NCBI RefSeq assembly: GCF_001620365.2 | Contig: NZ_LQMT02000001.1 | Span: 1-48,654, forward strand | Direction of reading: 5' to 3' | DNA from: Amycolatopsis keratiniphila subsp. keratiniphila | GTDB taxonomy: Bacteria; Actinomycetota; Actinomycetes; Mycobacteriales; Pseudonocardiaceae | Length of the DNA: 48,654 bases | Shown here: positions 1-48,654 of the stretch, one piece after another | How the letters are laid out: the number at the start of each line of letters is the position of its first letter | Position numbering within the stretch: the first letter of the stretch is position 1 | The notes under the pieces: generated by a model | The model's input: the letters and a program-made list of their open reading frames with translations, nothing else | Databases searched by the model: none | Told to the model about the DNA's origin: nothing | Made by a program: the position numbers and the translations under genes

Positions 1-20
1 AACAACCGATTGAGACCGCC

Positions 21-59
21 CGCCCTTCACCGCGTGAGACGAGGGGAAAGTCCCCTTCA
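21..59. repeat. Intergenic palindromic repeat, family 3, copy 1
   Basis: The segment carries the motif AAAGTCCCCTTCA near its right end and CGCCCTTCACCGCG at its left end. Read on the minus strand it starts TGAAGGGGACTTTC and later has ACGCGG, as does a second segment at 14730-14777. Both are intergenic. The function is unknown, and the family assignment rests on only two copies. Confidence 0.4.
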
Positions 60-100
60 GCTACGCCCTGGGCCCACGTTCGACGCGCGGGCGCACTCTT

Positions 101-106
101 TAAGCT
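101..106 (+). promoter_or_regulatory. Candidate -10 element (TAAGCT) for leaderless mutY transcript
   Basis: TAAGCT fits the actinobacterial TANNNT -10 consensus and ends six bases before the GTG start of mutY, the spacing expected if transcription starts at the start codon. No Shine-Dalgarno sequence lies upstream of that GTG. The same hexamer sits in nearly the same place before the M1 gene at 10803. This is inferred from sequence only. Confidence 0.4.
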
Positions 107-112
107 GGCCCG

Positions 113-988
113 GTGGGCGTCGACGCGGATGTGCTGACCGAGTGGTTCGACGAAGTGGGGCGCGACCTGCCCTGGCGTGAGCCGGAATGCTCCGCCTGGG
201 GCGTGCTCGTCAGCGAGATCATGTTGCAGCAGACCCCGGTCGCGCGCGTCCAGCCGATCTGGCTCGAATGGATGGCGCGCTGGCCGGTGCCGTCGGCGCT
301 GGCGGCGTCGTCGCAGGGCGAGGTCGTGCGCGCCTGGGGCAAACTCGGCTACCCGCGGCGCGCGCTGCGGCTGCACGCCGCGGCGGCCGTCATCGCCGCC
401 GAACACGGCGACGTCGTTCCGTCCGATGTGGACACTCTGCTCGCGTTGCCGGGGATCGGCGCGTACACCGCCCGCGCGGTCGCGGCCTTCGCCTACGGCA
501 AGCGGGCGCCAGTGGTGGACACGAACGTCCGGCGCGTGGTCGCCAGGGCGGTGCACGGCGCGGGTGACGCCGGGCCGCCGTCGAACACCCGCGACATGGC
601 CGACGTCGAGGCGCTGCTCCCACCGGAGGACGCGCCCGCGGCGAAACTCTCCGCGGCACTGATGGAACTCGGCGCGCTCGTCTGCACGGCGCGCTCGCCG
701 CGCTGCGCCGACTGCCCGATCTACGAGGACTGCGCGTGGCAGCACGCGGGCAAACCCGCTTACGCCGGACCCGCGAAGCAGGTCCAGAAGTTCGCCGGCA
801 CCGACCGCCAGGTGCGCGGTTTGCTGCTCGACGTCCTGCGCGGCAGCGAAGGCCCGGTCGAGAAGGCGCGGCTCGATCTCGTGTGGCACGAATCCGGGCA
901 GCGCGACCGGTGCCTCGACTCCCTGCTCGTCGACGGCCTCCTCGAACAGACCCGGGACGGCCTGTTCGCCCTCCCTGGCGAACACTAA
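113..988 (+). CDS. mutY: A/G-specific adenine glycosylase MutY
   Basis: Base-excision repair enzyme that removes adenine mispaired with 8-oxoguanine. The 291-residue product has the catalytic Glu35 in SEIMLQQT, a helix-hairpin-helix LPGIGAYTA at 112-120, the catalytic Asp136 in VVDTNV, and a [4Fe-4S] cluster with spacing C-x6-C-x2-C-x5-C (Cys191, 198, 201, 207). It is shorter than E. coli MutY (about 350 residues), so the C-terminal NUDIX-like 8-oxoG recognition domain is reduced, as I recall for mycobacterial MutY. The GTG start has no ribosome binding site but lies six bases after TAAGCT, suggesting a leaderless message. It is the left anchor of synteny with M. tuberculosis Rv3589. Confidence 0.95.
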   Translation: MGVDADVLTEWFDEVGRDLPWREPECSAWGVLVSEIMLQQTPVARVQPIWLEWMARWPVPSALAASSQGEVVRAWGKLGYPRRALRLHAAAAVIAAEHGDVVPSDVDTLLALPGIGAYTARAVAAFAYGKRAPVVDTNVRRVVARAVHGAGDAGPPSNTRDMADVEALLPPEDAPAAKLSAALMELGALVCTARSPRCADCPIYEDCAWQHAGKPAYAGPAKQVQKFAGTDRQVRGLLLDVLRGSEGPVEKARLDLVWHESGQRDRCLDSLLVDGLLEQTRDGLFALPGEH

Positions 989-1076
989 CGCATTACGACA
1001 AAAGTTGGTCAATGGTTGTCATCGGCGCGATGGCGGGTTAGTTTTCCGGCCAACGCGCATGATGGGAGTTACGCCC

Positions 1077-2039
1077 GTGGCCGACTTCGACCGACGTACC
1101 GCGCTCAAGGGCGGCCTGACGGTAAGCGCCGTCGGGCTACTGGGGACAGCGACGATTTCCGCCGCCGATGCGGCGTCCGGGGTGGCGGAACCGAAGATCT
1201 ACGGAACGGCCGCGTGGAACGCGCGGCCGCCGGGCGGGGCGATCGAGGTGCAGAACCACAAACCGACGTACATCGTCGTGCACCACACGGTCGAGCCCGG
1301 GAACGTCACCGACTACACGCTCGAACACGCCTTCTGGGCGTCGCGTTCGATCCAGAATTTCCACATGGACACCCGTGGCTGGATCGACACCGGCCAGCAG
1401 TTCACGAACAGCCGCGGTGGCCACATCACCGAAGGACGGCACCGCAGCCTGGAGATCCTCCGCGGTGGGACCCAGCACGTGCTGGGCGCAAACGTGGGCA
1501 ACAACAACAGCACCTGTATCGGGATCGAGAACGAGGGCCTCTACAGCAAAGAGGACGTCACGCCCGCGCTCTGGGACTCGCTGGTGAAGCTGGTCGCGTA
1601 CATCGCGTCGCAATACGACATCTCGCCCGAGTTCATCAAGGGGCACCGGGACTTCAACTCGACCGAGTGCCCGGGAACGGTGCTGTACAACCGGCTTCCC
1701 GAGCTGCGCACGGAGGTCGGGAAGCTGCTGGGCACCGCGTCGCCCAAGGTGGACCTGCCGGAGTGGCCGCTGCTCAAACCCGGTGACTCCGGGCCTCGCG
1801 TGCGGACGGCGCAGGAACTCCTGAGGGCACGCGGTTTCGCCGTCCCGGTCGACGGCCTGTTCGGACAGTCCACAAAGGACGCGGTCGCCGCGGTGGCGGC
1901 CCGGAACGGGCTGGAACGCGACACCTGCGGTGCGACGGCGGCGACCGACGAGACCGGATTCCTCGGCTCCGACGTCTGGCCGCTCATCGTCGGCTCCGGC
2001 ACCGATCCGCGGGCGCTGAAAGCACGACTCGCCGGCTGA
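1077..2039 (+). CDS. Tat-exported N-acetylmuramoyl-L-alanine amidase with peptidoglycan-binding domain
   Basis: Predicted secreted zinc amidase that cuts the bond between MurNAc and the stem peptide. The GTG at 1077 is chosen because GGGAG lies eight bases upstream; it puts the twin-arginine motif DRRTALKGG at the N-terminus, followed by a hydrophobic stretch. ATGs at 1059 and 1062 are alternatives without a ribosome binding site. The amidase_2/PGRP domain covers about residues 45-205, with zinc ligands His69 (IVVHHTV), His190 and Cys198 (GHRDFNSTECPG, the H-x7-C spacing of T7 lysozyme). A peptidoglycan-binding repeat follows at about 232-275. The last 56 bases overlap, tail to tail, the end of the MFS gene on the other strand. 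Confidence 0.88.
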   Translation: MADFDRRTALKGGLTVSAVGLLGTATISAADAASGVAEPKIYGTAAWNARPPGGAIEVQNHKPTYIVVHHTVEPGNVTDYTLEHAFWASRSIQNFHMDTRGWIDTGQQFTNSRGGHITEGRHRSLEILRGGTQHVLGANVGNNNSTCIGIENEGLYSKEDVTPALWDSLVKLVAYIASQYDISPEFIKGHRDFNSTECPGTVLYNRLPELRTEVGKLLGTASPKVDLPEWPLLKPGDSGPRVRTAQELLRARGFAVPVDGLFGQSTKDAVAAVAARNGLERDTCGATAATDETGFLGSDVWPLIVGSGTDPRALKARLAG

Positions 2040-3138
2040 ACAGCAGCGGCACGAGGATCAGGAAGGCCGCGCACCACGGGAGCGACGACGTTCCCAGCGG
2101 CAGCAGCAGCCCGCCGACGAGGGCTCCCCCGGCGACGGCGCCGTTCCAGGCCGCGATCGTGAGCGACTGGGCGGCGTCGGCCGTGGGGCCCGCGAGCACC
2201 GCGGTGACGGCCTGGAAGGCGGTCGGCGCGCCGCCGAATCCCAGGCCCCACAAGGCCGCGGCGGCCAGCACCAGTCCGTGGACGCCGTCGCTGATCCCCA
2301 TCAGGACGATGGCGGCGGCGGTCGCGACGGAGCACGACAAGAGCACGGCTCGCGGACGGCTGTCGAGCGCGGAGCCGACGGCGACCAGTCCGCCCACCGT
2401 GGCGCAGCCGAACACCAGCAGCGCGGCGCCCAGCATTCGCTCCACGCCCAGCCCGGCGAACACCGGGCCGATGTAGGTGTAGGCCACGTTGTGCCCCAAC
2501 GAGAACAGCGCCACCGTCGCCAGTACGGGGCGCATTCCCGGCAGCCTCGACGCGGCCAGCGGCCGGGTCGGTTCCGTCCGTTCCGCGGGTACGGCGGGCA
2601 CCGCGACGGACACCCACGCCAGCAACGGCACGGAGATCAGCGCCATCGCGGCGAACGCCCAGCGCCAGTCGGCGAATTCACCGAGCGCGGTACCGGCGGG
2701 CACACCCAGCGCGAAGCCGATCGGTGTGCCGGACATGGCCACGGCCAGCGCCCGCCCGGTGAGTCCCGCTGGGGCGAGCCGCATCGCGTAACCCGCGACG
2801 AGCGACCACATAACCCCGGTCAGCGCGCCGGAAACGACCCGTGTGGCCAGGATCAGCGGGTACGACGAGGACACGGCGATCACCAGATTGGTCGCCAGGA
2901 AGCCGAAGATCAGCACCAGCAGCAGGCGTTTGCGCGGCACCCGGAGGGTCGCGCCGGTGAGCGGGACGGCGGTGAGCGCGGTCGTGATCGCGTAGACGGT
3001 GACCAGCTGCCCGGTGGCCGACGGCGAAACGCCCAGCTCCTCGGACATGCCCAGCAGCAGCCCGGCGGGCAGCACTTCGGTGAGGCAGCCGAGGAACACC
3101 GTGGTCGTCAGCGCGAGCAGCGCCGGGAGGGGCAGCAT
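1984..3138 (-). CDS. MFS transporter, drug:H+ antiporter-1-like
   Basis: The 384-residue product is almost entirely hydrophobic, with about 12 membrane segments, and begins with the DHA1-type first helix (ALLALTTTVFLGCLTEVLPAG). A basic loop RVPRKR follows helix 2, as in AraJ/YdhP-type exporters. The likely role is proton-driven efflux of a small molecule; the substrate cannot be told. The ATG at 3138 is chosen because the first membrane helix follows at once; upstream codons would add a basic, low-complexity extension. It is divergent from the M1-like gene at 3306, and a 38-bp near-palindrome lies between them. Confidence 0.85.
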   Translation of the reverse strand: MLPLPALLALTTTVFLGCLTEVLPAGLLLGMSEELGVSPSATGQLVTVYAITTALTAVPLTGATLRVPRKRLLLVLIFGFLATNLVIAVSSSYPLILATRVVSGALTGVMWSLVAGYAMRLAPAGLTGRALAVAMSGTPIGFALGVPAGTALGEFADWRWAFAAMALISVPLLAWVSVAVPAVPAERTEPTRPLAASRLPGMRPVLATVALFSLGHNVAYTYIGPVFAGLGVERMLGAALLVFGCATVGGLVAVGSALDSRPRAVLLSCSVATAAAIVLMGISDGVHGLVLAAAALWGLGFGGAPTAFQAVTAVLAGPTADAAQSLTIAAWNGAVAGGALVGGLLLPLGTSSLPWCAAFLILVPLLFSRRVVLSAPADRCRSRR

Positions 3139-3186
3139 GCTCCGACGATCTCTTCCGCCGGGGGACGCGGGTAGTCCCTGGCGGGT

Positions 3187-3224
3187 ATGCCGCGCGGTTA
3201 TCGGCTGGGATAACCCGGCGGCAT
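3187..3224. promoter_or_regulatory. 38-bp near-perfect palindrome in divergent promoter region, candidate operator
   Basis: Each 16-base arm reads ATGCCGC, two bases, GGTTATC (left 3187-3202, right 3209-3224), with a six-base centre GGCTGG. Only the two bases inside each arm break the symmetry. The inner GGTTATC/GATAACC pair is the strongest part. It lies 49 bases upstream of the MFS start and 82 bases upstream of the M1-like start, a typical place for a shared repressor site. The binding protein is unknown. Confidence 0.55.
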
Positions 3225-3305
3225 GAGCGGCTGGCAGTGCCGCTCGCCGCGCGAGCGTACGCACGATGGCCGGGCATCCTCCCCGTTCAGAGAGAAGGCT
3301 CGTTC

Positions 3306-4745
3306 ATGACCGTGCGGATTCGATGGCAGGAGCCACTGTGCACCGCGTTGCTCGCCACCACGATGCTCGGCGCCTGCCCGGCTTCGGCGGTGGCAAAGCC
3401 CGCGCCCGGCAGCGACGGATACGTGCACGTCTCACCCGACGGCACCGTCCTCGGACCCGATCCTTACTACCCGAAGGACGGCAACGGCGGCTACGACGTC
3501 GATGGGTATTCACTCGCGCTGGACTACGCGCCGTACTCGATGTTCTTGAGCGGCAAGGCGACCATCACCGCGACCGCGACGCAGGACCTGGACCGGTTCG
3601 ACCTCGATCTGCGTGGTCTCACCGTCCGGTCGGTCACCGTCGACGGCGTGGCCGCGGCGTTCCGCCGGGAGGGCGAACACGAGCTGGTGATCACGCCTCG
3701 CACCCCGCTCGCCAACGGTGCGCGGTTCACCGTGGTGGTCGGTTACGACGGGCGTCCGGAACCGATCCCCACGGCGCGGGGACGCGTCGGCTGGCTGGCC
3801 GCGTACGGCGATTCCGCCGTCGCCACCGGGCAGCCGCGTTCGGCGATGACCTGGTTTCCCGTCAACGGCACCGAGGTCGACAAAGCGACCCTGCGCGTTT
3901 CCGTCACCGTATTGGACGAATTCTCCGTGCTGGGCAACGGTTCCCAGGTCTCGGACGTGCCCGCGGGCGTCGGGCGGCACACCGTCACCTGGTCGGAGGA
4001 AACCGCCCTCGCGCCGAGCACGGCGATGCTCGGCATCGGCCGCTGGGAGGTCGAGAGGATCACCCTTCCCGGCGGGCGGACCGCGATCAACGCCTACCAC
4101 CCGTGCGCCGTGGACAAACGGAAGATCGGCGGGCGGCTGCCCGAGGTGCTGGAATTCCTCACCGGGAAGTTCGGCGACTACCCGCAGTCGGCGGCGGGCG
4201 GGCTGTTCCTCGACCGCTCCCTCGGCTACACGCACGGCGCCCAGACCAGGCCGGTGTACGGGCGCACCGCCACGATCGCCGATCTGGTGTACGCCAGCGC
4301 GTACCAATGGTGGGGAGCCGGCGTGAGCGGCAAGATGTGGCGCGACGCGCTGATGCCCGAGTCCATCGCGCGGTACGCGGTGTGGCTGTGGGACGAGAAG
4401 AACGGCGTCGATCCGGATCGTCGCTACCGTGAGATGGTGGCGAAGGTGCGCGACGACGCGGCTTTTTGGGCGCCGAAGCTCACCGATCCGGGCAAGGGCA
4501 CGGAATTCGCGCCGACGGCCAAGGCGGTGCTGATGGTGCACGCGCTGCGCCGTCTCGTCGGCGACGACGCGTTCTTCCAGATCCTGGTGGGCTTTCCGGT
4601 GATCAACCCGCAGGGAAACCAGAACTGGCACGACTTCGAGCTCTACGTCTCCGCGATGACGCAACGCGATCTCGGCGAGTTCACCCACGCTTGGCTGGAC
4701 GGCACGGTGCGGCCGCCGGACTCGCTGCTCTTTCCCGGGAGCTGA
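3306..4745 (+). CDS. Secreted M1-family metallopeptidase-like protein, predicted catalytically inactive
   Basis: This 479-residue protein is a full-length paralogue of the M1 peptidases at 10803 and 21300, sharing the N-terminal YYP-x-DGNGGYD motif and the same domain layout. The catalytic residues are changed: HExxH reads Y329-A-S-A-Y333, the glutamate of the exopeptidase motif (SLET in the paralogues) is Gly311, and the catalytic tyrosine aligns with Thr404. Only the third zinc ligand, Glu352, remains. The frame is intact throughout, so it is not a decayed pseudogene. A signal sequence spans about residues 1-30; LGAC24 is a weak lipobox, so a lipoprotein is possible. The ATG follows GAGAAGG by seven bases. 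A binding or decoy role is inferred. Confidence 0.85.
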   Translation: MTVRIRWQEPLCTALLATTMLGACPASAVAKPAPGSDGYVHVSPDGTVLGPDPYYPKDGNGGYDVDGYSLALDYAPYSMFLSGKATITATATQDLDRFDLDLRGLTVRSVTVDGVAAAFRREGEHELVITPRTPLANGARFTVVVGYDGRPEPIPTARGRVGWLAAYGDSAVATGQPRSAMTWFPVNGTEVDKATLRVSVTVLDEFSVLGNGSQVSDVPAGVGRHTVTWSEETALAPSTAMLGIGRWEVERITLPGGRTAINAYHPCAVDKRKIGGRLPEVLEFLTGKFGDYPQSAAGGLFLDRSLGYTHGAQTRPVYGRTATIADLVYASAYQWWGAGVSGKMWRDALMPESIARYAVWLWDEKNGVDPDRRYREMVAKVRDDAAFWAPKLTDPGKGTEFAPTAKAVLMVHALRRLVGDDAFFQILVGFPVINPQGNQNWHDFELYVSAMTQRDLGEFTHAWLDGTVRPPDSLLFPGS

Positions 4746-4774
4746 AGTTACCTCGTGAGTGGTGAGGACGGTGG

Positions 4775-4827
4775 GTTGCGAAAGCCACTTTCGCAACGTT
4801 GAAGGTTGCGAAAGTGGCTTTCGCAAC
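4775..4827. repeat. Double-palindrome repeat, family 1, copy A
   Basis: Two 23-base arms (4775-4797 and 4805-4827) are separated by GTTGAAG. Each arm is itself a hairpin of GTTGCGAAAG and CTTTCGCAAC with a three-base loop, CCA in the first and TGG in the second, so the arms are reverse complements of each other. It sits between convergent gene ends. Perfect copies occur at 12265-12317 (opposite orientation) and 42697-42749. It may act as a bidirectional terminator or be a mobile repetitive element of the REP/MITE kind. Confidence 0.85.
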
Positions 4828-4890
4828 CTCGGCCGTGACCTGGCCCGGTACCCGCTCTGGCGATCATGTCGCCGGTGGTTCTCTTGAGGG

Positions 4891-4977
4891 GTCGTGCTCG
4901 CGGGCGGGGTCGGCGGTGGGGCGAAGGCTCCCTTCGCCGCGTCTAATCCGGTGAAGGGAGCCTTCACCCCGGTCACC
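4891..4977. repeat. Double-palindrome repeat, family 2, copy 1
   Basis: About 85 bases closely match 34480-34564. The core is GAAGGCTCCCTTC followed 18 bases later by its reverse complement GAAGGGAGCCTTC, with GTCTAAT between them. Each half is a five-base palindrome around CTC or GAG. The shared flank GTCGTG[CT]TCGCGGGCGGGG marks the left border. Both copies lie between convergent genes. With family 1, it fills most of the gap 4746-5042. Confidence 0.75.
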
Positions 4978-5042
4978 CACCCGCGGTGACCTCTTGATGT
5001 CCCTTGTGGACGGTGGACCGCGCACCACACGTCACCTTTGCC

Positions 5043-6023
5043 TCACCACTCACGAGGTCTGTCCAGGTACTCGGCATAAACGGGTGCCGTCCGCGCCTCG
5101 GCCCAGTAAGCGTCGACCACCGCGGAGAGCAGCTCGTCCCGCCGCCCCGCCACGAACGTCTCCTTGTTCCAAGCGAGAACATGCCTGCGCGGCAACACGT
5201 CCCCGCGCAGCGGCCGGGTCACGATGCCGTGGTCTCCCGGATCGCAGATCGGCTGGGACAGCCCGATCGCACCCGCCTTGACCACCAGCAGCGCCACCTG
5301 CTGCGAAGTCACCTGATGGGCGAACGTCGGCGTGAAACCGTGCCGCGCGCAGGTGTCGGCGAAGTACTTGGTGAACGTGGCCGCCGACGAATCCGACACC
5401 ATCACCCACGATTCGTCCCGCAGGTCGCGCAGGTCGACGACCTTCTCCCGCGCCAGCGGATGGGAGGCGGGCAGCAGGACGAAGGTCGGCTCGGTCACCA
5501 CCACCGCGGTGTCCACGTTCGCGGGGATTTCGAGCTCGTAGCCCGGATAGTCCTTGACCAGCGCCAATTCCGCGCGGCGCTGGGCCAGCAGTGGCAACAG
5601 CCGCTCGGGATGGTCGTCGTGCACGACCTGCACCTCGGAGACCTCCGGCCACAACCTGGTCACCAGCGACGGCAGGCACGCCACCAGCGCGCTGGCCACC
5701 GCGGCCACCCGGACGACGGCGGGCGGGCCGCTGGGGCAGACGCGTTGCTCAATGTCTTCGAGCAGTTTGTCCAGCTGTGGCAGCAAAGCGGCGGTGCGGC
5801 GCAACAGCAGCTCCCCCATCGGGGTCGGGGTCACGCCGCCTTCGCACCGATCGAACAGCTGGTAGCCCAGCATGTTCTCCAGCCGTTTGAGTTGCGCGGA
5901 AACCGCGGGCTGGGTGACGCCCAGCGCGATCGCGGCACGGGAGAGGCTGCCCGTGTCCGCGATCGCCCGGATCACCCGCAGGTGGTGGACATCCAGCTGT
6001 ACGACGTCGAACTCCTTTGTCAC
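5043..6023 (-). CDS. LysR-family transcriptional regulator of the cyclodipeptide operon
   Basis: The 326-residue product has an N-terminal LysR winged helix-turn-helix (LRVIRAIADTGSLSRAAIAL, then TQPAVSAQLKRLE) and a C-terminal effector-binding domain. It is the third gene of the operon transcribed from 8022: the GTG start at 6023 overlaps the permease stop as GTGA, indicating translational coupling. The start is not certain; an AAAGGAG lies just inside the gene but no standard start follows it at good spacing. The C-terminus (RHVLAW, then YW-x3-RTA) resembles the regulator at 8182, so the two appear to be paralogues flanking the same operon. It may sense the cyclodipeptide or the permease substrate; that is inference. 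Confidence 0.88.
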   Translation of the reverse strand: MTKEFDVVQLDVHHLRVIRAIADTGSLSRAAIALGVTQPAVSAQLKRLENMLGYQLFDRCEGGVTPTPMGELLLRRTAALLPQLDKLLEDIEQRVCPSGPPAVVRVAAVASALVACLPSLVTRLWPEVSEVQVVHDDHPERLLPLLAQRRAELALVKDYPGYELEIPANVDTAVVVTEPTFVLLPASHPLAREKVVDLRDLRDESWVMVSDSSAATFTKYFADTCARHGFTPTFAHQVTSQQVALLVVKAGAIGLSQPICDPGDHGIVTRPLRGDVLPRRHVLAWNKETFVAGRRDELLSAVVDAYWAEARTAPVYAEYLDRPREW

Positions 6024-7339
6024 GAACGGGTTTTCGACCCGCCGGAAGAAGTCGTGGCCGCGGGAACCGCCGCGGCCGTGGTCCGTCTGCCGAGAAGAAC
6101 ATACAGCAGAAAAGCGCCGAAAACGGAGTTCACCGTGGGGATCCCCCACGGCAGCCAGATCCCCACCGCCGCTCCGGCCACCCAGCAGATCAGCGCGGCG
6201 GGCACCCAGGACGGGCAGGTGGACGGCAGTTCCCCCGACGCGCGGCCGGCCTCCAGCTCCGGTTTCCAGCGCCGGACCACGTAGTACTCGGCGATCACCA
6301 CCCCGGCCACCGGCGGCGTGAGCACGCCGACCCAGGTCAGGAAGGTGGTGAAGTGGTCGAGGATGCCTATCGCGGAGAGCACCGTGCCGAAGCCGCCGAG
6401 CAGCAGGGTCGCGGTGGTGCGGTCCAGCCGCCGGGACAGCAGCACCTGCACGGCGTTCACCAGCCCGAGCGAGGACGAATAGAGGTTCCAGTCGTTGATC
6501 TTCAGGATCGCGGTGACCAGGATCAGCGTGCCGAGCACCCCGGACGACGAGGTGATGATCCCGACCACGTCGGCGCTTTTCGCCGCGTGTGCGAGCAGCA
6601 CCCCGATCAGGCCGATCAGGTACTGGCCGAGGGTGACGCTGACCAGGGTCTGCTTCACCACGTCGGACGCGGTGCGGTTGAACCGGGTCATGTCCGGCGT
6701 CATGATCGCGCCCATGATGAAGGCGCCGGCCACCAGTGTGGTGCCCTGCGCCAGCGACATCGCCGGGCCCGGTGGCGGCCCGGACATCAGCACCGGCAGC
6801 GAATGGTCGCCGAGCGCCGAGATGATCGAAAACCCCGCCAGCGCCAGGAAAGCGGGCACCGTCAGATACGCCGTCCAGGCCATCGCGTGGAAGCCGAACA
6901 CGACGATCGCGGTGACCAGCGCACCGCCCGCGAGCGCCCACACCCACACCGGCGGGCCGCCCATCAACGCGTGCAGGCCGTGGGCGAAGACGTCGTTCTG
7001 CACCCCGAACCAGCCGGCCAGGCTCACCGTCATCAGGAGCCCGACCAGCGACGATCCGCCGGTGCCGAAGCCGGTCCAGCGCGCGAGTACCGACGTCGAA
7101 AGCCCTTCCCGCGTGCCGGCGATCCCCATCAGGATGGTGATGATCTCCAGGAGCACGGAACCGATCGTGATGGCGAGTACCGCGTCCCAGAACGTCATCC
7201 CGAAGCCCAGCACCGCGCCGAGCAGGAACTGATGGAACGAGGAAACCTGCCCGAACCGTTGCAGTGCGACGGAAACCCAGGAGTAGCGGCGGTCGGCCGG
7301 CACCCGGCGCAGGGAGAAGTCGTCGTGTTCCACGCTCAC
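6020..7339 (-). CDS. NCS1-family permease (purine/cytosine permease type)
   Basis: The 439-residue membrane protein has about 12 transmembrane segments. RRYSWVSVALQRFGQ near the N-terminus and SLAGWFGVQNDVFA in the middle are typical of CodB/NCS1 cytosine, purine and allantoin permeases. Family members import nucleobases or hydantoins with protons or sodium. The GTG start at 7339 overlaps the stop of the cyclodipeptide synthase (GTGA), and its own stop overlaps the LysR start, so the three proteins are made from one coupled message. The substrate is unknown. Given the neighbour it could be a purine used to decorate a cyclodipeptide, or the cyclodipeptide itself; neither is shown. Confidence 0.87.
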   Translation of the reverse strand: MSVEHDDFSLRRVPADRRYSWVSVALQRFGQVSSFHQFLLGAVLGFGMTFWDAVLAITIGSVLLEIITILMGIAGTREGLSTSVLARWTGFGTGGSSLVGLLMTVSLAGWFGVQNDVFAHGLHALMGGPPVWVWALAGGALVTAIVVFGFHAMAWTAYLTVPAFLALAGFSIISALGDHSLPVLMSGPPPGPAMSLAQGTTLVAGAFIMGAIMTPDMTRFNRTASDVVKQTLVSVTLGQYLIGLIGVLLAHAAKSADVVGIITSSSGVLGTLILVTAILKINDWNLYSSSLGLVNAVQVLLSRRLDRTTATLLLGGFGTVLSAIGILDHFTTFLTWVGVLTPPVAGVVIAEYYVVRRWKPELEAGRASGELPSTCPSWVPAALICWVAGAAVGIWLPWGIPTVNSVFGAFLLYVLLGRRTTAAAVPAATTSSGGSKTRS

Positions 7340-8022
7340 TCCACCGGTTCCGGGACGGCTTGTTCGAGGACGACGAATCCTTGGCCCGGCAACGGCCGCC
7401 ACGAGAGTTCGCCGCGGTAGAGCCGTTCGAGGAAGCCGACCCGCTGGTGATAGGCGAACACGGAGCTTTCGACGCCGGCCACGGCGACGGTGCCGACGAA
7501 CATCGGCAACTCGGCGAGGAAGTACCGGACCGCGCTGCGCAGCTGGTCACGAGTGGGGTGTTCGCCTTCGGGCAGGCGCCGGTCCAGCACCCAGCCCGTG
7601 GCGCCGAGGCACTGCTCGGCGAACTCCGGATCGGTGGCGAACCGCTGGTGTGCCTCGGAAAGCAGGCCGAGATACGCGCTGTCGGCCTCCAGCACAGAGG
7701 CGTCCAGTATCAAGGTGTGCGGATCCGAAGGACAGACCCGCTGCAGCGCGCGGACGATCTTGTTACGCGTGTAATTGCCCTGTCGTTGCGCCTTTTGCGC
7801 GGCCCGGACCGGGTCGTAACCGAGCGCTTCGAGGGTGAACGCGGACGGGCCGTCCGGGACGAAGAAATGGAATTCCCGAAAGGCCGACATGGCCCAGCGG
7901 GCGAGATCGGCGATACGGTCCACGGTGAAATGGCTGTTGAACGGGCTGACGCCGAGACAAACGTGCTCGGCCCGCGCCAGCGGATCGGCGCAATGCTCCG
8001 TGAGTGGCAGTGGTCGCGGCAA
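7336..8022 (-). CDS. tRNA-dependent cyclodipeptide synthase, NYH-type
   Basis: The enzyme joins two aminoacyl-tRNA amino acids into a diketopiperazine. The 228-residue product carries the family marks: Ser26, to which the first aminoacyl group is attached (GVSPFNSHF), Asn29 three residues later, the tRNA-facing segment NYTRNKIVRAL, the catalytic pair Tyr167 and Glu171 (YFLAELP), and Tyr191-His192 (ESSVFAYHQ). Asn29, Tyr191 and His192 place it in the NYH subfamily with AlbC. The TTG start is supported by AGGAG about six bases upstream. It opens a coupled operon with an NCS1 permease and a LysR regulator. No oxidase, P450 or methyltransferase lies next to it, so the final product cannot be predicted. 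Confidence 0.93.
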   Translation of the reverse strand: MPRPLPLTEHCADPLARAEHVCLGVSPFNSHFTVDRIADLARWAMSAFREFHFFVPDGPSAFTLEALGYDPVRAAQKAQRQGNYTRNKIVRALQRVCPSDPHTLILDASVLEADSAYLGLLSEAHQRFATDPEFAEQCLGATGWVLDRRLPEGEHPTRDQLRSAVRYFLAELPMFVGTVAVAGVESSVFAYHQRVGFLERLYRGELSWRPLPGQGFVVLEQAVPEPVE

Positions 8023-8181
8023 GACGGCTCCTGATTCGCGTGATCTGCGGGGCGTCGACCGAACGTAGCCACGGCACGCCCGCGCGGGTATTGCCGTCGA
8101 ATGTTGTCACCGGGTTATGAGAAATCGGCTGTCTCTACTTTCGGGGGTGCCGGGCGCGAACCGGTCGCGGTATACGAAGTC

Positions 8182-9135
8182 ATGGAGATTCAGGTTCGGC
8201 ATCTTCGCGTGATCTGTGCGATCGCCGCCGCCGGCAGTCTCAATCGTGCCGCGGCCGGGCTGGGGCTCGGGCAACCGGCGCTCAGCCACCAGTTGCGCCG
8301 GATCGAGCGGATGGTCGGCGGCCCGCTGTTCCACCGCGACCAGCACGGGGTGCGGCCCACCGAACTCGGCGCCCTGATCCTGCGGCGGGCACGCGCGATC
8401 GTGCTCACCTTCGACGAACTGGAGCACGACTTCCACCGCCGGGAACCCGAGACCGGCGAATCGATCCGGATCGGCTGGAACGACAGCGCCATCACGGGTT
8501 CGCTGCTCGGCGGCCTGCGCGACCTGCGCCCCGGCGAGCCGTTCCGCACGCGCGCCGACACTTCGCGCACGCGGCTGCTGGCGCAGGTCGCGAACCGGGG
8601 CATCGACCTCGCGCTGATCATGATCTGCGGCCGTCGTGGTCTTCCGGTGCCGCCGGAAGTGCGGACGCTGACGCTGGTCGAGGAGCCGTCTTTCGTCGCC
8701 GTCCCCGCGGAACATCCGCTCGCCGGCGAAGAGGAGATCGAGCTCGCCGAACTCGCCGGGGAGGACTGGATCGTGTCGAGCGGCGGCGACGGCTGCCGGG
8801 TGGTGTTCCGCGAAATGTGTCTCGCGCACGGTTTCGATCCGCGGATCACCCACGACGTCGACATCGACACCGCGCGGGAGGACCTGGTCAGCGGCGGATA
8901 CGGGGTCGGGCTGGTCCAGCCGACCCGGCCACCGGCGGACGGGCTGGCCATCCGGCCGCTGGCGGGCGCGCCGATGTGCGTGCGGCATGTGCTCGCGTGG
9001 CGGGAAGACGGTCCGTGCGCACGCGGTGTCCCGGAACTCGCCACCGAGGCGAGGGCGGGCTATTGGCGGCTCGCCGAACGGACGGCGTCGTATCGCTCCT
9101 GGCTGCACCGCCACGGCCGGGTGGCCGCCGGATAA
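8182..9135 (+). CDS. LysR-family regulator divergent from the cyclodipeptide operon
   Basis: The 317-residue protein has the LysR helix-turn-helix (HLRVICAIAAAGSLNRAAAGL, then GQPALSHQLRRIE) and an effector domain. It is transcribed away from the cyclodipeptide synthase with 159 bases between the starts, the usual layout for a LysR regulator and its target. It resembles the regulator at 5043 at both ends, which suggests an old duplication around the operon. The ATG at 8182 aligns with the usual LysR start; the ribosome binding site (GAAG) is weak. A 16-base palindrome follows the stop within three bases. Confidence 0.88.
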   Translation: MEIQVRHLRVICAIAAAGSLNRAAAGLGLGQPALSHQLRRIERMVGGPLFHRDQHGVRPTELGALILRRARAIVLTFDELEHDFHRREPETGESIRIGWNDSAITGSLLGGLRDLRPGEPFRTRADTSRTRLLAQVANRGIDLALIMICGRRGLPVPPEVRTLTLVEEPSFVAVPAEHPLAGEEEIELAELAGEDWIVSSGGDGCRVVFREMCLAHGFDPRITHDVDIDTAREDLVSGGYGVGLVQPTRPPADGLAIRPLAGAPMCVRHVLAWREDGPCARGVPELATEARAGYWRLAERTASYRSWLHRHGRVAAG

Positions 9136-9137
9136 CC

Positions 9138-9153
9138 CCTCGGCATGCCGAGG
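9138..9153 (+). terminator. Short perfect palindrome after LysR gene, possible terminator
   Basis: CCTCGGCA is followed directly by its reverse complement TGCCGAGG, three bases after the LysR stop. The stem is strong, but there is no loop beyond the central bases and no T-tract, so termination is a guess from position. Confidence 0.35.
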
Positions 9154-9227
9154 CGGCACTAGAGCGTGTCCCGCGAGGCGGCCGACGATGTGAATCGTCA
9201 ATCACGGTCGCCGAAAGAAGGGGCACC

Positions 9228-9578
9228 ATGCTGCCGTTGATCACCCGTACGGAACTGCTTTCCCGGATGGAGTCCGGCTCGGTGGTCGTGGTCGACACGA
9301 TGCCGGTCGCCTATTTCGAAAAGGAGCATCTGCCGGAAGCGCGCAACATTCCGGGTTTCCCGTACGAGCAGGCCGCCGAATTCACCGACCGGCTGGCACC
9401 AACGGTGCTTCCGGACAAGGGCGCCGCGATCGTCGTCTATTGCGCGAACACGCCGTGCCGTAACAGCGAATTCGTCGGACGGCGCCTGCTGGAGCTCGGG
9501 TACACGAACGTCCGCAAGTACCGCGAAGGCATCGAAGACTGGGTCGCGAACGATCTTCCGACCTGGTCTTCGTCCTGA
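9228..9578 (+). CDS. Rhodanese-like sulfurtransferase
   Basis: The 116-residue single-domain rhodanese should carry sulfur as a persulfide on Cys72, at the head of the active loop YCANTPCRNS; Cys77 is a second cysteine in the loop. The substrate-binding segment AYFEKEHLPEARNIPG matches the family's conserved region. AAGAAGGGG lies about five bases before the ATG. No signal peptide is seen, so it is cytoplasmic. A secreted thioredoxin gene follows 12 bases later on the same strand, and the two probably form an operon for thiol or sulfur handling on both sides of the membrane. Confidence 0.88.
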   Translation: MLPLITRTELLSRMESGSVVVVDTMPVAYFEKEHLPEARNIPGFPYEQAAEFTDRLAPTVLPDKGAAIVVYCANTPCRNSEFVGRRLLELGYTNVRKYREGIEDWVANDLPTWSSS

Positions 9579-9590
9579 AAGGAGATCGTC

Positions 9591-10025
9591 TTGTCCAAGG
9601 TCAAACGATTCGTCTGCGTGCTGGCCGGTGCGCTGGCACTCGTCACCGGATTCGGCGGCGGCGTGGCTTCGGCCGCACCGACGGCAGAGAACGTGATGAC
9701 GGTGACCTCGGCCAACTACGCCGAGGTCATGAACATCTCGAAGCAGAAGCTGGTCATCATGGACTTCGGCGCGACGTGGTGCCCGCCGTGCCGTCAGATG
9801 AAGCCGGTGATCGAGCGGCTCGCCGGTGAATACGGCGGGCGGTTCCTGCTGGGCGAGGTCGACGTCGACCAGAGCCGCGACCTGTCCACCCGGTACAACA
9901 TCCGCTATCTCCCGACGCTGGTCGGTGTCCGCAACGCCGCCGAACTGCCGTCGTCGCGGAACATCGGTTATCCGGGCGAAGCGCGGTTGCGTGCCTGGAT
10001 CGACGCTCAGCTCGCGAAGGGCTGA
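9591..10025 (+). CDS. Secreted thioredoxin-like protein
   Basis: This 144-residue thioredoxin-fold protein begins with a signal peptide (KRFVCVLAGALALVTG, probable cleavage after ASA28). The redox pair is Cys64/Cys67 in WCPPC, and the cis-proline is Pro108 in RYLPT. It lacks the larger insert of TlpA-type proteins. The TTG start is well supported: AAAGGAG overlaps the stop of the rhodanese gene and lies six bases upstream, so translation is probably coupled. The likely role is disulfide reduction or exchange outside the membrane. The last 19 bases overlap the 3' end of the hydrolase gene on the other strand. Confidence 0.88.
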   Translation: MSKVKRFVCVLAGALALVTGFGGGVASAAPTAENVMTVTSANYAEVMNISKQKLVIMDFGATWCPPCRQMKPVIERLAGEYGGRFLLGEVDVDQSRDLSTRYNIRYLPTLVGVRNAAELPSSRNIGYPGEARLRAWIDAQLAKG

Positions 10026-10789
10026 CCGATGACGTCGGAGAGAAACGCTTCGACGGCACCGAGGTAGGTCTCCGGCGCTTCGTCGTGCACCACGTGCCCG
10101 GCGCCTTGGACGACGATGTGCCGTCCGAGGCCGCCGGGCACACGTGCGGCCAGTTCGGCCTGCTGGCCGGGCGGCATCGCGGTGCGTTCGCCCTCGATCG
10201 CGAGCAGCGGACACTTGACGCGTTCGACGAACTCCCAGAAATCACGCCGTCCCCACTCGGCCGCGATTTCGTACAGGTCCGTGAGCGACGCGATCAGGTG
10301 ATAGCCGTCTTCGCGTTCCTCGACGCATTCGATGAAGTAGTCACCGGTGTCGCCGAAGAATTCGCGCACGTGGGCCAGCGACCGGAACGGGACCGGCCAC
10401 GACTCGAAGTACCCTCGCCAGGTGTCCACCGTCCGGCCGCGCTGATCCGGCGCGAAGTCCTCGCAGACCACCGCGCGGACGAGCTCGGGATGCGTGGCCG
10501 CGGTGACCCACGCGTGCAGGCCGCCCATCGAATGTCCGATCAGGACCGCCGGTTCGTCGAAGGTCCGCAGCACCTCGGCGACGTCGTCGGCGAACCGTTC
10601 GGTGCGCCAGGGCCCGCCGCGCGGTCCGCGCCCGTGCCCGCGCGCGTCGAGGCCGTGGACACGCCCGTACGGTTCGAGCCTTCGCGCGACCTGCCACCAC
10701 GTCGTCGCCCTGCCCATCAGCCCGTGCAGAAGGACGATCGGCGGCCCGTCGCCGCCGAAAGTGACCAACCCGTCGCGCTGAATCACCAC
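10007..10789 (-). CDS. Alpha/beta-fold hydrolase
   Basis: The 260-residue protein has the oxyanion-hole motif LLHGLMG, the nucleophile elbow GHSMGG (Ser87) and the catalytic histidine in GAGHVVHDE near the end. The substrate is unknown; the family includes esterases, lipases and epoxide or haloalkane hydrolases. The GTG at 10789 (or the next codon, 10786) is chosen because GGGGAG lies just upstream; the ATG at 10804 would overlap the start codon of the M1 gene on the other strand. Position and strand match the hydrolase gene Rv3591c between mutY and mhuD in M. tuberculosis. Confidence 0.87.
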   Translation of the reverse strand: MVIQRDGLVTFGGDGPPIVLLHGLMGRATTWWQVARRLEPYGRVHGLDARGHGRGPRGGPWRTERFADDVAEVLRTFDEPAVLIGHSMGGLHAWVTAATHPELVRAVVCEDFAPDQRGRTVDTWRGYFESWPVPFRSLAHVREFFGDTGDYFIECVEEREDGYHLIASLTDLYEIAAEWGRRDFWEFVERVKCPLLAIEGERTAMPPGQQAELAARVPGGLGRHIVVQGAGHVVHDEAPETYLGAVEAFLSDVIGQPFAS

Positions 10790-10795
10790 TAAGCT
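10790..10795 (+). promoter_or_regulatory. Candidate -10 element (TAAGCT) for leaderless M1 peptidase transcript
   Basis: TAAGCT (TANNNT type) ends seven bases before the ATG at 10803. The bases between, CCCCTCC, cannot form a Shine-Dalgarno site, and the divergent hydrolase starts only about 13 bases away, so there is no room for a leader. A leaderless transcript fits best. This is inference. Confidence 0.45.
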
Positions 10796-10802
10796 CCCCT
10801 CC

Positions 10803-12242
10803 ATGCGCAGCCGTGTCCCCGCCGCCGGTCTGGTCCTGGGGGTCGTCTGCGCCCTGATTATCGGCTGCAGTGCCGATCCCCCTCCGGCCACGCCCCCTCC
10901 GCCGCCGATGAACCCGGCGCCGGGTGCTCCGGGCGCGGGCGACCCGTACTACCCCATGGACGGCAACGGCGGCTACGACGCGACCGAATACCAGGTCGGG
11001 ATCACTTACGACCCCGCGAAGGGGCGTCTCGACGGCGACACCACGGTGATCGCGAAAGCGACCCAAGACCTCAATCGGTACAACTTGGACTTACGCGGCT
11101 TGACGGTCCAATCCGTTGAAGTGGACGGTAAACCGGCGAAGTTCGCGCGCGAGGGCGAGTTCGAGCTGGTGGTGACGCCCGCCGAGCCGATCCGGAACGG
11201 GACCTCCTTCCGCACGAAGGTCCTCTATGGCGGCGATCCGTCGGCGACGCCCAAGGCGGGCGGCAGCGAGAACGGCTGGCAGAAGTCGAAGGACGGCGGC
11301 GCGTTCATCGTCGGCGAGCCGCATTCGGCGTCGTTCTGGTATCCCGTCAACGAGACCCCGCGCGACAAGGCGATGTTCACCCTCACCGCCCGCGTGCCGG
11401 ACGGCTGGACCGTCATCTCGAACGGGCGCGAGATCCAGAAGACCGCGGCGAACGGCTGGACGACGACGTCCTGGCAGGAACGGACCCCCGTCGCGGCGTA
11501 CCTGACCACGGTGGCGATCGACAAGTTCACCGTCGACCGGATGGCGCTCCCGGACGGGACGCCGGTGGTCAACGCGTACGCGCCGGGCGCCGAGGACCGG
11601 CGCGACACCGGCAGGCGGCTGCCGGAGATCATCGGCTTCCTGAGCTCGAAGTTCGGGCCGTATCCGGTGGACGCGGCGGGCGGTATCTATCTCGACGAGG
11701 ACATCCACTTCTCACTGGAGACCCAGACCAGGCCGACCTACGCGAAATGGGCCGACCTGATCACCGTGGTGCACGAAACCGCGCACCAGTGGTTCGGCGA
11801 TTCGGTGACGCTGAATTCGTGGTCGGACATCTGCCTCAACGAATGTCTCGCGTCGTACGCGCAATGGCTGTGGCAGGAGTCGCGGGACAACGAGGACCTG
11901 GATGTCCGTTATCGCGCCGCGCTGGAGATCATGCGGGGCAGCACGGATTTCTGGAAGCCGAAGCTGGTCGGCATGGGGGCGGGGCAGGAATTCCGCGGCG
12001 TCTACGACAAGGGGATCCTTGCCGTCCACGCGCTGCGGCGGAAGATCGGCGAAGGCGCGTTCGCGCGGCTGCTGAAGGAATGGCCGGCGGCGTACCGGAA
12101 CGCGAACGCGAGCTGGGCGGACTTCGAGGCGTTCACGATCAAGCTTTCGGAGCAGGACCTGCGACCGTTCTTCGACGCGTGGTTCCACGGGACGACGATC
12201 CCGCCGGACGCCGAACTGCTTCCGGGCACCCTGCGCGGCTGA
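10803..12242 (+). CDS. M1-family metallopeptidase, lipoprotein
   Basis: The 479-residue predicted aminopeptidase is tethered to the outside of the membrane: LIIGC22 is a good lipobox, followed by a proline-rich spacer. The zinc site is complete, with His324-Glu325-x-x-His328 (HETAHQW) and Glu347 in CLNEC 19 residues on. Glu306 in FSLETQTRP stands in the place of the GxMEN exopeptidase glutamate, and Tyr401 in VYDKG fits the catalytic tyrosine. It shares the YYPMDGNGGYD motif with the paralogues at 3306 and 21300. There is no ribosome binding site, and TAAGCT upstream suggests a leaderless message. A double-palindrome repeat follows the gene. Confidence 0.9.
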   Translation: MRSRVPAAGLVLGVVCALIIGCSADPPPATPPPPPMNPAPGAPGAGDPYYPMDGNGGYDATEYQVGITYDPAKGRLDGDTTVIAKATQDLNRYNLDLRGLTVQSVEVDGKPAKFAREGEFELVVTPAEPIRNGTSFRTKVLYGGDPSATPKAGGSENGWQKSKDGGAFIVGEPHSASFWYPVNETPRDKAMFTLTARVPDGWTVISNGREIQKTAANGWTTTSWQERTPVAAYLTTVAIDKFTVDRMALPDGTPVVNAYAPGAEDRRDTGRRLPEIIGFLSSKFGPYPVDAAGGIYLDEDIHFSLETQTRPTYAKWADLITVVHETAHQWFGDSVTLNSWSDICLNECLASYAQWLWQESRDNEDLDVRYRAALEIMRGSTDFWKPKLVGMGAGQEFRGVYDKGILAVHALRRKIGEGAFARLLKEWPAAYRNANASWADFEAFTIKLSEQDLRPFFDAWFHGTTIPPDAELLPGTLRG

Positions 12243-12264
12243 CACCTCACCCACGCACTGGCGC

Positions 12265-12317
12265 GTTGCGAAAGCCACTTTCGCAACCTTCAACGTTGCG
12301 AAAGTGGCTTTCGCAAC
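12265..12317. repeat. Double-palindrome repeat, family 1, copy B (inverted)
   Basis: The 23-base arms are identical to those at 4775-4827, but the seven-base linker reads CTTCAAC, the reverse complement of GTTGAAG, so this copy lies in the opposite orientation. It is between the convergent ends of the M1 lipoprotein gene and the FAD monooxygenase gene. Confidence 0.85.
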
Positions 12318-12331
12318 ACCTGCGGACGACT

Positions 12332-13522
12332 CTAAACGCGCGGGTAGTCCGGCAGGTCGATGCCGTTCACGACGTCCCGCATCTTCCGCGAGGCCAGCGC
12401 GGCGAACGGCTTCAGCCGCATGACCCGCATCGCCAGGTACCGCATCCGCAAGCCCGTCCGCGACTTCGCGAAGATCGACTCCGCGTTCTCCCGCCCCAGC
12501 TCCTGCGTCTTCTCGACGAACTCGCGCATGACGGCTTCGTAGCGCTTGAGCCCGGTGTCGAGACCGGCGGCGAGTTCCCCGGCGAGCACGTACGCACCGA
12601 CGAACGCCAGGCTCGTGCCCTGCCCGGACAGCGGCGACGGGCAGAAAGCGGCGTCGCCCAGCAGCCCGACACGGCCGCGCGACCAGGAGTCCATGATCAC
12701 TTGGGCGCACGAGTCGAAGTAGAAGTCGGGCGCCTCGTCCATCCGGTCGAGCAGCCAGGGCGCCTCCCACTCCATCCCGGCGGCGAACCGGCGGACCAGC
12801 GCCTTCTGCGCCTCGACGTCGCGGTAGTCGTAGTCGATCTTCGGCGAAGCGAACCCGAAGTACGCCATCGCCTCGTCGCCGTCGCGGACGGCGCGGATCC
12901 CGGCGGACCGGCCGACGTCGTCGTAGCCGACGGCCCAGTTCCGCAGGCCGAGCCGGTTCGGCACGGTGAAGAACGCCAGGTACGAACCCAGATGCCGGAC
13001 GAACCGGGACTCCTCGCCGAAGGCCAGCGCCCGCACCCCGGAATGCAGCCCGTCCGCCCCGATGACCAGGTCGAACGTCGCCCTCGAACCACTCGCGAAG
13101 GTGACGCCGACGCCGTCGGCCCGCTCGTCCAGCGCGGTGATCCGGTCGCCGAAGACGTACTCCGTCCGCTCCCGGGTCGCTTCGTAGAGCACTTCGGTCA
13201 GGTCGCCGCGGAGGATCTCGATCTCCGCGACGACGCCGTCGCCGTCGAAGTCGTCGGCGCGGATGGTGGCCTTCGTGCGGTTCTTCCGGTCGACGAGGGT
13301 CTCGCCCTTCGTGTCCGTGCAGGCCGCCCGGATGCGTTCGTCCAGCCCCATCCGGCGGGCGACCTCCTTGGCCGTTCCGCGCAGGTCGACGGCCTGGCCG
13401 CCGGGGCGCAACGACGGCGCGCGCTCCACGACGGTCACCTGGAAGCCGTACCGGGTCAGCCAGAAGGCCAGCGCCGGCCCGGCGACGCTCGCTCCGGAGA
13501 TGAGGATCTTGGTGTCAGCCAT
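12332..13522 (-). CDS. FAD-dependent monooxygenase (aromatic hydroxylase type)
   Basis: The 396-residue flavoprotein has the N-terminal dinucleotide-binding motif GASVAG at 10-15, the second FAD motif VIGADGLHSGVR in the middle, and GDAAFCPSPLSGQG near the end, as in PheA/TfdB and UbiH-like hydroxylases. Family members hydroxylate aromatic or polyketide substrates with NAD(P)H and oxygen; the substrate here is unknown. The start at 13522 is placed just before the FAD-binding strand; no clear ribosome binding site is seen and an ATG at 13543 is possible. It is divergent from mhuD with 61 bases between the starts. Confidence 0.87.
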   Translation of the reverse strand: MADTKILISGASVAGPALAFWLTRYGFQVTVVERAPSLRPGGQAVDLRGTAKEVARRMGLDERIRAACTDTKGETLVDRKNRTKATIRADDFDGDGVVAEIEILRGDLTEVLYEATRERTEYVFGDRITALDERADGVGVTFASGSRATFDLVIGADGLHSGVRALAFGEESRFVRHLGSYLAFFTVPNRLGLRNWAVGYDDVGRSAGIRAVRDGDEAMAYFGFASPKIDYDYRDVEAQKALVRRFAAGMEWEAPWLLDRMDEAPDFYFDSCAQVIMDSWSRGRVGLLGDAAFCPSPLSGQGTSLAFVGAYVLAGELAAGLDTGLKRYEAVMREFVEKTQELGRENAESIFAKSRTGLRMRYLAMRVMRLKPFAALASRKMRDVVNGIDLPDYPRV

Positions 13523-13583
13523 CGTCTGGAAGGTCCCACGCATCACATCGCGGCGCAAAACGATTTCGTCGTAGGCTGGCGGC

Positions 13584-13892
13584 ATGGCTGTCGTGAAGAT
13601 CAACGCGATCGAGGTCCCCGAAGGCGCAGGCCCCGAGCTGGAGAAGCGGTTCGCCGCGCGGCTGCACGCCGTCGACGACCAGCCCGGCTTCCTCGGCTTC
13701 GAGCTGCTCCGCCCGGTCTCCGGCGAGTCGCGCTACTTCGTCTACACCAAGTGGGAGTCCGAAGAGGCGTACCAGGCGTGGGCGTCCGGCCCGGCGCGTG
13801 AGGCACACGCGGGCGAGCGCGCGAAGCCGGTCTCCACGGGTGCGAACCTGCTGGAATTCGAGGTCGTCCAGGCTTCGAAGCCGGGTGAGTGA
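13584..13892 (+). CDS. mhuD: MhuD-type haem-degrading monooxygenase
   Basis: The 102-residue ferredoxin-like ABM-domain protein is very close to M. tuberculosis MhuD (Rv3592), sharing VVKINAIEVP, GAGPELEKRF, QPGFLGF-like and NLLEFEVV-like segments. The haem-site residues of MhuD are present at the same numbers: Asn7, Trp66 and His75. The family opens haem and releases iron, giving mycobilins in mycobacteria. It lies at the syntenic position after the alpha/beta hydrolase. Its stop overlaps the GTG start of a SIR2-family gene within GTGAGTGA, implying coupled translation. No iron box was seen immediately upstream. Confidence 0.93.
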   Translation: MAVVKINAIEVPEGAGPELEKRFAARLHAVDDQPGFLGFELLRPVSGESRYFVYTKWESEEAYQAWASGPAREAHAGERAKPVSTGANLLEFEVVQASKPGE

Positions 13893-14697
13893 ACTCGAAC
13901 GAGCCGCGGAACTGATCGACGGCGCCGGCGCGCTGCTGGTCTGCGCCGGCGCCGGGATGGGCGTCGACTCCGGCCTGCCCGATTTCCGGGGCGACGAAGG
14001 TTTCTGGAAGGCGTATCCGCCGTACGAGCGGCTGGGCATCAGCTTCGTCGAGCTCGCCGACCCGCGGCATTTCGCCGAAGATCCCGAGCTGGCCTGGGGT
14101 TTCTACGGGCATCGGCTCGCGCTGTACCGCGCCACCGTGCCGCACGACGGGTTCCGGCTCCTGCTGTCCTGGGGAGCGCGGAAACCGGGCGGCACCCGGG
14201 CGTTCACGTCCAATGTGGACGGACAGTTCCAGAAGGCGGGCTATCCGCAGGTCGCCGAGGCGCACGGCTCCATCCATCACCTGCAGTGCCTCGACAGGTG
14301 CACCAAGGAGATCTGGCCCGCGGACGACGTCGAAGTCCCGATCGACGAAGGCACCATGCGCGCGCAGGCGCCTTTGCCGTCCTGCCCGCGCTGCGGTGGT
14401 CTCGCCCGGCCCAACATCCTGATGTTCGGCGACTACGACTGGCTCGGGCAGCGCAGCCAGGCCCAGCTCGACGAGCTCAACGCGTGGCGCCGCGCGCATC
14501 GCGACCTCGTGGTGGTGGAACTCGGCGCCGGACAGGCCGTGCCGACGGTGCGGCGGTATTCGGAGCTGGCCAGCGCCGCGACCGGTGCCCTGGTGCGGAT
14601 CAACCCGCGTGAACCCGGGATCCGGCACGGCCGCGGGGTCTCCCTCGCGACCAGCGGCCTGGAAACGCTCGAAGCGCTGGACGCCCTGCTCAGCTAG
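13885..14697 (+). CDS. SIR2-family NAD-dependent protein deacylase
   Basis: The 270-residue sirtuin has the NAD-binding motif GAGMGVDSGLPDFRG at 22-36, TSNVDG at 108-113 (usually TQNID/VDG), the catalytic His127 in EAHGS, and a zinc site of Cys135, Cys139, Cys167 and Cys170. Sirtuins remove acyl groups from lysines using NAD. The GTG start at 13885 overlaps the end of mhuD by eight bases, so the two are co-translated. The serine in TSNVDG and the MGVD sequence after GAG are unlike the common bacterial CobB form, so the acyl preference may differ. No regulatory site specific to it is seen. Confidence 0.9.
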   Translation: MSELERAAELIDGAGALLVCAGAGMGVDSGLPDFRGDEGFWKAYPPYERLGISFVELADPRHFAEDPELAWGFYGHRLALYRATVPHDGFRLLLSWGARKPGGTRAFTSNVDGQFQKAGYPQVAEAHGSIHHLQCLDRCTKEIWPADDVEVPIDEGTMRAQAPLPSCPRCGGLARPNILMFGDYDWLGQRSQAQLDELNAWRRAHRDLVVVELGAGQAVPTVRRYSELASAATGALVRINPREPGIRHGRGVSLATSGLETLEALDALLS

Positions 14698-14729
14698 GCC
14701 CGGTCCTTGCCTTCCGGTCTCGGGGTGGA

Positions 14730-14777
14730 TGAAGGGGACTTTCACCGCATGCGACGCGGGTAAAGCGCCCTTCACGG
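14730..14777. repeat. Intergenic palindromic repeat, family 3, copy 2
   Basis: The segment starts TGAAGGGGACTTTC and ends with CGCCCTTCACGG, related in inverted orientation to 21-59. It lies after the SIR2 gene and before the convergent EEP hydrolase gene, filling part of the gap 14698-14973. Confidence 0.4.
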
Positions 14778-14852
14778 CGTGGGTGAGGGACCGTGCCATG
14801 AACATCCACAAGGTGCACCTGAACCGGCGACACCGTCCAGGTCGCGCCCGCG

Positions 14853-14948
14853 TCACCCGAGCGCGCTCTCCGGGGCGCCCGCGGGCAGCTGTCCCGGGAC
14901 ACAGGCCGCGAGCAGCGACAAGGCCGGAATTCCCCAGAGCTTCCTCAT
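14853..14948 (-). CDS. Possible 31-residue lipoprotein-like small ORF
   Basis: The frame encodes MRKLWGIPALSLLAAC and a short tail of about 15 residues. The start looks like a lipoprotein signal: two basic residues, a hydrophobic core and the lipobox LAAC at Cys16. It begins 25 bases after the EEP hydrolase stop on the same strand, so it could be co-transcribed. There is no ribosome binding site and the mature part would be only about 16 residues. A chance reading frame, or a remnant of a longer lipoprotein gene, is at least as likely. Confidence 0.22.
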   Translation of the reverse strand: MRKLWGIPALSLLAACVPGQLPAGAPESALG

Positions 14949-14973
14949 GAGCGGGAAGCCTGCCGGCGGAAGG

Positions 14974-16002
14974 TCAATTTCCGGGCAGCACGATTTCCGC
15001 GTAGACGGCGTCGTGATCGCTCCCAGGCGTCTCCAGCACCTTGAAGTCCGCGATGGCCGTCCGTTTGTCCGCCAGCACGTGGTCGATCGCCACCGGCGGC
15101 GCGATCCCGTTCGTCCAGGTCCCCTGCAACGCCTTCCCCAGCTCATCCGCCGCGTCCACGTATCCCCTGGTCAGCAGCTCGCGAAAGAGCGCGTGGTCGA
15201 GGCTGGCGTTGAAGTCGCCCGCCAGGATCCGGATGTCGTGCTCCGCGTCGGCGTACGGCAGTTCCTTGGCCTCGGCGACCCACTCGTACCGGTCCCACAT
15301 CGGCGCCGAAGGATGGACCGCGACGACCTCGACGCGGACGCCGTCCCCGAGATCCACGCTCGCACTGGGCTGCTTGTAGTCCGAGTCGCCGCTGAGCTTC
15401 AACGGCGTGAGCGGGTACTTCGACACCAGCCCGGAGCCGGACGCCCACTCGGCCGGATGCAGCACGCGGTACGGCAGGACCTGGAACAGCCCCGCCCGGT
15501 CGAGCGCGGTGATCGCCTCGGGGGTCAGCTCGGTCAGGCTCAGGACGTCGACCTGGTGTTCCTTCACGTAGCCGACGATCCTGGCCGGATCCGCCCCGCC
15601 GCCGAGCATGTTCGACGCCAGGACGCGGACGTGCTTCCCGTCGAGCGCCTTCTGCTCGTTCGCGAACGCGCGCGGCAGGACCATCGACGCGATCGTGCAG
15701 GTCAGCACCAGCGCGACGGCCGCGGTCCACCAGCGGCGCAGGACCAGCGCGAGGACGGCGAGCACGAGCGTCGCGATCCCGGCGTACGGGGTGAGCGCGA
15801 GCGCCGCGATCGTGTACGTGTTGCCGTCGTAGCCGACCAGCCGCAGCGCGGTCAGCACCGCGAACGGCACGACCGCCGCGATGAGGAGCCCGCTGACCAG
15901 CTTCCGTCCGGTGCCGGGACGCGCCGCCGGACGAACCGGACGTTCTTCGATCACCATGCCGTCGAGTATGCCGATCACGCGCGCCGGGGCAGCGGTCTCC
16001 AC
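14974..16002 (-). CDS. Membrane-anchored endonuclease/exonuclease/phosphatase-family hydrolase
   Basis: The 342-residue protein has three membrane segments in its first 115 residues, then an EEP domain probably outside the cell. The metal and catalytic motifs are in family order: SNMLGGG (Asn), LSLTELTPE (Glu), VVAVHPSAP (His), ILAGDFNAS (Asp, Asn), IDHVLAD (Asp-His) and GSDHDAV (Asp-His). Members cut phosphodiester or phosphoester bonds in nucleic acids, lipids or inositol phosphates; the substrate is unknown. The GTG at 16002 has GAAGG a few bases upstream; an ATG at 15957 is the alternative. It is divergent from the ABC exporter. Confidence 0.85.
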   Translation of the reverse strand: METAAPARVIGILDGMVIEERPVRPAARPGTGRKLVSGLLIAAVVPFAVLTALRLVGYDGNTYTIAALALTPYAGIATLVLAVLALVLRRWWTAAVALVLTCTIASMVLPRAFANEQKALDGKHVRVLASNMLGGGADPARIVGYVKEHQVDVLSLTELTPEAITALDRAGLFQVLPYRVLHPAEWASGSGLVSKYPLTPLKLSGDSDYKQPSASVDLGDGVRVEVVAVHPSAPMWDRYEWVAEAKELPYADAEHDIRILAGDFNASLDHALFRELLTRGYVDAADELGKALQGTWTNGIAPPVAIDHVLADKRTAIADFKVLETPGSDHDAVYAEIVLPGN

Positions 16003-16129
16003 AACACCTTCACAACCTCCTCACACGGCGTCTACCAGCGCTTATCAGCCGCTGACAGCGCGCTGTGCGTGGTCTGCCAGGCCCGGGGTGCACCTTTGTC
16101 CGCGGGGCGAGATCCACAGGAGGAAAGCG

Positions 16130-17107
16130 ATGACTCACGCGATCAGGGCCGAGGGCCTGGTCAAACACTATGGGGAGACGAAGGCGCTCGACGGGGTCGA
16201 TCTGGAGGTCCCGGCGGGCAAGGTGGTCGGGGTGCTGGGGCCGAACGGCGCGGGGAAGACGACCGCCGTCCGGATCCTGGCCACCTTGATCCGGCCGGAC
16301 CGCGGCCACGCGAGCGTCTTCGGGTACGACGTCGTCAAGAACCCGATGGCGGTCCGGAGCATGATCGGGCTGACCGGGCAGTACGCGTCGGTCGACGAGG
16401 ACCTTTCCGGTACGGAGAACCTCGTCCTGATCGGCAGGCTGCTGGAGTTCTCGAGGGCGGACGCGAAGCAGCGCGCGGCCGAACTGCTGGAGCGGTTCGA
16501 GCTGACCGACGCCGCCGGCCGCGCGATCAAGACCTACTCGGGCGGGATGCGGCGGCGGCTCGACCTCGCCGCGAGCCTGGTCGGCCGTCCCAAGGTGCTG
16601 TACCTGGACGAGCCGACCACGGGGCTCGACCCGCACGCCCGCAACGAGGTCTGGGCCGTGGTCCGGACGCTGGTCGCCGACGGCACGACGGTGCTGCTCA
16701 CCACGCAGTACCTGGAGGAGGCCGACCAGCTGGCCGACACGATCACCGTGTTCGACCACGGGCACGTCGTGGCGAACGGCCGGGCCGACGAGCTCAAGCG
16801 GCGGACCGGCGGCCAGACACTGCAGGTGCGGCCGTCCGCGCTCGCCGACCTCGACGCCGTCGAGCGCATCCTGGCCGGGCTCACCGGGGCCCGGCCGAAC
16901 CGGGACGACGACACCGGGCTGCTCACCGCGCCCGTCGCCGACCCGGTCCTGCTGTCCACCTTGGTCCGCAAGCTGGACGAAGCCGGGATCACCGCGGACG
17001 AGCTGGCGCTGCGGCTGCCCAGCCTCGACGAGGTGTTCCTCGCGCTGACCGGCAAGAAGACCGGCGAGTCCACAAAGGACACTACTCCGGAAGGGAGCCT
17101 GGTATGA
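16130..17107 (+). CDS. ABC transporter ATP-binding protein, daunorubicin-resistance (DrrA) type
   Basis: The 325-residue ATPase has Walker A GPNGAGKTT at 37-45, the signature YSGGMRRRLDLA from 136, and Walker B VLYLDEPTTGLDP with Glu161. The C-terminal extension after about residue 220 (LPSLDEVFLALTG) is typical of DrrA-type drug exporters. GGAGG lies about six bases before the ATG. The stop overlaps the start of the permease gene as ATGA, so the two subunits are made together. It probably powers export of a lipophilic compound. No biosynthetic cluster for such a compound is seen next to it. Confidence 0.92.
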   Translation: MTHAIRAEGLVKHYGETKALDGVDLEVPAGKVVGVLGPNGAGKTTAVRILATLIRPDRGHASVFGYDVVKNPMAVRSMIGLTGQYASVDEDLSGTENLVLIGRLLEFSRADAKQRAAELLERFELTDAAGRAIKTYSGGMRRRLDLAASLVGRPKVLYLDEPTTGLDPHARNEVWAVVRTLVADGTTVLLTTQYLEEADQLADTITVFDHGHVVANGRADELKRRTGGQTLQVRPSALADLDAVERILAGLTGARPNRDDDTGLLTAPVADPVLLSTLVRKLDEAGITADELALRLPSLDEVFLALTGKKTGESTKDTTPEGSLV

Positions 17108-17901
17108 CGACCATCGCCGCGCCCGCACCACGGCGCGTTTCACTGTCGAGCAGCACGCGGCACGGGCTTTCCCTCGCCTGGCGCGGCATCCTGAAGATCC
17201 GCAAGAACCCGGAGCAGCTGGCCGACGTCACCATCGCGCCGATCATCTTCCTGGTCATGTTCGTCTACCTGTTCGGTGGCGCGATCATGGGCAGCACCGA
17301 GGGCTATCTCCAGATGATCGTGCCCGGCATCATGGTGTTCAACATCCTGCAGGCCAGCATGACCGTCGGCGTCCAGCTGAACACCGACGTCACCAAGGGC
17401 GTGTTCGACCGGTTCCGCGCGATGCCGATCGCCCGGTCCGCGCCGCTGATCGGCGCCGTACTGGCCGATATCGTGCGGTACCTGGTGTGCCTGGTCGTGT
17501 TGATGGTCGTCGCGACGATCATGGGTTACCGCGTCCAGACCGGACCGGCCGAGTTCGCGCTGGCGATCCTGCTCGTCATCGCGTTCGCGCTGTCGTTCTG
17601 CTGGGCCTCGGTGTTCGTCGGGATGCTGGTGAAGAGCCCGGGCGCGGTGCAGGGCCTGATGTTCGTCGTGCTGATGCCGCTGACCTTCGGCAGCAACGTC
17701 TTCGTCCCGACCGGCACCATGCCCGGCTGGTTGAAGGCGTGGGCCGACATCAGCCCGGTGACGCAGATGTCCGACGTCCTGCGCGGGCTGATGAACGGAG
17801 GGCCGATCGCCGGTCCGCTGACCGGCTCGCTGATCTGGATGGCGGCCGCGCTCGCGGTCTTCTTCCCGCTCGCCACGTGGGCTTACCGGAAGCGCGTCTG
17901 A
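17104..17901 (+). CDS. ABC-2-type permease, DrrB-like
   Basis: The 265-residue protein has six predicted membrane segments and the ABC-2 fold: a cytoplasmic N-terminus, an early amphipathic region (RKNPEQLADVTIAPIIF), and FVPTGTMPGWLKAWADISPVTQ before the last helix, a typical DrrB signature. It forms the membrane part of the exporter with the preceding ATPase, with which it shares ATGA. A perfect 16-bp stem lies 24 bases after the stop and should end the message. Confidence 0.92.
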   Translation: MTTIAAPAPRRVSLSSSTRHGLSLAWRGILKIRKNPEQLADVTIAPIIFLVMFVYLFGGAIMGSTEGYLQMIVPGIMVFNILQASMTVGVQLNTDVTKGVFDRFRAMPIARSAPLIGAVLADIVRYLVCLVVLMVVATIMGYRVQTGPAEFALAILLVIAFALSFCWASVFVGMLVKSPGAVQGLMFVVLMPLTFGSNVFVPTGTMPGWLKAWADISPVTQMSDVLRGLMNGGPIAGPLTGSLIWMAAALAVFFPLATWAYRKRV

Positions 17902-17924
17902 CGGGGGTCAGGGGGAACGCGCGT

Positions 17925-17961
17925 GAAGGGCTCCTCGCCTCTGCCAGGCGAGGAGCCCTTC
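17925..17961. terminator. Strong bidirectional hairpin terminator
   Basis: A perfect 16-bp stem (17925-17940 with 17946-17961), starting GAAGGGCTCC, encloses the loop CTGCC. It lies between the convergent ends of the DrrB-like gene and the AfsR-like gene, whose stop codon begins two bases away. It probably serves both strands. Confidence 0.8.
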
Positions 17962-17962
17962 T

Positions 17963-20900
17963 TCACGGAGCCAGTTCCCGCAGGATCCAGGACAGCAGCT
18001 CGGTGCGGGCAAGCCCGGCGTCCTGCACGAGCAGCTCTTCGTAGCACTCCTCGCCGAAATGCTCGCGAAGATCGCCGATCAGCTGCCGGACACCGGGTTC
18101 ACCGAGGTCCAGCCTGCCGCGCAGGAGTTTCGCCGCGCCGAGCAGCCGGACGGCGGTCTCAGGTCGTCCCTGCCGGAATCGGATCAGGCCGCCGACCTCG
18201 ACGATCCGCCCGAGGTCGGCGATGTCGCCGCGCTCCGCGGTGGACTTCGCGACGGCCGCGGCCCCGCGTTCGGCCGCGGCCAGATCCCCGGCGGCCAGCC
18301 CGATCTCGGTGTCGATGTATCCGCCGAACTCCTCGCCGAACGTGCCCGGCGCCGCGACCGCGGTCATCTTCTCCCGGAATCGGATGGCGACCTCACGCGC
18401 CTCGTCCACGCGTCCGGCCCGGCAGAGCAGATCGGCCTTGCCCACCAGCACCATCACCGCCAGCTGGGCGTTGCCCATTTCGCTCGCGTAGCGCTCGGCC
18501 TCGAACATCTCGCGCATCGCCGTGTCCAGATCGCCCGCCCGCGCGTACTCCGTCGCGAGCCTCCATCGCTGCTGGACCAGGTCGTCCTGCGATCCCAGTT
18601 CGAGCGCGAGGGCGAGCCCTCGGCGGTACAGCGCGAGCGCGGCTTCGTGATCGCCGGACATCGAGATGTCGCTCGCCTTCATCCCCAGCGTCATCGCGGT
18701 GCCCCACCGGTCGCCCACGGCCAGAAAACCTTCGTAGGCCCGGTCCCTGGCCTGTTCGGCGCCGTCGGGGTCACCGTCGTCGACGAGGATGAAACTCTGC
18801 GCCCACGCCCCCGCCGACCTCGCCCACGGGTCCGGGCTCGACAACGCCCGCTCCACCTCACGGTGCGCGAGTTCCTTGTCCTGGCTGAAGAAGGCCAGCA
18901 TGGGCAGGCCGATGGCCAGCCCGGCGAACCGGGTGTACGCGTCCGTCCGCACGCATTCGTCGATCAGGACCCGCACGGCTTCGCGGTCGCCGACGCCGGG
19001 CACCATCGTGGTGATCTCGCGCATCGCCTGGAAAGCGGCCGCGAAGTCCTCGTCCAGCCGGTCGCCGAAAGCGAGCACTTCGGCGACGAAGGATTCGACC
19101 CGATCGCTGTCGCCCTTGATCAGCCAGTACCAGAAGGTGCTGCCGAACAGATGCGTCGCCATGTCCACGTCGCCGGCGTCGATGGCCTGGCGGAGCGCGG
19201 TCACGATGTTGCCGTGCTCCGCGTCGTAGCGCGAGATGGCGATGAGCTGATCGGCCGTCCGCAGCATCGGCTCCAGCCGCTCGGCGAGCTGGGCGTAGTA
19301 GCGGTGATAGGCCTTCGTCAGCTGTTCCCGCTCTTCGGCCTCATCGAGCCGTTCCGCCGCGTAGGCCCGGATGGTCTCCAGCATGCGGTAGCGCGGCTCG
19401 CCCTGCTCCCCGGCGATCGCGTCCACAATGGACTTCTCGACGAGCGAGCCGAGGACGTACAGGATGTCCTCGGCGAGCAGGCCCTCGTCCGCGCAGACGC
19501 TTTCGACCGCTTCGACCTCGGCGCCTGCCCCGAACACCGAAAGCCGTCTGGCGAGCACGCGCTCGGCGTCGTCGAGCAGGTCCCAGCTCCACTCGACGAC
19601 GGCACGCAGCGTGCGCTGCCTCGGCAGCGCCGTGCGGCTGCCGGAGGTCAGCAGGCGGAACCGGTCGTCGAGGCGTTGCGAGATCTGCGCGACGGTCATC
19701 GACCGCAGCCGCGCCGCGGCCAGCTCCAGCGCCAGCGGCATCCCGTCCAGCCTGCGGCAGATCTGCGCGACGTCGTCCACAGTGGACTCGTCGAGCCGGA
19801 AATCCGGGCGCACGGCCACCGCCCGGTCGACGAACAGCCGGATCGCGCCCGCCTCAGCGGCCTGGGAAACCGTCGGCGTGCCTTCCGGGACCGCCAGCGG
19901 GCCGAGCGGGCACAGCGTCTCGCCGTCGATGGCCAGCGCCTCCCGGCTCGTCGCGAGGACACGCAAGGTCGGCACGCGCCGCAGCAGGGTGTTCGTCAGC
20001 TCCGCCGCGGCGTCGACCAGATGCTCGCAGTTGTCCAGCACCAGCACCGATTCACCGGCGCCGAGCGTCTCCACGACCCTGGCCAGCGCGTCCGCCGGGC
20101 GGCGCATCGGATCGCCGGCGTGCGAAAGGCCGAGATCCCACAGCTCCAACGCCGCGAAGACCGCGCCGGGCAGGTCGCCGGGGTCGCGGACGCCGGCGAG
20201 CGGCACGAACCAGACCCGTCCGCGCGCGTGCGCCGGATGCCGGGTCGCGACCTCCGTGGCCAGCCGCGTCTTCCCGGCACCACCGGGCCCGACGAGCGTC
20301 ACCAGCCGCGCACCGGCGAGGAGCTCGGCGATCAGCTTCAACTCGTCGTCACGGCCGACGAAACTGGTCAGCCGCACCGGCAGATGATCGGCGGGCGCGG
20401 GCGGCGGGCCGAGTTCGCCGCGCAGCGCCGCGAGATGGATCTCCTGGAGTTCGGCCGAAGGATCGACGCCGAGCTGATCGGCCAGCGCCGCCCGGACCTC
20501 CTCGTAGACGGCCAGGGCGTCGGACTGGCGATCGGCCGCGCACAGCGCCCGGATCCACAACCCGGCGAGCCGTTCGCGCAGCGGATGCCGCCCGGCGGCC
20601 TCCTTGAGATCCGCCAGCACCCGGTCGTGCCCGCCGAGCCGGATCTCCGCTTCGAAACGGTCTTCGGCGGCTTCGAGACGCAGATCCTCCAGGCGGGTCG
20701 CCGGTGCCTGCGCGAAAGGAGCGTCGAGGACGTCGGACAGCGCTTGACCACGCCACAGCCCGAGCGCCTCGGCGAGGATCGCGGCCGCACCGGCGTCCCG
20801 GCCCGCCGTGAGTTCCGCGCGTCCCTCCGCGGCCAGCCGCTCGAAACGGCACACATCGACGTCCTCGCGGGCGACGTCCAGCCGGTAACCGCCCGGCCCG

Positions 20901-21148
20901 GAGTCGAGGGCGACGTCTTCGGCGCGCAGGACCTTGCGCAGCCGCGAGACCAGGGATTGCAGCGCGTTCGCCGCGTCGGCGGGCGGCTCCGCGCCCCAGA
21001 GACCGTCGACGAGGGCCGTCGCCGGGACGGCACGGCCGGGGTCCAGCGCGAGCCTGGCCAAGAGCATGCGGAGGCGGGCACCGCCGATGTCGACCGGGGT
21101 GCCGTCACCGGCCTCCGCTCCGACCGGGCCCAGCAGCGTCACACGCAC
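17963..21148 (-). CDS. AfsR/SARP-family regulator: DNA-binding, BTAD, NTPase and TPR domains
   Basis: The 1061-residue protein begins with an OmpR-type winged helix (about 1-92), then a BTAD domain (about 97-245), an NB-ARC-like NTPase with Walker A GPGGAGKT at 287-294 and VLVLDNCEHLVD as Walker B, and a long helical C-terminus with TPR-like repeats (for example EAALALYRRGLALALELG). This is the layout of large AfsR-type activators of secondary metabolism or stress genes. It is divergent from the secreted M1 peptidase gene with 151 bases between, so that gene is a natural candidate target. The start is GTG 21148; a GTG two codons later is possible. TCCGGGC occurs twice between the genes, 19 bases apart. 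Confidence 0.9.
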   Translation of the reverse strand: MRVTLLGPVGAEAGDGTPVDIGGARLRMLLARLALDPGRAVPATALVDGLWGAEPPADAANALQSLVSRLRKVLRAEDVALDSGPGGYRLDVAREDVDVCRFERLAAEGRAELTAGRDAGAAAILAEALGLWRGQALSDVLDAPFAQAPATRLEDLRLEAAEDRFEAEIRLGGHDRVLADLKEAAGRHPLRERLAGLWIRALCAADRQSDALAVYEEVRAALADQLGVDPSAELQEIHLAALRGELGPPPAPADHLPVRLTSFVGRDDELKLIAELLAGARLVTLVGPGGAGKTRLATEVATRHPAHARGRVWFVPLAGVRDPGDLPGAVFAALELWDLGLSHAGDPMRRPADALARVVETLGAGESVLVLDNCEHLVDAAAELTNTLLRRVPTLRVLATSREALAIDGETLCPLGPLAVPEGTPTVSQAAEAGAIRLFVDRAVAVRPDFRLDESTVDDVAQICRRLDGMPLALELAAARLRSMTVAQISQRLDDRFRLLTSGSRTALPRQRTLRAVVEWSWDLLDDAERVLARRLSVFGAGAEVEAVESVCADEGLLAEDILYVLGSLVEKSIVDAIAGEQGEPRYRMLETIRAYAAERLDEAEEREQLTKAYHRYYAQLAERLEPMLRTADQLIAISRYDAEHGNIVTALRQAIDAGDVDMATHLFGSTFWYWLIKGDSDRVESFVAEVLAFGDRLDEDFAAAFQAMREITTMVPGVGDREAVRVLIDECVRTDAYTRFAGLAIGLPMLAFFSQDKELAHREVERALSSPDPWARSAGAWAQSFILVDDGDPDGAEQARDRAYEGFLAVGDRWGTAMTLGMKASDISMSGDHEAALALYRRGLALALELGSQDDLVQQRWRLATEYARAGDLDTAMREMFEAERYASEMGNAQLAVMVLVGKADLLCRAGRVDEAREVAIRFREKMTAVAAPGTFGEEFGGYIDTEIGLAAGDLAAAERGAAAVAKSTAERGDIADLGRIVEVGGLIRFRQGRPETAVRLLGAAKLLRGRLDLGEPGVRQLIGDLREHFGEECYEELLVQDAGLARTELLSWILRELAP

Positions 21149-21299
21149 GGACCCCAGCTTTCCAGAAGCCGCAAACGCATACCCCGACCAGGCGACGGAA
21201 GTGGGGATTATCCGGGCACGAAGGATCTTTCCGGGCGGAAGGCCGAGGTCACAGCGCTACGTTCGGGATCAAGTCACAGCCGATCGACTGGGAGCGTGA

Positions 21300-22715
21300 A
21301 TGAGGTACCGGAGTGCGGCCGTCGTCGCCGCCGTTCTGGCCGCGAGTGTCCTCGGCGGCGGGACCGCCCTCGCCGACACCGGGAAACCCGGCGCCGACGG
21401 CGCGGGCGACAGCTACTACCCGCAGGACGGCAACGGCGGCTACGACGTCGGCGACTACAACCTGAAAATCGGCTACGAGCCCGCCACCAAACAGCTCACC
21501 GGCCTGCAGACGATCACCGGGCGGACCACACAGGCGCTGAGCTCGTTCAACCTCGACCTGCACGGGCTGACCGTCGACTCGGTCAAGGTCGACGGGCGGA
21601 AGGCGGCCTTCACCCGCACCGGCGACCACGAACTCGTGATCACCCCGGCGCGTCCGCTGCGGAACCACGAGCGGTTCACCGCCGAAATCGCGTATCACGG
21701 CGTCCCGCAGCCGATCGAGGATCCGGCGCTGGGCGAGAACGGCTGGCAGTACGCGAAATCCGGCGGCGCGTTCGTCGCGGGCGAGCCGAAATCGGCGACC
21801 ACCTGGTACCCGGTCAACGACACCCCGCGCGACAAGGCGACCTTCCACCTCGCCGTCACCGTGCCGTCGGAATGGGGCGTCATCTCGAACGGCCGCGAGC
21901 GCGGGCACTTCGCCGACGGGGCGAAGACCACCTACGTCTGGGCCGAAGAGACCCCGGCCGTGCCGTACATGACGACGGTCGCGATCGACAAATGGGAGTT
22001 CGAGCGGACGAAGCTGTCCGACGGCACCCCGGTCGTCAACGCCTACGCCCCCGGCACCCCCGCGTCGACCAAGCAGGCCGAAGCGCGGCTGCCGGAGATC
22101 ATCGACTTCCTGGCGTCGAAGTTCGGGCGCTATCCGGTGGACGCGGCGGGCGGCATCTTCCTCGCCGAGCCGATCGGGTTCTCGCTGGAGACGCTGAGCA
22201 GGCCGATCTACTCGGGCGCGGCGGGCAACATCCCGACGATCGTGCACGAGAACGCCCACCAGTGGTGGGGCGACTCGGTCGCCGTCGACAAGTGGAAGGA
22301 CGTCTGCCTCAACGAATGCTTCGCGTCGTACGCGGAATGGTTGTGGTCCGAGGCGAAATCCGGCCAGGACCTGAAGGCGCGCTACCTGACCGCCGTGCAG
22401 AAGGCGACGGACCGGTTCTGGGCCGGGAAGCTGTACGACATGGGGCCCGGCAACGAGTTCACCTACGTGTACTCGAAGGGCCCGGTGGCGTTGCACGCGC
22501 TGAAGAACTACATCGGCGCGGCGCCGTTCGACCGCATCCTGAAGACGTGGCCCGCCATCCACCGCGACGGCAACGCGAGCCTTCCGGAGTTCCAGAAGTT
22601 CGCCGAACGCGTCGCGCACAAGAACCTCCAGGGCTTCTTCGACGCGTGGTTCTACGGCAACACCAAGCCGGCGCCCGAGTACCTCTACCCGGGGGACCTC
22701 AAGCCCGTCTCCTGA
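21300..22715 (+). CDS. Secreted M1-family metallopeptidase
   Basis: The 471-residue predicted aminopeptidase is secreted through a classical signal peptide (cleavage near ALA25). The zinc site is His316-Glu317-x-x-His320 (HENAHQWWG) and Glu339 (CLNEC), with Glu297 in FSLETLSRP at the exopeptidase position and Tyr391 in VYSKG as the likely catalytic tyrosine. The N-terminal YYPQDGNGGYD motif matches the paralogues at 3306 and 10803. GGGAG lies about five bases before the ATG. The gene diverges from the AfsR-like regulator and is followed 26 bases later by pyroglutamyl-peptidase, suggesting a peptide-scavenging unit. Confidence 0.92.
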   Translation: MRYRSAAVVAAVLAASVLGGGTALADTGKPGADGAGDSYYPQDGNGGYDVGDYNLKIGYEPATKQLTGLQTITGRTTQALSSFNLDLHGLTVDSVKVDGRKAAFTRTGDHELVITPARPLRNHERFTAEIAYHGVPQPIEDPALGENGWQYAKSGGAFVAGEPKSATTWYPVNDTPRDKATFHLAVTVPSEWGVISNGRERGHFADGAKTTYVWAEETPAVPYMTTVAIDKWEFERTKLSDGTPVVNAYAPGTPASTKQAEARLPEIIDFLASKFGRYPVDAAGGIFLAEPIGFSLETLSRPIYSGAAGNIPTIVHENAHQWWGDSVAVDKWKDVCLNECFASYAEWLWSEAKSGQDLKARYLTAVQKATDRFWAGKLYDMGPGNEFTYVYSKGPVALHALKNYIGAAPFDRILKTWPAIHRDGNASLPEFQKFAERVAHKNLQGFFDAWFYGNTKPAPEYLYPGDLKPVS

Positions 22716-22741
22716 CCTGCGTCACACGTTAGGGTGAGGGC

Positions 22742-23377
22742 ATGACGTCTGTGCTCCTCACCGGTTTCGAACCGTTCGGCGGTGAGCGGGTGAATCCGTC
22801 GTGGCAGGCGGTTTCCCTGCTCACCGGCCGACGGCACGACACCGTGGCCGTCGAACTGCCGTGCGTCTTCTCGCGTTCGCTGGTCACCTTGCGCGACGCG
22901 ATCGACGAATACCGCCCGGAGCTGGTGATCTGCGTCGGCCAGGCGGGCGGCCGCCCCGACGTCACCCCGGAGCGGGTCGCGATCAACCTGATCGACGCGC
23001 GCATCCCGGACAACGCGGGCTCGCAGCCCGTCGACGTCCCGGTGATCCCCGGCGGCCCCAACGCGTACTTCACCACGCTGCCGGTGAAGGCCTGTGTCAC
23101 CGGGATCAAGGACGCGGGGCTGCCGGCGTCGGTCTCGCACACCGCGGGGACGTACGTGTGCAATCAGGTCTTCTACGGGCTGATGCACTTGCTGGACAAC
23201 GACTTTCCCGGAGTGCGCGGCGGTTTCGTGCACGTGCCGTACACCCCGGAGCAGGCCGCGCGGACCACCGCGCCGAGCCTGGCCGTGCACCGCGCCGCCG
23301 AGGCGCTGGAGATCATCGTGGAGACCGCGCTTTCGGTGACCGAAGACCTTTCGACGCCCGCGGGCACCCTGCACTGA
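22742..23377 (+). CDS. pcp: Pyroglutamyl-peptidase I (peptidase family C15)
   Basis: The enzyme removes N-terminal pyroglutamate from peptides in the cytoplasm. The 211-residue product has the family triad: Glu77 in TPERVAIN, Cys140 in TAGTYVCNQVFY and His164 in GGFVHVPY, with TGFEPFGG at the N-terminus. Length and spacing match known bacterial enzymes. It lies 26 bases after the secreted M1 peptidase on the same strand. TAGGGT (TANNNT) ends five bases before the ATG, so an additional, possibly leaderless promoter is conceivable. Its stop directly abuts the stop of the Hsp70-like gene on the other strand. Confidence 0.94.
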   Translation: MTSVLLTGFEPFGGERVNPSWQAVSLLTGRRHDTVAVELPCVFSRSLVTLRDAIDEYRPELVICVGQAGGRPDVTPERVAINLIDARIPDNAGSQPVDVPVIPGGPNAYFTTLPVKACVTGIKDAGLPASVSHTAGTYVCNQVFYGLMHLLDNDFPGVRGGFVHVPYTPEQAARTTAPSLAVHRAAEALEIIVETALSVTEDLSTPAGTLH

Positions 23378-25141
23378 TCAAGGCTTGAGCTGGGCGGTGA
23401 AGAACTCGACCATCTCCGCGGTCGTCCGCGCGGTGCCATCGCTGCGGGTCGAGACGAGCATCGCGCTCAACGGCGCGTCTTCGGTCCCGAAGAGCACGAT
23501 GCCGCTTCGCGCGCCCACGCCCGCCACGTAGCGCCCTCGGAGGCCGTCGGCCGCCCAGGTGCCCTCCGCGGGTTTGCCCTTGGTCATCCGCTGCCGGACG
23601 CCGTCCTCCAGGCCGGTCATCGCGACGCCCTGGTAGTAGTTGATCGCGTTCGATCCTTTGGCGTCCTTGAACACGCAGGTGACCGCCGACGCCGCACCGA
23701 CCGTGGCGGCCGCGTCCGGCGCGTCCCGGCACTCGTCCCGCTGCGGGATGACGGCGGCGATCCGGCGGAGACAGTCCGTGAACCCCTGCGCGTCCTTCGG
23801 GCCGGGCTGATCGCAGCTCACCGGTTTCGCCGGAGCCGGCCCGGCGACCGGCTCCTCCTTGCCGCCGCTGAGCAGGACGATCGTCGTCACGATCGCTGCG
23901 AGAGCGAGGGCAACGACGCCGTAGGTCGTGGGTTTCTGCCAGTTGCGGCCGGGCGGCGGCGGGGGCGGTGTCCAACGCGGCGGCTGAGGACGCTGCGGCG
24001 GGGGCTGGTGCTGAACCGGCTGTTGGACGGGCTGTGGCCGCACCGGCGCGAAGGCGGGCACGGTCAGCTGGGAATCCTCACCACCGGTGGGCACGTGATG
24101 CAGCCCGAACGCGACCGCGGTCTCCGGCTGGTCCTGCGTGGTCGGCGCGATCCTGAGCTGGTTCGCCAGCAGGCTCGCCAGCAACGGCATCCGGCTCGGC
24201 CCGCCGACGAGGTAGACGCCGCCGAGCCGGTCCGGGGTCAGCCCGGCGCGATGGATCGTGGTGGCCAGGAGTTCGCCGCTGCGCAGGAAACTCGGCCGGA
24301 CGAGCGCTTCGAGCTCCATCCGCGTCACCCGCACGTCGCCGAACGGCTCCGGCATCGGGATCTCGGTCTGCTGGTGCCGCGACAGGCTTTCCTTGGCGTC
24401 ACGGACATCCTGCAGCAACGACCGGCGCGTCCGGCGGTCGCTGACCGACTGCGGGCGCAGGATCCGTTGCCACTGCGCGGGATCGGAATGCGACACCTCG
24501 CGGCCGATGTGCACCAGCAGTGCCTGGTCGATGTCGAGACTGCCGAGATCGGGCAGCCCGTCCTCGGCGAGCACGGCGAACCCCTGCGCGCTCACGCCGA
24601 CGACGGCGCAGTCGAAGGTGCCCGCCCCGAGGTCGTACACCGCGATCGGACCGGGCGGCCGCCTGCCGTTGTTGAGCGAGGCGTAATGCGCGGCGGCCGC
24701 GACCGGCTCGGGAATGAGCACCGTGGTGGGAAAACCGGCCTTGAGGGCGGCGTCGCGGAGGATCTGCTTGCGGTCCGGGCCCCAGCCCGCGGGATGCGAG
24801 ATGCGCACCTGCGCGGGCATCCGCTGGAGGAGCAGCTCGGCCTCTTCGCCGACACGGCGCAGCACTGCGGCGAAGGCGTCGGCGATGGGGAGCGAGAGGT
24901 CACCGAGCTGGAGAGCGCCCTCGTCGATACGCCGCTTCGGATTCGCCTCGAACCGGCTCGGGTCGAGGCGGGCCCGGCGTTCGGCGTCCCGGCCGACGAA
25001 GACCGTGCCGTCCTTGTCGGCGTAGATCGCGGACGACATCGTCACCGACCCGTCGATCTCGACGACCTGCGTCCCCCTGCCGTGGATCGAAAGCACCCCC
25101 ACCGTGCTGGAGGTACCGAAATCGATCGCCAGAACGTCCAT
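23378..25141 (-). CDS. Membrane-anchored Hsp70-like ATPase with extracytoplasmic domain
   Basis: The 587-residue protein starts with an Hsp70-type actin-fold ATPase domain (about 1-350: phosphate-1 motif IDFGTSSTVG, then IPEPVAAA, YDLGAGTFDCAV and LVGGPSRMP). There is no substrate-binding domain. Instead a proline-rich linker (about 360-400), one membrane helix (406-426) and an outer domain of about 160 residues with four cysteines follow. The domain order resembles actinobacterial Hsp70-like proteins of unknown role that may report on envelope state. The ATG at 25141 is chosen because GGGAGGGGG lies just upstream and the Hsp70 fold begins at once. The open frame upstream runs into the 21-bp repeat array. 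Confidence 0.87.
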   Translation of the reverse strand: MDVLAIDFGTSSTVGVLSIHGRGTQVVEIDGSVTMSSAIYADKDGTVFVGRDAERRARLDPSRFEANPKRRIDEGALQLGDLSLPIADAFAAVLRRVGEEAELLLQRMPAQVRISHPAGWGPDRKQILRDAALKAGFPTTVLIPEPVAAAAHYASLNNGRRPPGPIAVYDLGAGTFDCAVVGVSAQGFAVLAEDGLPDLGSLDIDQALLVHIGREVSHSDPAQWQRILRPQSVSDRRTRRSLLQDVRDAKESLSRHQQTEIPMPEPFGDVRVTRMELEALVRPSFLRSGELLATTIHRAGLTPDRLGGVYLVGGPSRMPLLASLLANQLRIAPTTQDQPETAVAFGLHHVPTGGEDSQLTVPAFAPVRPQPVQQPVQHQPPPQRPQPPRWTPPPPPPGRNWQKPTTYGVVALALAAIVTTIVLLSGGKEEPVAGPAPAKPVSCDQPGPKDAQGFTDCLRRIAAVIPQRDECRDAPDAAATVGAASAVTCVFKDAKGSNAINYYQGVAMTGLEDGVRQRMTKGKPAEGTWAADGLRGRYVAGVGARSGIVLFGTEDAPLSAMLVSTRSDGTARTTAEMVEFFTAQLKP

Positions 25142-25184
25142 CTGACCCCCTCCCGGACCCGATGGCATCGTCTCACGCCCTCCG

Positions 25185-25414
25185 ATCACGCGAGTTCCGC
25201 CTCCAATCACGCGAGTCACGGCCCCAATCACGCGAGTTCCGTGCCTGATCACGCGAGTCGCGCGTCCAATCACACGTGTCGTCCGCCTGATCACGCGAGT
25301 TCGCCGTCCACGCACACAGGCCCCTGTGCGGGAAAGGCGAAATCACGTGATTGAACGCGTAACTCACGTGATTGGGGACGTAACTCGCGTGATTGGAGGG
25401 CGAACTCGCGTGAT
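25185..25414. repeat. 21-bp phased repeat array with mirror symmetry
   Basis: The core ATCACGCGAGT starts at 25185, 25206, 25227, 25248, 25269 (variant ATCACACGTGT) and 25290, exactly 21 bases apart. The reverse-complement core (ACTCGCGTGAT and variants) starts at 25341, 25362, 25383 and 25404, also 21 apart. Four copies on each side are symmetric about 25320.5, where GCACACAGG and CCTGTGC face each other. The array fills most of the gap 25142-25497 between clpC (3' end) and the Hsp70-like gene (5' end). The same unit recurs at 34348-34421. Two helical turns per unit would put each core on the same DNA face. It may be an operator array or a mobile minisatellite; the function is unknown. Confidence 0.9.
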
Positions 25415-25445
25415 CAGACGGACGACACGACACACCGAAAACGCG

Positions 25446-25482
25446 GAAGTGCCCGCCGCGGCGAAACCGCGACGGGCACTTC
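25446..25482 (-). terminator. clpC terminator hairpin
   Basis: A 16-base arm starting GAAGTGCCCG (25446-25461) pairs with 25467-25482 with one mismatch around the loop CGAAA. It begins 15 bases after the clpC stop. On the minus strand a TTTT run follows shortly after the stem, fitting a Rho-independent terminator. Confidence 0.75.
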
Positions 25483-25497
25483 AGGAGCAGAGAGGCG

Positions 25498-28056
25498 TTA
25501 CTCGCCCTCGGCTTCACCGTTCTCTTCGGTCGAGCCGGCACCGATGCTCACCGGCGGGGCGTCCGGGACCGACGAGGGACGGGCTTCGCCGCGGAAGACG
25601 AAGTGCGCCTTGTCGTCCTTCTCGCCCTCTTCGTCGTTCCAGCCTTCGACGTCGACCAGGATGATCTGGCCGGGCTGGACCTCGCCGAACAGGATCTTCT
25701 CCGACAGCTGGTCCTCGATCTCGCGCTGGATCGTGCGACGCAGCGGCCGCGCGCCCAGCACCGGGTCGAAGCCGCGCTTGGCGAGCAGCGACTTGGCCTT
25801 GGGCGTGAGCTCCAGCTCCATGTCCTTGGCCTTGAGCTGCGTCTCGACCCGGGCGATCATCAGATCGACCATCTCGATGATCTGTTCCTTGGTCAGCTGG
25901 TGGAAGACGATGATGTCGTCGATCCGGTTCAGGAACTCCGGCCGGAAATGCTTCTTCATCTCCTCGTTGACCTTTTGCTTCATCTTCTCGTACCGGTTGG
26001 TGCTGTCACCGCCGGACGAGAACCCGAGCGAGACGGACTTGGAGATGTCCGAGGTACCCAGGTTCGAGGTGAAGATGAGCACGGTGTTCTTGAAGTCGAC
26101 CGTACGACCCTGACCGTCGGTGAGACGGCCGTCTTCGAGGACCTGCAGGAGCGTGTTGTAGATCTCCTGGTGGGCCTTCTCGATCTCGTCGAACAGGACC
26201 ACCGAGAACGGCTTGCGCCGCACCTTCTCGGTCAGCTGGCCGCCCTCTTCGTAGCCGACGTAGCCCGGAGGGGCACCGAAGAGCCGCGAAGCGGTGTAGC
26301 GGTCGTGGAACTCGCCCATGTCGATCTGGATGAGCGCGTCGTCCTCGCCGAACAGGAACGCCGCGAGCGCCTTGGACAGCTCGGTCTTACCGACACCGGA
26401 CGGGCCGGCGAAGATGAACGAGCCGGAGGGGCGCTTCGGGTCCTTCAGGCCGGCACGGGTGCGGCGGATCGCCTGGGAGACGGCCTTGACCGCGTCCTCC
26501 TGGCCGATGATCCGCTTGTGCAGCTCCTCCTCCATGCGGAGCAGACGCGTGGTCTCCTCCTCGGTGAGCTTGAACACCGGGATACCGGTCCAGTTGGCGA
26601 GGACCTCGGCGATCTGCTCCTCGTCGACCTCGGCGACGACGTCGAGGTCGCCGTCCTTCCACTGCTTCTCCCGCTCGCCCTTCTGGCCGAGGAGGGTCTT
26701 CTCCTCGTCACGGAGGCGGGCGGCGCGCTCGAAGTCCTGCGCGTCTATCGCGGACTCCTTGTCCCGGCGCACGTCGGCGATCTTCTCGTCGAACTCGCGC
26801 AGGTCCGGCGGCGCGGTCATGCGGCGGATGCGCATCCGGGCGCCGGCCTCGTCGATCAGGTCGATCGCCTTGTCCGGCAGGAAGCGGTCGTTGATGTAGC
26901 GGTCCGCGAGGGTGGCCGCCTGCACCAGCGCGCCGTCGGTGATCGAGACGCGGTGGTGCGCCTCGTACCGGTCACGCAGACCCTTCAGGATCTCGATCGT
27001 GTGCTCGAGCGACGGCTCGCCGACCTGGATCGGCTGGAAGCGGCGCTCCAGCGCGGCGTCCTTCTCGATGTACTTGCGGTACTCCTCGAGCGTGGTCGCG
27101 CCGATGGTCTGCAGCTCACCACGGGCCAGCATCGGCTTCAGGATCGACGCGGCGTCGATCGCGCCCTCGGCGGCACCCGCGCCGACGAGCGTGTGCAGCT
27201 CGTCGATGAACAGGATGATGTCGCCGCGGGTCTTGATCTCCTTGAGCACCTTCTTGAGGCGCTCTTCGAAGTCACCGCGGTACCGGGAACCGGCGACCAG
27301 GGAGCCGAGGTCGAGGGTGTAGAGCTGCTTGTCCTTCAGCGTCTCTGGGACCTCGCCCTTGACGATGTTCTGCGCGAGCCCCTCGACGACGGCGGTCTTG
27401 CCGACGCCGGGCTCGCCGATGAGGACCGGGTTGTTCTTGGTGCGCCGCGACAGCACCTGCATGACCCGCTCGATCTCTTTGCCCCGGCCGATGACCGGGT
27501 CGAGCTTGCCTTCGCGGGCCTGCACGGTCAGGTTGCGGCCGAACTGGTCGAGCACCAGCGACGACGACGGGGTGCCTTCACCGCGTCCGGAGCCGGTCTC
27601 GGTCGACTCCTTGCCACCCTGGTAGCCCGACAGCAGCTGCAGGACCTGCTGACGCACCCGGTTGAGGTCCGCGCCGAGCTTGACGAGCACCTGTGCGGCG
27701 ACGCCTTCTCCCTCGCGGATCAGCCCGAGCAGGATGTGCTCGGTGCCGATGTAGTTGTGGCCGAGCTGCAGCGCTTCGCGCAGCGACAGCTCAAGCACCT
27801 TCTTGGCCCGCGGGGTGAAGGGGATGTGCCCGCTCGGGGCCTGCTGCCCCTGGCCGATGATCTCCTCGACCTGCTGGCGGACGCCCTCCAGCGCGATGCC
27901 CAGCGATTCCAGCGCCTTGGCGGCGACACCTTCACCCTCGTGGATCAGACCCAGGAGGATGTGCTCGGTGCCGATGTAGTTGTGGTTGAGCATCCTGGCC
28001 TCTTCTTGGGCCAGGACGACCACCCGCCTCGCGCGGTCGGTGAACCTCTCAAACAT
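25498..28056 (-). CDS. clpC: ATP-dependent Clp protease ATP-binding subunit ClpC
   Basis: The 852-residue AAA+ unfoldase feeds substrates to ClpP. It has two N-terminal Clp repeats (each with [14 protein letters not shown], residues 1-145), the first AAA domain with Walker A GEPGVGKT from 214, a middle UVR-like coiled-coil insertion ([18 protein letters not shown]), and the second AAA domain with GPSGVGKTE. The C-terminus ends in the usual acidic tail. GAGGGAG lies about five bases before the ATG. It is the orthologue of M. tuberculosis ClpC1 (Rv3596c). A candidate ClgR box lies about 250 bases upstream, and a strong hairpin follows the gene. Confidence 0.97.
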
Positions 28057-28302
28057 GTGCACTCCCTCGACTGCTGCGACGGCGGCCCGTTTCCATCGTG
28101 CTTTCACCGCGATGGATTCAGCACCGTGAGACCACTCTAGTAGCCATGCGGTCGCGCTGGCGTACCACTACGGCTGATTGCGGCCCGTTCGCGCCCAGGC
28201 CGTTCTCCGGCCGTGCGCTCTTTCATCTTCCGGTTGCCCTGCACCTTTACGTCAAGCCCAACGTGCGAACACGCGTCCGGATTCCGCCGGACGAGGGTTG
28301 TC

Positions 28303-28313
28303 CGCTGAGCGCG
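28303..28313. promoter_or_regulatory. Candidate ClgR operator upstream of clpC
   Basis: CGC-TGAGC-GCG followed by AAC matches the core of the actinobacterial ClgR box (CGC, five bases, GCG, A/T-rich edge) with a mismatch in the inner bases. ClgR controls clp genes in related genera. The site is about 250 bases upstream of clpC, rather far, so the call is tentative. No other clear element was seen in 28057-28369. Confidence 0.3.
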
Positions 28314-28369
28314 AACACGGGGTCCGCCCAGTGGTTGGACACCCGTCCGGAGTAGTCACGGACGGTATG

Positions 28370-28388
28370 TAAGGTTAGGCGTACCTAA
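28370..28388 (+). promoter_or_regulatory. IdeR/DtxR-type iron box before fhuF
   Basis: The 19 bases TAAGGTTAGGCGTACCTAA match 16 of 19 positions of the consensus TTAGGTTAGGCTAACCTAA, including both outer half-sites. It ends 15 bases before the GTG start of fhuF and overlaps a possible -10 (TATGTA at 28366-28371). Binding of the iron-loaded repressor would block transcription when iron is plentiful. Confidence 0.85.
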
Positions 28389-28403
28389 TGACGGGAGGTC
28401 GGC

Positions 28404-29222
28404 GTGTCGCATCCTCACACGCTCGCGTCGCGCGAGGACGGACTCCGCGCCTCCCTGTCGAGGATGCCCGAAGACGCCCGGCTCCGCGCGGACGTGCCGG
28501 AGGGCGAGCCGGGCTGGGTCCGCTGCCGCGACCTGCTCGGCGAACCGGCCCGCCTCGTGCGCTGGCGGGAGCGGCTCACCGGCTGGCTGGCCGAGACGTA
28601 TCCGCAGGCGGCCACGATCCCCGAGCGGACCCCGGCGAGCTGGATCCTGTCCTGGTACCTGCACGTCCCGGCCCTGGCCGGCGCGATGCTGCTCCATCAC
28701 CAACGCCGCGTCCCGTCGCTGGCGCCGTCCGCGCTGGCGTTCCGGATCGGCGCCGACCGGCCCCACCCGGACTCGGTGGCCGTCCTCCGCGAAACGTTCC
28801 ACTGCCTGCCCACGGACCCGGGCTCGGCGCACCCGAGGGCCGTCGTGGTCCCGGACGAGCGGGCGCTGGCGGCCGTCCTGCGGGGCCGGTACGTCGCGCA
28901 CGCGAGCCGGTTCATCGACGTCTACGGGCCGCTGACGAGGCTCGGGCGGCGCCAGTTGTGGGCCGCCGCCACGGACGCGCTCGACAACGCGCTGTGGTCG
29001 GCGGGACGGCTGGGCGGGACTCCGGAGGCCGAGGGCGCCGGGGTCGCGGACGCCGCTTTGGTCCTCGAAGCCCGGTTCCCGCCGTTGACCTCTTCATCGA
29101 AGCTGACGCTCGCCACCGGAGCCGATGGACGCCGCGAGTGGACGAGAATCCGCGAGGGCTGCTGTTTCAACCATCTGCTTCCGGCGGAATCGGAATGCGG
29201 AGGTTGTCCGCGAACCCGCTAA
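28404..29222 (+). CDS. FhuF-like ferric-siderophore reductase
   Basis: The 272-residue protein ends with the FhuF-type [2Fe-2S] motif Cys253-Cys254-x10-Cys265-x2-Cys268 (REGCCFNH, then ECGGC). Proteins of this family reduce ferric siderophores in the cytoplasm to release iron. The GTG start follows GGGAGG by five bases. An IdeR/DtxR iron box directly upstream supports the iron role. Transcription diverges from clpC. The stop overlaps the stop region of the next gene on the other strand by four bases. No siderophore synthesis or uptake genes are in the window. Confidence 0.92.
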   Translation: MSHPHTLASREDGLRASLSRMPEDARLRADVPEGEPGWVRCRDLLGEPARLVRWRERLTGWLAETYPQAATIPERTPASWILSWYLHVPALAGAMLLHHQRRVPSLAPSALAFRIGADRPHPDSVAVLRETFHCLPTDPGSAHPRAVVVPDERALAAVLRGRYVAHASRFIDVYGPLTRLGRRQLWAAATDALDNALWSAGRLGGTPEAEGAGVADAALVLEARFPPLTSSSKLTLATGADGRREWTRIREGCCFNHLLPAESECGGCPRTR

Positions 29223-29800
29223 CGGCTCCAGCCGGGGTTTCGTCCCGTCACTCCCAAAGCGCGCTCGAACGGCGTCGCGCCTTCCGCGACGGCCACTTCT
29301 TCCCCGTACACCTTCATCGTCCGAGCCTGTTCCCCCATCGCCGTGGCGGACGCCAAGACGGCTTCGGCCACTTCGGGCGCGACGTCGAACGTGCGGCCTG
29401 TCGCCTTCGCCAGGTCCCAGCCGTGGAAGACGAACTCGCCGAGCACCATGTCGCCGACGATCGACGACGGCATTTCCGTCGCGCCGAGCGCCGTCATGCC
29501 CTGCCACGCCCCGGGTGTCCCGAAGACGTCCACGAGCCGCGCGGTCTGTTTCTCGATGGCACTGAGCCATTCACCGTCGGCGAGACCCGCTTCGGCCTCG
29601 CCGACGGACACTTCGGGCGGTGCCGTCTTGTGCCCGGCGGCTTCGAGCCAGGGACCCCAGTAGAGAAGGTGGTTCAGCAACGCGCGGACGTCGTACTCGG
29701 CGCACGGAGTGCGGGCGGAGAGGTCGGATTCGCCGATCCCGCGCAGGATTCCGGTGAATTCCGCGGCGGCGGGAGCGATCAGGGCAGCGTGTTCGGTCAT
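29219..29800 (-). CDS. TIGR03086/DinB-like metal-binding protein
   Basis: The 193-residue protein has the four-helix DinB/mycothiol-maleylpyruvate-isomerase layout. LLNHLLYW (His44) and FVFHGWDLAKATG (His126) fit two metal-ligand positions, and ARTPCAEYDVRALLNH is the family's N-terminal signature. Members of this actinobacterial family are often annotated as mycothiol-dependent or of unknown function, so no reaction is assigned. The ATG has no clear ribosome binding site. It is divergent from the AraC regulator gene 66 bases away, which may control it. Confidence 0.85.
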   Translation of the reverse strand: MTEHAALIAPAAAEFTGILRGIGESDLSARTPCAEYDVRALLNHLLYWGPWLEAAGHKTAPPEVSVGEAEAGLADGEWLSAIEKQTARLVDVFGTPGAWQGMTALGATEMPSSIVGDMVLGEFVFHGWDLAKATGRTFDVAPEVAEAVLASATAMGEQARTMKVYGEEVAVAEGATPFERALGVTGRNPGWSR

Positions 29801-29866
29801 GTGGGCAGGAAATCCCGCGCACCGGCGCGCTGTCTTGAAGAAACGCGACAGGGTTAGGTTGATCCG

Positions 29867-30706
29867 GTGAGCGGGCACCGGATCCCGGCGGGGATCGTCA
29901 ACGCGCGGGCGGCGAAGTTCAGCCTCGTCCGGCATCCACCGACGCCGGAACTGCGCCCGTACGTCGACCACCACTGGGTGCTGCGCTGGGATCTGCGCGG
30001 CCTGCCGGGCGAGGAACAGGCGGTTTTGCCCAATCTCGCGGTGAACGTCACGTTCTTCCGCCGCGCGGCGGGTGCGTACGGACCGGGGAAACGACCTTTC
30101 CGCTACCTCGTCGAGGGCACGGACCACGGTATCGGCGTGCGATTCCGCCCGGGGGCATTCCGGGCATTCCTCGGCGGTCCGGTCTCGATGATCTCCGGCG
30201 GTTCCGTTCCGCTCACCGATCTCTTCCCCGGGGCCGGAGCAGTGACGGAATCGGTACGGAATGCGACGGACGACTTCGAAATGGTCCGTGCCGCGGAGGA
30301 ACTGCTCCTCGCGAAACACCCCGTGCTCACCGCCGCGGCCGCGACGGCCATCGAAGCGGTGGAAACAATCGCGGGCGATCAGGCCATTACCCGGGTCGCC
30401 GAGCTGTCAAGCCGGACAGGCCTGTCTCAACGAAGCCTGCAACGCCTGTTCGCCGAACATGTCGGCACCGCCCCCAAATGGGCGATTCAGGTATACCGAT
30501 TGAACGAGGCGGCGGCACGGATCGCGGCCGAGGAACGGCCGGACTACGCGGAACTGGCGTTCACGCTGGGCTATAGCGACCAAGCGCACTTCACCCGGGA
30601 TTTCCGCTCCGTGACCGGATGGGCGCCCAGCGAGTACGCCCGCTTGAACCGTGTACAAGAACAAGAAAGCCGCCGGGAAAGGTTTCCCGGCGGCCGTCTG
30701 GTCTGA
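29867..30706 (+). CDS. AraC-family transcriptional regulator
   Basis: The 279-residue protein has an N-terminal ligand-type domain (LRPYVDHHWVLRWDL, VEGTDHGIGVRFRPGAFRAFL) and two C-terminal AraC helix-turn-helix motifs (AELSSRTGLSQRSLQRLF, and YAELAFTLGYSDQAHFTRDF). The start is GTG with only a weak upstream AGG. It is divergent from the DinB-like gene, its likely target. A perfect 12-bp stem lies inside its last codons and probably also ends the lsr2 message from the other side. Confidence 0.9.
   Translation: MSGHRIPAGIVNARAAKFSLVRHPPTPELRPYVDHHWVLRWDLRGLPGEEQAVLPNLAVNVTFFRRAAGAYGPGKRPFRYLVEGTDHGIGVRFRPGAFRAFLGGPVSMISGGSVPLTDLFPGAGAVTESVRNATDDFEMVRAAEELLLAKHPVLTAAAATAIEAVETIAGDQAITRVAELSSRTGLSQRSLQRLFAEHVGTAPKWAIQVYRLNEAAARIAAEERPDYAELAFTLGYSDQAHFTRDFRSVTGWAPSEYARLNRVQEQESRRERFPGGRLV
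30668..30693. terminator. Hairpin embedded in the araC-type gene 3' end, terminator for lsr2
   Basis: GCCGCCGGGAAA (30668-30679) pairs perfectly with 30682-30693 across the two-base loop GG. It lies inside the coding end of the AraC-type gene and 19 bases beyond the lsr2 stop on the minus strand. It can serve lsr2; for the AraC gene it would act before the stop codon. Confidence 0.65.
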
Positions 30707-30712
30707 AAGACC

Positions 30713-31066
30713 TCAGTTCTTCTTGTGGTAGGCCTCCACGACCTCGGACGGGATACGTCCGCGGTCGGAAACCTGGAAGCCGTTCTTGCGGGCCCAGGCG
30801 CGAATGGCCTGGTTCTGCTCGCGGTCCACGGTCGCGGGACGGGCGGCGGCCTTCACGCCGGCGACCGGACGAATGGCGGTGCGCTTACGGCCACCCGCGC
30901 GACGGGCGTGCTCCACATACTGGGCCAGCGCGTCACGAAGCTCTTCCGCGTTTTCCGCGGAAAGGTCGATCTGGTAGCTCACACCGTCCAAACCGAACTC
31001 GACGGTCTCTTCCGCCTCAGTGCCGTCGAGGTCGTCGACGAGCGAGACGAGCACCTTCTGTGCCAT
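30713..31066 (-). CDS. lsr2: Lsr2 nucleoid-associated protein
   Basis: The 117-residue xenogeneic silencer binds AT-rich DNA and bridges it. It has the N-terminal oligomerisation domain ([26 protein letters not shown]) and a C-terminal DNA-binding domain with the AT-hook-like Arg-Gly-Arg at 102-104 ([14 protein letters not shown]). AGGAGG lies six bases before the ATG. A good promoter (TTGCGT, 17 bases, TATTAA) lies about 80 bases upstream in locally AT-rich DNA, where Lsr2 could act on its own gene. Its place beside lysS and clpC matches Rv3597c. Confidence 0.97.
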
Positions 31067-31106
31067 CTGTTTCCTCCTGCTGGGGGCTTACACGAATGAT
31101 CTGGTA

Positions 31107-31120
31107 CGGGGCATGCCCCG
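31107..31120. repeat. 14-base perfect palindrome in lsr2 leader
   Basis: CGGGGCATGCCCCG lies in the predicted 5' untranslated region of lsr2, about 40 bases before the start codon. It could form a leader hairpin or be a protein-binding site. No function can be assigned. Confidence 0.4.
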
Positions 31121-31144
31121 GACAGAAGACTTTGTCTAGCGACA

Positions 31145-31173
31145 TTAATACCCGCTACCGACTCATAACGCAA
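31145..31173 (-). promoter_or_regulatory. Vegetative promoter of lsr2
   Basis: On the minus strand TTGCGT (31168-31173) and TATTAA (31145-31150) are 17 bases apart, close to the principal-sigma consensus. The surrounding 40 bases are unusually AT-rich for this window. It lies between lysS and lsr2 and gives lsr2 its own transcript. Confidence 0.7.
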
Positions 31174-31217
31174 ATCTTGTTTACGAGAACGATCGAGGTA
31201 TCTGTCACGCGGACGGG

Positions 31218-32729
31218 TTATTCGGGTCGGACGAGCGGGAACAGGATGGTCTCCCGGATACCAAGGCCGGTCAGCGCCATCAGCAACCGGTCGATCCCCA
31301 TTCCGACACCACCGCTCGGCGGCATTCCGTACTCCAGCGCGCGGAGGAAATCCTCATCCAGGTTCATGGCCTCACTATCGCCCTGCGCACCCAGCCGGGC
31401 CTGTTCCACGAGACGCTGCCGCTCCACCACGGGATCGACCAGCTCGGAGTATCCGGTGGCCAGTTCGAATCCGCGCACGTACAGATCCCACTTCTCGGCC
31501 ACCCCCGGCTTGCTGCGATGTTGCCTGGTCAGCGGGGATGTCTCGACCGGAAAATCACGGACAAAAGTAGGTTCGTGGAGATGATCGCCGACGAGATGTT
31601 CCCAAAGTTCTTCGACGAGTTTGCCGTGGCCTAACTTCGGGTCGAGCTCCAGCTCTCGCGCTTCGGCATAGGAACGCAGCTTGTCCGCCGATGTCTCGGG
31701 AGTGACCTCTTCCGACAACGCCTCGGACAACGACTCGTACATTCCGAGCGTGGTCCACTCGCCGGACAGGTCGTACTCCGAACCGTCGGCGAGAGTGACC
31801 ACCTGAGTACCGAGAACGTTCTGTGCCGCCTCCTGGATGAGCTGCCGCGTCATCACCGCGTTGGAGTCATAGGTCGCATACGCTTCGTAGTACTCGAGCA
31901 TGGCGAACTCGGGCGAGTGCGAGGAGTCGCTGCCCTCGTTCCGGAAGTTCCGGTTGATCTCGAAGACCTTCTCGATACCGCCGACCACGCAACGCTTGAG
32001 GTACAGCTCCGGCGCGATCCTCAGGTACAGATCGAGGTCGAAGGCATTCGAATGCGTGACGAATGGCCGCGCCGCGGCACCGCCGTGCAGCGTTTGCAGC
32101 ATCGGGGTCTCGACCTCGAGGAATCCCCGGCCGTGAAACGAGTCACGCAGGGAACGCAGCACACCGGCACGGGTACGGACCACGTCCCGCGCCTTGGGAC
32201 GCACGATCAGATCGACATAACGCTGCCGGATCCGCGTTTCCTCGGCCAGGTCTTTGTGCGCCACCGGCAACGGGCGCAATGCTTTCGACGTGATGCGCCA
32301 GGAGTCGGCCATCACGGAAAGCTCACCGCGCTTGGAGGTGATGACCTCGCCGGAGACGAATACGTGATCACCGAGATCGACATCGGACTTCCATGCCGCG
32401 AGCGCGTCCTCGCCCACCTTCGCGAGGCTGAGCATCGCCTGCAACTCGGTGCCGTCGCCTTCACGAAGACTCGCGAAACACAGTTTGCCGGTATTGCGCA
32501 TGTACATGACCCGGCCGGTGATACCGACGATGTCGCCGGTCGCGGTGTCGGCAGGAAGACCGGAATGCTTCGCGCGCACTTCGGCCAGCGAGTGCGTCCG
32601 GGGCACCTCGACCGGATACGGATCGATACCCTCCGCGATAATCCGGTCGCGCTTGTCCCGGCGCACCCGCATCTGTTCCGGCAGGTCTTCGTCGGGGCTC
32701 ACGCCCTCGGATGCGGGGATTTCAGTCAT
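31218..32729 (-). CDS. lysS: Lysyl-tRNA synthetase, class II
   Basis: The 503-residue enzyme charges tRNA-Lys. The N-terminal OB-fold anticodon-binding domain (about 60-160: [24 protein letters not shown]) is followed by the class II catalytic core with motif 2 ([11 protein letters not shown]) and motif 3 ([11 protein letters not shown]). Length and motifs are normal. It lies upstream of lsr2 on the same strand, as in Rv3598c. The start ATG at 32729 is divergent from the methyltransferase pair, with 96 bases between. Confidence 0.97.
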
Positions 32730-32825
32730 GGCGCACAGCGTACGAACCCGCCGCTTCCCTACGCCAACCGGATTACCTTTTCCGGGTCCGGACCGGCCGG
32801 TTTTCTCTCCATTAACCTTGAGCGC

Positions 32826-33599
32826 GTGAACTCATCCACTCCTGGCATCGAACCCGAACTGCAAGCACGCCGTGCCGCCTCGTTCGGCGCGGAGGCCGCC
32901 GCCTATGCCGAGCATCGGCCGGACTATCCGGAAAAGGCACTGGCCTGGGGGCTGGCCGGCGCGGCGGGAACCCCGGAGCGGGTCCTCGACCTGGCGGCCG
33001 GGACCGGCAAGGTCAGCGAAGGACTGCTGGCGCTGGGCGTCGAGGTCACGGCCGTCGAGCCGGACGAGAAGATGCTCGCCGAGCTCACCAGGACACTCCC
33101 CGCCGTGACCCCGCTCGTCGGGACCGCCGAAGAGATCCCGCTGCCGGACGGCTCCGTGGACGCCGTGCTGGTGGGCCAGGCCGTCCACTGGTTCGATCTC
33201 GACCGGGCCTATCCGGAGATGGCCAGGGTGCTGAAACCGGGCGGAGTCTTCGCCGCGCTGTGGAACCACGACGACGAGTCGGCGGGTTGGCTGGCCGAGT
33301 TGAACGCGCTGATCAAGACGTCGATGAGCAGGCGCTGGCTGAGCGACTACGAATCGCTGCCGGCACACGAGGCCTTCGAGCCGTTCGAGAAGAAGACGTT
33401 CGGCCACAAACAACCCAGGACGGCGGAAACCCTGGTGGCCACTCTCGCCACCCATTCGCACATGCTGGTGGCCCCGGCGGAGGAACGCGAAGCCAAACTG
33501 CGCACGGCACGGGAATTCCTCGGCCGGAATCCGGAAACCGCCACGGGGGAATTCGACCTGCCGATCACCACCACCGTCTTCCGGGCACGGAAGCGATGA
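32826..33599 (+). CDS. SAM-dependent methyltransferase (class I)
   Basis: The 257-residue Rossmann-fold methyltransferase has SAM motif [16 protein letters not shown], an acidic motif II region ending VEPDEKM, and [27 protein letters not shown], like the UbiE/trans-aconitate methyltransferase groups. The substrate is unknown. The GTG start has no strong ribosome binding site. Its stop overlaps the start of a second methyltransferase gene (ATGA). The two proteins have equal length but different motif sequences, so they are probably not a recent duplication. They interrupt the lysS-coaX neighbourhood seen in mycobacteria. Confidence 0.88.
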
Positions 33600-34369
33600 C
33601 CGACTGGAAGGCGGCGTTCACGGCGACGTTCGGCGCCCCCGCGTCGGCGGTGTCCGCGCGGATCTGGGCCGAGGTCTACGGCGACGAGTACCCCGCCGAG
33701 CTCGACACCTACAGCTTCGTGACCCGGACCGACCTGCGCCGCATCGCGGCCGAAGCGCGGCTGGAGCCGGGCGGGCTGCTCGCCGACATCGGCTGCGGGC
33801 GCGGCGGTCCCGGGCTGTGGGTCGCCGCCCGCACGTACGCGACGCTCACCGGCATCGACATCGCGGCGACGGCGCTGGCGTCGGCACGGCGCCGCGCGGA
33901 GGCCATGGATGTCGAGGCGACCGAGTTCCGGGTCGGCGACTTCGAGGACACCGGGCTGGACGACGCGTCGTTCGACGCGGTGATGAGTGTCGACGCGCTG
34001 CTGTTCGCGCCGGACAAGCGCCGCGCCTGCGAGGAATTCGCGCGGATCCTCGCGCCGGGCGGGCGGCTGCTCGTGACGACCTGGGACTTCGACGGGCAGC
34101 CGGTGAACCGGCCGCCCCAGGTCGCCGACCACCGGCCGCTGCTGGAGGCCGCCGGTTTCGACGTCCTTTCCTACGAGGAGACGCCGGACTGGCGGGCGCG
34201 GCAACGGCGGACCGTGGAGCTTTCGCTCGAACGGCTGGAGGAACTCGCGGCCGAATCGGGCGACGATCCTTCGAGGCTCCGGGCGAGCCTCGAACAGACG
34301 CTGCGGAACCAGGACCTGATGACGCGGCGGGTGCTGATGATCGCCTCCCGCCACGAGTCGTCCGTCTGA
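33596..34369 (+). CDS. SAM-dependent methyltransferase, second of a coupled pair
   Basis: The 257-residue class I methyltransferase has motif I LLADIGCGRGGPGLWVA, the SAM-binding TGIDIAATALASARRRA, and FDAVMSVDALLFAPDKRRACEEFARILAPGGRLL, resembling small-molecule O- or N-methyltransferases. It is translationally coupled to the preceding gene (ATGA). Its last codons and stop lie inside the 21-bp repeat array at 34348-34421: the TGA is part of the repeat unit. The native C-terminus may therefore have been set by the repeat. The substrate is unknown. Confidence 0.88.
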   Translation: MTDWKAAFTATFGAPASAVSARIWAEVYGDEYPAELDTYSFVTRTDLRRIAAEARLEPGGLLADIGCGRGGPGLWVAARTYATLTGIDIAATALASARRRAEAMDVEATEFRVGDFEDTGLDDASFDAVMSVDALLFAPDKRRACEEFARILAPGGRLLVTTWDFDGQPVNRPPQVADHRPLLEAAGFDVLSYEETPDWRARQRRTVELSLERLEELAAESGDDPSRLRASLEQTLRNQDLMTRRVLMIASRHESSV

Positions 34370-34421
34370 TCACGCGTGTCGTCCGTCTGATCACGCGTGT
34401 CGTCCCTGCGGTCACACGAAA
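34348..34421. repeat. 21-bp phased repeat array, second locus
   Basis: The core ATCACGCGTGT starts at 34369 and 34390, with a degenerate core at 34411 and a partial one (CACGAGT) ending at 34358, all on the same 21-base period. The linker CGTCCGTCTG is shared with 25280-25289, where it reads CGTCCGCCTG. The array begins inside the methyltransferase gene, supplies its stop codon and runs into the convergent gap before coaX. Confidence 0.85.
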
Positions 34422-34479
34422 CCGTCCGGCTGCAGGTAGCTGAGACCCGGTTGGTTCTATCGACCAGTAGGGCGAAGGT

Positions 34480-34564
34480 GTCGTGTTCGCGGGCGGGGCC
34501 AGCGACGGTGTGAAGGCTCCCTTCACCACGTCTAATGCGGCGAAGGGAGCCTTCAGCCCTGGTC
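34480..34564. repeat. Double-palindrome repeat, family 2, copy 2
   Basis: It matches 4891-4977 over about 85 bases, with GAAGGCTCCCTTC, GTCTAAT and GAAGGGAGCCTTC in the same order and spacing. It lies in the convergent gap 34370-34657 together with the 21-bp array and the hairpin at 34572. Confidence 0.75.
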
Positions 34565-34571
34565 AAGCGCG

Positions 34572-34619
34572 GGTCGTGAGTGGCGTTTCGGGTTAGAACC
34601 CGAAGCGCCACTCACGACC
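34572..34619. terminator. 23-bp hairpin with two-base loop, probable bidirectional terminator
   Basis: The arm starting GGTCGTGAGTGGCG (34572-34594) pairs with 34597-34619 around the central AG, with one G-T mismatch. It lies between the convergent methyltransferase and coaX genes. A stem this long with almost no loop suggests a cruciform or a repetitive-element end as well as a terminator. Confidence 0.65.
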
Positions 34620-34657
34620 ACCTGCACCGACCACGCCACGTTTTGCCCTACCCCTCA

Positions 34658-35437
34658 CTAAATGCGGTGGTTGCGCTCGTAGACCAGCCGCAGGCCCAGG
34701 AGCGTCAGATCCGGCGCGTGCTCGGTGATCGTCTCGGATTCGCCGAGCACCAAGGGCGCGAGGCCGCCGGTCGCGATCACCGCGACCGGATCCGTCCCGC
34801 CGGGCGAGAGTTCGCGCTTGATCCGCTTCACGAGGCCGTCGACCTGGCCGGCGAACCCGTAGAGGATGCCGGATTGCAGGCATTCCACGGTGTTCTTGCC
34901 GATCACCGACCGCGGCGGCACCAGCTCCACCTTGCGCAGCGCCGCGGCCCGCGCGGCCAGCGCGTCGACCGAGATCTCGATCCCGGGTGCGAACGCGCCG
35001 CCGAGGAACTCGCCCTTGGCGGAGATGGCGTCCACATTGGTCGAAGTCCCGAAATCCACCACCACACAAGCGGTCGACGGGTGCAGGTGATGCGCGGCCA
35101 GGGTGTTCACCAGCCGGTCCGCGCCCACCTCCTTGGGGTTGTCGACCAGGAGCGGCACACCGGTGCGCACCCCCGGCTCGATGACGATCTTCGGCACCCT
35201 GGCGTAGTAACGCGAAAGCATGACGCGCAGCTCCCGCAGCACGGCGGGAACCGTGGACAGCGCGCTGATCCCGGTGACCGCGTCCGCATGCGAGCCGAGA
35301 AGCCCGCGCATGGTGAGCGCGAGCTCGTCGGCGGTCATCCGCGCGTCGGTGCGCATCCGCCAGTCACCGATCAGCTCGTTTCCCGAATACAGCCCGAGAA
35401 CGATGTTGGTGTTGCCGACGTCGATCGTGAGCAGCAA
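34658..35437 (-). CDS. coaX: Type III pantothenate kinase
   Basis: The enzyme phosphorylates pantothenate, the first step of CoA synthesis. The 259-residue product has the N-terminal phosphate motif [12 protein letters not shown], [11 protein letters not shown] ([12 protein letters not shown]), the middle DFGTSTNVD and [14 protein letters not shown]. The start is TTG, fixed by the family's universal (M)[10 protein letters not shown] opening. It lies four bases after panD and completes the panC-panD-coaX order of Rv3602c to Rv3600c. Confidence 0.96.
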
Positions 35438-35441
35438 GGAC

Positions 35442-35936
35442 TCAGCTTTCGGCGTGCAGCAGCGCGTCGAGACGGCGGGCGTCGGCGGTTTCGGCGACCG
35501 GGAAGGTCATCGTGTCGTCGTCGGCCAGGGTCACGGTGCCGCTCAGCAGACCGGAGCCCTCCGGCGCGTGCCCGGGGTTGGCGCCCTTCTCGACGATCCG
35601 GTTGTCCGCGTCGACGAAGACGACCCGCGGCCGGAACGCGGCCGCCTCGGCGTTCTCCATCTGCGCGTACGAAATCAGGATCACCAGGTCGCCCGGGTGC
35701 ACCAAATGCGCCGCGGCGCCGTTGATCCCGAGCACCCCGCTGCCGCGTTCGCCCGCGATCACGTAGGTTTCGAGCCGTGCGCCGTTGGTGACGTCCACAA
35801 TGGACACCTGTTCGCCCGGCAGCAGATCCGCCGCGTCCATCAGGTCCTCGTCGACGGTCACCGATCCGACGTAGTGGAGATCGGCCTGGGTGACCGTCGC
35901 CCTATGGATCTTCGATTTCAGCATCGTGCGGTACAT
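35442..35936 (-). CDS. panD: Aspartate 1-decarboxylase precursor
   Basis: The enzyme makes beta-alanine for pantothenate. It cleaves itself between Gly24 and Ser25 in HYVGSVT to form its pyruvoyl group. [20 protein letters not shown] and [15 protein letters not shown] are the usual conserved blocks. At 164 residues it is longer than most bacterial PanD proteins (about 126-140), with an acidic C-terminal tail of unknown role. AGGGAG lies about eight bases before the ATG. It lies 12 bases after panC. Confidence 0.96.
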
Positions 35937-35948
35937 CGTGGACTCTCC

Positions 35949-36857
35949 CTATTCCCCTGCGTCCGGCGCGTGTTCCGGATGGTCAACGGCCGCGCCGAGC
36001 ACCACCGGGACGTTGTCGATCAGCCGGGTACTCCCCACCCTGGCCGCGATCAGCAGACGCGCCTCACCGTCGACGGGCGCGGGCCCGAGGTCGGTTCCCC
36101 TCAATTCCAGATAGTCGACCTCGACCGCGGGTCGCGCGGCGAGGGTCTGCCTGGCGGTCGCCAGCACGGCTTCCGCGCCGTCGCGTCCGACGAAGGCACC
36201 CGCGGTGAGCGCCGCCGACAACACGATCGCGTCCTCGCGCTGTTCCGGAGTCAGGTAGACGTTGCGCGAGGACAACGCCAGCCCGTCGCGCTCCCGTACC
36301 GTCGGCACCCCGATGACGCGGGTGTCGAAGTTCAGGTCGCGCACCATCTTCTTGATCAGCACCAGCTGCTGGTAGTCCTTCTCCCCGAAGAAGGCGTAGT
36401 CCGGCCGCACGATGTTGAACAGTTTCGCCACCACGGTCAGCACGCCGGCGAAATGCCCCGGCCGCACCGCGCCTTCCAGCTCGTCGCCGAGCGCGCCGGG
36501 ATGCACCGTGACGGTGGCCCCTTCGGGATACAGATCCGACGCCTTGGGCAGGAAGCCCAATTCGACGCCGTCCTCCTTCAGCACTTCGAGGTCCTTGTCC
36601 AGCGGACGCGGGTACGCCTCGAAGTCCTCGCCCTCCCCGAACTGCAGGGGGTTCACGAAGATCGACGTCGCGACGACCGTGTTCGGCAGCCGCTTCGCGC
36701 GGCGGATCAGCTCGCGGTGCCCCGCGTGCAGGGCGCCCATCGTGGGCACCAGCGCGACCTTGCGGCCGACGCCGTGCAGCGCACGCGTCACCTGGCTGAC
36801 CTGCTCCGGCGGCTGGAAGGTGTGCAGCGTGCCTCGGGCGAATTTCGGTGTGGTCAC
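35949..36857 (-). CDS. panC: Pantothenate synthetase
   Basis: The enzyme joins pantoate and beta-alanine using ATP. The 302-residue product has VPTMGALHAGH with its nucleotide-binding histidines, the SIFVNPLQFG segment, FFGEKDYQQL, and DGLALSSRN as the KMSKS-like loop. The GTG start overlaps the stop of the upstream DUF2520 gene (GTGA), so they are translationally coupled. panD follows 12 bases later. Confidence 0.97.
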   Translation of the reverse strand: MTTPKFARGTLHTFQPPEQVSQVTRALHGVGRKVALVPTMGALHAGHRELIRRAKRLPNTVVATSIFVNPLQFGEGEDFEAYPRPLDKDLEVLKEDGVELGFLPKASDLYPEGATVTVHPGALGDELEGAVRPGHFAGVLTVVAKLFNIVRPDYAFFGEKDYQQLVLIKKMVRDLNFDTRVIGVPTVRERDGLALSSRNVYLTPEQREDAIVLSAALTAGAFVGRDGAEAVLATARQTLAARPAVEVDYLELRGTDLGPAPVDGEARLLIAARVGSTRLIDNVPVVLGAAVDHPEHAPDAGE

Positions 36858-37759
36858 TGGTTTTGCTGCCCTTCGGCGGGGTCACTGAGGAGTTCGGTGA
36901 GCTCGGCGGCGGCCGAGGCGTCCAAGAGCCCGGCGGCGTCGCCGCGCGCCAGCGTGCGCTTGGCCAGCGCGCGATAGCTCGGGGCGATGTCGGGGCCACG
37001 TTCGGCCAGCACCGCGAGATGCTTGCGCACGGTGCCGAGATCACCACGGGCCACCGGCCCGGTCAGTGCCCGGTCCCCGTGTCGCAGAACATTATCCAAC
37101 GCCGCCGACAACAACGGAGCCACCAGGCGTTCGGGCTGGGCGATTCCCGCCCCTCGCAACAGTTCCGCGCAGTCGGCGACCAGTGTCATCAGGTGGTTCG
37201 CGCCGTGTGCCAACGCCGCGTGATAGAGCGCTCGCGCTTCGTCGGGGACCCGGACGGGCTCCGCGCCCATCTCCACGGTCAGCGCCTCGCCGACGTTCCA
37301 CGCCGCTTCGTCACCTTCCGCCGCCGTGACGCCGAAGCTGCAGGCGGCGAGCCTGTCGAGGTCTTCGGGACGGCCGGTGAAGGTCATCACGGGGTGCAGG
37401 GCCAGCGGCAGCGCGCCGGCCTCTGCGGCGGGTGCGAGGACGTCGATGCCGTGCGATCCGGAGGTGTGCACGACGATCTGTCCCGGACGCAAGGAGCCGG
37501 TGGCGACGAGGCCGCGCACCATCCCGGCGAGCGCGTCGTCCGGCAGGGCCAGCAGGACCAGGTCGACCCGGCGGGCGACCTCGTCGGGCGGCAGGAGCGG
37601 CACGTCGGGGAGCAGCTGCTCCGCCCGGCGCACCGAAGCGTTGGAAAGGCCCGAAGCGGCGACGACCGTGTGCCCGGCCCTGGTGAGCGCCGCGCCTACG
37701 ACACTGCCGACGCGGCCTGCGGAAACGACGCCCACGGCCAGGCGAGCGGGCCTCATCAT
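36854..37759 (-). CDS. Rossmann-like/DUF2520 domain protein
   Basis: The 301-residue protein has an N-terminal Rossmann fold (VGVVSAGRVGSVVGAALTRAGH) and a C-terminal helical DUF2520 domain (LYHAALAHGANHLMTLVADCAELL). It is the Rv3603c-like member of this neighbourhood and is translationally coupled to panC. By fold it resembles ketopantoate and pyrroline-5-carboxylate reductases, so a reductase step near pantothenate synthesis is conceivable but not shown. The start is ATG 37759 (one of two adjacent ATGs); a TTG at 37771 is possible. No ribosome binding site is clear. Confidence 0.85.
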   Translation of the reverse strand: MMRPARLAVGVVSAGRVGSVVGAALTRAGHTVVAASGLSNASVRRAEQLLPDVPLLPPDEVARRVDLVLLALPDDALAGMVRGLVATGSLRPGQIVVHTSGSHGIDVLAPAAEAGALPLALHPVMTFTGRPEDLDRLAACSFGVTAAEGDEAAWNVGEALTVEMGAEPVRVPDEARALYHAALAHGANHLMTLVADCAELLRGAGIAQPERLVAPLLSAALDNVLRHGDRALTGPVARGDLGTVRKHLAVLAERGPDIAPSYRALAKRTLARGDAAGLLDASAAAELTELLSDPAEGQQNQ

Positions 37760-37906
37760 GGCGTGCGCCAATGGACGCTCATGGTCGAAAACTCCTCAAC
37801 TCGTTCCAGTCCCGCTCTGCGGTCGCGGGTACCAGACGACGGCGCGAGGGTAACCCTCCGGCCCGGCTCCGAACCGGCGCTCGTGACCAGCTTCACCTGA
37901 CCGTGG

Positions 37907-39076
37907 TCATCCGCGCGGCGCGCCGTCGGCGAGCCGGACGGCCTCGGCCCGCGACGTCTTGAGCACCTGCAACAGCTCGCGCTGCCGCTGTTTCGCCTCG
38001 TCGGTGAGCTTCGGGCCGCGCCGCAGGAACGCGAGCTCGGTCACGCTGGCCTGGTAGCGGCCGACGGCCTTCGCCGCCTCCCGTCCCGACTGCTTCCGCG
38101 CTTGTTTGCGCCACGACCGCCGCCCGGAGAGGCTCGCCAGCAGCGACACCTCGGTCGGCGCGATCCAGCGGGCGTCGACCATCATCGGCAGGGCGGCGGC
38201 GACGATCCGCTGCTCGCGGCGCCGCTGCATGACCACCACCGAGAAGACGCCGATGAACAACGGCACCATGATCAGGAAGTACACGTTCAGGAAGGTCTTG
38301 GCGCCGCCGAGCAGCGCGGCGCCGTTCCACAGCGCGTGCAGCAGCACGGCGACGAGGTAGCCGCCGATCGGCGCCAGGATCCGCAGCGAGCGGACCTTGC
38401 TGCTCGCGGCGACCCCGAGGCCGATCCCGGTCATCACGGCGAACAGCGGATGCGTGAACGGGGAGAGCACGCCACGCAGGAAGAACGCCGCGAGCACGCC
38501 GGCGCTCGTGCCGTCACCGAAGCCGTGCTCGGCGAACGCGCGGCCGAAGTAATAGATGTTCTCGGTGAAGGCGAAGCCCGCCGCGGTGAACCCGGCGTAG
38601 ACGATGCCGTCCACGACGCCGTCGAACTCGCTCGGGCGGCGCCACCACAGCAACAGGATGAACGCGGCCTTCGCGGCCTCCTCGACCAGCGGCGCGGAGA
38701 CCAGCCCGCTGATCTTGCCGCCGACACCCGTGCCGAGCAGCAGGTCGCCGACCGCCTCGGCGCCGCTGTTCAGCAGCAACGCGATGATCGTCGCGACGCA
38801 CGCGCCCCACACGAAGGAAAGCAGCAGGAGTTTCGGCGGTTCCGGCTCCCAGCGGTCGACCCACAGGAACGCGGTGACCACGACGGCGACCGGGACCAGC
38901 GCCGCGAGCACACCGATCCCCACCGCGAGCGGGCCCACCTTTTCGGTCACCGTGCCGAAGACGAACAGCCCGCACAGCGCGACGGCGATCAGCCCGAGCA
39001 CCGGCAGCAGCACGGTGATCGACCGAGACCGGCGGGGCCGGTCGAGACCGGGCGCCGGGGAGGAAGGCTCGCTCAC
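37907..39076 (-). CDS. PrsW-family intramembrane metalloprotease
   Basis: The 389-residue membrane protein has at least eight predicted helices and the four PrsW motifs: EEAAK (132-136), FTEN (170-173), THP with His209, and HALWN with His247. PrsW-type proteases cut membrane proteins such as anti-sigma factors. The substrate here is unknown. A basic cytoplasmic tail follows the last helix. The gene lies between the Rv3604c-like and Rv3603c-like genes, which as I recall adjoin in mycobacteria, so it is an insertion into the conserved order. GTG start; 147 bases without visible features separate it from the next gene. Confidence 0.9.
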   Translation of the reverse strand: MSEPSSPAPGLDRPRRSRSITVLLPVLGLIAVALCGLFVFGTVTEKVGPLAVGIGVLAALVPVAVVVTAFLWVDRWEPEPPKLLLLSFVWGACVATIIALLLNSGAEAVGDLLLGTGVGGKISGLVSAPLVEEAAKAAFILLLWWRRPSEFDGVVDGIVYAGFTAAGFAFTENIYYFGRAFAEHGFGDGTSAGVLAAFFLRGVLSPFTHPLFAVMTGIGLGVAASSKVRSLRILAPIGGYLVAVLLHALWNGAALLGGAKTFLNVYFLIMVPLFIGVFSVVVMQRRREQRIVAAALPMMVDARWIAPTEVSLLASLSGRRSWRKQARKQSGREAAKAVGRYQASVTELAFLRRGPKLTDEAKQRQRELLQVLKTSRAEAVRLADGAPRG

Positions 39077-39104
39077 AGCGGGTCACCCTACCGTCGGTAC
39101 GGGT

Positions 39105-41123
39105 TCAGTCTTCGGCGCGCCGCCTGCGCCGCGGAGTGGATTCGTTCGCGCCGTTGGCGGCGAGCAGATCCATCACCGAGCGGCCGGACGCGTGCGAGCC
39201 CGCGTCGGAGGTCTCCGGACGGCTGTGCGACGACCCGTTGCGGGACGGCGTCTCGTCGTCCGGCTTCGCCCGCCTGCCGCCGTGACGGCCGCCGGTGGAT
39301 TCGGCGGCGGCGCTCTGCCAGGCCGGGGGCTCCCCGTCGGGACGACGGCGACGGCCGCCACCGGTGGGCTCCGGGACGTTCGGCGCCGGGGTGATCGAGA
39401 CCGAGGAGTCCTCGGCGGCCCGGCGACGGCGTCCGCCGCCACCGCTCTGCGCCAGCCTGATCTCTTCGGGCAACGTCGGGTTGACCGCGGGCGGCTCCTC
39501 CGCGGGCGGGGAACTGTGCCGCGACGGCGCCTCGGCGGCCGGACGGCGCACCGGTTCGGGCTCCGGCTGCCGCACCGGCTCGGCCCGGCGAGGCGGCTCG
39601 GACACGGCCGGGATCGACGGCGGGGTCGGCGGCTCCGGTTCGCGACGCGGCTCGGGGCGCGGTTCCGGATGCGGCTGGACGGCCGCGGGCTGGGGCTTGG
39701 CGGGCGGCGTGGGACGCAGCCGGTCCTGGAAGTCGTCCTTCCGGGGGAACGCCGCGCTCAGGTCGGAGACCGGGCGCTCCTGCGTCCACGACGGCTTCCA
39801 CTCGCCGGTGGCCTCCATCGGCTCCGGCGTGACGGGCTTGTTCGCGGGCGGCGGCGTGCCACCGGCCGGACGGGGCCGCTCGACCGGCTTCATCCCGGGG
39901 CGGGTCAGGCCGAGCTCGCGGTTCGGCCGGGGACGGTCCGGCTCGACCTTCTTCACCGGCTTCGCCTGCACCGGAGGCTTCACCGGCGGCGTCTGCTTCC
40001 GGGTCTGCTCCTCGGGCCGCGCCGCGGGGGGACGCTGCACGGTGCCGGCGTCGAGCCGCTGTTGCAGCGAAGACTGCTGCGGGCGGCGGGGCGGCTCGTT
40101 GCGCGGCGGCTCCGGACGCTGGGGCTGCCGGGCGATGGTGGGCATCGACGGCTGCGAGACCTCGGCGCGCGACACCCCCGGCATCGACGGGCGGGACACC
40201 TCGGCGGGCGTCACCGGCGGCGGGGTCTTGCGCTGGGCGTCGACCCTCGGCATCGGCCGGGAGACCTCGGCGGGCGACATCCCGGGGTTCGACATCTCGA
40301 GCCGCTCGCGGCGGGCGGCTTCGGCGGCGAGCGCTTCGGCCGCCTTCGAAGCGCGGGCGTCCGCCTTGCGCATACTGCGGCGAGTCGACTCGTCGACCGG
40401 CTTCGGCCGCTGGACCTGATTGCTCTGCCCGTACCCGTTCGTGCCGTTGACCTGGCCGTTCGCCGGTTTGCGGCGGGCGGCGGGCGGGGTGCCGGCCCGC
40501 GCGGAAGCGGGTTCGAGGACGCGGTCGATCATCTCGGTCGGGCGCTCGCGCTCGCGTTCACGCTCGTCGACGTCGATCGTGGTGCTCTTGGCCGCCATGA
40601 GCTGGGGTTTGCCGTTGCCGTTCTCGGACCCCGCGCTCATCAGCTGCTTGTTGTCGAGGGACCGCATCCGGGTGGCCTGCGCGGTGAGCGCGACGCGTTC
40701 GAGGAGCACCTCGCCGCCGAAGAGCGACTGGAGGCTTTCACGCAGGGCGCTCACCTCGGCTCTGAGCGCTTCGAGCTCTTCCTGGGAACGGCTCTCGGCG
40801 GCCTGCCGGGTCTCCGCCTCGATCTCCAGCTCGAACTCGCGGCGGGCGGCGATCTCGCGTTCCAGCTCCAGCTCGTAGACGGCCTGCGCCTCGGCGACGG
40901 CGTCCTCGCTCTGCGATACGTGCTTGCGGTAGCGGACCGCGAGGAACGCACCGATCAAGGCGGCCCACAGCGCCGCGACGATGCCCAACCGCAAGTAGCG
41001 GAGGTCGTCGGAAAGCACCAATGCGAGAGTCGCGCCGACGGCGAGAACCAAGCCGACGACAAGCCACGGCCTACCCGCAAGGCGGCCGCGCGAGTCGTCA
41101 CCCACCCCGGTCATGCCCAACAC
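39105..41123 (-). CDS. Rv3604c-like membrane protein with coiled coil and proline-rich tail
   Basis: The 672-residue protein has two membrane helices (about 18-37 and 45-63), a long charged coiled coil (about 68-140: EDAVAEAQAVYELELEREI onward) and then about 500 residues rich in Pro, Arg and Glu that should be disordered. In the tail AEVSRPMP-like motifs repeat (SPAEVSRPMP, TPAEVSRPSMP, SRAEVSQPSMP), and GGGRRRR occurs more than once. By position and layout it corresponds to Rv3604c, of unknown function. GTG 41123 has AGAAGG upstream; ATG 41114 is the alternative. A scaffold role at the membrane is a guess. Confidence 0.8.
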   Translation of the reverse strand: MLGMTGVGDDSRGRLAGRPWLVVGLVLAVGATLALVLSDDLRYLRLGIVAALWAALIGAFLAVRYRKHVSQSEDAVAEAQAVYELELEREIAARREFELEIEAETRQAAESRSQEELEALRAEVSALRESLQSLFGGEVLLERVALTAQATRMRSLDNKQLMSAGSENGNGKPQLMAAKSTTIDVDERERERERPTEMIDRVLEPASARAGTPPAARRKPANGQVNGTNGYGQSNQVQRPKPVDESTRRSMRKADARASKAAEALAAEAARRERLEMSNPGMSPAEVSRPMPRVDAQRKTPPPVTPAEVSRPSMPGVSRAEVSQPSMPTIARQPQRPEPPRNEPPRRPQQSSLQQRLDAGTVQRPPAARPEEQTRKQTPPVKPPVQAKPVKKVEPDRPRPNRELGLTRPGMKPVERPRPAGGTPPPANKPVTPEPMEATGEWKPSWTQERPVSDLSAAFPRKDDFQDRLRPTPPAKPQPAAVQPHPEPRPEPRREPEPPTPPSIPAVSEPPRRAEPVRQPEPEPVRRPAAEAPSRHSSPPAEEPPAVNPTLPEEIRLAQSGGGGRRRRAAEDSSVSITPAPNVPEPTGGGRRRRPDGEPPAWQSAAAESTGGRHGGRRAKPDDETPSRNGSSHSRPETSDAGSHASGRSVMDLLAANGANESTPRRRRRAED

Positions 41124-41183
41124 CGTACCTTCTAGTAATCCGAACGAGACCTAGTCGGTACTTCGAGCGGTGGCTCTCGCGCG

Positions 41184-41645
41184 TTAACCGGTCGGCTCGG
41201 GATGGCTGTCCCGATCACCGCCCTCGGGGGTCCGGCAGCAGTGTTCGAGCCATAAAGCCGCAGCTACCAGCGCCACCGAGCTGACGATCCCGACCGTCGC
41301 CGAGCGGAGATCACCGCTCGCCGCGAGGAGTTCGTCACGTCGCGGAAAAAGATACGCGAAAGCCGCCAGCCAAACCCCCGTCATCACGGATCCGGCGAGC
41401 GACGAGGCCTTCGCGAGGGCCACCGATCGGGCGACGGAGATCGCGGAGAGCACGCGGTTGCTCTTGATCCGCGCACGGATGATGAAGGCGAGCACGACCT
41501 CGCAGAGCGCGAGGACGAGCAGCGTGATTCCGGCGAACAGCGGAAGCGCGGGGATGGAGCCGTACGCGACCTGGAAGAGCAGATAGGCCAGGACCAATCC
41601 CAGGAGGCCGGCCACCGCCAGCTCGCGTGGCCGGGTGAAGTGCAT
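41184..41645 (-). CDS. DUF3180 membrane protein (Rv3605c-like)
   Basis: The 153-residue protein has four hydrophobic helices arranged in two pairs (ELAVAGLLGLVLAYLLFQVAYG, LPLFAGITLLVLALCEVVLAFII, ALAKASSLAGSVMTGVWLAAFAYL, TVGIVSSVALVAAALWL) around IRARIKSNRVLSAISVARSVALAKAS. It belongs to the actinobacterial family next to folK (Rv3605c). Here a MerR gene separates it from folK. The function is unknown. Confidence 0.85.
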   Translation of the reverse strand: MHFTRPRELAVAGLLGLVLAYLLFQVAYGSIPALPLFAGITLLVLALCEVVLAFIIRARIKSNRVLSAISVARSVALAKASSLAGSVMTGVWLAAFAYLFPRRDELLAASGDLRSATVGIVSSVALVAAALWLEHCCRTPEGGDRDSHPEPTG

Positions 41646-41669
41646 GGTCCAACGCTACCTGGCAGGCTT

Positions 41670-41692
41670 GACTCTCCACCAACTGGAGAGTC
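41670..41692. promoter_or_regulatory. MerR-type operator within promoter
   Basis: GACTCTCCA and TGGAGAGTC form a perfect 9-bp inverted repeat around CCAAC, starting inside the -35-like TTGACT (41668-41673). This placement between -35 and -10 is characteristic of MerR-family targets. A -10 candidate GACGAT (41693-41698) would give a 19-base spacer, also typical. It lies immediately before the MerR gene, suggesting autoregulation. Confidence 0.75.
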
Positions 41693-41696
41693 GACG

Positions 41697-42647
41697 ATGA
41701 AGCATATGGGCACCGCAGCGGTTTTCACCATCGGGGAGCTGGCCAAACGGACCGGCCTGCCGGTGAAGACCATCCGCTTCTACTCCGACGAAGGGCTCCT
41801 GCCCCCGACCGACCGCACCGATTCGGGCTACCGCCTCTACGACGCCACCGCGATGGCGCGCCTGGAGCTGGTCCGGACGCTACGGGAGCTCGGGCTGGGT
41901 CTCGCGGACGTGGAGCGGGCGCTGACCAGGGAAGCGACCATCGGGGACCTCGCGGTCCAGCACGTCGCCGCCCTGGACGAGCAGATCCGGCGGCTGGAAC
42001 TGCGTCGCGCGGTCCTGCGAGCGGTGGCCAAACGGGACTCACCACTGGAGGAGGTCGAACTGATGAACAAACTCGCGTCGATGTCGGACGAAGACCGCAA
42101 ACGTTTGCTCGACGAGTTCTGGGCGGACATGGTCGAAGGGCTCGAACTGGATCCGGAGTTCTACGAGCGGATGCGCTCGGCGAAACCGGAACTGCCCGAC
42201 GACCCGACGCCCGAGCAGCTGGAGGCCTGGATCGAGTTCGCCGAACTCGTGCAGGACGACGAGTTCCGCGCGTCGATCCGCCGGATGAGCGAGTGGCACT
42301 CGCAGCTCCGGAAGCAGGACGGAGCGGACTTCGGCGCGAAGCAGCAGGAGCTGTGGACGGCGTGGAGCGCGAAGGCGACCGAAGCGCTCGAAGCCGGCCT
42401 CGCGCCGGACTCGCCCGAAGGCCGGGAGCTGGCGGAGACGATCTTCACTCAGTCTTCGCGCAACGGCCGCGACCCGCGCGACCCTGCCTGGCGCAAGCGG
42501 CTGACCGACGGGATGGCGATCAGCTCCGACCCGCGTGCCGAGCGGTACTGGCTGCTGCTGGGGAAGATGAACGGCTGGCCGTCGTTCCCGTCGCAGATGC
42601 GGCAGGCCGAGTGGATCATCGCCGCCCTGCGCTCCGCGCTCGCCTAA
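41697..42647 (+). CDS. MerR-family transcriptional regulator
   Basis: The 316-residue protein has the MerR DNA-binding domain (FTIGELAKRTGLPVKTIRFYSDEGLLPPTDRTDSGYRLYD), a dimerisation helix and a long acidic C-terminal domain of about 190 residues that may bind a ligand; it has no obvious metal-binding cysteines. GGAGAG lies six bases before the ATG at 41697; an ATG at 41706 would fit a leaderless start. It sits on the plus strand between folK and the DUF3180 gene, which adjoin in mycobacteria, and so appears to be an insertion. The ligand and targets are unknown. Confidence 0.9.
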   Translation: MKHMGTAAVFTIGELAKRTGLPVKTIRFYSDEGLLPPTDRTDSGYRLYDATAMARLELVRTLRELGLGLADVERALTREATIGDLAVQHVAALDEQIRRLELRRAVLRAVAKRDSPLEEVELMNKLASMSDEDRKRLLDEFWADMVEGLELDPEFYERMRSAKPELPDDPTPEQLEAWIEFAELVQDDEFRASIRRMSEWHSQLRKQDGADFGAKQQELWTAWSAKATEALEAGLAPDSPEGRELAETIFTQSSRNGRDPRDPAWRKRLTDGMAISSDPRAERYWLLLGKMNGWPSFPSQMRQAEWIIAALRSALA

Positions 42648-42696
42648 CGCGCGTTTAGTCCTCTAATTGCCTGATCGCCGGCGGGCGCGGGTGGGC

Positions 42697-42749
42697 GTTG
42701 CGAAAGCCACTTTCGCAACGTTGAAGGTTGCGAAAGTGGCTTTCGCAAC
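42697..42749. repeat. Double-palindrome repeat, family 1, copy C
   Basis: This copy is identical to 4775-4827 over all 53 bases, including the linker GTTGAAG. It lies between the convergent MerR and folK genes. An imperfect inverted repeat (AATGCAGTGGTTGG against CCGACTACCGCATT) follows it before folK. Confidence 0.85.
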
Positions 42750-42800
42750 CTCTCCGGGACCCCCGCCTAATGCAGTGGTTGGTATCGCCGACTACCGCAT

Positions 42801-43289
42801 TCAGAGGACGAAATGCGTGAGGCGGACGGAGTCGCGGTCCGAGGCGGGGCGGGCCGCGAGGAGGTCGGCGACCGGGCCGTGGCCGGGGAGCACCGCGTCG
42901 GGCTCGATCTCCAGCCAGGGGATCAGCACGCTCGCGCGCTCCGGCGTGCCGGGATGCGGAAGCAGCAACTGGGGGTCGTCGGAGCGAACCCCGTCCACGG
43001 TCACTATGTCGACATCCAGCGTGCGCGGACCCCACCGGAGTTCGCGCACGCGCTCCGCCGCCTGCTCGGCGGCCTGCCCGGTGCGCAGCCAGTCCCAGTG
43101 ATCGCGCGCCGGATCGTCGACCAGGACGACGGCGTTGAGGAAGTCCGGCTGATCCTCGACTCCCCAAGCCTTGGTCTCGTACACCGACGACACCGCGACG
43201 ACCGCGGGCCGGACCGCATCGACGGCGGACCGGAGGTACGTGAGCCGGTCCCCCAGGTTGGAACCGAGCGAAAGCAGCGCCCGGCTCAT
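42801..43289 (-). CDS. folK: 6-hydroxymethyl-7,8-dihydropterin pyrophosphokinase
   Basis: The enzyme transfers pyrophosphate from ATP to hydroxymethyldihydropterin in folate synthesis. The 162-residue product has [11 protein letters not shown] at the start, [31 protein letters not shown] and [15 protein letters not shown], all standard. Its ATG overlaps the folB stop as ATGA. It is the last gene of the ftsH-fol group, and a double-palindrome repeat lies just beyond its end. Confidence 0.96.
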
Positions 43290-43645
43290 CGCTCCCGCCG
43301 CACCGTGACGGCGACGTCGTCGAATTTCAGCGGGATCGGCGCCGACGGCTTGTGCACCGTCACCTCGACGGCGGTCAGCCGCTCGTCGCGCAGCACCTCG
43401 TCGGCGATCTTCCCGGCGACACTCTCGATGAGGTCGTATGGCTCGCCCGCCACGATCCCGGCCGCGAGTTCCGCGAGTTCGCCGTAGTGCAGCGTCTTGG
43501 TCAGGTCGTCGGACGCGGCGGCCGGACCGAGGTCCAGCCACACCACGATGTCGACGACGAACTCCTGCCCGTCCCGCTTCTCGTGGTCGAAGACCCCGTG
43601 CCTGCCGAAGACCCTCAATCCGGTCAACGTGATCCGGTCAGACAA
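43286..43645 (-). CDS. folB: Dihydroneopterin aldolase
   Basis: The enzyme makes 6-hydroxymethyldihydropterin from dihydroneopterin. The 119-residue product has [31 protein letters not shown] and [11 protein letters not shown] (with the family glutamate), and [11 protein letters not shown] with the catalytic lysine region. The TTG start overlaps the end of folP by eight bases (TTGTCTGA), so translation is coupled on both sides. Confidence 0.95.
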
Positions 43646-44480
43646 CGGGACTCCCCTTCCGCCAAGCCGCCGCGACGGTCACGGCGTCGATACTCGCGCC
43701 GACCTCGTGCACCCGCACACCCCAGGCACCGGCCGCCGCCGCGAGCGCGGACACGGCCGCGGTCGCGTTCTCCCGGCCGTCCGGCGGAGCGGGCTTTCCG
43801 TCCTTTCCGGACAAAAGGCGCCCGAGGAACCGTTTGCGCGACGCGCCGACGAGGACCGGGAAACCCAGTGACAGAAAGGAATCCAGGCCGTTCAACAACG
43901 CCCAGTCGTGCTCGGCGTTCTTCGCGAAACCCAACCCGGGATCGAGCACGATCGCGCCGCGGTCGACGCCCGCGGCGAGCGCTTCGTCTACTCGGGACAG
44001 CAGCTCGGCGCGCACGTCCGCGACGACGTCCTCATAGGACGCGAGTGCGTTCATGTCCTTGCTGTGCCCGCGCCAGTGCATCAGGACATACGGGACACCG
44101 GTCTCGGCGGCCACCTTCGCCATGTTCGGATCGGCCAGCCCACCGGAGACGTCGTTGATGACGGACGCGCCCGCCTCGATCGCGGCGAGGGCGACCTCGG
44201 CGCGGGTGGTGTCCACGGACATCGCGATACCGTCGGCGGCGAGCGAGCGGATCACCGGCATGATCCGGGAAATCTCGGTCCCGGCGTCCACCCGGGACGC
44301 TCCCGGCCGCGTCGACTCCCCGCCGACGTCGATCAGATCCGCGCCGCGCGCCCACATCTCGTGCGCGTGCTCCAGCGCCTGCTCGACACCGAGGTAGCGG
44401 CCACCGTCCGAAAAGGAATCGGGGGTGACATTGAGGATCCCCATCACCGCGCACCGGCCGGGCCGGGGCAGGGCGGTCAT
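43638..44480 (-). CDS. folP: Dihydropteroate synthase
   Basis: The enzyme condenses the activated pterin with p-aminobenzoate and is the sulfonamide target. The 280-residue product has [15 protein letters not shown] at 13-27, [11 protein letters not shown] at 51-61, [15 protein letters not shown] and GASRKRFLG at 212-220. The ATG overlaps the folE stop as ATGA. It corresponds to mycobacterial FolP1 by position. Confidence 0.97.
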
Positions 44481-45091
44481 CGACGGCCCTTGATCAGATC
44501 CAGCGCCTCCGCCCGCGAGGACGCCGAAGACTGCAGCAGCCCGCGCACGGCGGACGTCGTCGTCCTGGCGCCGGGTTTGCGGATCCCGCGCATGGCCATG
44601 CAAAGGTGTTCGGCCTCGACCACGACGATCGCGCCGCGGGGCTCGAGTTTGCGCATGAGCGCGTCGGCGACCTGGGAGGTCAGGCGCTCCTGGACCTGCG
44701 GGCGCTTGGCGTAGAGATCGACGAGGCGGGCCAGTTTGGACAGGCCGGTGACCTTGCCGTGCTCGTTGGGGATGTACCCGATGTGAGCGACGCCGTGGAA
44801 TGAAAGCAAATGGTGTTCACAGGTGCTGAACATCGGGATGTCCGTCACGAGCACGAGTTCTTCGTGTGCCTCGTCGAACGTGCGGTCCAGGACGTGGTCC
44901 GGTTCGGTGTAGAGACCGGCGAACATTTCCCGGTAAGCGCGAGCGACCCGGGCCGGGGTCTCCAAGAGACCGTCCCGGTCCGGGTCCTCACCACAGGCGA
45001 GCAGGAGTTCGCGTACGGCTTTCTCGGCCCGGTCCTGGTCGAAGACCGGGCGGTCGCCGTTATCGCTTGGTGTCGTCCTGTCCGTCGTCAC
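44477..45091 (-). CDS. folE: GTP cyclohydrolase I
   Basis: This is the first step of folate synthesis, GTP to dihydroneopterin triphosphate. The 204-residue product has the zinc and active-site motifs [12 protein letters not shown] and EHLCMAMRG, plus [23 protein letters not shown] and [12 protein letters not shown]. The GTG start lies 32 bases inside the end of ftsH, in another frame, so its translation probably depends on ftsH. The order ftsH-folE-folP-folB-folK is as in M. tuberculosis. Confidence 0.97.
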
Positions 45092-47477
45092 GCCGTTGCT
45101 GTCCTTCGTCCTGCTGACCGCCGGGCTGGTCAGCGAACCAGCCGTCGCGCGGGCGGTCTTCGGCGGGACGCCAGGGCTGGTTCGGCTGGCCGCCCGGCTG
45201 CGTGGCCGGGGTCCATCCGGGAGGAGCCCCGTAGTTCGGCGGGCCGCCTACGGGCCCACCTTGGTAACCGCCTGCCGGTCCGCCCGGCTGCTGCCCACCA
45301 TATGCCTGGGGCCAGTGACCGGTGCCGTTCGGCCCGCCGTTGGGGCGACCGCCGTTGGGGTAGGCGCCCGGCGGCGGAGGGGCGTACGGGTTGGCGTTCG
45401 GGTCCGGCGGCGGGGCCGGCTGCGTGTACGGCGGGCCACCGGGGAGGTCGCCGCCGCCCTGCGCGGTGCCGACCGGGGTCGGCGCCGGCTGCAGCACCGG
45501 CTGCTCCTTCTTCTCCTCCGGCGGGGGCCACGGCTCGCCGCGCTCCATCGCCAGCTCGCCGGGGGTCTTGATCGGCGGCTTGTCGGACGGCTTGCGGTCG
45601 CCGAACTCGTTGAAGATGGTGATGTGCGGGCGCTTCTCGACGGTCGCGAAGATCCGCTCGAGATCCTTGCGGGTCAGCGTCTCCTTCTCGAGGAGCTCGA
45701 TGACGAGCTCGTCGAGCACGTCGCGGTAGGTGCTCAGCACGTGCCACGCCTCGGTGTGCGCGGTCTCGATGAGCTTGCGCACCTCCTCGTCGATCTCGTG
45801 CGCGACCTCCAGCGAGTAGTCCGCCTGGCGGCCGGCCGAGCGGCCGAGGAACGGGTCGCCCTGTTCCTGGCCGTACTTGACCGCGCCGAGCCGGGCGCTC
45901 ATGCCGTATTCGGTGACCATCGCGCGGGCGATCTTCGTCGCCTGCTCGATGTCGGAGGAGGCACCGGTGGTGGGCTCGTGGAAGACGAGCTCCTCCGCGG
46001 TCCGGCCGCCCATCGCGAAGACCAGGCGCCCGATCATCTCCGAGCGGGTCATCAACTCCTTGTCGTCCTCCGGGACGAGCAGGGCGTGACCGCCGGTGCG
46101 CCCGCGCGGGAGGATCGTCAGCTTGTAGACCGGTTCGATGTCCGGCATCGCCCACGCGGCGAGCGCGTGCCCGCCCTCGTGGTAGGCCGTGATCTTCTTC
46201 TCCTTCTCGGAGATGATCCGGCTCTTGCGGGCGGGGCCGCCGACGACGCGGTCGACGGACTCCTCCAGCGCGGCGTCGGTGATCACGTGCCCGTTCTGGC
46301 GGGCGGTGAGCAGGGCGGCCTCGTTGAGGACGTTCGCCAGGTCCGCGCCGGACATGCCGACGGTCCGCTTGGCGAGGCTGCTCAGATCGGTGCCCTGCGC
46401 GATCGGCTTGCCCTTGGCGTGCACCTCGAGGATCGCCTTGCGGCCGCGCATGTCCGGCGCGGACACCGGGATCTGGCGGTCGAAGCGGCCGGGGCGCAGG
46501 AGCGCCGGGTCGAGGATGTCGGGACGGTTGGTCGCGGCGATCAGGATGATGCCGCCGCGCGCGTCGAAGCCGTCCATCTCGACGAGGAGCTGGTTCAGCG
46601 TCTGCTCGCGCTCGTCGTGGCCGCCGCCGAGGCCGGCGCCGCGCTGGCGGCCGACCGCGTCGATCTCGTCGACGAAGATGATGCAGGGCGCGTTCTGCTT
46701 GGCCTGCTCGAACAGGTCACGGACGCGCGAGGCGCCGACACCGACGAACATCTCGACGAAGTCGGAACCGGAGATCGTGTAGAACGGCACGCCCGCCTCG
46801 CCGGCGACGGCGCGCGCGAGCAGCGTCTTACCGGTACCGGGCGGCCCGTAGAGCAGCACGCCCTTGGGGATCTTCGCGCCGAGCGCCTGGTAGCGCGCCG
46901 GGTTCTGCAGGAAGTCCTTGATCTCGTACAGCTCTTCGACGGCCTCGTCGGCGCCCGCGACGTCCCCGAAGGTCGTCTTGGGCATGTCCTTGTTGAGCTG
47001 TTTGGCCTTCGACTTGCCGAAGTTGAGGACGCGGTTCCCGCCGCCCTGCGCGTTGTTCATCATCCACATCAGCAGGCCCAGCACCAGCGCCAGCGGGATG
47101 GCGAAGATCAGGATCTGGGTGAGGACGTTCTGCTGGGTGACCTTGGTGGTGAACTTGACCGGGTTGTCACCGCTCTTGAGGCCGATGAGCTGGCCGTAGA
47201 TGGTGCCCGCGACGTTCGCCGGGTACTGCGCGATGATCTGGTCGACCTGCTGGCCGTCGACCTCGATCTTCTTGTTCAGCAGCAGCTTGATCTGCTGCTC
47301 CTTGTCCTCTTGCGAGGCTTCCTTGACGTTGTTCGCGGTGATCTGCTGGTTCGCGATCGAGATCGGCACCTGGGTGTAGCCACGATCACTGTCGAAGATC
47401 GTGTTGTATGCGAGAAACGCCAGTACCGCCGCGAGAATCCAGAGCACTGGGTTCCTGAGCACGCTCTTCCGGTTCAT
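45060..47477 (-). CDS. ftsH: ATP-dependent zinc metalloprotease FtsH
   Basis: This membrane protease handles quality control of membrane and regulatory proteins. The 805-residue product has two membrane helices (about 9-27 and 117-140) around an outer domain, an AAA module with Walker A GPPGTGKT at 211-218, [11 protein letters not shown] and the second region of homology, and the zinc motif HEGGH at 433-437. The last 170 residues are rich in Pro, Gly and Gln, a long disordered cytoplasmic tail. The final 32 bases overlap folE. The ATG at 47477 is followed directly by the first helix. Upstream, 47478-47666 holds its promoter region, with no element I can call firmly. Confidence 0.97.
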
Positions 47478-47666
47478 ACGACTCGGCCCTGGTGGCCTCG
47501 ACCCTTCCTGGTTGGGCGGCTCCTGTGATACCCGCCATCACGATCTTGACGACCCATGGTGCTCCGACACCCGCCCCTCAGGATACCGCCCGCCTGGACG
47601 GATGAGGGTGGTGAGCCTCTCGGACGTAAACGGCGGACGCCTCGTGAGGGTTCCCGGAGCGGGACC

Positions 47667-48500
47667 CTAGCGTGTGTCGACCGCCACACCGGCGGCCATT
47701 TCACCCAGCCGCATGCGGAGTGTCTTGACGTCGGCGGGCGAGACGGTGACCCACTCGCGGCCGTCCGGACCGGCCTGTGACGTGCTGAGATAGCGGCCGC
47801 TGGCGGTGTCGAACCAGCCGATGACCCGGGATCGCTGCTTGGCGCCCACGTGGGACCGGCTGTTCGCTGCGAGCTGACCGCCTCGGAGCCTCGGCTGGCC
47901 GGTGAGCTTGCCGAACGCCTCACGCGGGTCCGCGGTGATGCGTTCACTGAGCGAGACGCGCGGCTTGTCCTTGCGGCGGCTCTTCGCCGCTTCGGGCTCT
48001 TCGGACTGCTTCGTCGCGTTGATGGCGGCGCGGATCGGCTCGGTGCGGCGGGCGTCGTCGATCGGCAGCGTGATGGACGCCTCCGAACCACGCTGCCCAG
48101 GGGGCAGCAGGTCGACGACCGCGGTCGGGAGCCCGTCGGCGGGCGCCTCGCGCAGCCAGATCCCGGACTGGTCCTGGATCGCGATCACCCCGTCGCGGCC
48201 GTCGGTGGCGCCGAGCACGGCGATCGTCGGAGCCTGGAAATCGGGGATGTGCAGCGCGTCGATGGTCAGCGAACCGCGGGCGAGGAGGTACAGCCAGTCC
48301 TCGATCTTCCGCTCCAGCCGCCCCCGGCCGTCGCGGATGCCGCGGGCCTGGAGCTCGTTGTCGACGCGCTGGCGCAGCGCCCGGCGTTCGAGCTCGGTCG
48401 CGCCGTGCGACCGGACGCGCAGCGGGTACGGCAGGTCGCCGAGCTCGGCGGACTCCCAGAGGAAGTCGAACGCCATCGGCGTGAAATGTTCCTGGTGCAT
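47667..48500 (-). CDS. EspG-family ESX (type VII) secretion-associated protein
   Basis: The 277-residue protein matches the actinobacterial EspG family: FDFLWESAELGDLPYPLRVRSHG near the start, SLTIDALHIPDF in the middle, and GWFDTASGRYL near the end. In mycobacteria EspG acts as a cytoplasmic chaperone for PE/PPE substrates of ESX systems. No ESX core or PE/PPE gene is in the window; they may lie beyond the right edge. The ATG at 48500 is chosen; a GTG at 48521 is possible. It is transcribed toward ftsH with 189 bases between. Confidence 0.82.
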   Translation of the reverse strand: MHQEHFTPMAFDFLWESAELGDLPYPLRVRSHGATELERRALRQRVDNELQARGIRDGRGRLERKIEDWLYLLARGSLTIDALHIPDFQAPTIAVLGATDGRDGVIAIQDQSGIWLREAPADGLPTAVVDLLPPGQRGSEASITLPIDDARRTEPIRAAINATKQSEEPEAAKSRRKDKPRVSLSERITADPREAFGKLTGQPRLRGGQLAANSRSHVGAKQRSRVIGWFDTASGRYLSTSQAGPDGREWVTVSPADVKTLRMRLGEMAAGVAVDTR

Positions 48501-48627
48501 TGCTCCGTGCCCTCCCGGCACCTCGGCTTCTGGGCCTCGGGACGCCCAGCGGGTTCACGATAGCGAAGGGGTACGACAGTCGTCGTCCGGATGCGCTAAG
48601 TGTCCGCCGCGAACGCTATGAACGGGA

Positions 48628-48654
48628 CGTTCCTTGCAAATTTTGCAAGGAACG
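48628..48654. repeat. Perfect palindrome at right edge, probably truncated repeat
   Basis: CGTTCCTTGCAAA pairs with TTTGCAAGGAACG around one central base. The stretch before it (GAACGGGA) suggests that the symmetry continues past the window, which ends exactly with the last paired base. It lies in the gap 48501-48654 upstream of espG, where I see nothing else. Confidence 0.6.

What the first reader, a model, noticed from the sequence alone, without database searches (positions are those of the whole stretch)
25185..25414. 21-bp phased array with mirror symmetry between clpC and an Hsp70-like gene
Six forward and four inverted copies of an 11-bp core keep an exact 21-base period, and four on each side are symmetric about 25320.5. 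Twenty-one bases is two helical turns, so all cores face the same side, as for cooperative protein binding. The inter-core linkers vary more than the cores. A CRISPR or ordinary REP element would not give this pattern. The array lies upstream of the Hsp70-like gene.
Basis: partly seen in the sequence, partly recalled or inferred. Interest (0 to 1): 0.8.

Follow-up and report, generated by a model that had tools for sequence, protein, structure and literature searches.

The report
Mirror-image 21-base arrays behind genes
An 11-base DNA site, repeated exactly every 21 bases in mirror-image arrays, is scattered by tens to hundreds through many Amycolatopsis genomes, mostly between genes that point at each other, where an unknown protein likely binds it and would keep the two genes' transcription apart.

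Summary
The array at 25185-25414 is one copy of a repeat family of the genus Amycolatopsis (genus inferred). The core ATCACGCGAGT occurs exactly 277 times in the window's genome (reversed control: 1), and 88 of 88 exact same-strand pairs with a gap up to 30 lie 21 bp apart. Exact 21-spaced pairs occur in 36 of 80 genus genomes and 0 of 271 from 45 other genera of the family. The promoter reading does not generalise: of 76 placeable intergenic arrays sampled in this genome, 46 lie between convergent, 26 tandem, 4 divergent genes. At orthologous sites the gap holds an array, another hairpin, or nothing. Between two sister genomes cores changed about four times less than linkers (32/649, 60/280); arm spacing is kept while the centre drifts. 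Signs of selected RNA pairing were not found, nor Y1_Tnp in 80 genomes. I read it as a REP/BIME-like 3'-end element held at DNA level, likely by a protein on the two-turn lattice acting as a transcription barrier. Protein and function are inferred; RNA terminator and selfish palindrome remain real rivals.

The parts
25185..25300 (+). forward arm: six cores of ATCACGCGAGT type at 25185, 25206, 25227, 25248, 25269 (2 mismatches), 25290; period 21
25301..25340 (.). centre spacer between the arms, with the small imperfect palindrome CACAGGCCCCTGTG at 25315-25328; its length drifts between species
25341..25414 (-). inverted arm: four cores at 25341 (2 mismatches), 25362 (1), 25383, 25404; period 21
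25446..25482 (-). clpC intrinsic-terminator-like hairpin, separate from the array; a like hairpin is visible in several orthologous gaps printed for this site
   Evidence: (pair I8)
25142..25177 (-). block directly upstream of the Hsp70-like start codon, kept in relatives with and without an array
25498..28107 (-). clpC, the upstream gene; its stop is 83 bp from the array
23378..25141 (-). Hsp70-like gene, downstream of the array
34357..34415 (+). second, short array in the window (core ATCACGCGTGT at 34369 and 34390, period 21), starting at the stop of one of two convergent genes

Best explanation
The array is one of many copies of an Amycolatopsis repeat at gene ends whose 11-bp cores, set exactly 21 bp apart in mirror-image arms, are likely read as DNA by an unknown sequence-specific protein that would sit in register along each arm and act as a barrier between neighbouring transcription units. 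Shown: the family, its 21-bp lattice, its bias to 3' ends and convergent gaps, the gain and loss of 21-bp units and of whole arrays between species, and cores more conserved in place than linkers. Inferred: that a protein binds, that binding is cooperative between neighbours two helical turns apart (each core is a near-palindrome, TCRCGYGA), and that the bound array blocks or insulates transcription. The symmetric arms would present the same face to polymerases coming from either side.
For: Lattice: 88 of 88 exact core pairs at gap 10, none at the other 30 gap lengths. At orthologous arrays 0 of 87 (clpC site, 13 genomes) and 2 of 85 (site B, 11 genomes) arm steps are off lattice, whereas the 40-41 nt centre departs from its commonest length in 5 of 13 and 7 of 11 (5 of 8 at site B without three genomes whose centre holds a core-like word, so that the register is unsure), although the centre is better conserved in letters (0.75 and 0.66) than the innermost linkers (0.60 and 0.55). 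In situ, 15 orthologous arrays in G000 and G070 differ at 32 of 649 core, 60 of 280 linker and 138 of 1399 other positions. Against RNA pairing: own-arm linkers pair no better than swapped ones in the own genome, 6.39 against 6.71 of 10, n=28; G-U 107 against A-C 99 in 40 tandem-gene arrays. Place: 46 of 76 placeable own arrays convergent, 4 divergent.
Against: No binding protein or binding data. 44 of 80 genus genomes have no exact 21-spaced pair, and sites are often empty or filled with other hairpins, so no single array is essential. Those replacements fold strongly (7 of the 8 that I folded have z of -4.2 or lower), which fits a hairpin function or selfish palindromes better than a sequence-specific site. 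The 3'-end bias could just reflect where inserts are tolerated. The core/linker contrast is inflated because cores were picked as within 1 mismatch of the consensus in at least one genome. Copying of whole units also helps to keep the period, and drift of the centre would be expected of a hairpin loop too. The G000-G070 alignments also hold gaps of 1-6, 20 and 29 whose place in arm or centre I did not assign. In other species the own-arm pairing did exceed swaps, 6.84 against 6.30, n=55, though off-register pairs exceeded them as much. clpC already has its own terminator-like hairpin.
Confidence: 0.42

Rival explanations
1. RNA hairpin: the arrays are bidirectional terminators or RNA 3'-end stabilisers for convergent genes, working as long stem-loops in the transcript; the shared letters are a by-product of how they spread.
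For: Very strong folding (window array -155.5 kcal/mol, z -11.9); place right behind stops and between convergent genes; the same gaps hold other strong hairpins in relatives.
Against: No arm-to-arm covariation beyond the consensus in the own genome, no G-U excess in tandem arrays; a terminator needs neither an 11-bp consensus nor an exact period; three of 19 close genomes have the site A gene pair with overlapping stops and nothing between; 38 of 138 arrays with two or more cores within 1 mismatch run one way only.
Confidence: 0.25
2. Selfish or passive palindromes: a REP/BIME- or MITE-like element spreads by an unknown enzyme that reads the core and survives where inserts do least harm, between convergent stops.
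For: Patchy within the genus (exact 21-spaced pair in 36 of 80); presence and absence at orthologous sites, 14, 12 and 12 of 19 close genomes at three sites; site with overlapping stops and no insert in G070, G019 and G015; several unrelated palindromes occupy the same gaps; place as described for REPs (PMC3733652, passages).
Against: No Y1_Tnp/RAYT in 80 genomes; no partner enzyme found (none but Y1_Tnp was sought); no exact pair in viral contigs and, by distant blastn of the window array, no match in plasmids; cores are conserved in place better than linkers, unlike decaying inserts.
Confidence: 0.27
3. Neutral minisatellite made by slippage of a 21-bp unit.
For: Alignments of 7 of 15 shared arrays between two sister genomes hold a gap of 21 or 42; 4 to 14 cores at this site among species.
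Against: Mirror arms, genome-wide spread of one core, positional bias, core conserved over linker.
Confidence: 0.04
4. Operator array for the Hsp70-like gene.
For: Array lies 43 bp upstream of the start codon and is of the rarer +/- polarity.
Against: Five of 19 close genomes and all 11 more distant ones looked at (30 of the 80 with the gene) lack it there, while the start-proximal block stays; the family is rare in divergent promoter gaps.
Confidence: 0.02

Closest known systems
REP elements and BIMEs (bacterial interspersed mosaic elements)
   Same: Dispersed intergenic palindromic repeats in tens to hundreds of copies, in alternating orientation, close behind stop codons and between convergent genes (PMC3733652, abstract in the listing and passages).
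   Different: Unit is an 11-bp core on a strict 21-bp lattice in direct repeat within each arm, not a 20-40 bp stem-loop; no Y1_Tnp in 80 genus genomes.
CGTC-tagged REPs
   Same: No dedicated transposase known (PMC3733652, passages); the second array type here carries CGTC in its linkers.
   Different: CGTC REPs are 8-9 bp stems with 4-5 bp loops; by eye no such stem-loop lies inside the 21-bp unit.
Gyrase- or IHF-bound REP/BIME repeats of E. coli
   Same: A repeat between convergent genes, where positive supercoils gather, read by a DNA-binding protein (PMC1525189, passages).
   Different: No binding protein is known here; no sequence likeness was tested.
parS sites of ParB
   Same: Near-palindrome with a TCACGTGA-like centre (recalled resemblance).
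   Different: Own genome has its parS-like sites, four within 3.3 kb on one contig; cores lack the flanks and are scattered.

Membership tests
REP/BIME elements | many dispersed, mainly intergenic palindromic copies | tested here: met
   277 exact cores; of 81 own arrays sampled 2 lie inside called genes, 57 are of -/+ and 8 of +/- polarity, 14 one-way or single, 2 mixed
REP/BIME elements | place behind 3' ends, between convergent or tandem genes | tested here: met
   46 convergent, 26 tandem, 4 divergent of 76 placeable own arrays; 3 at a locus edge and 2 inside genes left out
REP/BIME elements | unit is a 20-40 bp stem-loop with GTAG or CGTC tag | tested here: not met
   unit is an 11-bp near-palindrome plus 10-nt linker; the long stem needs two inverted arms (judged by eye)
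REP/BIME elements | RAYT (Y1_Tnp) in the genome | tested here: not met
   PF01797 in 0 of 80 genus genomes; control found it in 5 of 14 named genomes
Intrinsic terminator | stem whose pairing is kept by compensating changes or G-U | tested here: not met
   (own genome; no register-specific excess in other species)
Intrinsic terminator | transcripts end there | not testable with these tools
   no expression data on hand
Cooperative protein-binding array | fixed helical spacing of conserved sites | tested here: met
   within each arm; not across the centre
Cooperative protein-binding array | a protein that binds | not testable with these tools
   none identified
CRISPR array | repeats with unique spacers and cas genes | tested here: not met
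   10-nt linkers share one pattern, YMCGNSYYYR; arms are inverted; cas genes were not searched
parS sites | GTTTCACGTGAAAC-type sites clustered in one region | tested here: not met
   parS-like sites lie elsewhere, on contig C33

The most novel reading that the evidence does not exclude
A genus-specific DNA-binding protein assembles on a two-turn lattice at gene ends as a dedicated, symmetric transcription barrier: a bacterial insulator element present in scores of copies per genome, made and lost by 21-bp steps, and interchangeable with hairpin terminators at the same gaps.
Probability: 0.2. Interest if true: 0.82.

Novelty: new variant of a known kind. Interest (0 to 1): 0.52.

Why it matters
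If a protein reads this lattice, it would be a sequence-specific 3'-end insulator in bacteria, a role usually left to RNA hairpins and Rho. If not, the family is still an unusually regular REP-like repeat without a detected RAYT, in a genus known for antibiotics, with orthologous sites in dozens of genomes on which gain, loss and unit turnover can be read directly. It makes the old question of what REP-like repeats are for testable: spacing and letters can be changed apart from pairing.

Tried and rejected
Rfam families: three matches, none near its gathering score. RAYT link: PF01797 in 0 of 80. A native single site of the binder in core-poor genomes: of nine such single hits looked at, seven lie inside called genes (two of them in the same, orthologous gene) and two lie outside genes beside no shared gene; I take them as chance. 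A replacement lattice in a core-free genome: 400 kb of G027 held 0 of 277 noncoding pieces with the core; its seven period-21 tandem rows are of about two copies each and unlike one another. Orientation of one-way arrays to the nearest 3' end: 21 one sense, 11 the other, of 32; not pursued. Equal core number in the two arms: 38 of 97, permutation mean 33.9, so no strong symmetry of number. Phage or plasmid carriage: none in viral contigs (exact pattern), no plasmid match to the window array (distant blastn). parS: different sites. L079, the one stretch of 99 not named Amycolatopsis, has GC 0.596 and different linkers; I take it as unrelated. Literature: nine searches; no title or start of abstract that they listed names this repeat, and several lists were capped. 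The core letters occur in 8 papers, of which the 7 listed concern unrelated matters by title and start of abstract. Passages were read in three papers: PMC6749651, PMC3733652 and PMC1525189. PMC6749651 counts 23 satellites in A. mediterranei without giving their letters in the passages seen, so some arrays may be among them. This is no proof that the repeat is unpublished. Errors of my own: one search misoriented loci on the minus strand and was redone; rows were used only where the orientation was right.

Full report
WHAT IS IN THE WINDOW. The array is as described: six forward and four inverted cores, period 21 inside each arm, mirror centre at 25320.5 for the inner four pairs. Exact cores are five forward and two inverted; the other three have one or two mismatches. 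The step across the centre is 51. The array lies between clpC (stop 83 bp away) and the start of an Hsp70-like gene (43 bp away), both on the minus strand. clpC has a separate terminator-like hairpin at 25446-25482. A second array with core ATCACGCGTGT starts at the stop codon of a gene that ends at 34369, in a convergent gap.

GENOME-WIDE. The 11-mer occurs exactly 277 times in the 9.09 Mb assembly; the reversed pattern occurs once. All 88 exact same-strand pairs with a gap between 0 and 30 have a gap of 10. In the window and the first 40 fetched sites, which are all sites of the first contigs in the list (up to C13) and were chosen by a single exact core, so unbiased for spacing, the next same-strand core within 1 mismatch lies at 21 in 76 of 81 cases; the rest are 42 (three), 22 and 62. 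Linkers average 5.5 of 10 identical letters and follow YMCGNSYYYR. Arrays are mostly '- then +': 86 of 138 arrays with two or more cores, own and other species together, against 11 '+ then -', 38 one-way and 3 mixed. The window array is of the rarer '+ then -' kind.

WHERE IN THE TREE. An exact 21-spaced pair occurs in 36 of 80 genomes of the genus and in 14 of 26 genus genomes but 0 of 271 genomes from 45 other genera in an even draw of the family. These are lower bounds: G082 scores zero there yet has an inexact array at one site. The genus is Amycolatopsis by inference: 98 of the 99 stretches that a capped scan of named genomes returned carry that name, and a contig of G014, in the window's genus, has the same length (1,757,848) as a named A. 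oliviviridis contig. Counts run from 0 to 277 exact cores among the genus members. A 400 kb sample of the core-free stretch of G027 showed neither cores nor another 21-bp family, while the same sample of G030 had cores in 6 of 243 noncoding pieces.

PLACE. With a simple codon-usage gene caller, own arrays of the first set fall 23 convergent, 13 tandem, 3 divergent, 2 inside a called gene (41 in all). In 98 loci of named relatives the counts are 65 convergent, 24 tandem, 3 divergent, 9 at a locus edge (101 arrays). Gaps of 80 bp or more without an array in the same loci are 12 of 75 and 19 of 235 convergent, 32 of 75 and 111 of 235 divergent. A second own set (40 of the 44 further sites listed) and 40 of the 53 G070 sites listed repeat this: 23, 13, 1 (3 edge) and 23, 13, 2 (2 edge). 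Many arrays begin within 20 bp of a stop codon. The loci of named relatives and the second own set were selected by 21-spaced pairs, and the G070 set leaned to sites with two or more cores, so their spacing counts are not independent evidence; their context is.

ORTHOLOGOUS SITES. Of 80 genus genomes with the Hsp70-like gene, the 30 best-matching loci were read. At the clpC site 14 of 19 close genomes (own included) have a '+ then -' array with 4 to 14 cores within 2 mismatches in the gap. G019, G014, G015, G079 and G082 have none, nor do 11 more distant genomes. The 36-bp block next to the Hsp70-like start is there with or without it. At a convergent site (A) both proteins end at the same codon in all 19 close genomes (read by eye), yet between the stops lie an array (12), a decayed look-alike (1), an unrelated hairpin (3), or nothing, the two stops sharing a CTAG (3). 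At a second convergent site (B) 12 of 19 have arrays. Eight non-array fillers were folded, the three of site A and five of the seven of site B: seven have z of -4.2 or lower, one -1.8.

SELECTION. For 15 arrays shared by G000 and G070, 32 of 649 core positions, 60 of 280 linker positions and 138 of 1399 other positions differ; Fisher p for core against linker is 2.4e-13. A first pass with other alignment rules gave 27 of 647, 58 of 300 and, for flanks, 254 of 2120. The contrast is biased towards core conservation because cores were chosen as within 1 mismatch in at least one genome; against half the linker rate the difference is still about two-fold. Seven of the 15 alignments hold a gap of 21 or 42, that is whole units; there are also gaps of 1-6, 20 and 29 that I did not assign to arm or centre. 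Arm steps stay on lattice (87 of 87 and 83 of 85; one of the two exceptions, by its text, is a chance core in the next gene) while the centre spacer departs from its commonest length in 5 of 13 and 7 of 11 genomes, though its letters are more alike than the linkers'. At site B the centre of G070, G007 and G066 holds a core-like word, so the register is unsure there; without them it is 5 of 8. Drift of the centre would also be expected of a hairpin loop.

DNA OR RNA. In the own genome linkers of one arm pair with their own opposite arm no better than with swapped arms (n=28). In other species they do (n=55), but off-register pairs exceed swaps as much, which points to species-specific linkers rather than base pairing. 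In 40 tandem-gene arrays read on the sense strand, G-U and A-C mismatches are equal (107 and 99), as they are in 86 convergent ones (209 and 214); five divergent ones have 4 and 12. I take this as evidence, not proof, that the letters and the period are held at DNA level. The array would still fold very strongly if transcribed.

KNOWN KINDS. The place and the dispersed palindromic habit are those of REP/BIME elements, which in other bacteria lie mainly between tandem and convergent genes, convergent ones often under 20 bp from both 3' ends (PMC3733652, passages), and which bind gyrase and IHF (PMC1525189, passages). The family differs in unit, in the strict lattice and in the absence of Y1_Tnp from 80 genomes. 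It works like a BIME in place; it fails two defining tests of membership.

VERDICT. The promoter idea is not supported. The binding protein and the barrier role are inferred.

Noticed in passing
window 34510-34555 and 34573-34618: Two further long palindromes of other families (GTGAAGGCTCCCTTCACC... and GTCGTGAGTGGCGTTTCGGGTTAGAACCCGAA...) share the same convergent gap as the second array; look-alikes of both appear beside arrays or in array-free gaps, so the genus seems to hold several palindrome families that trade places.
   Followed up: partly
L246, L247, L243, L252, L253, L255 (between clpC and the Hsp70-like gene): Six relatives carry extra coding DNA between clpC and the Hsp70-like gene whose last reading frame looks, by eye, like an XRE/HigA-type antitoxin; in G066 and G086 core clusters lie at two places in that gap. 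Not searched.
   Followed up: no
G000 contigs C27, C28, C45, C50: Four contigs of the assembly end within about 20 to 300 bases of an array, as if long hairpins break assembly.
   Followed up: no
L269-L287 (site A): Two convergent genes keep the same reading-frame ends in 19 close genomes while the DNA between their stops ranges from a shared CTAG to 227 bp of unrelated palindromes.
   Followed up: partly
L079 2300-2480: An unrelated 21-bp tandem repeat with GCTGTGACTCGCGTGATCGTC-like units in a contig labelled a Rubripirellula MAG; likely a chance match.
   Followed up: no
L183, L184: Two of the few divergent-gap arrays lie beside genes that read, by eye, like TetR-type regulators; not tested.
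   Followed up: no
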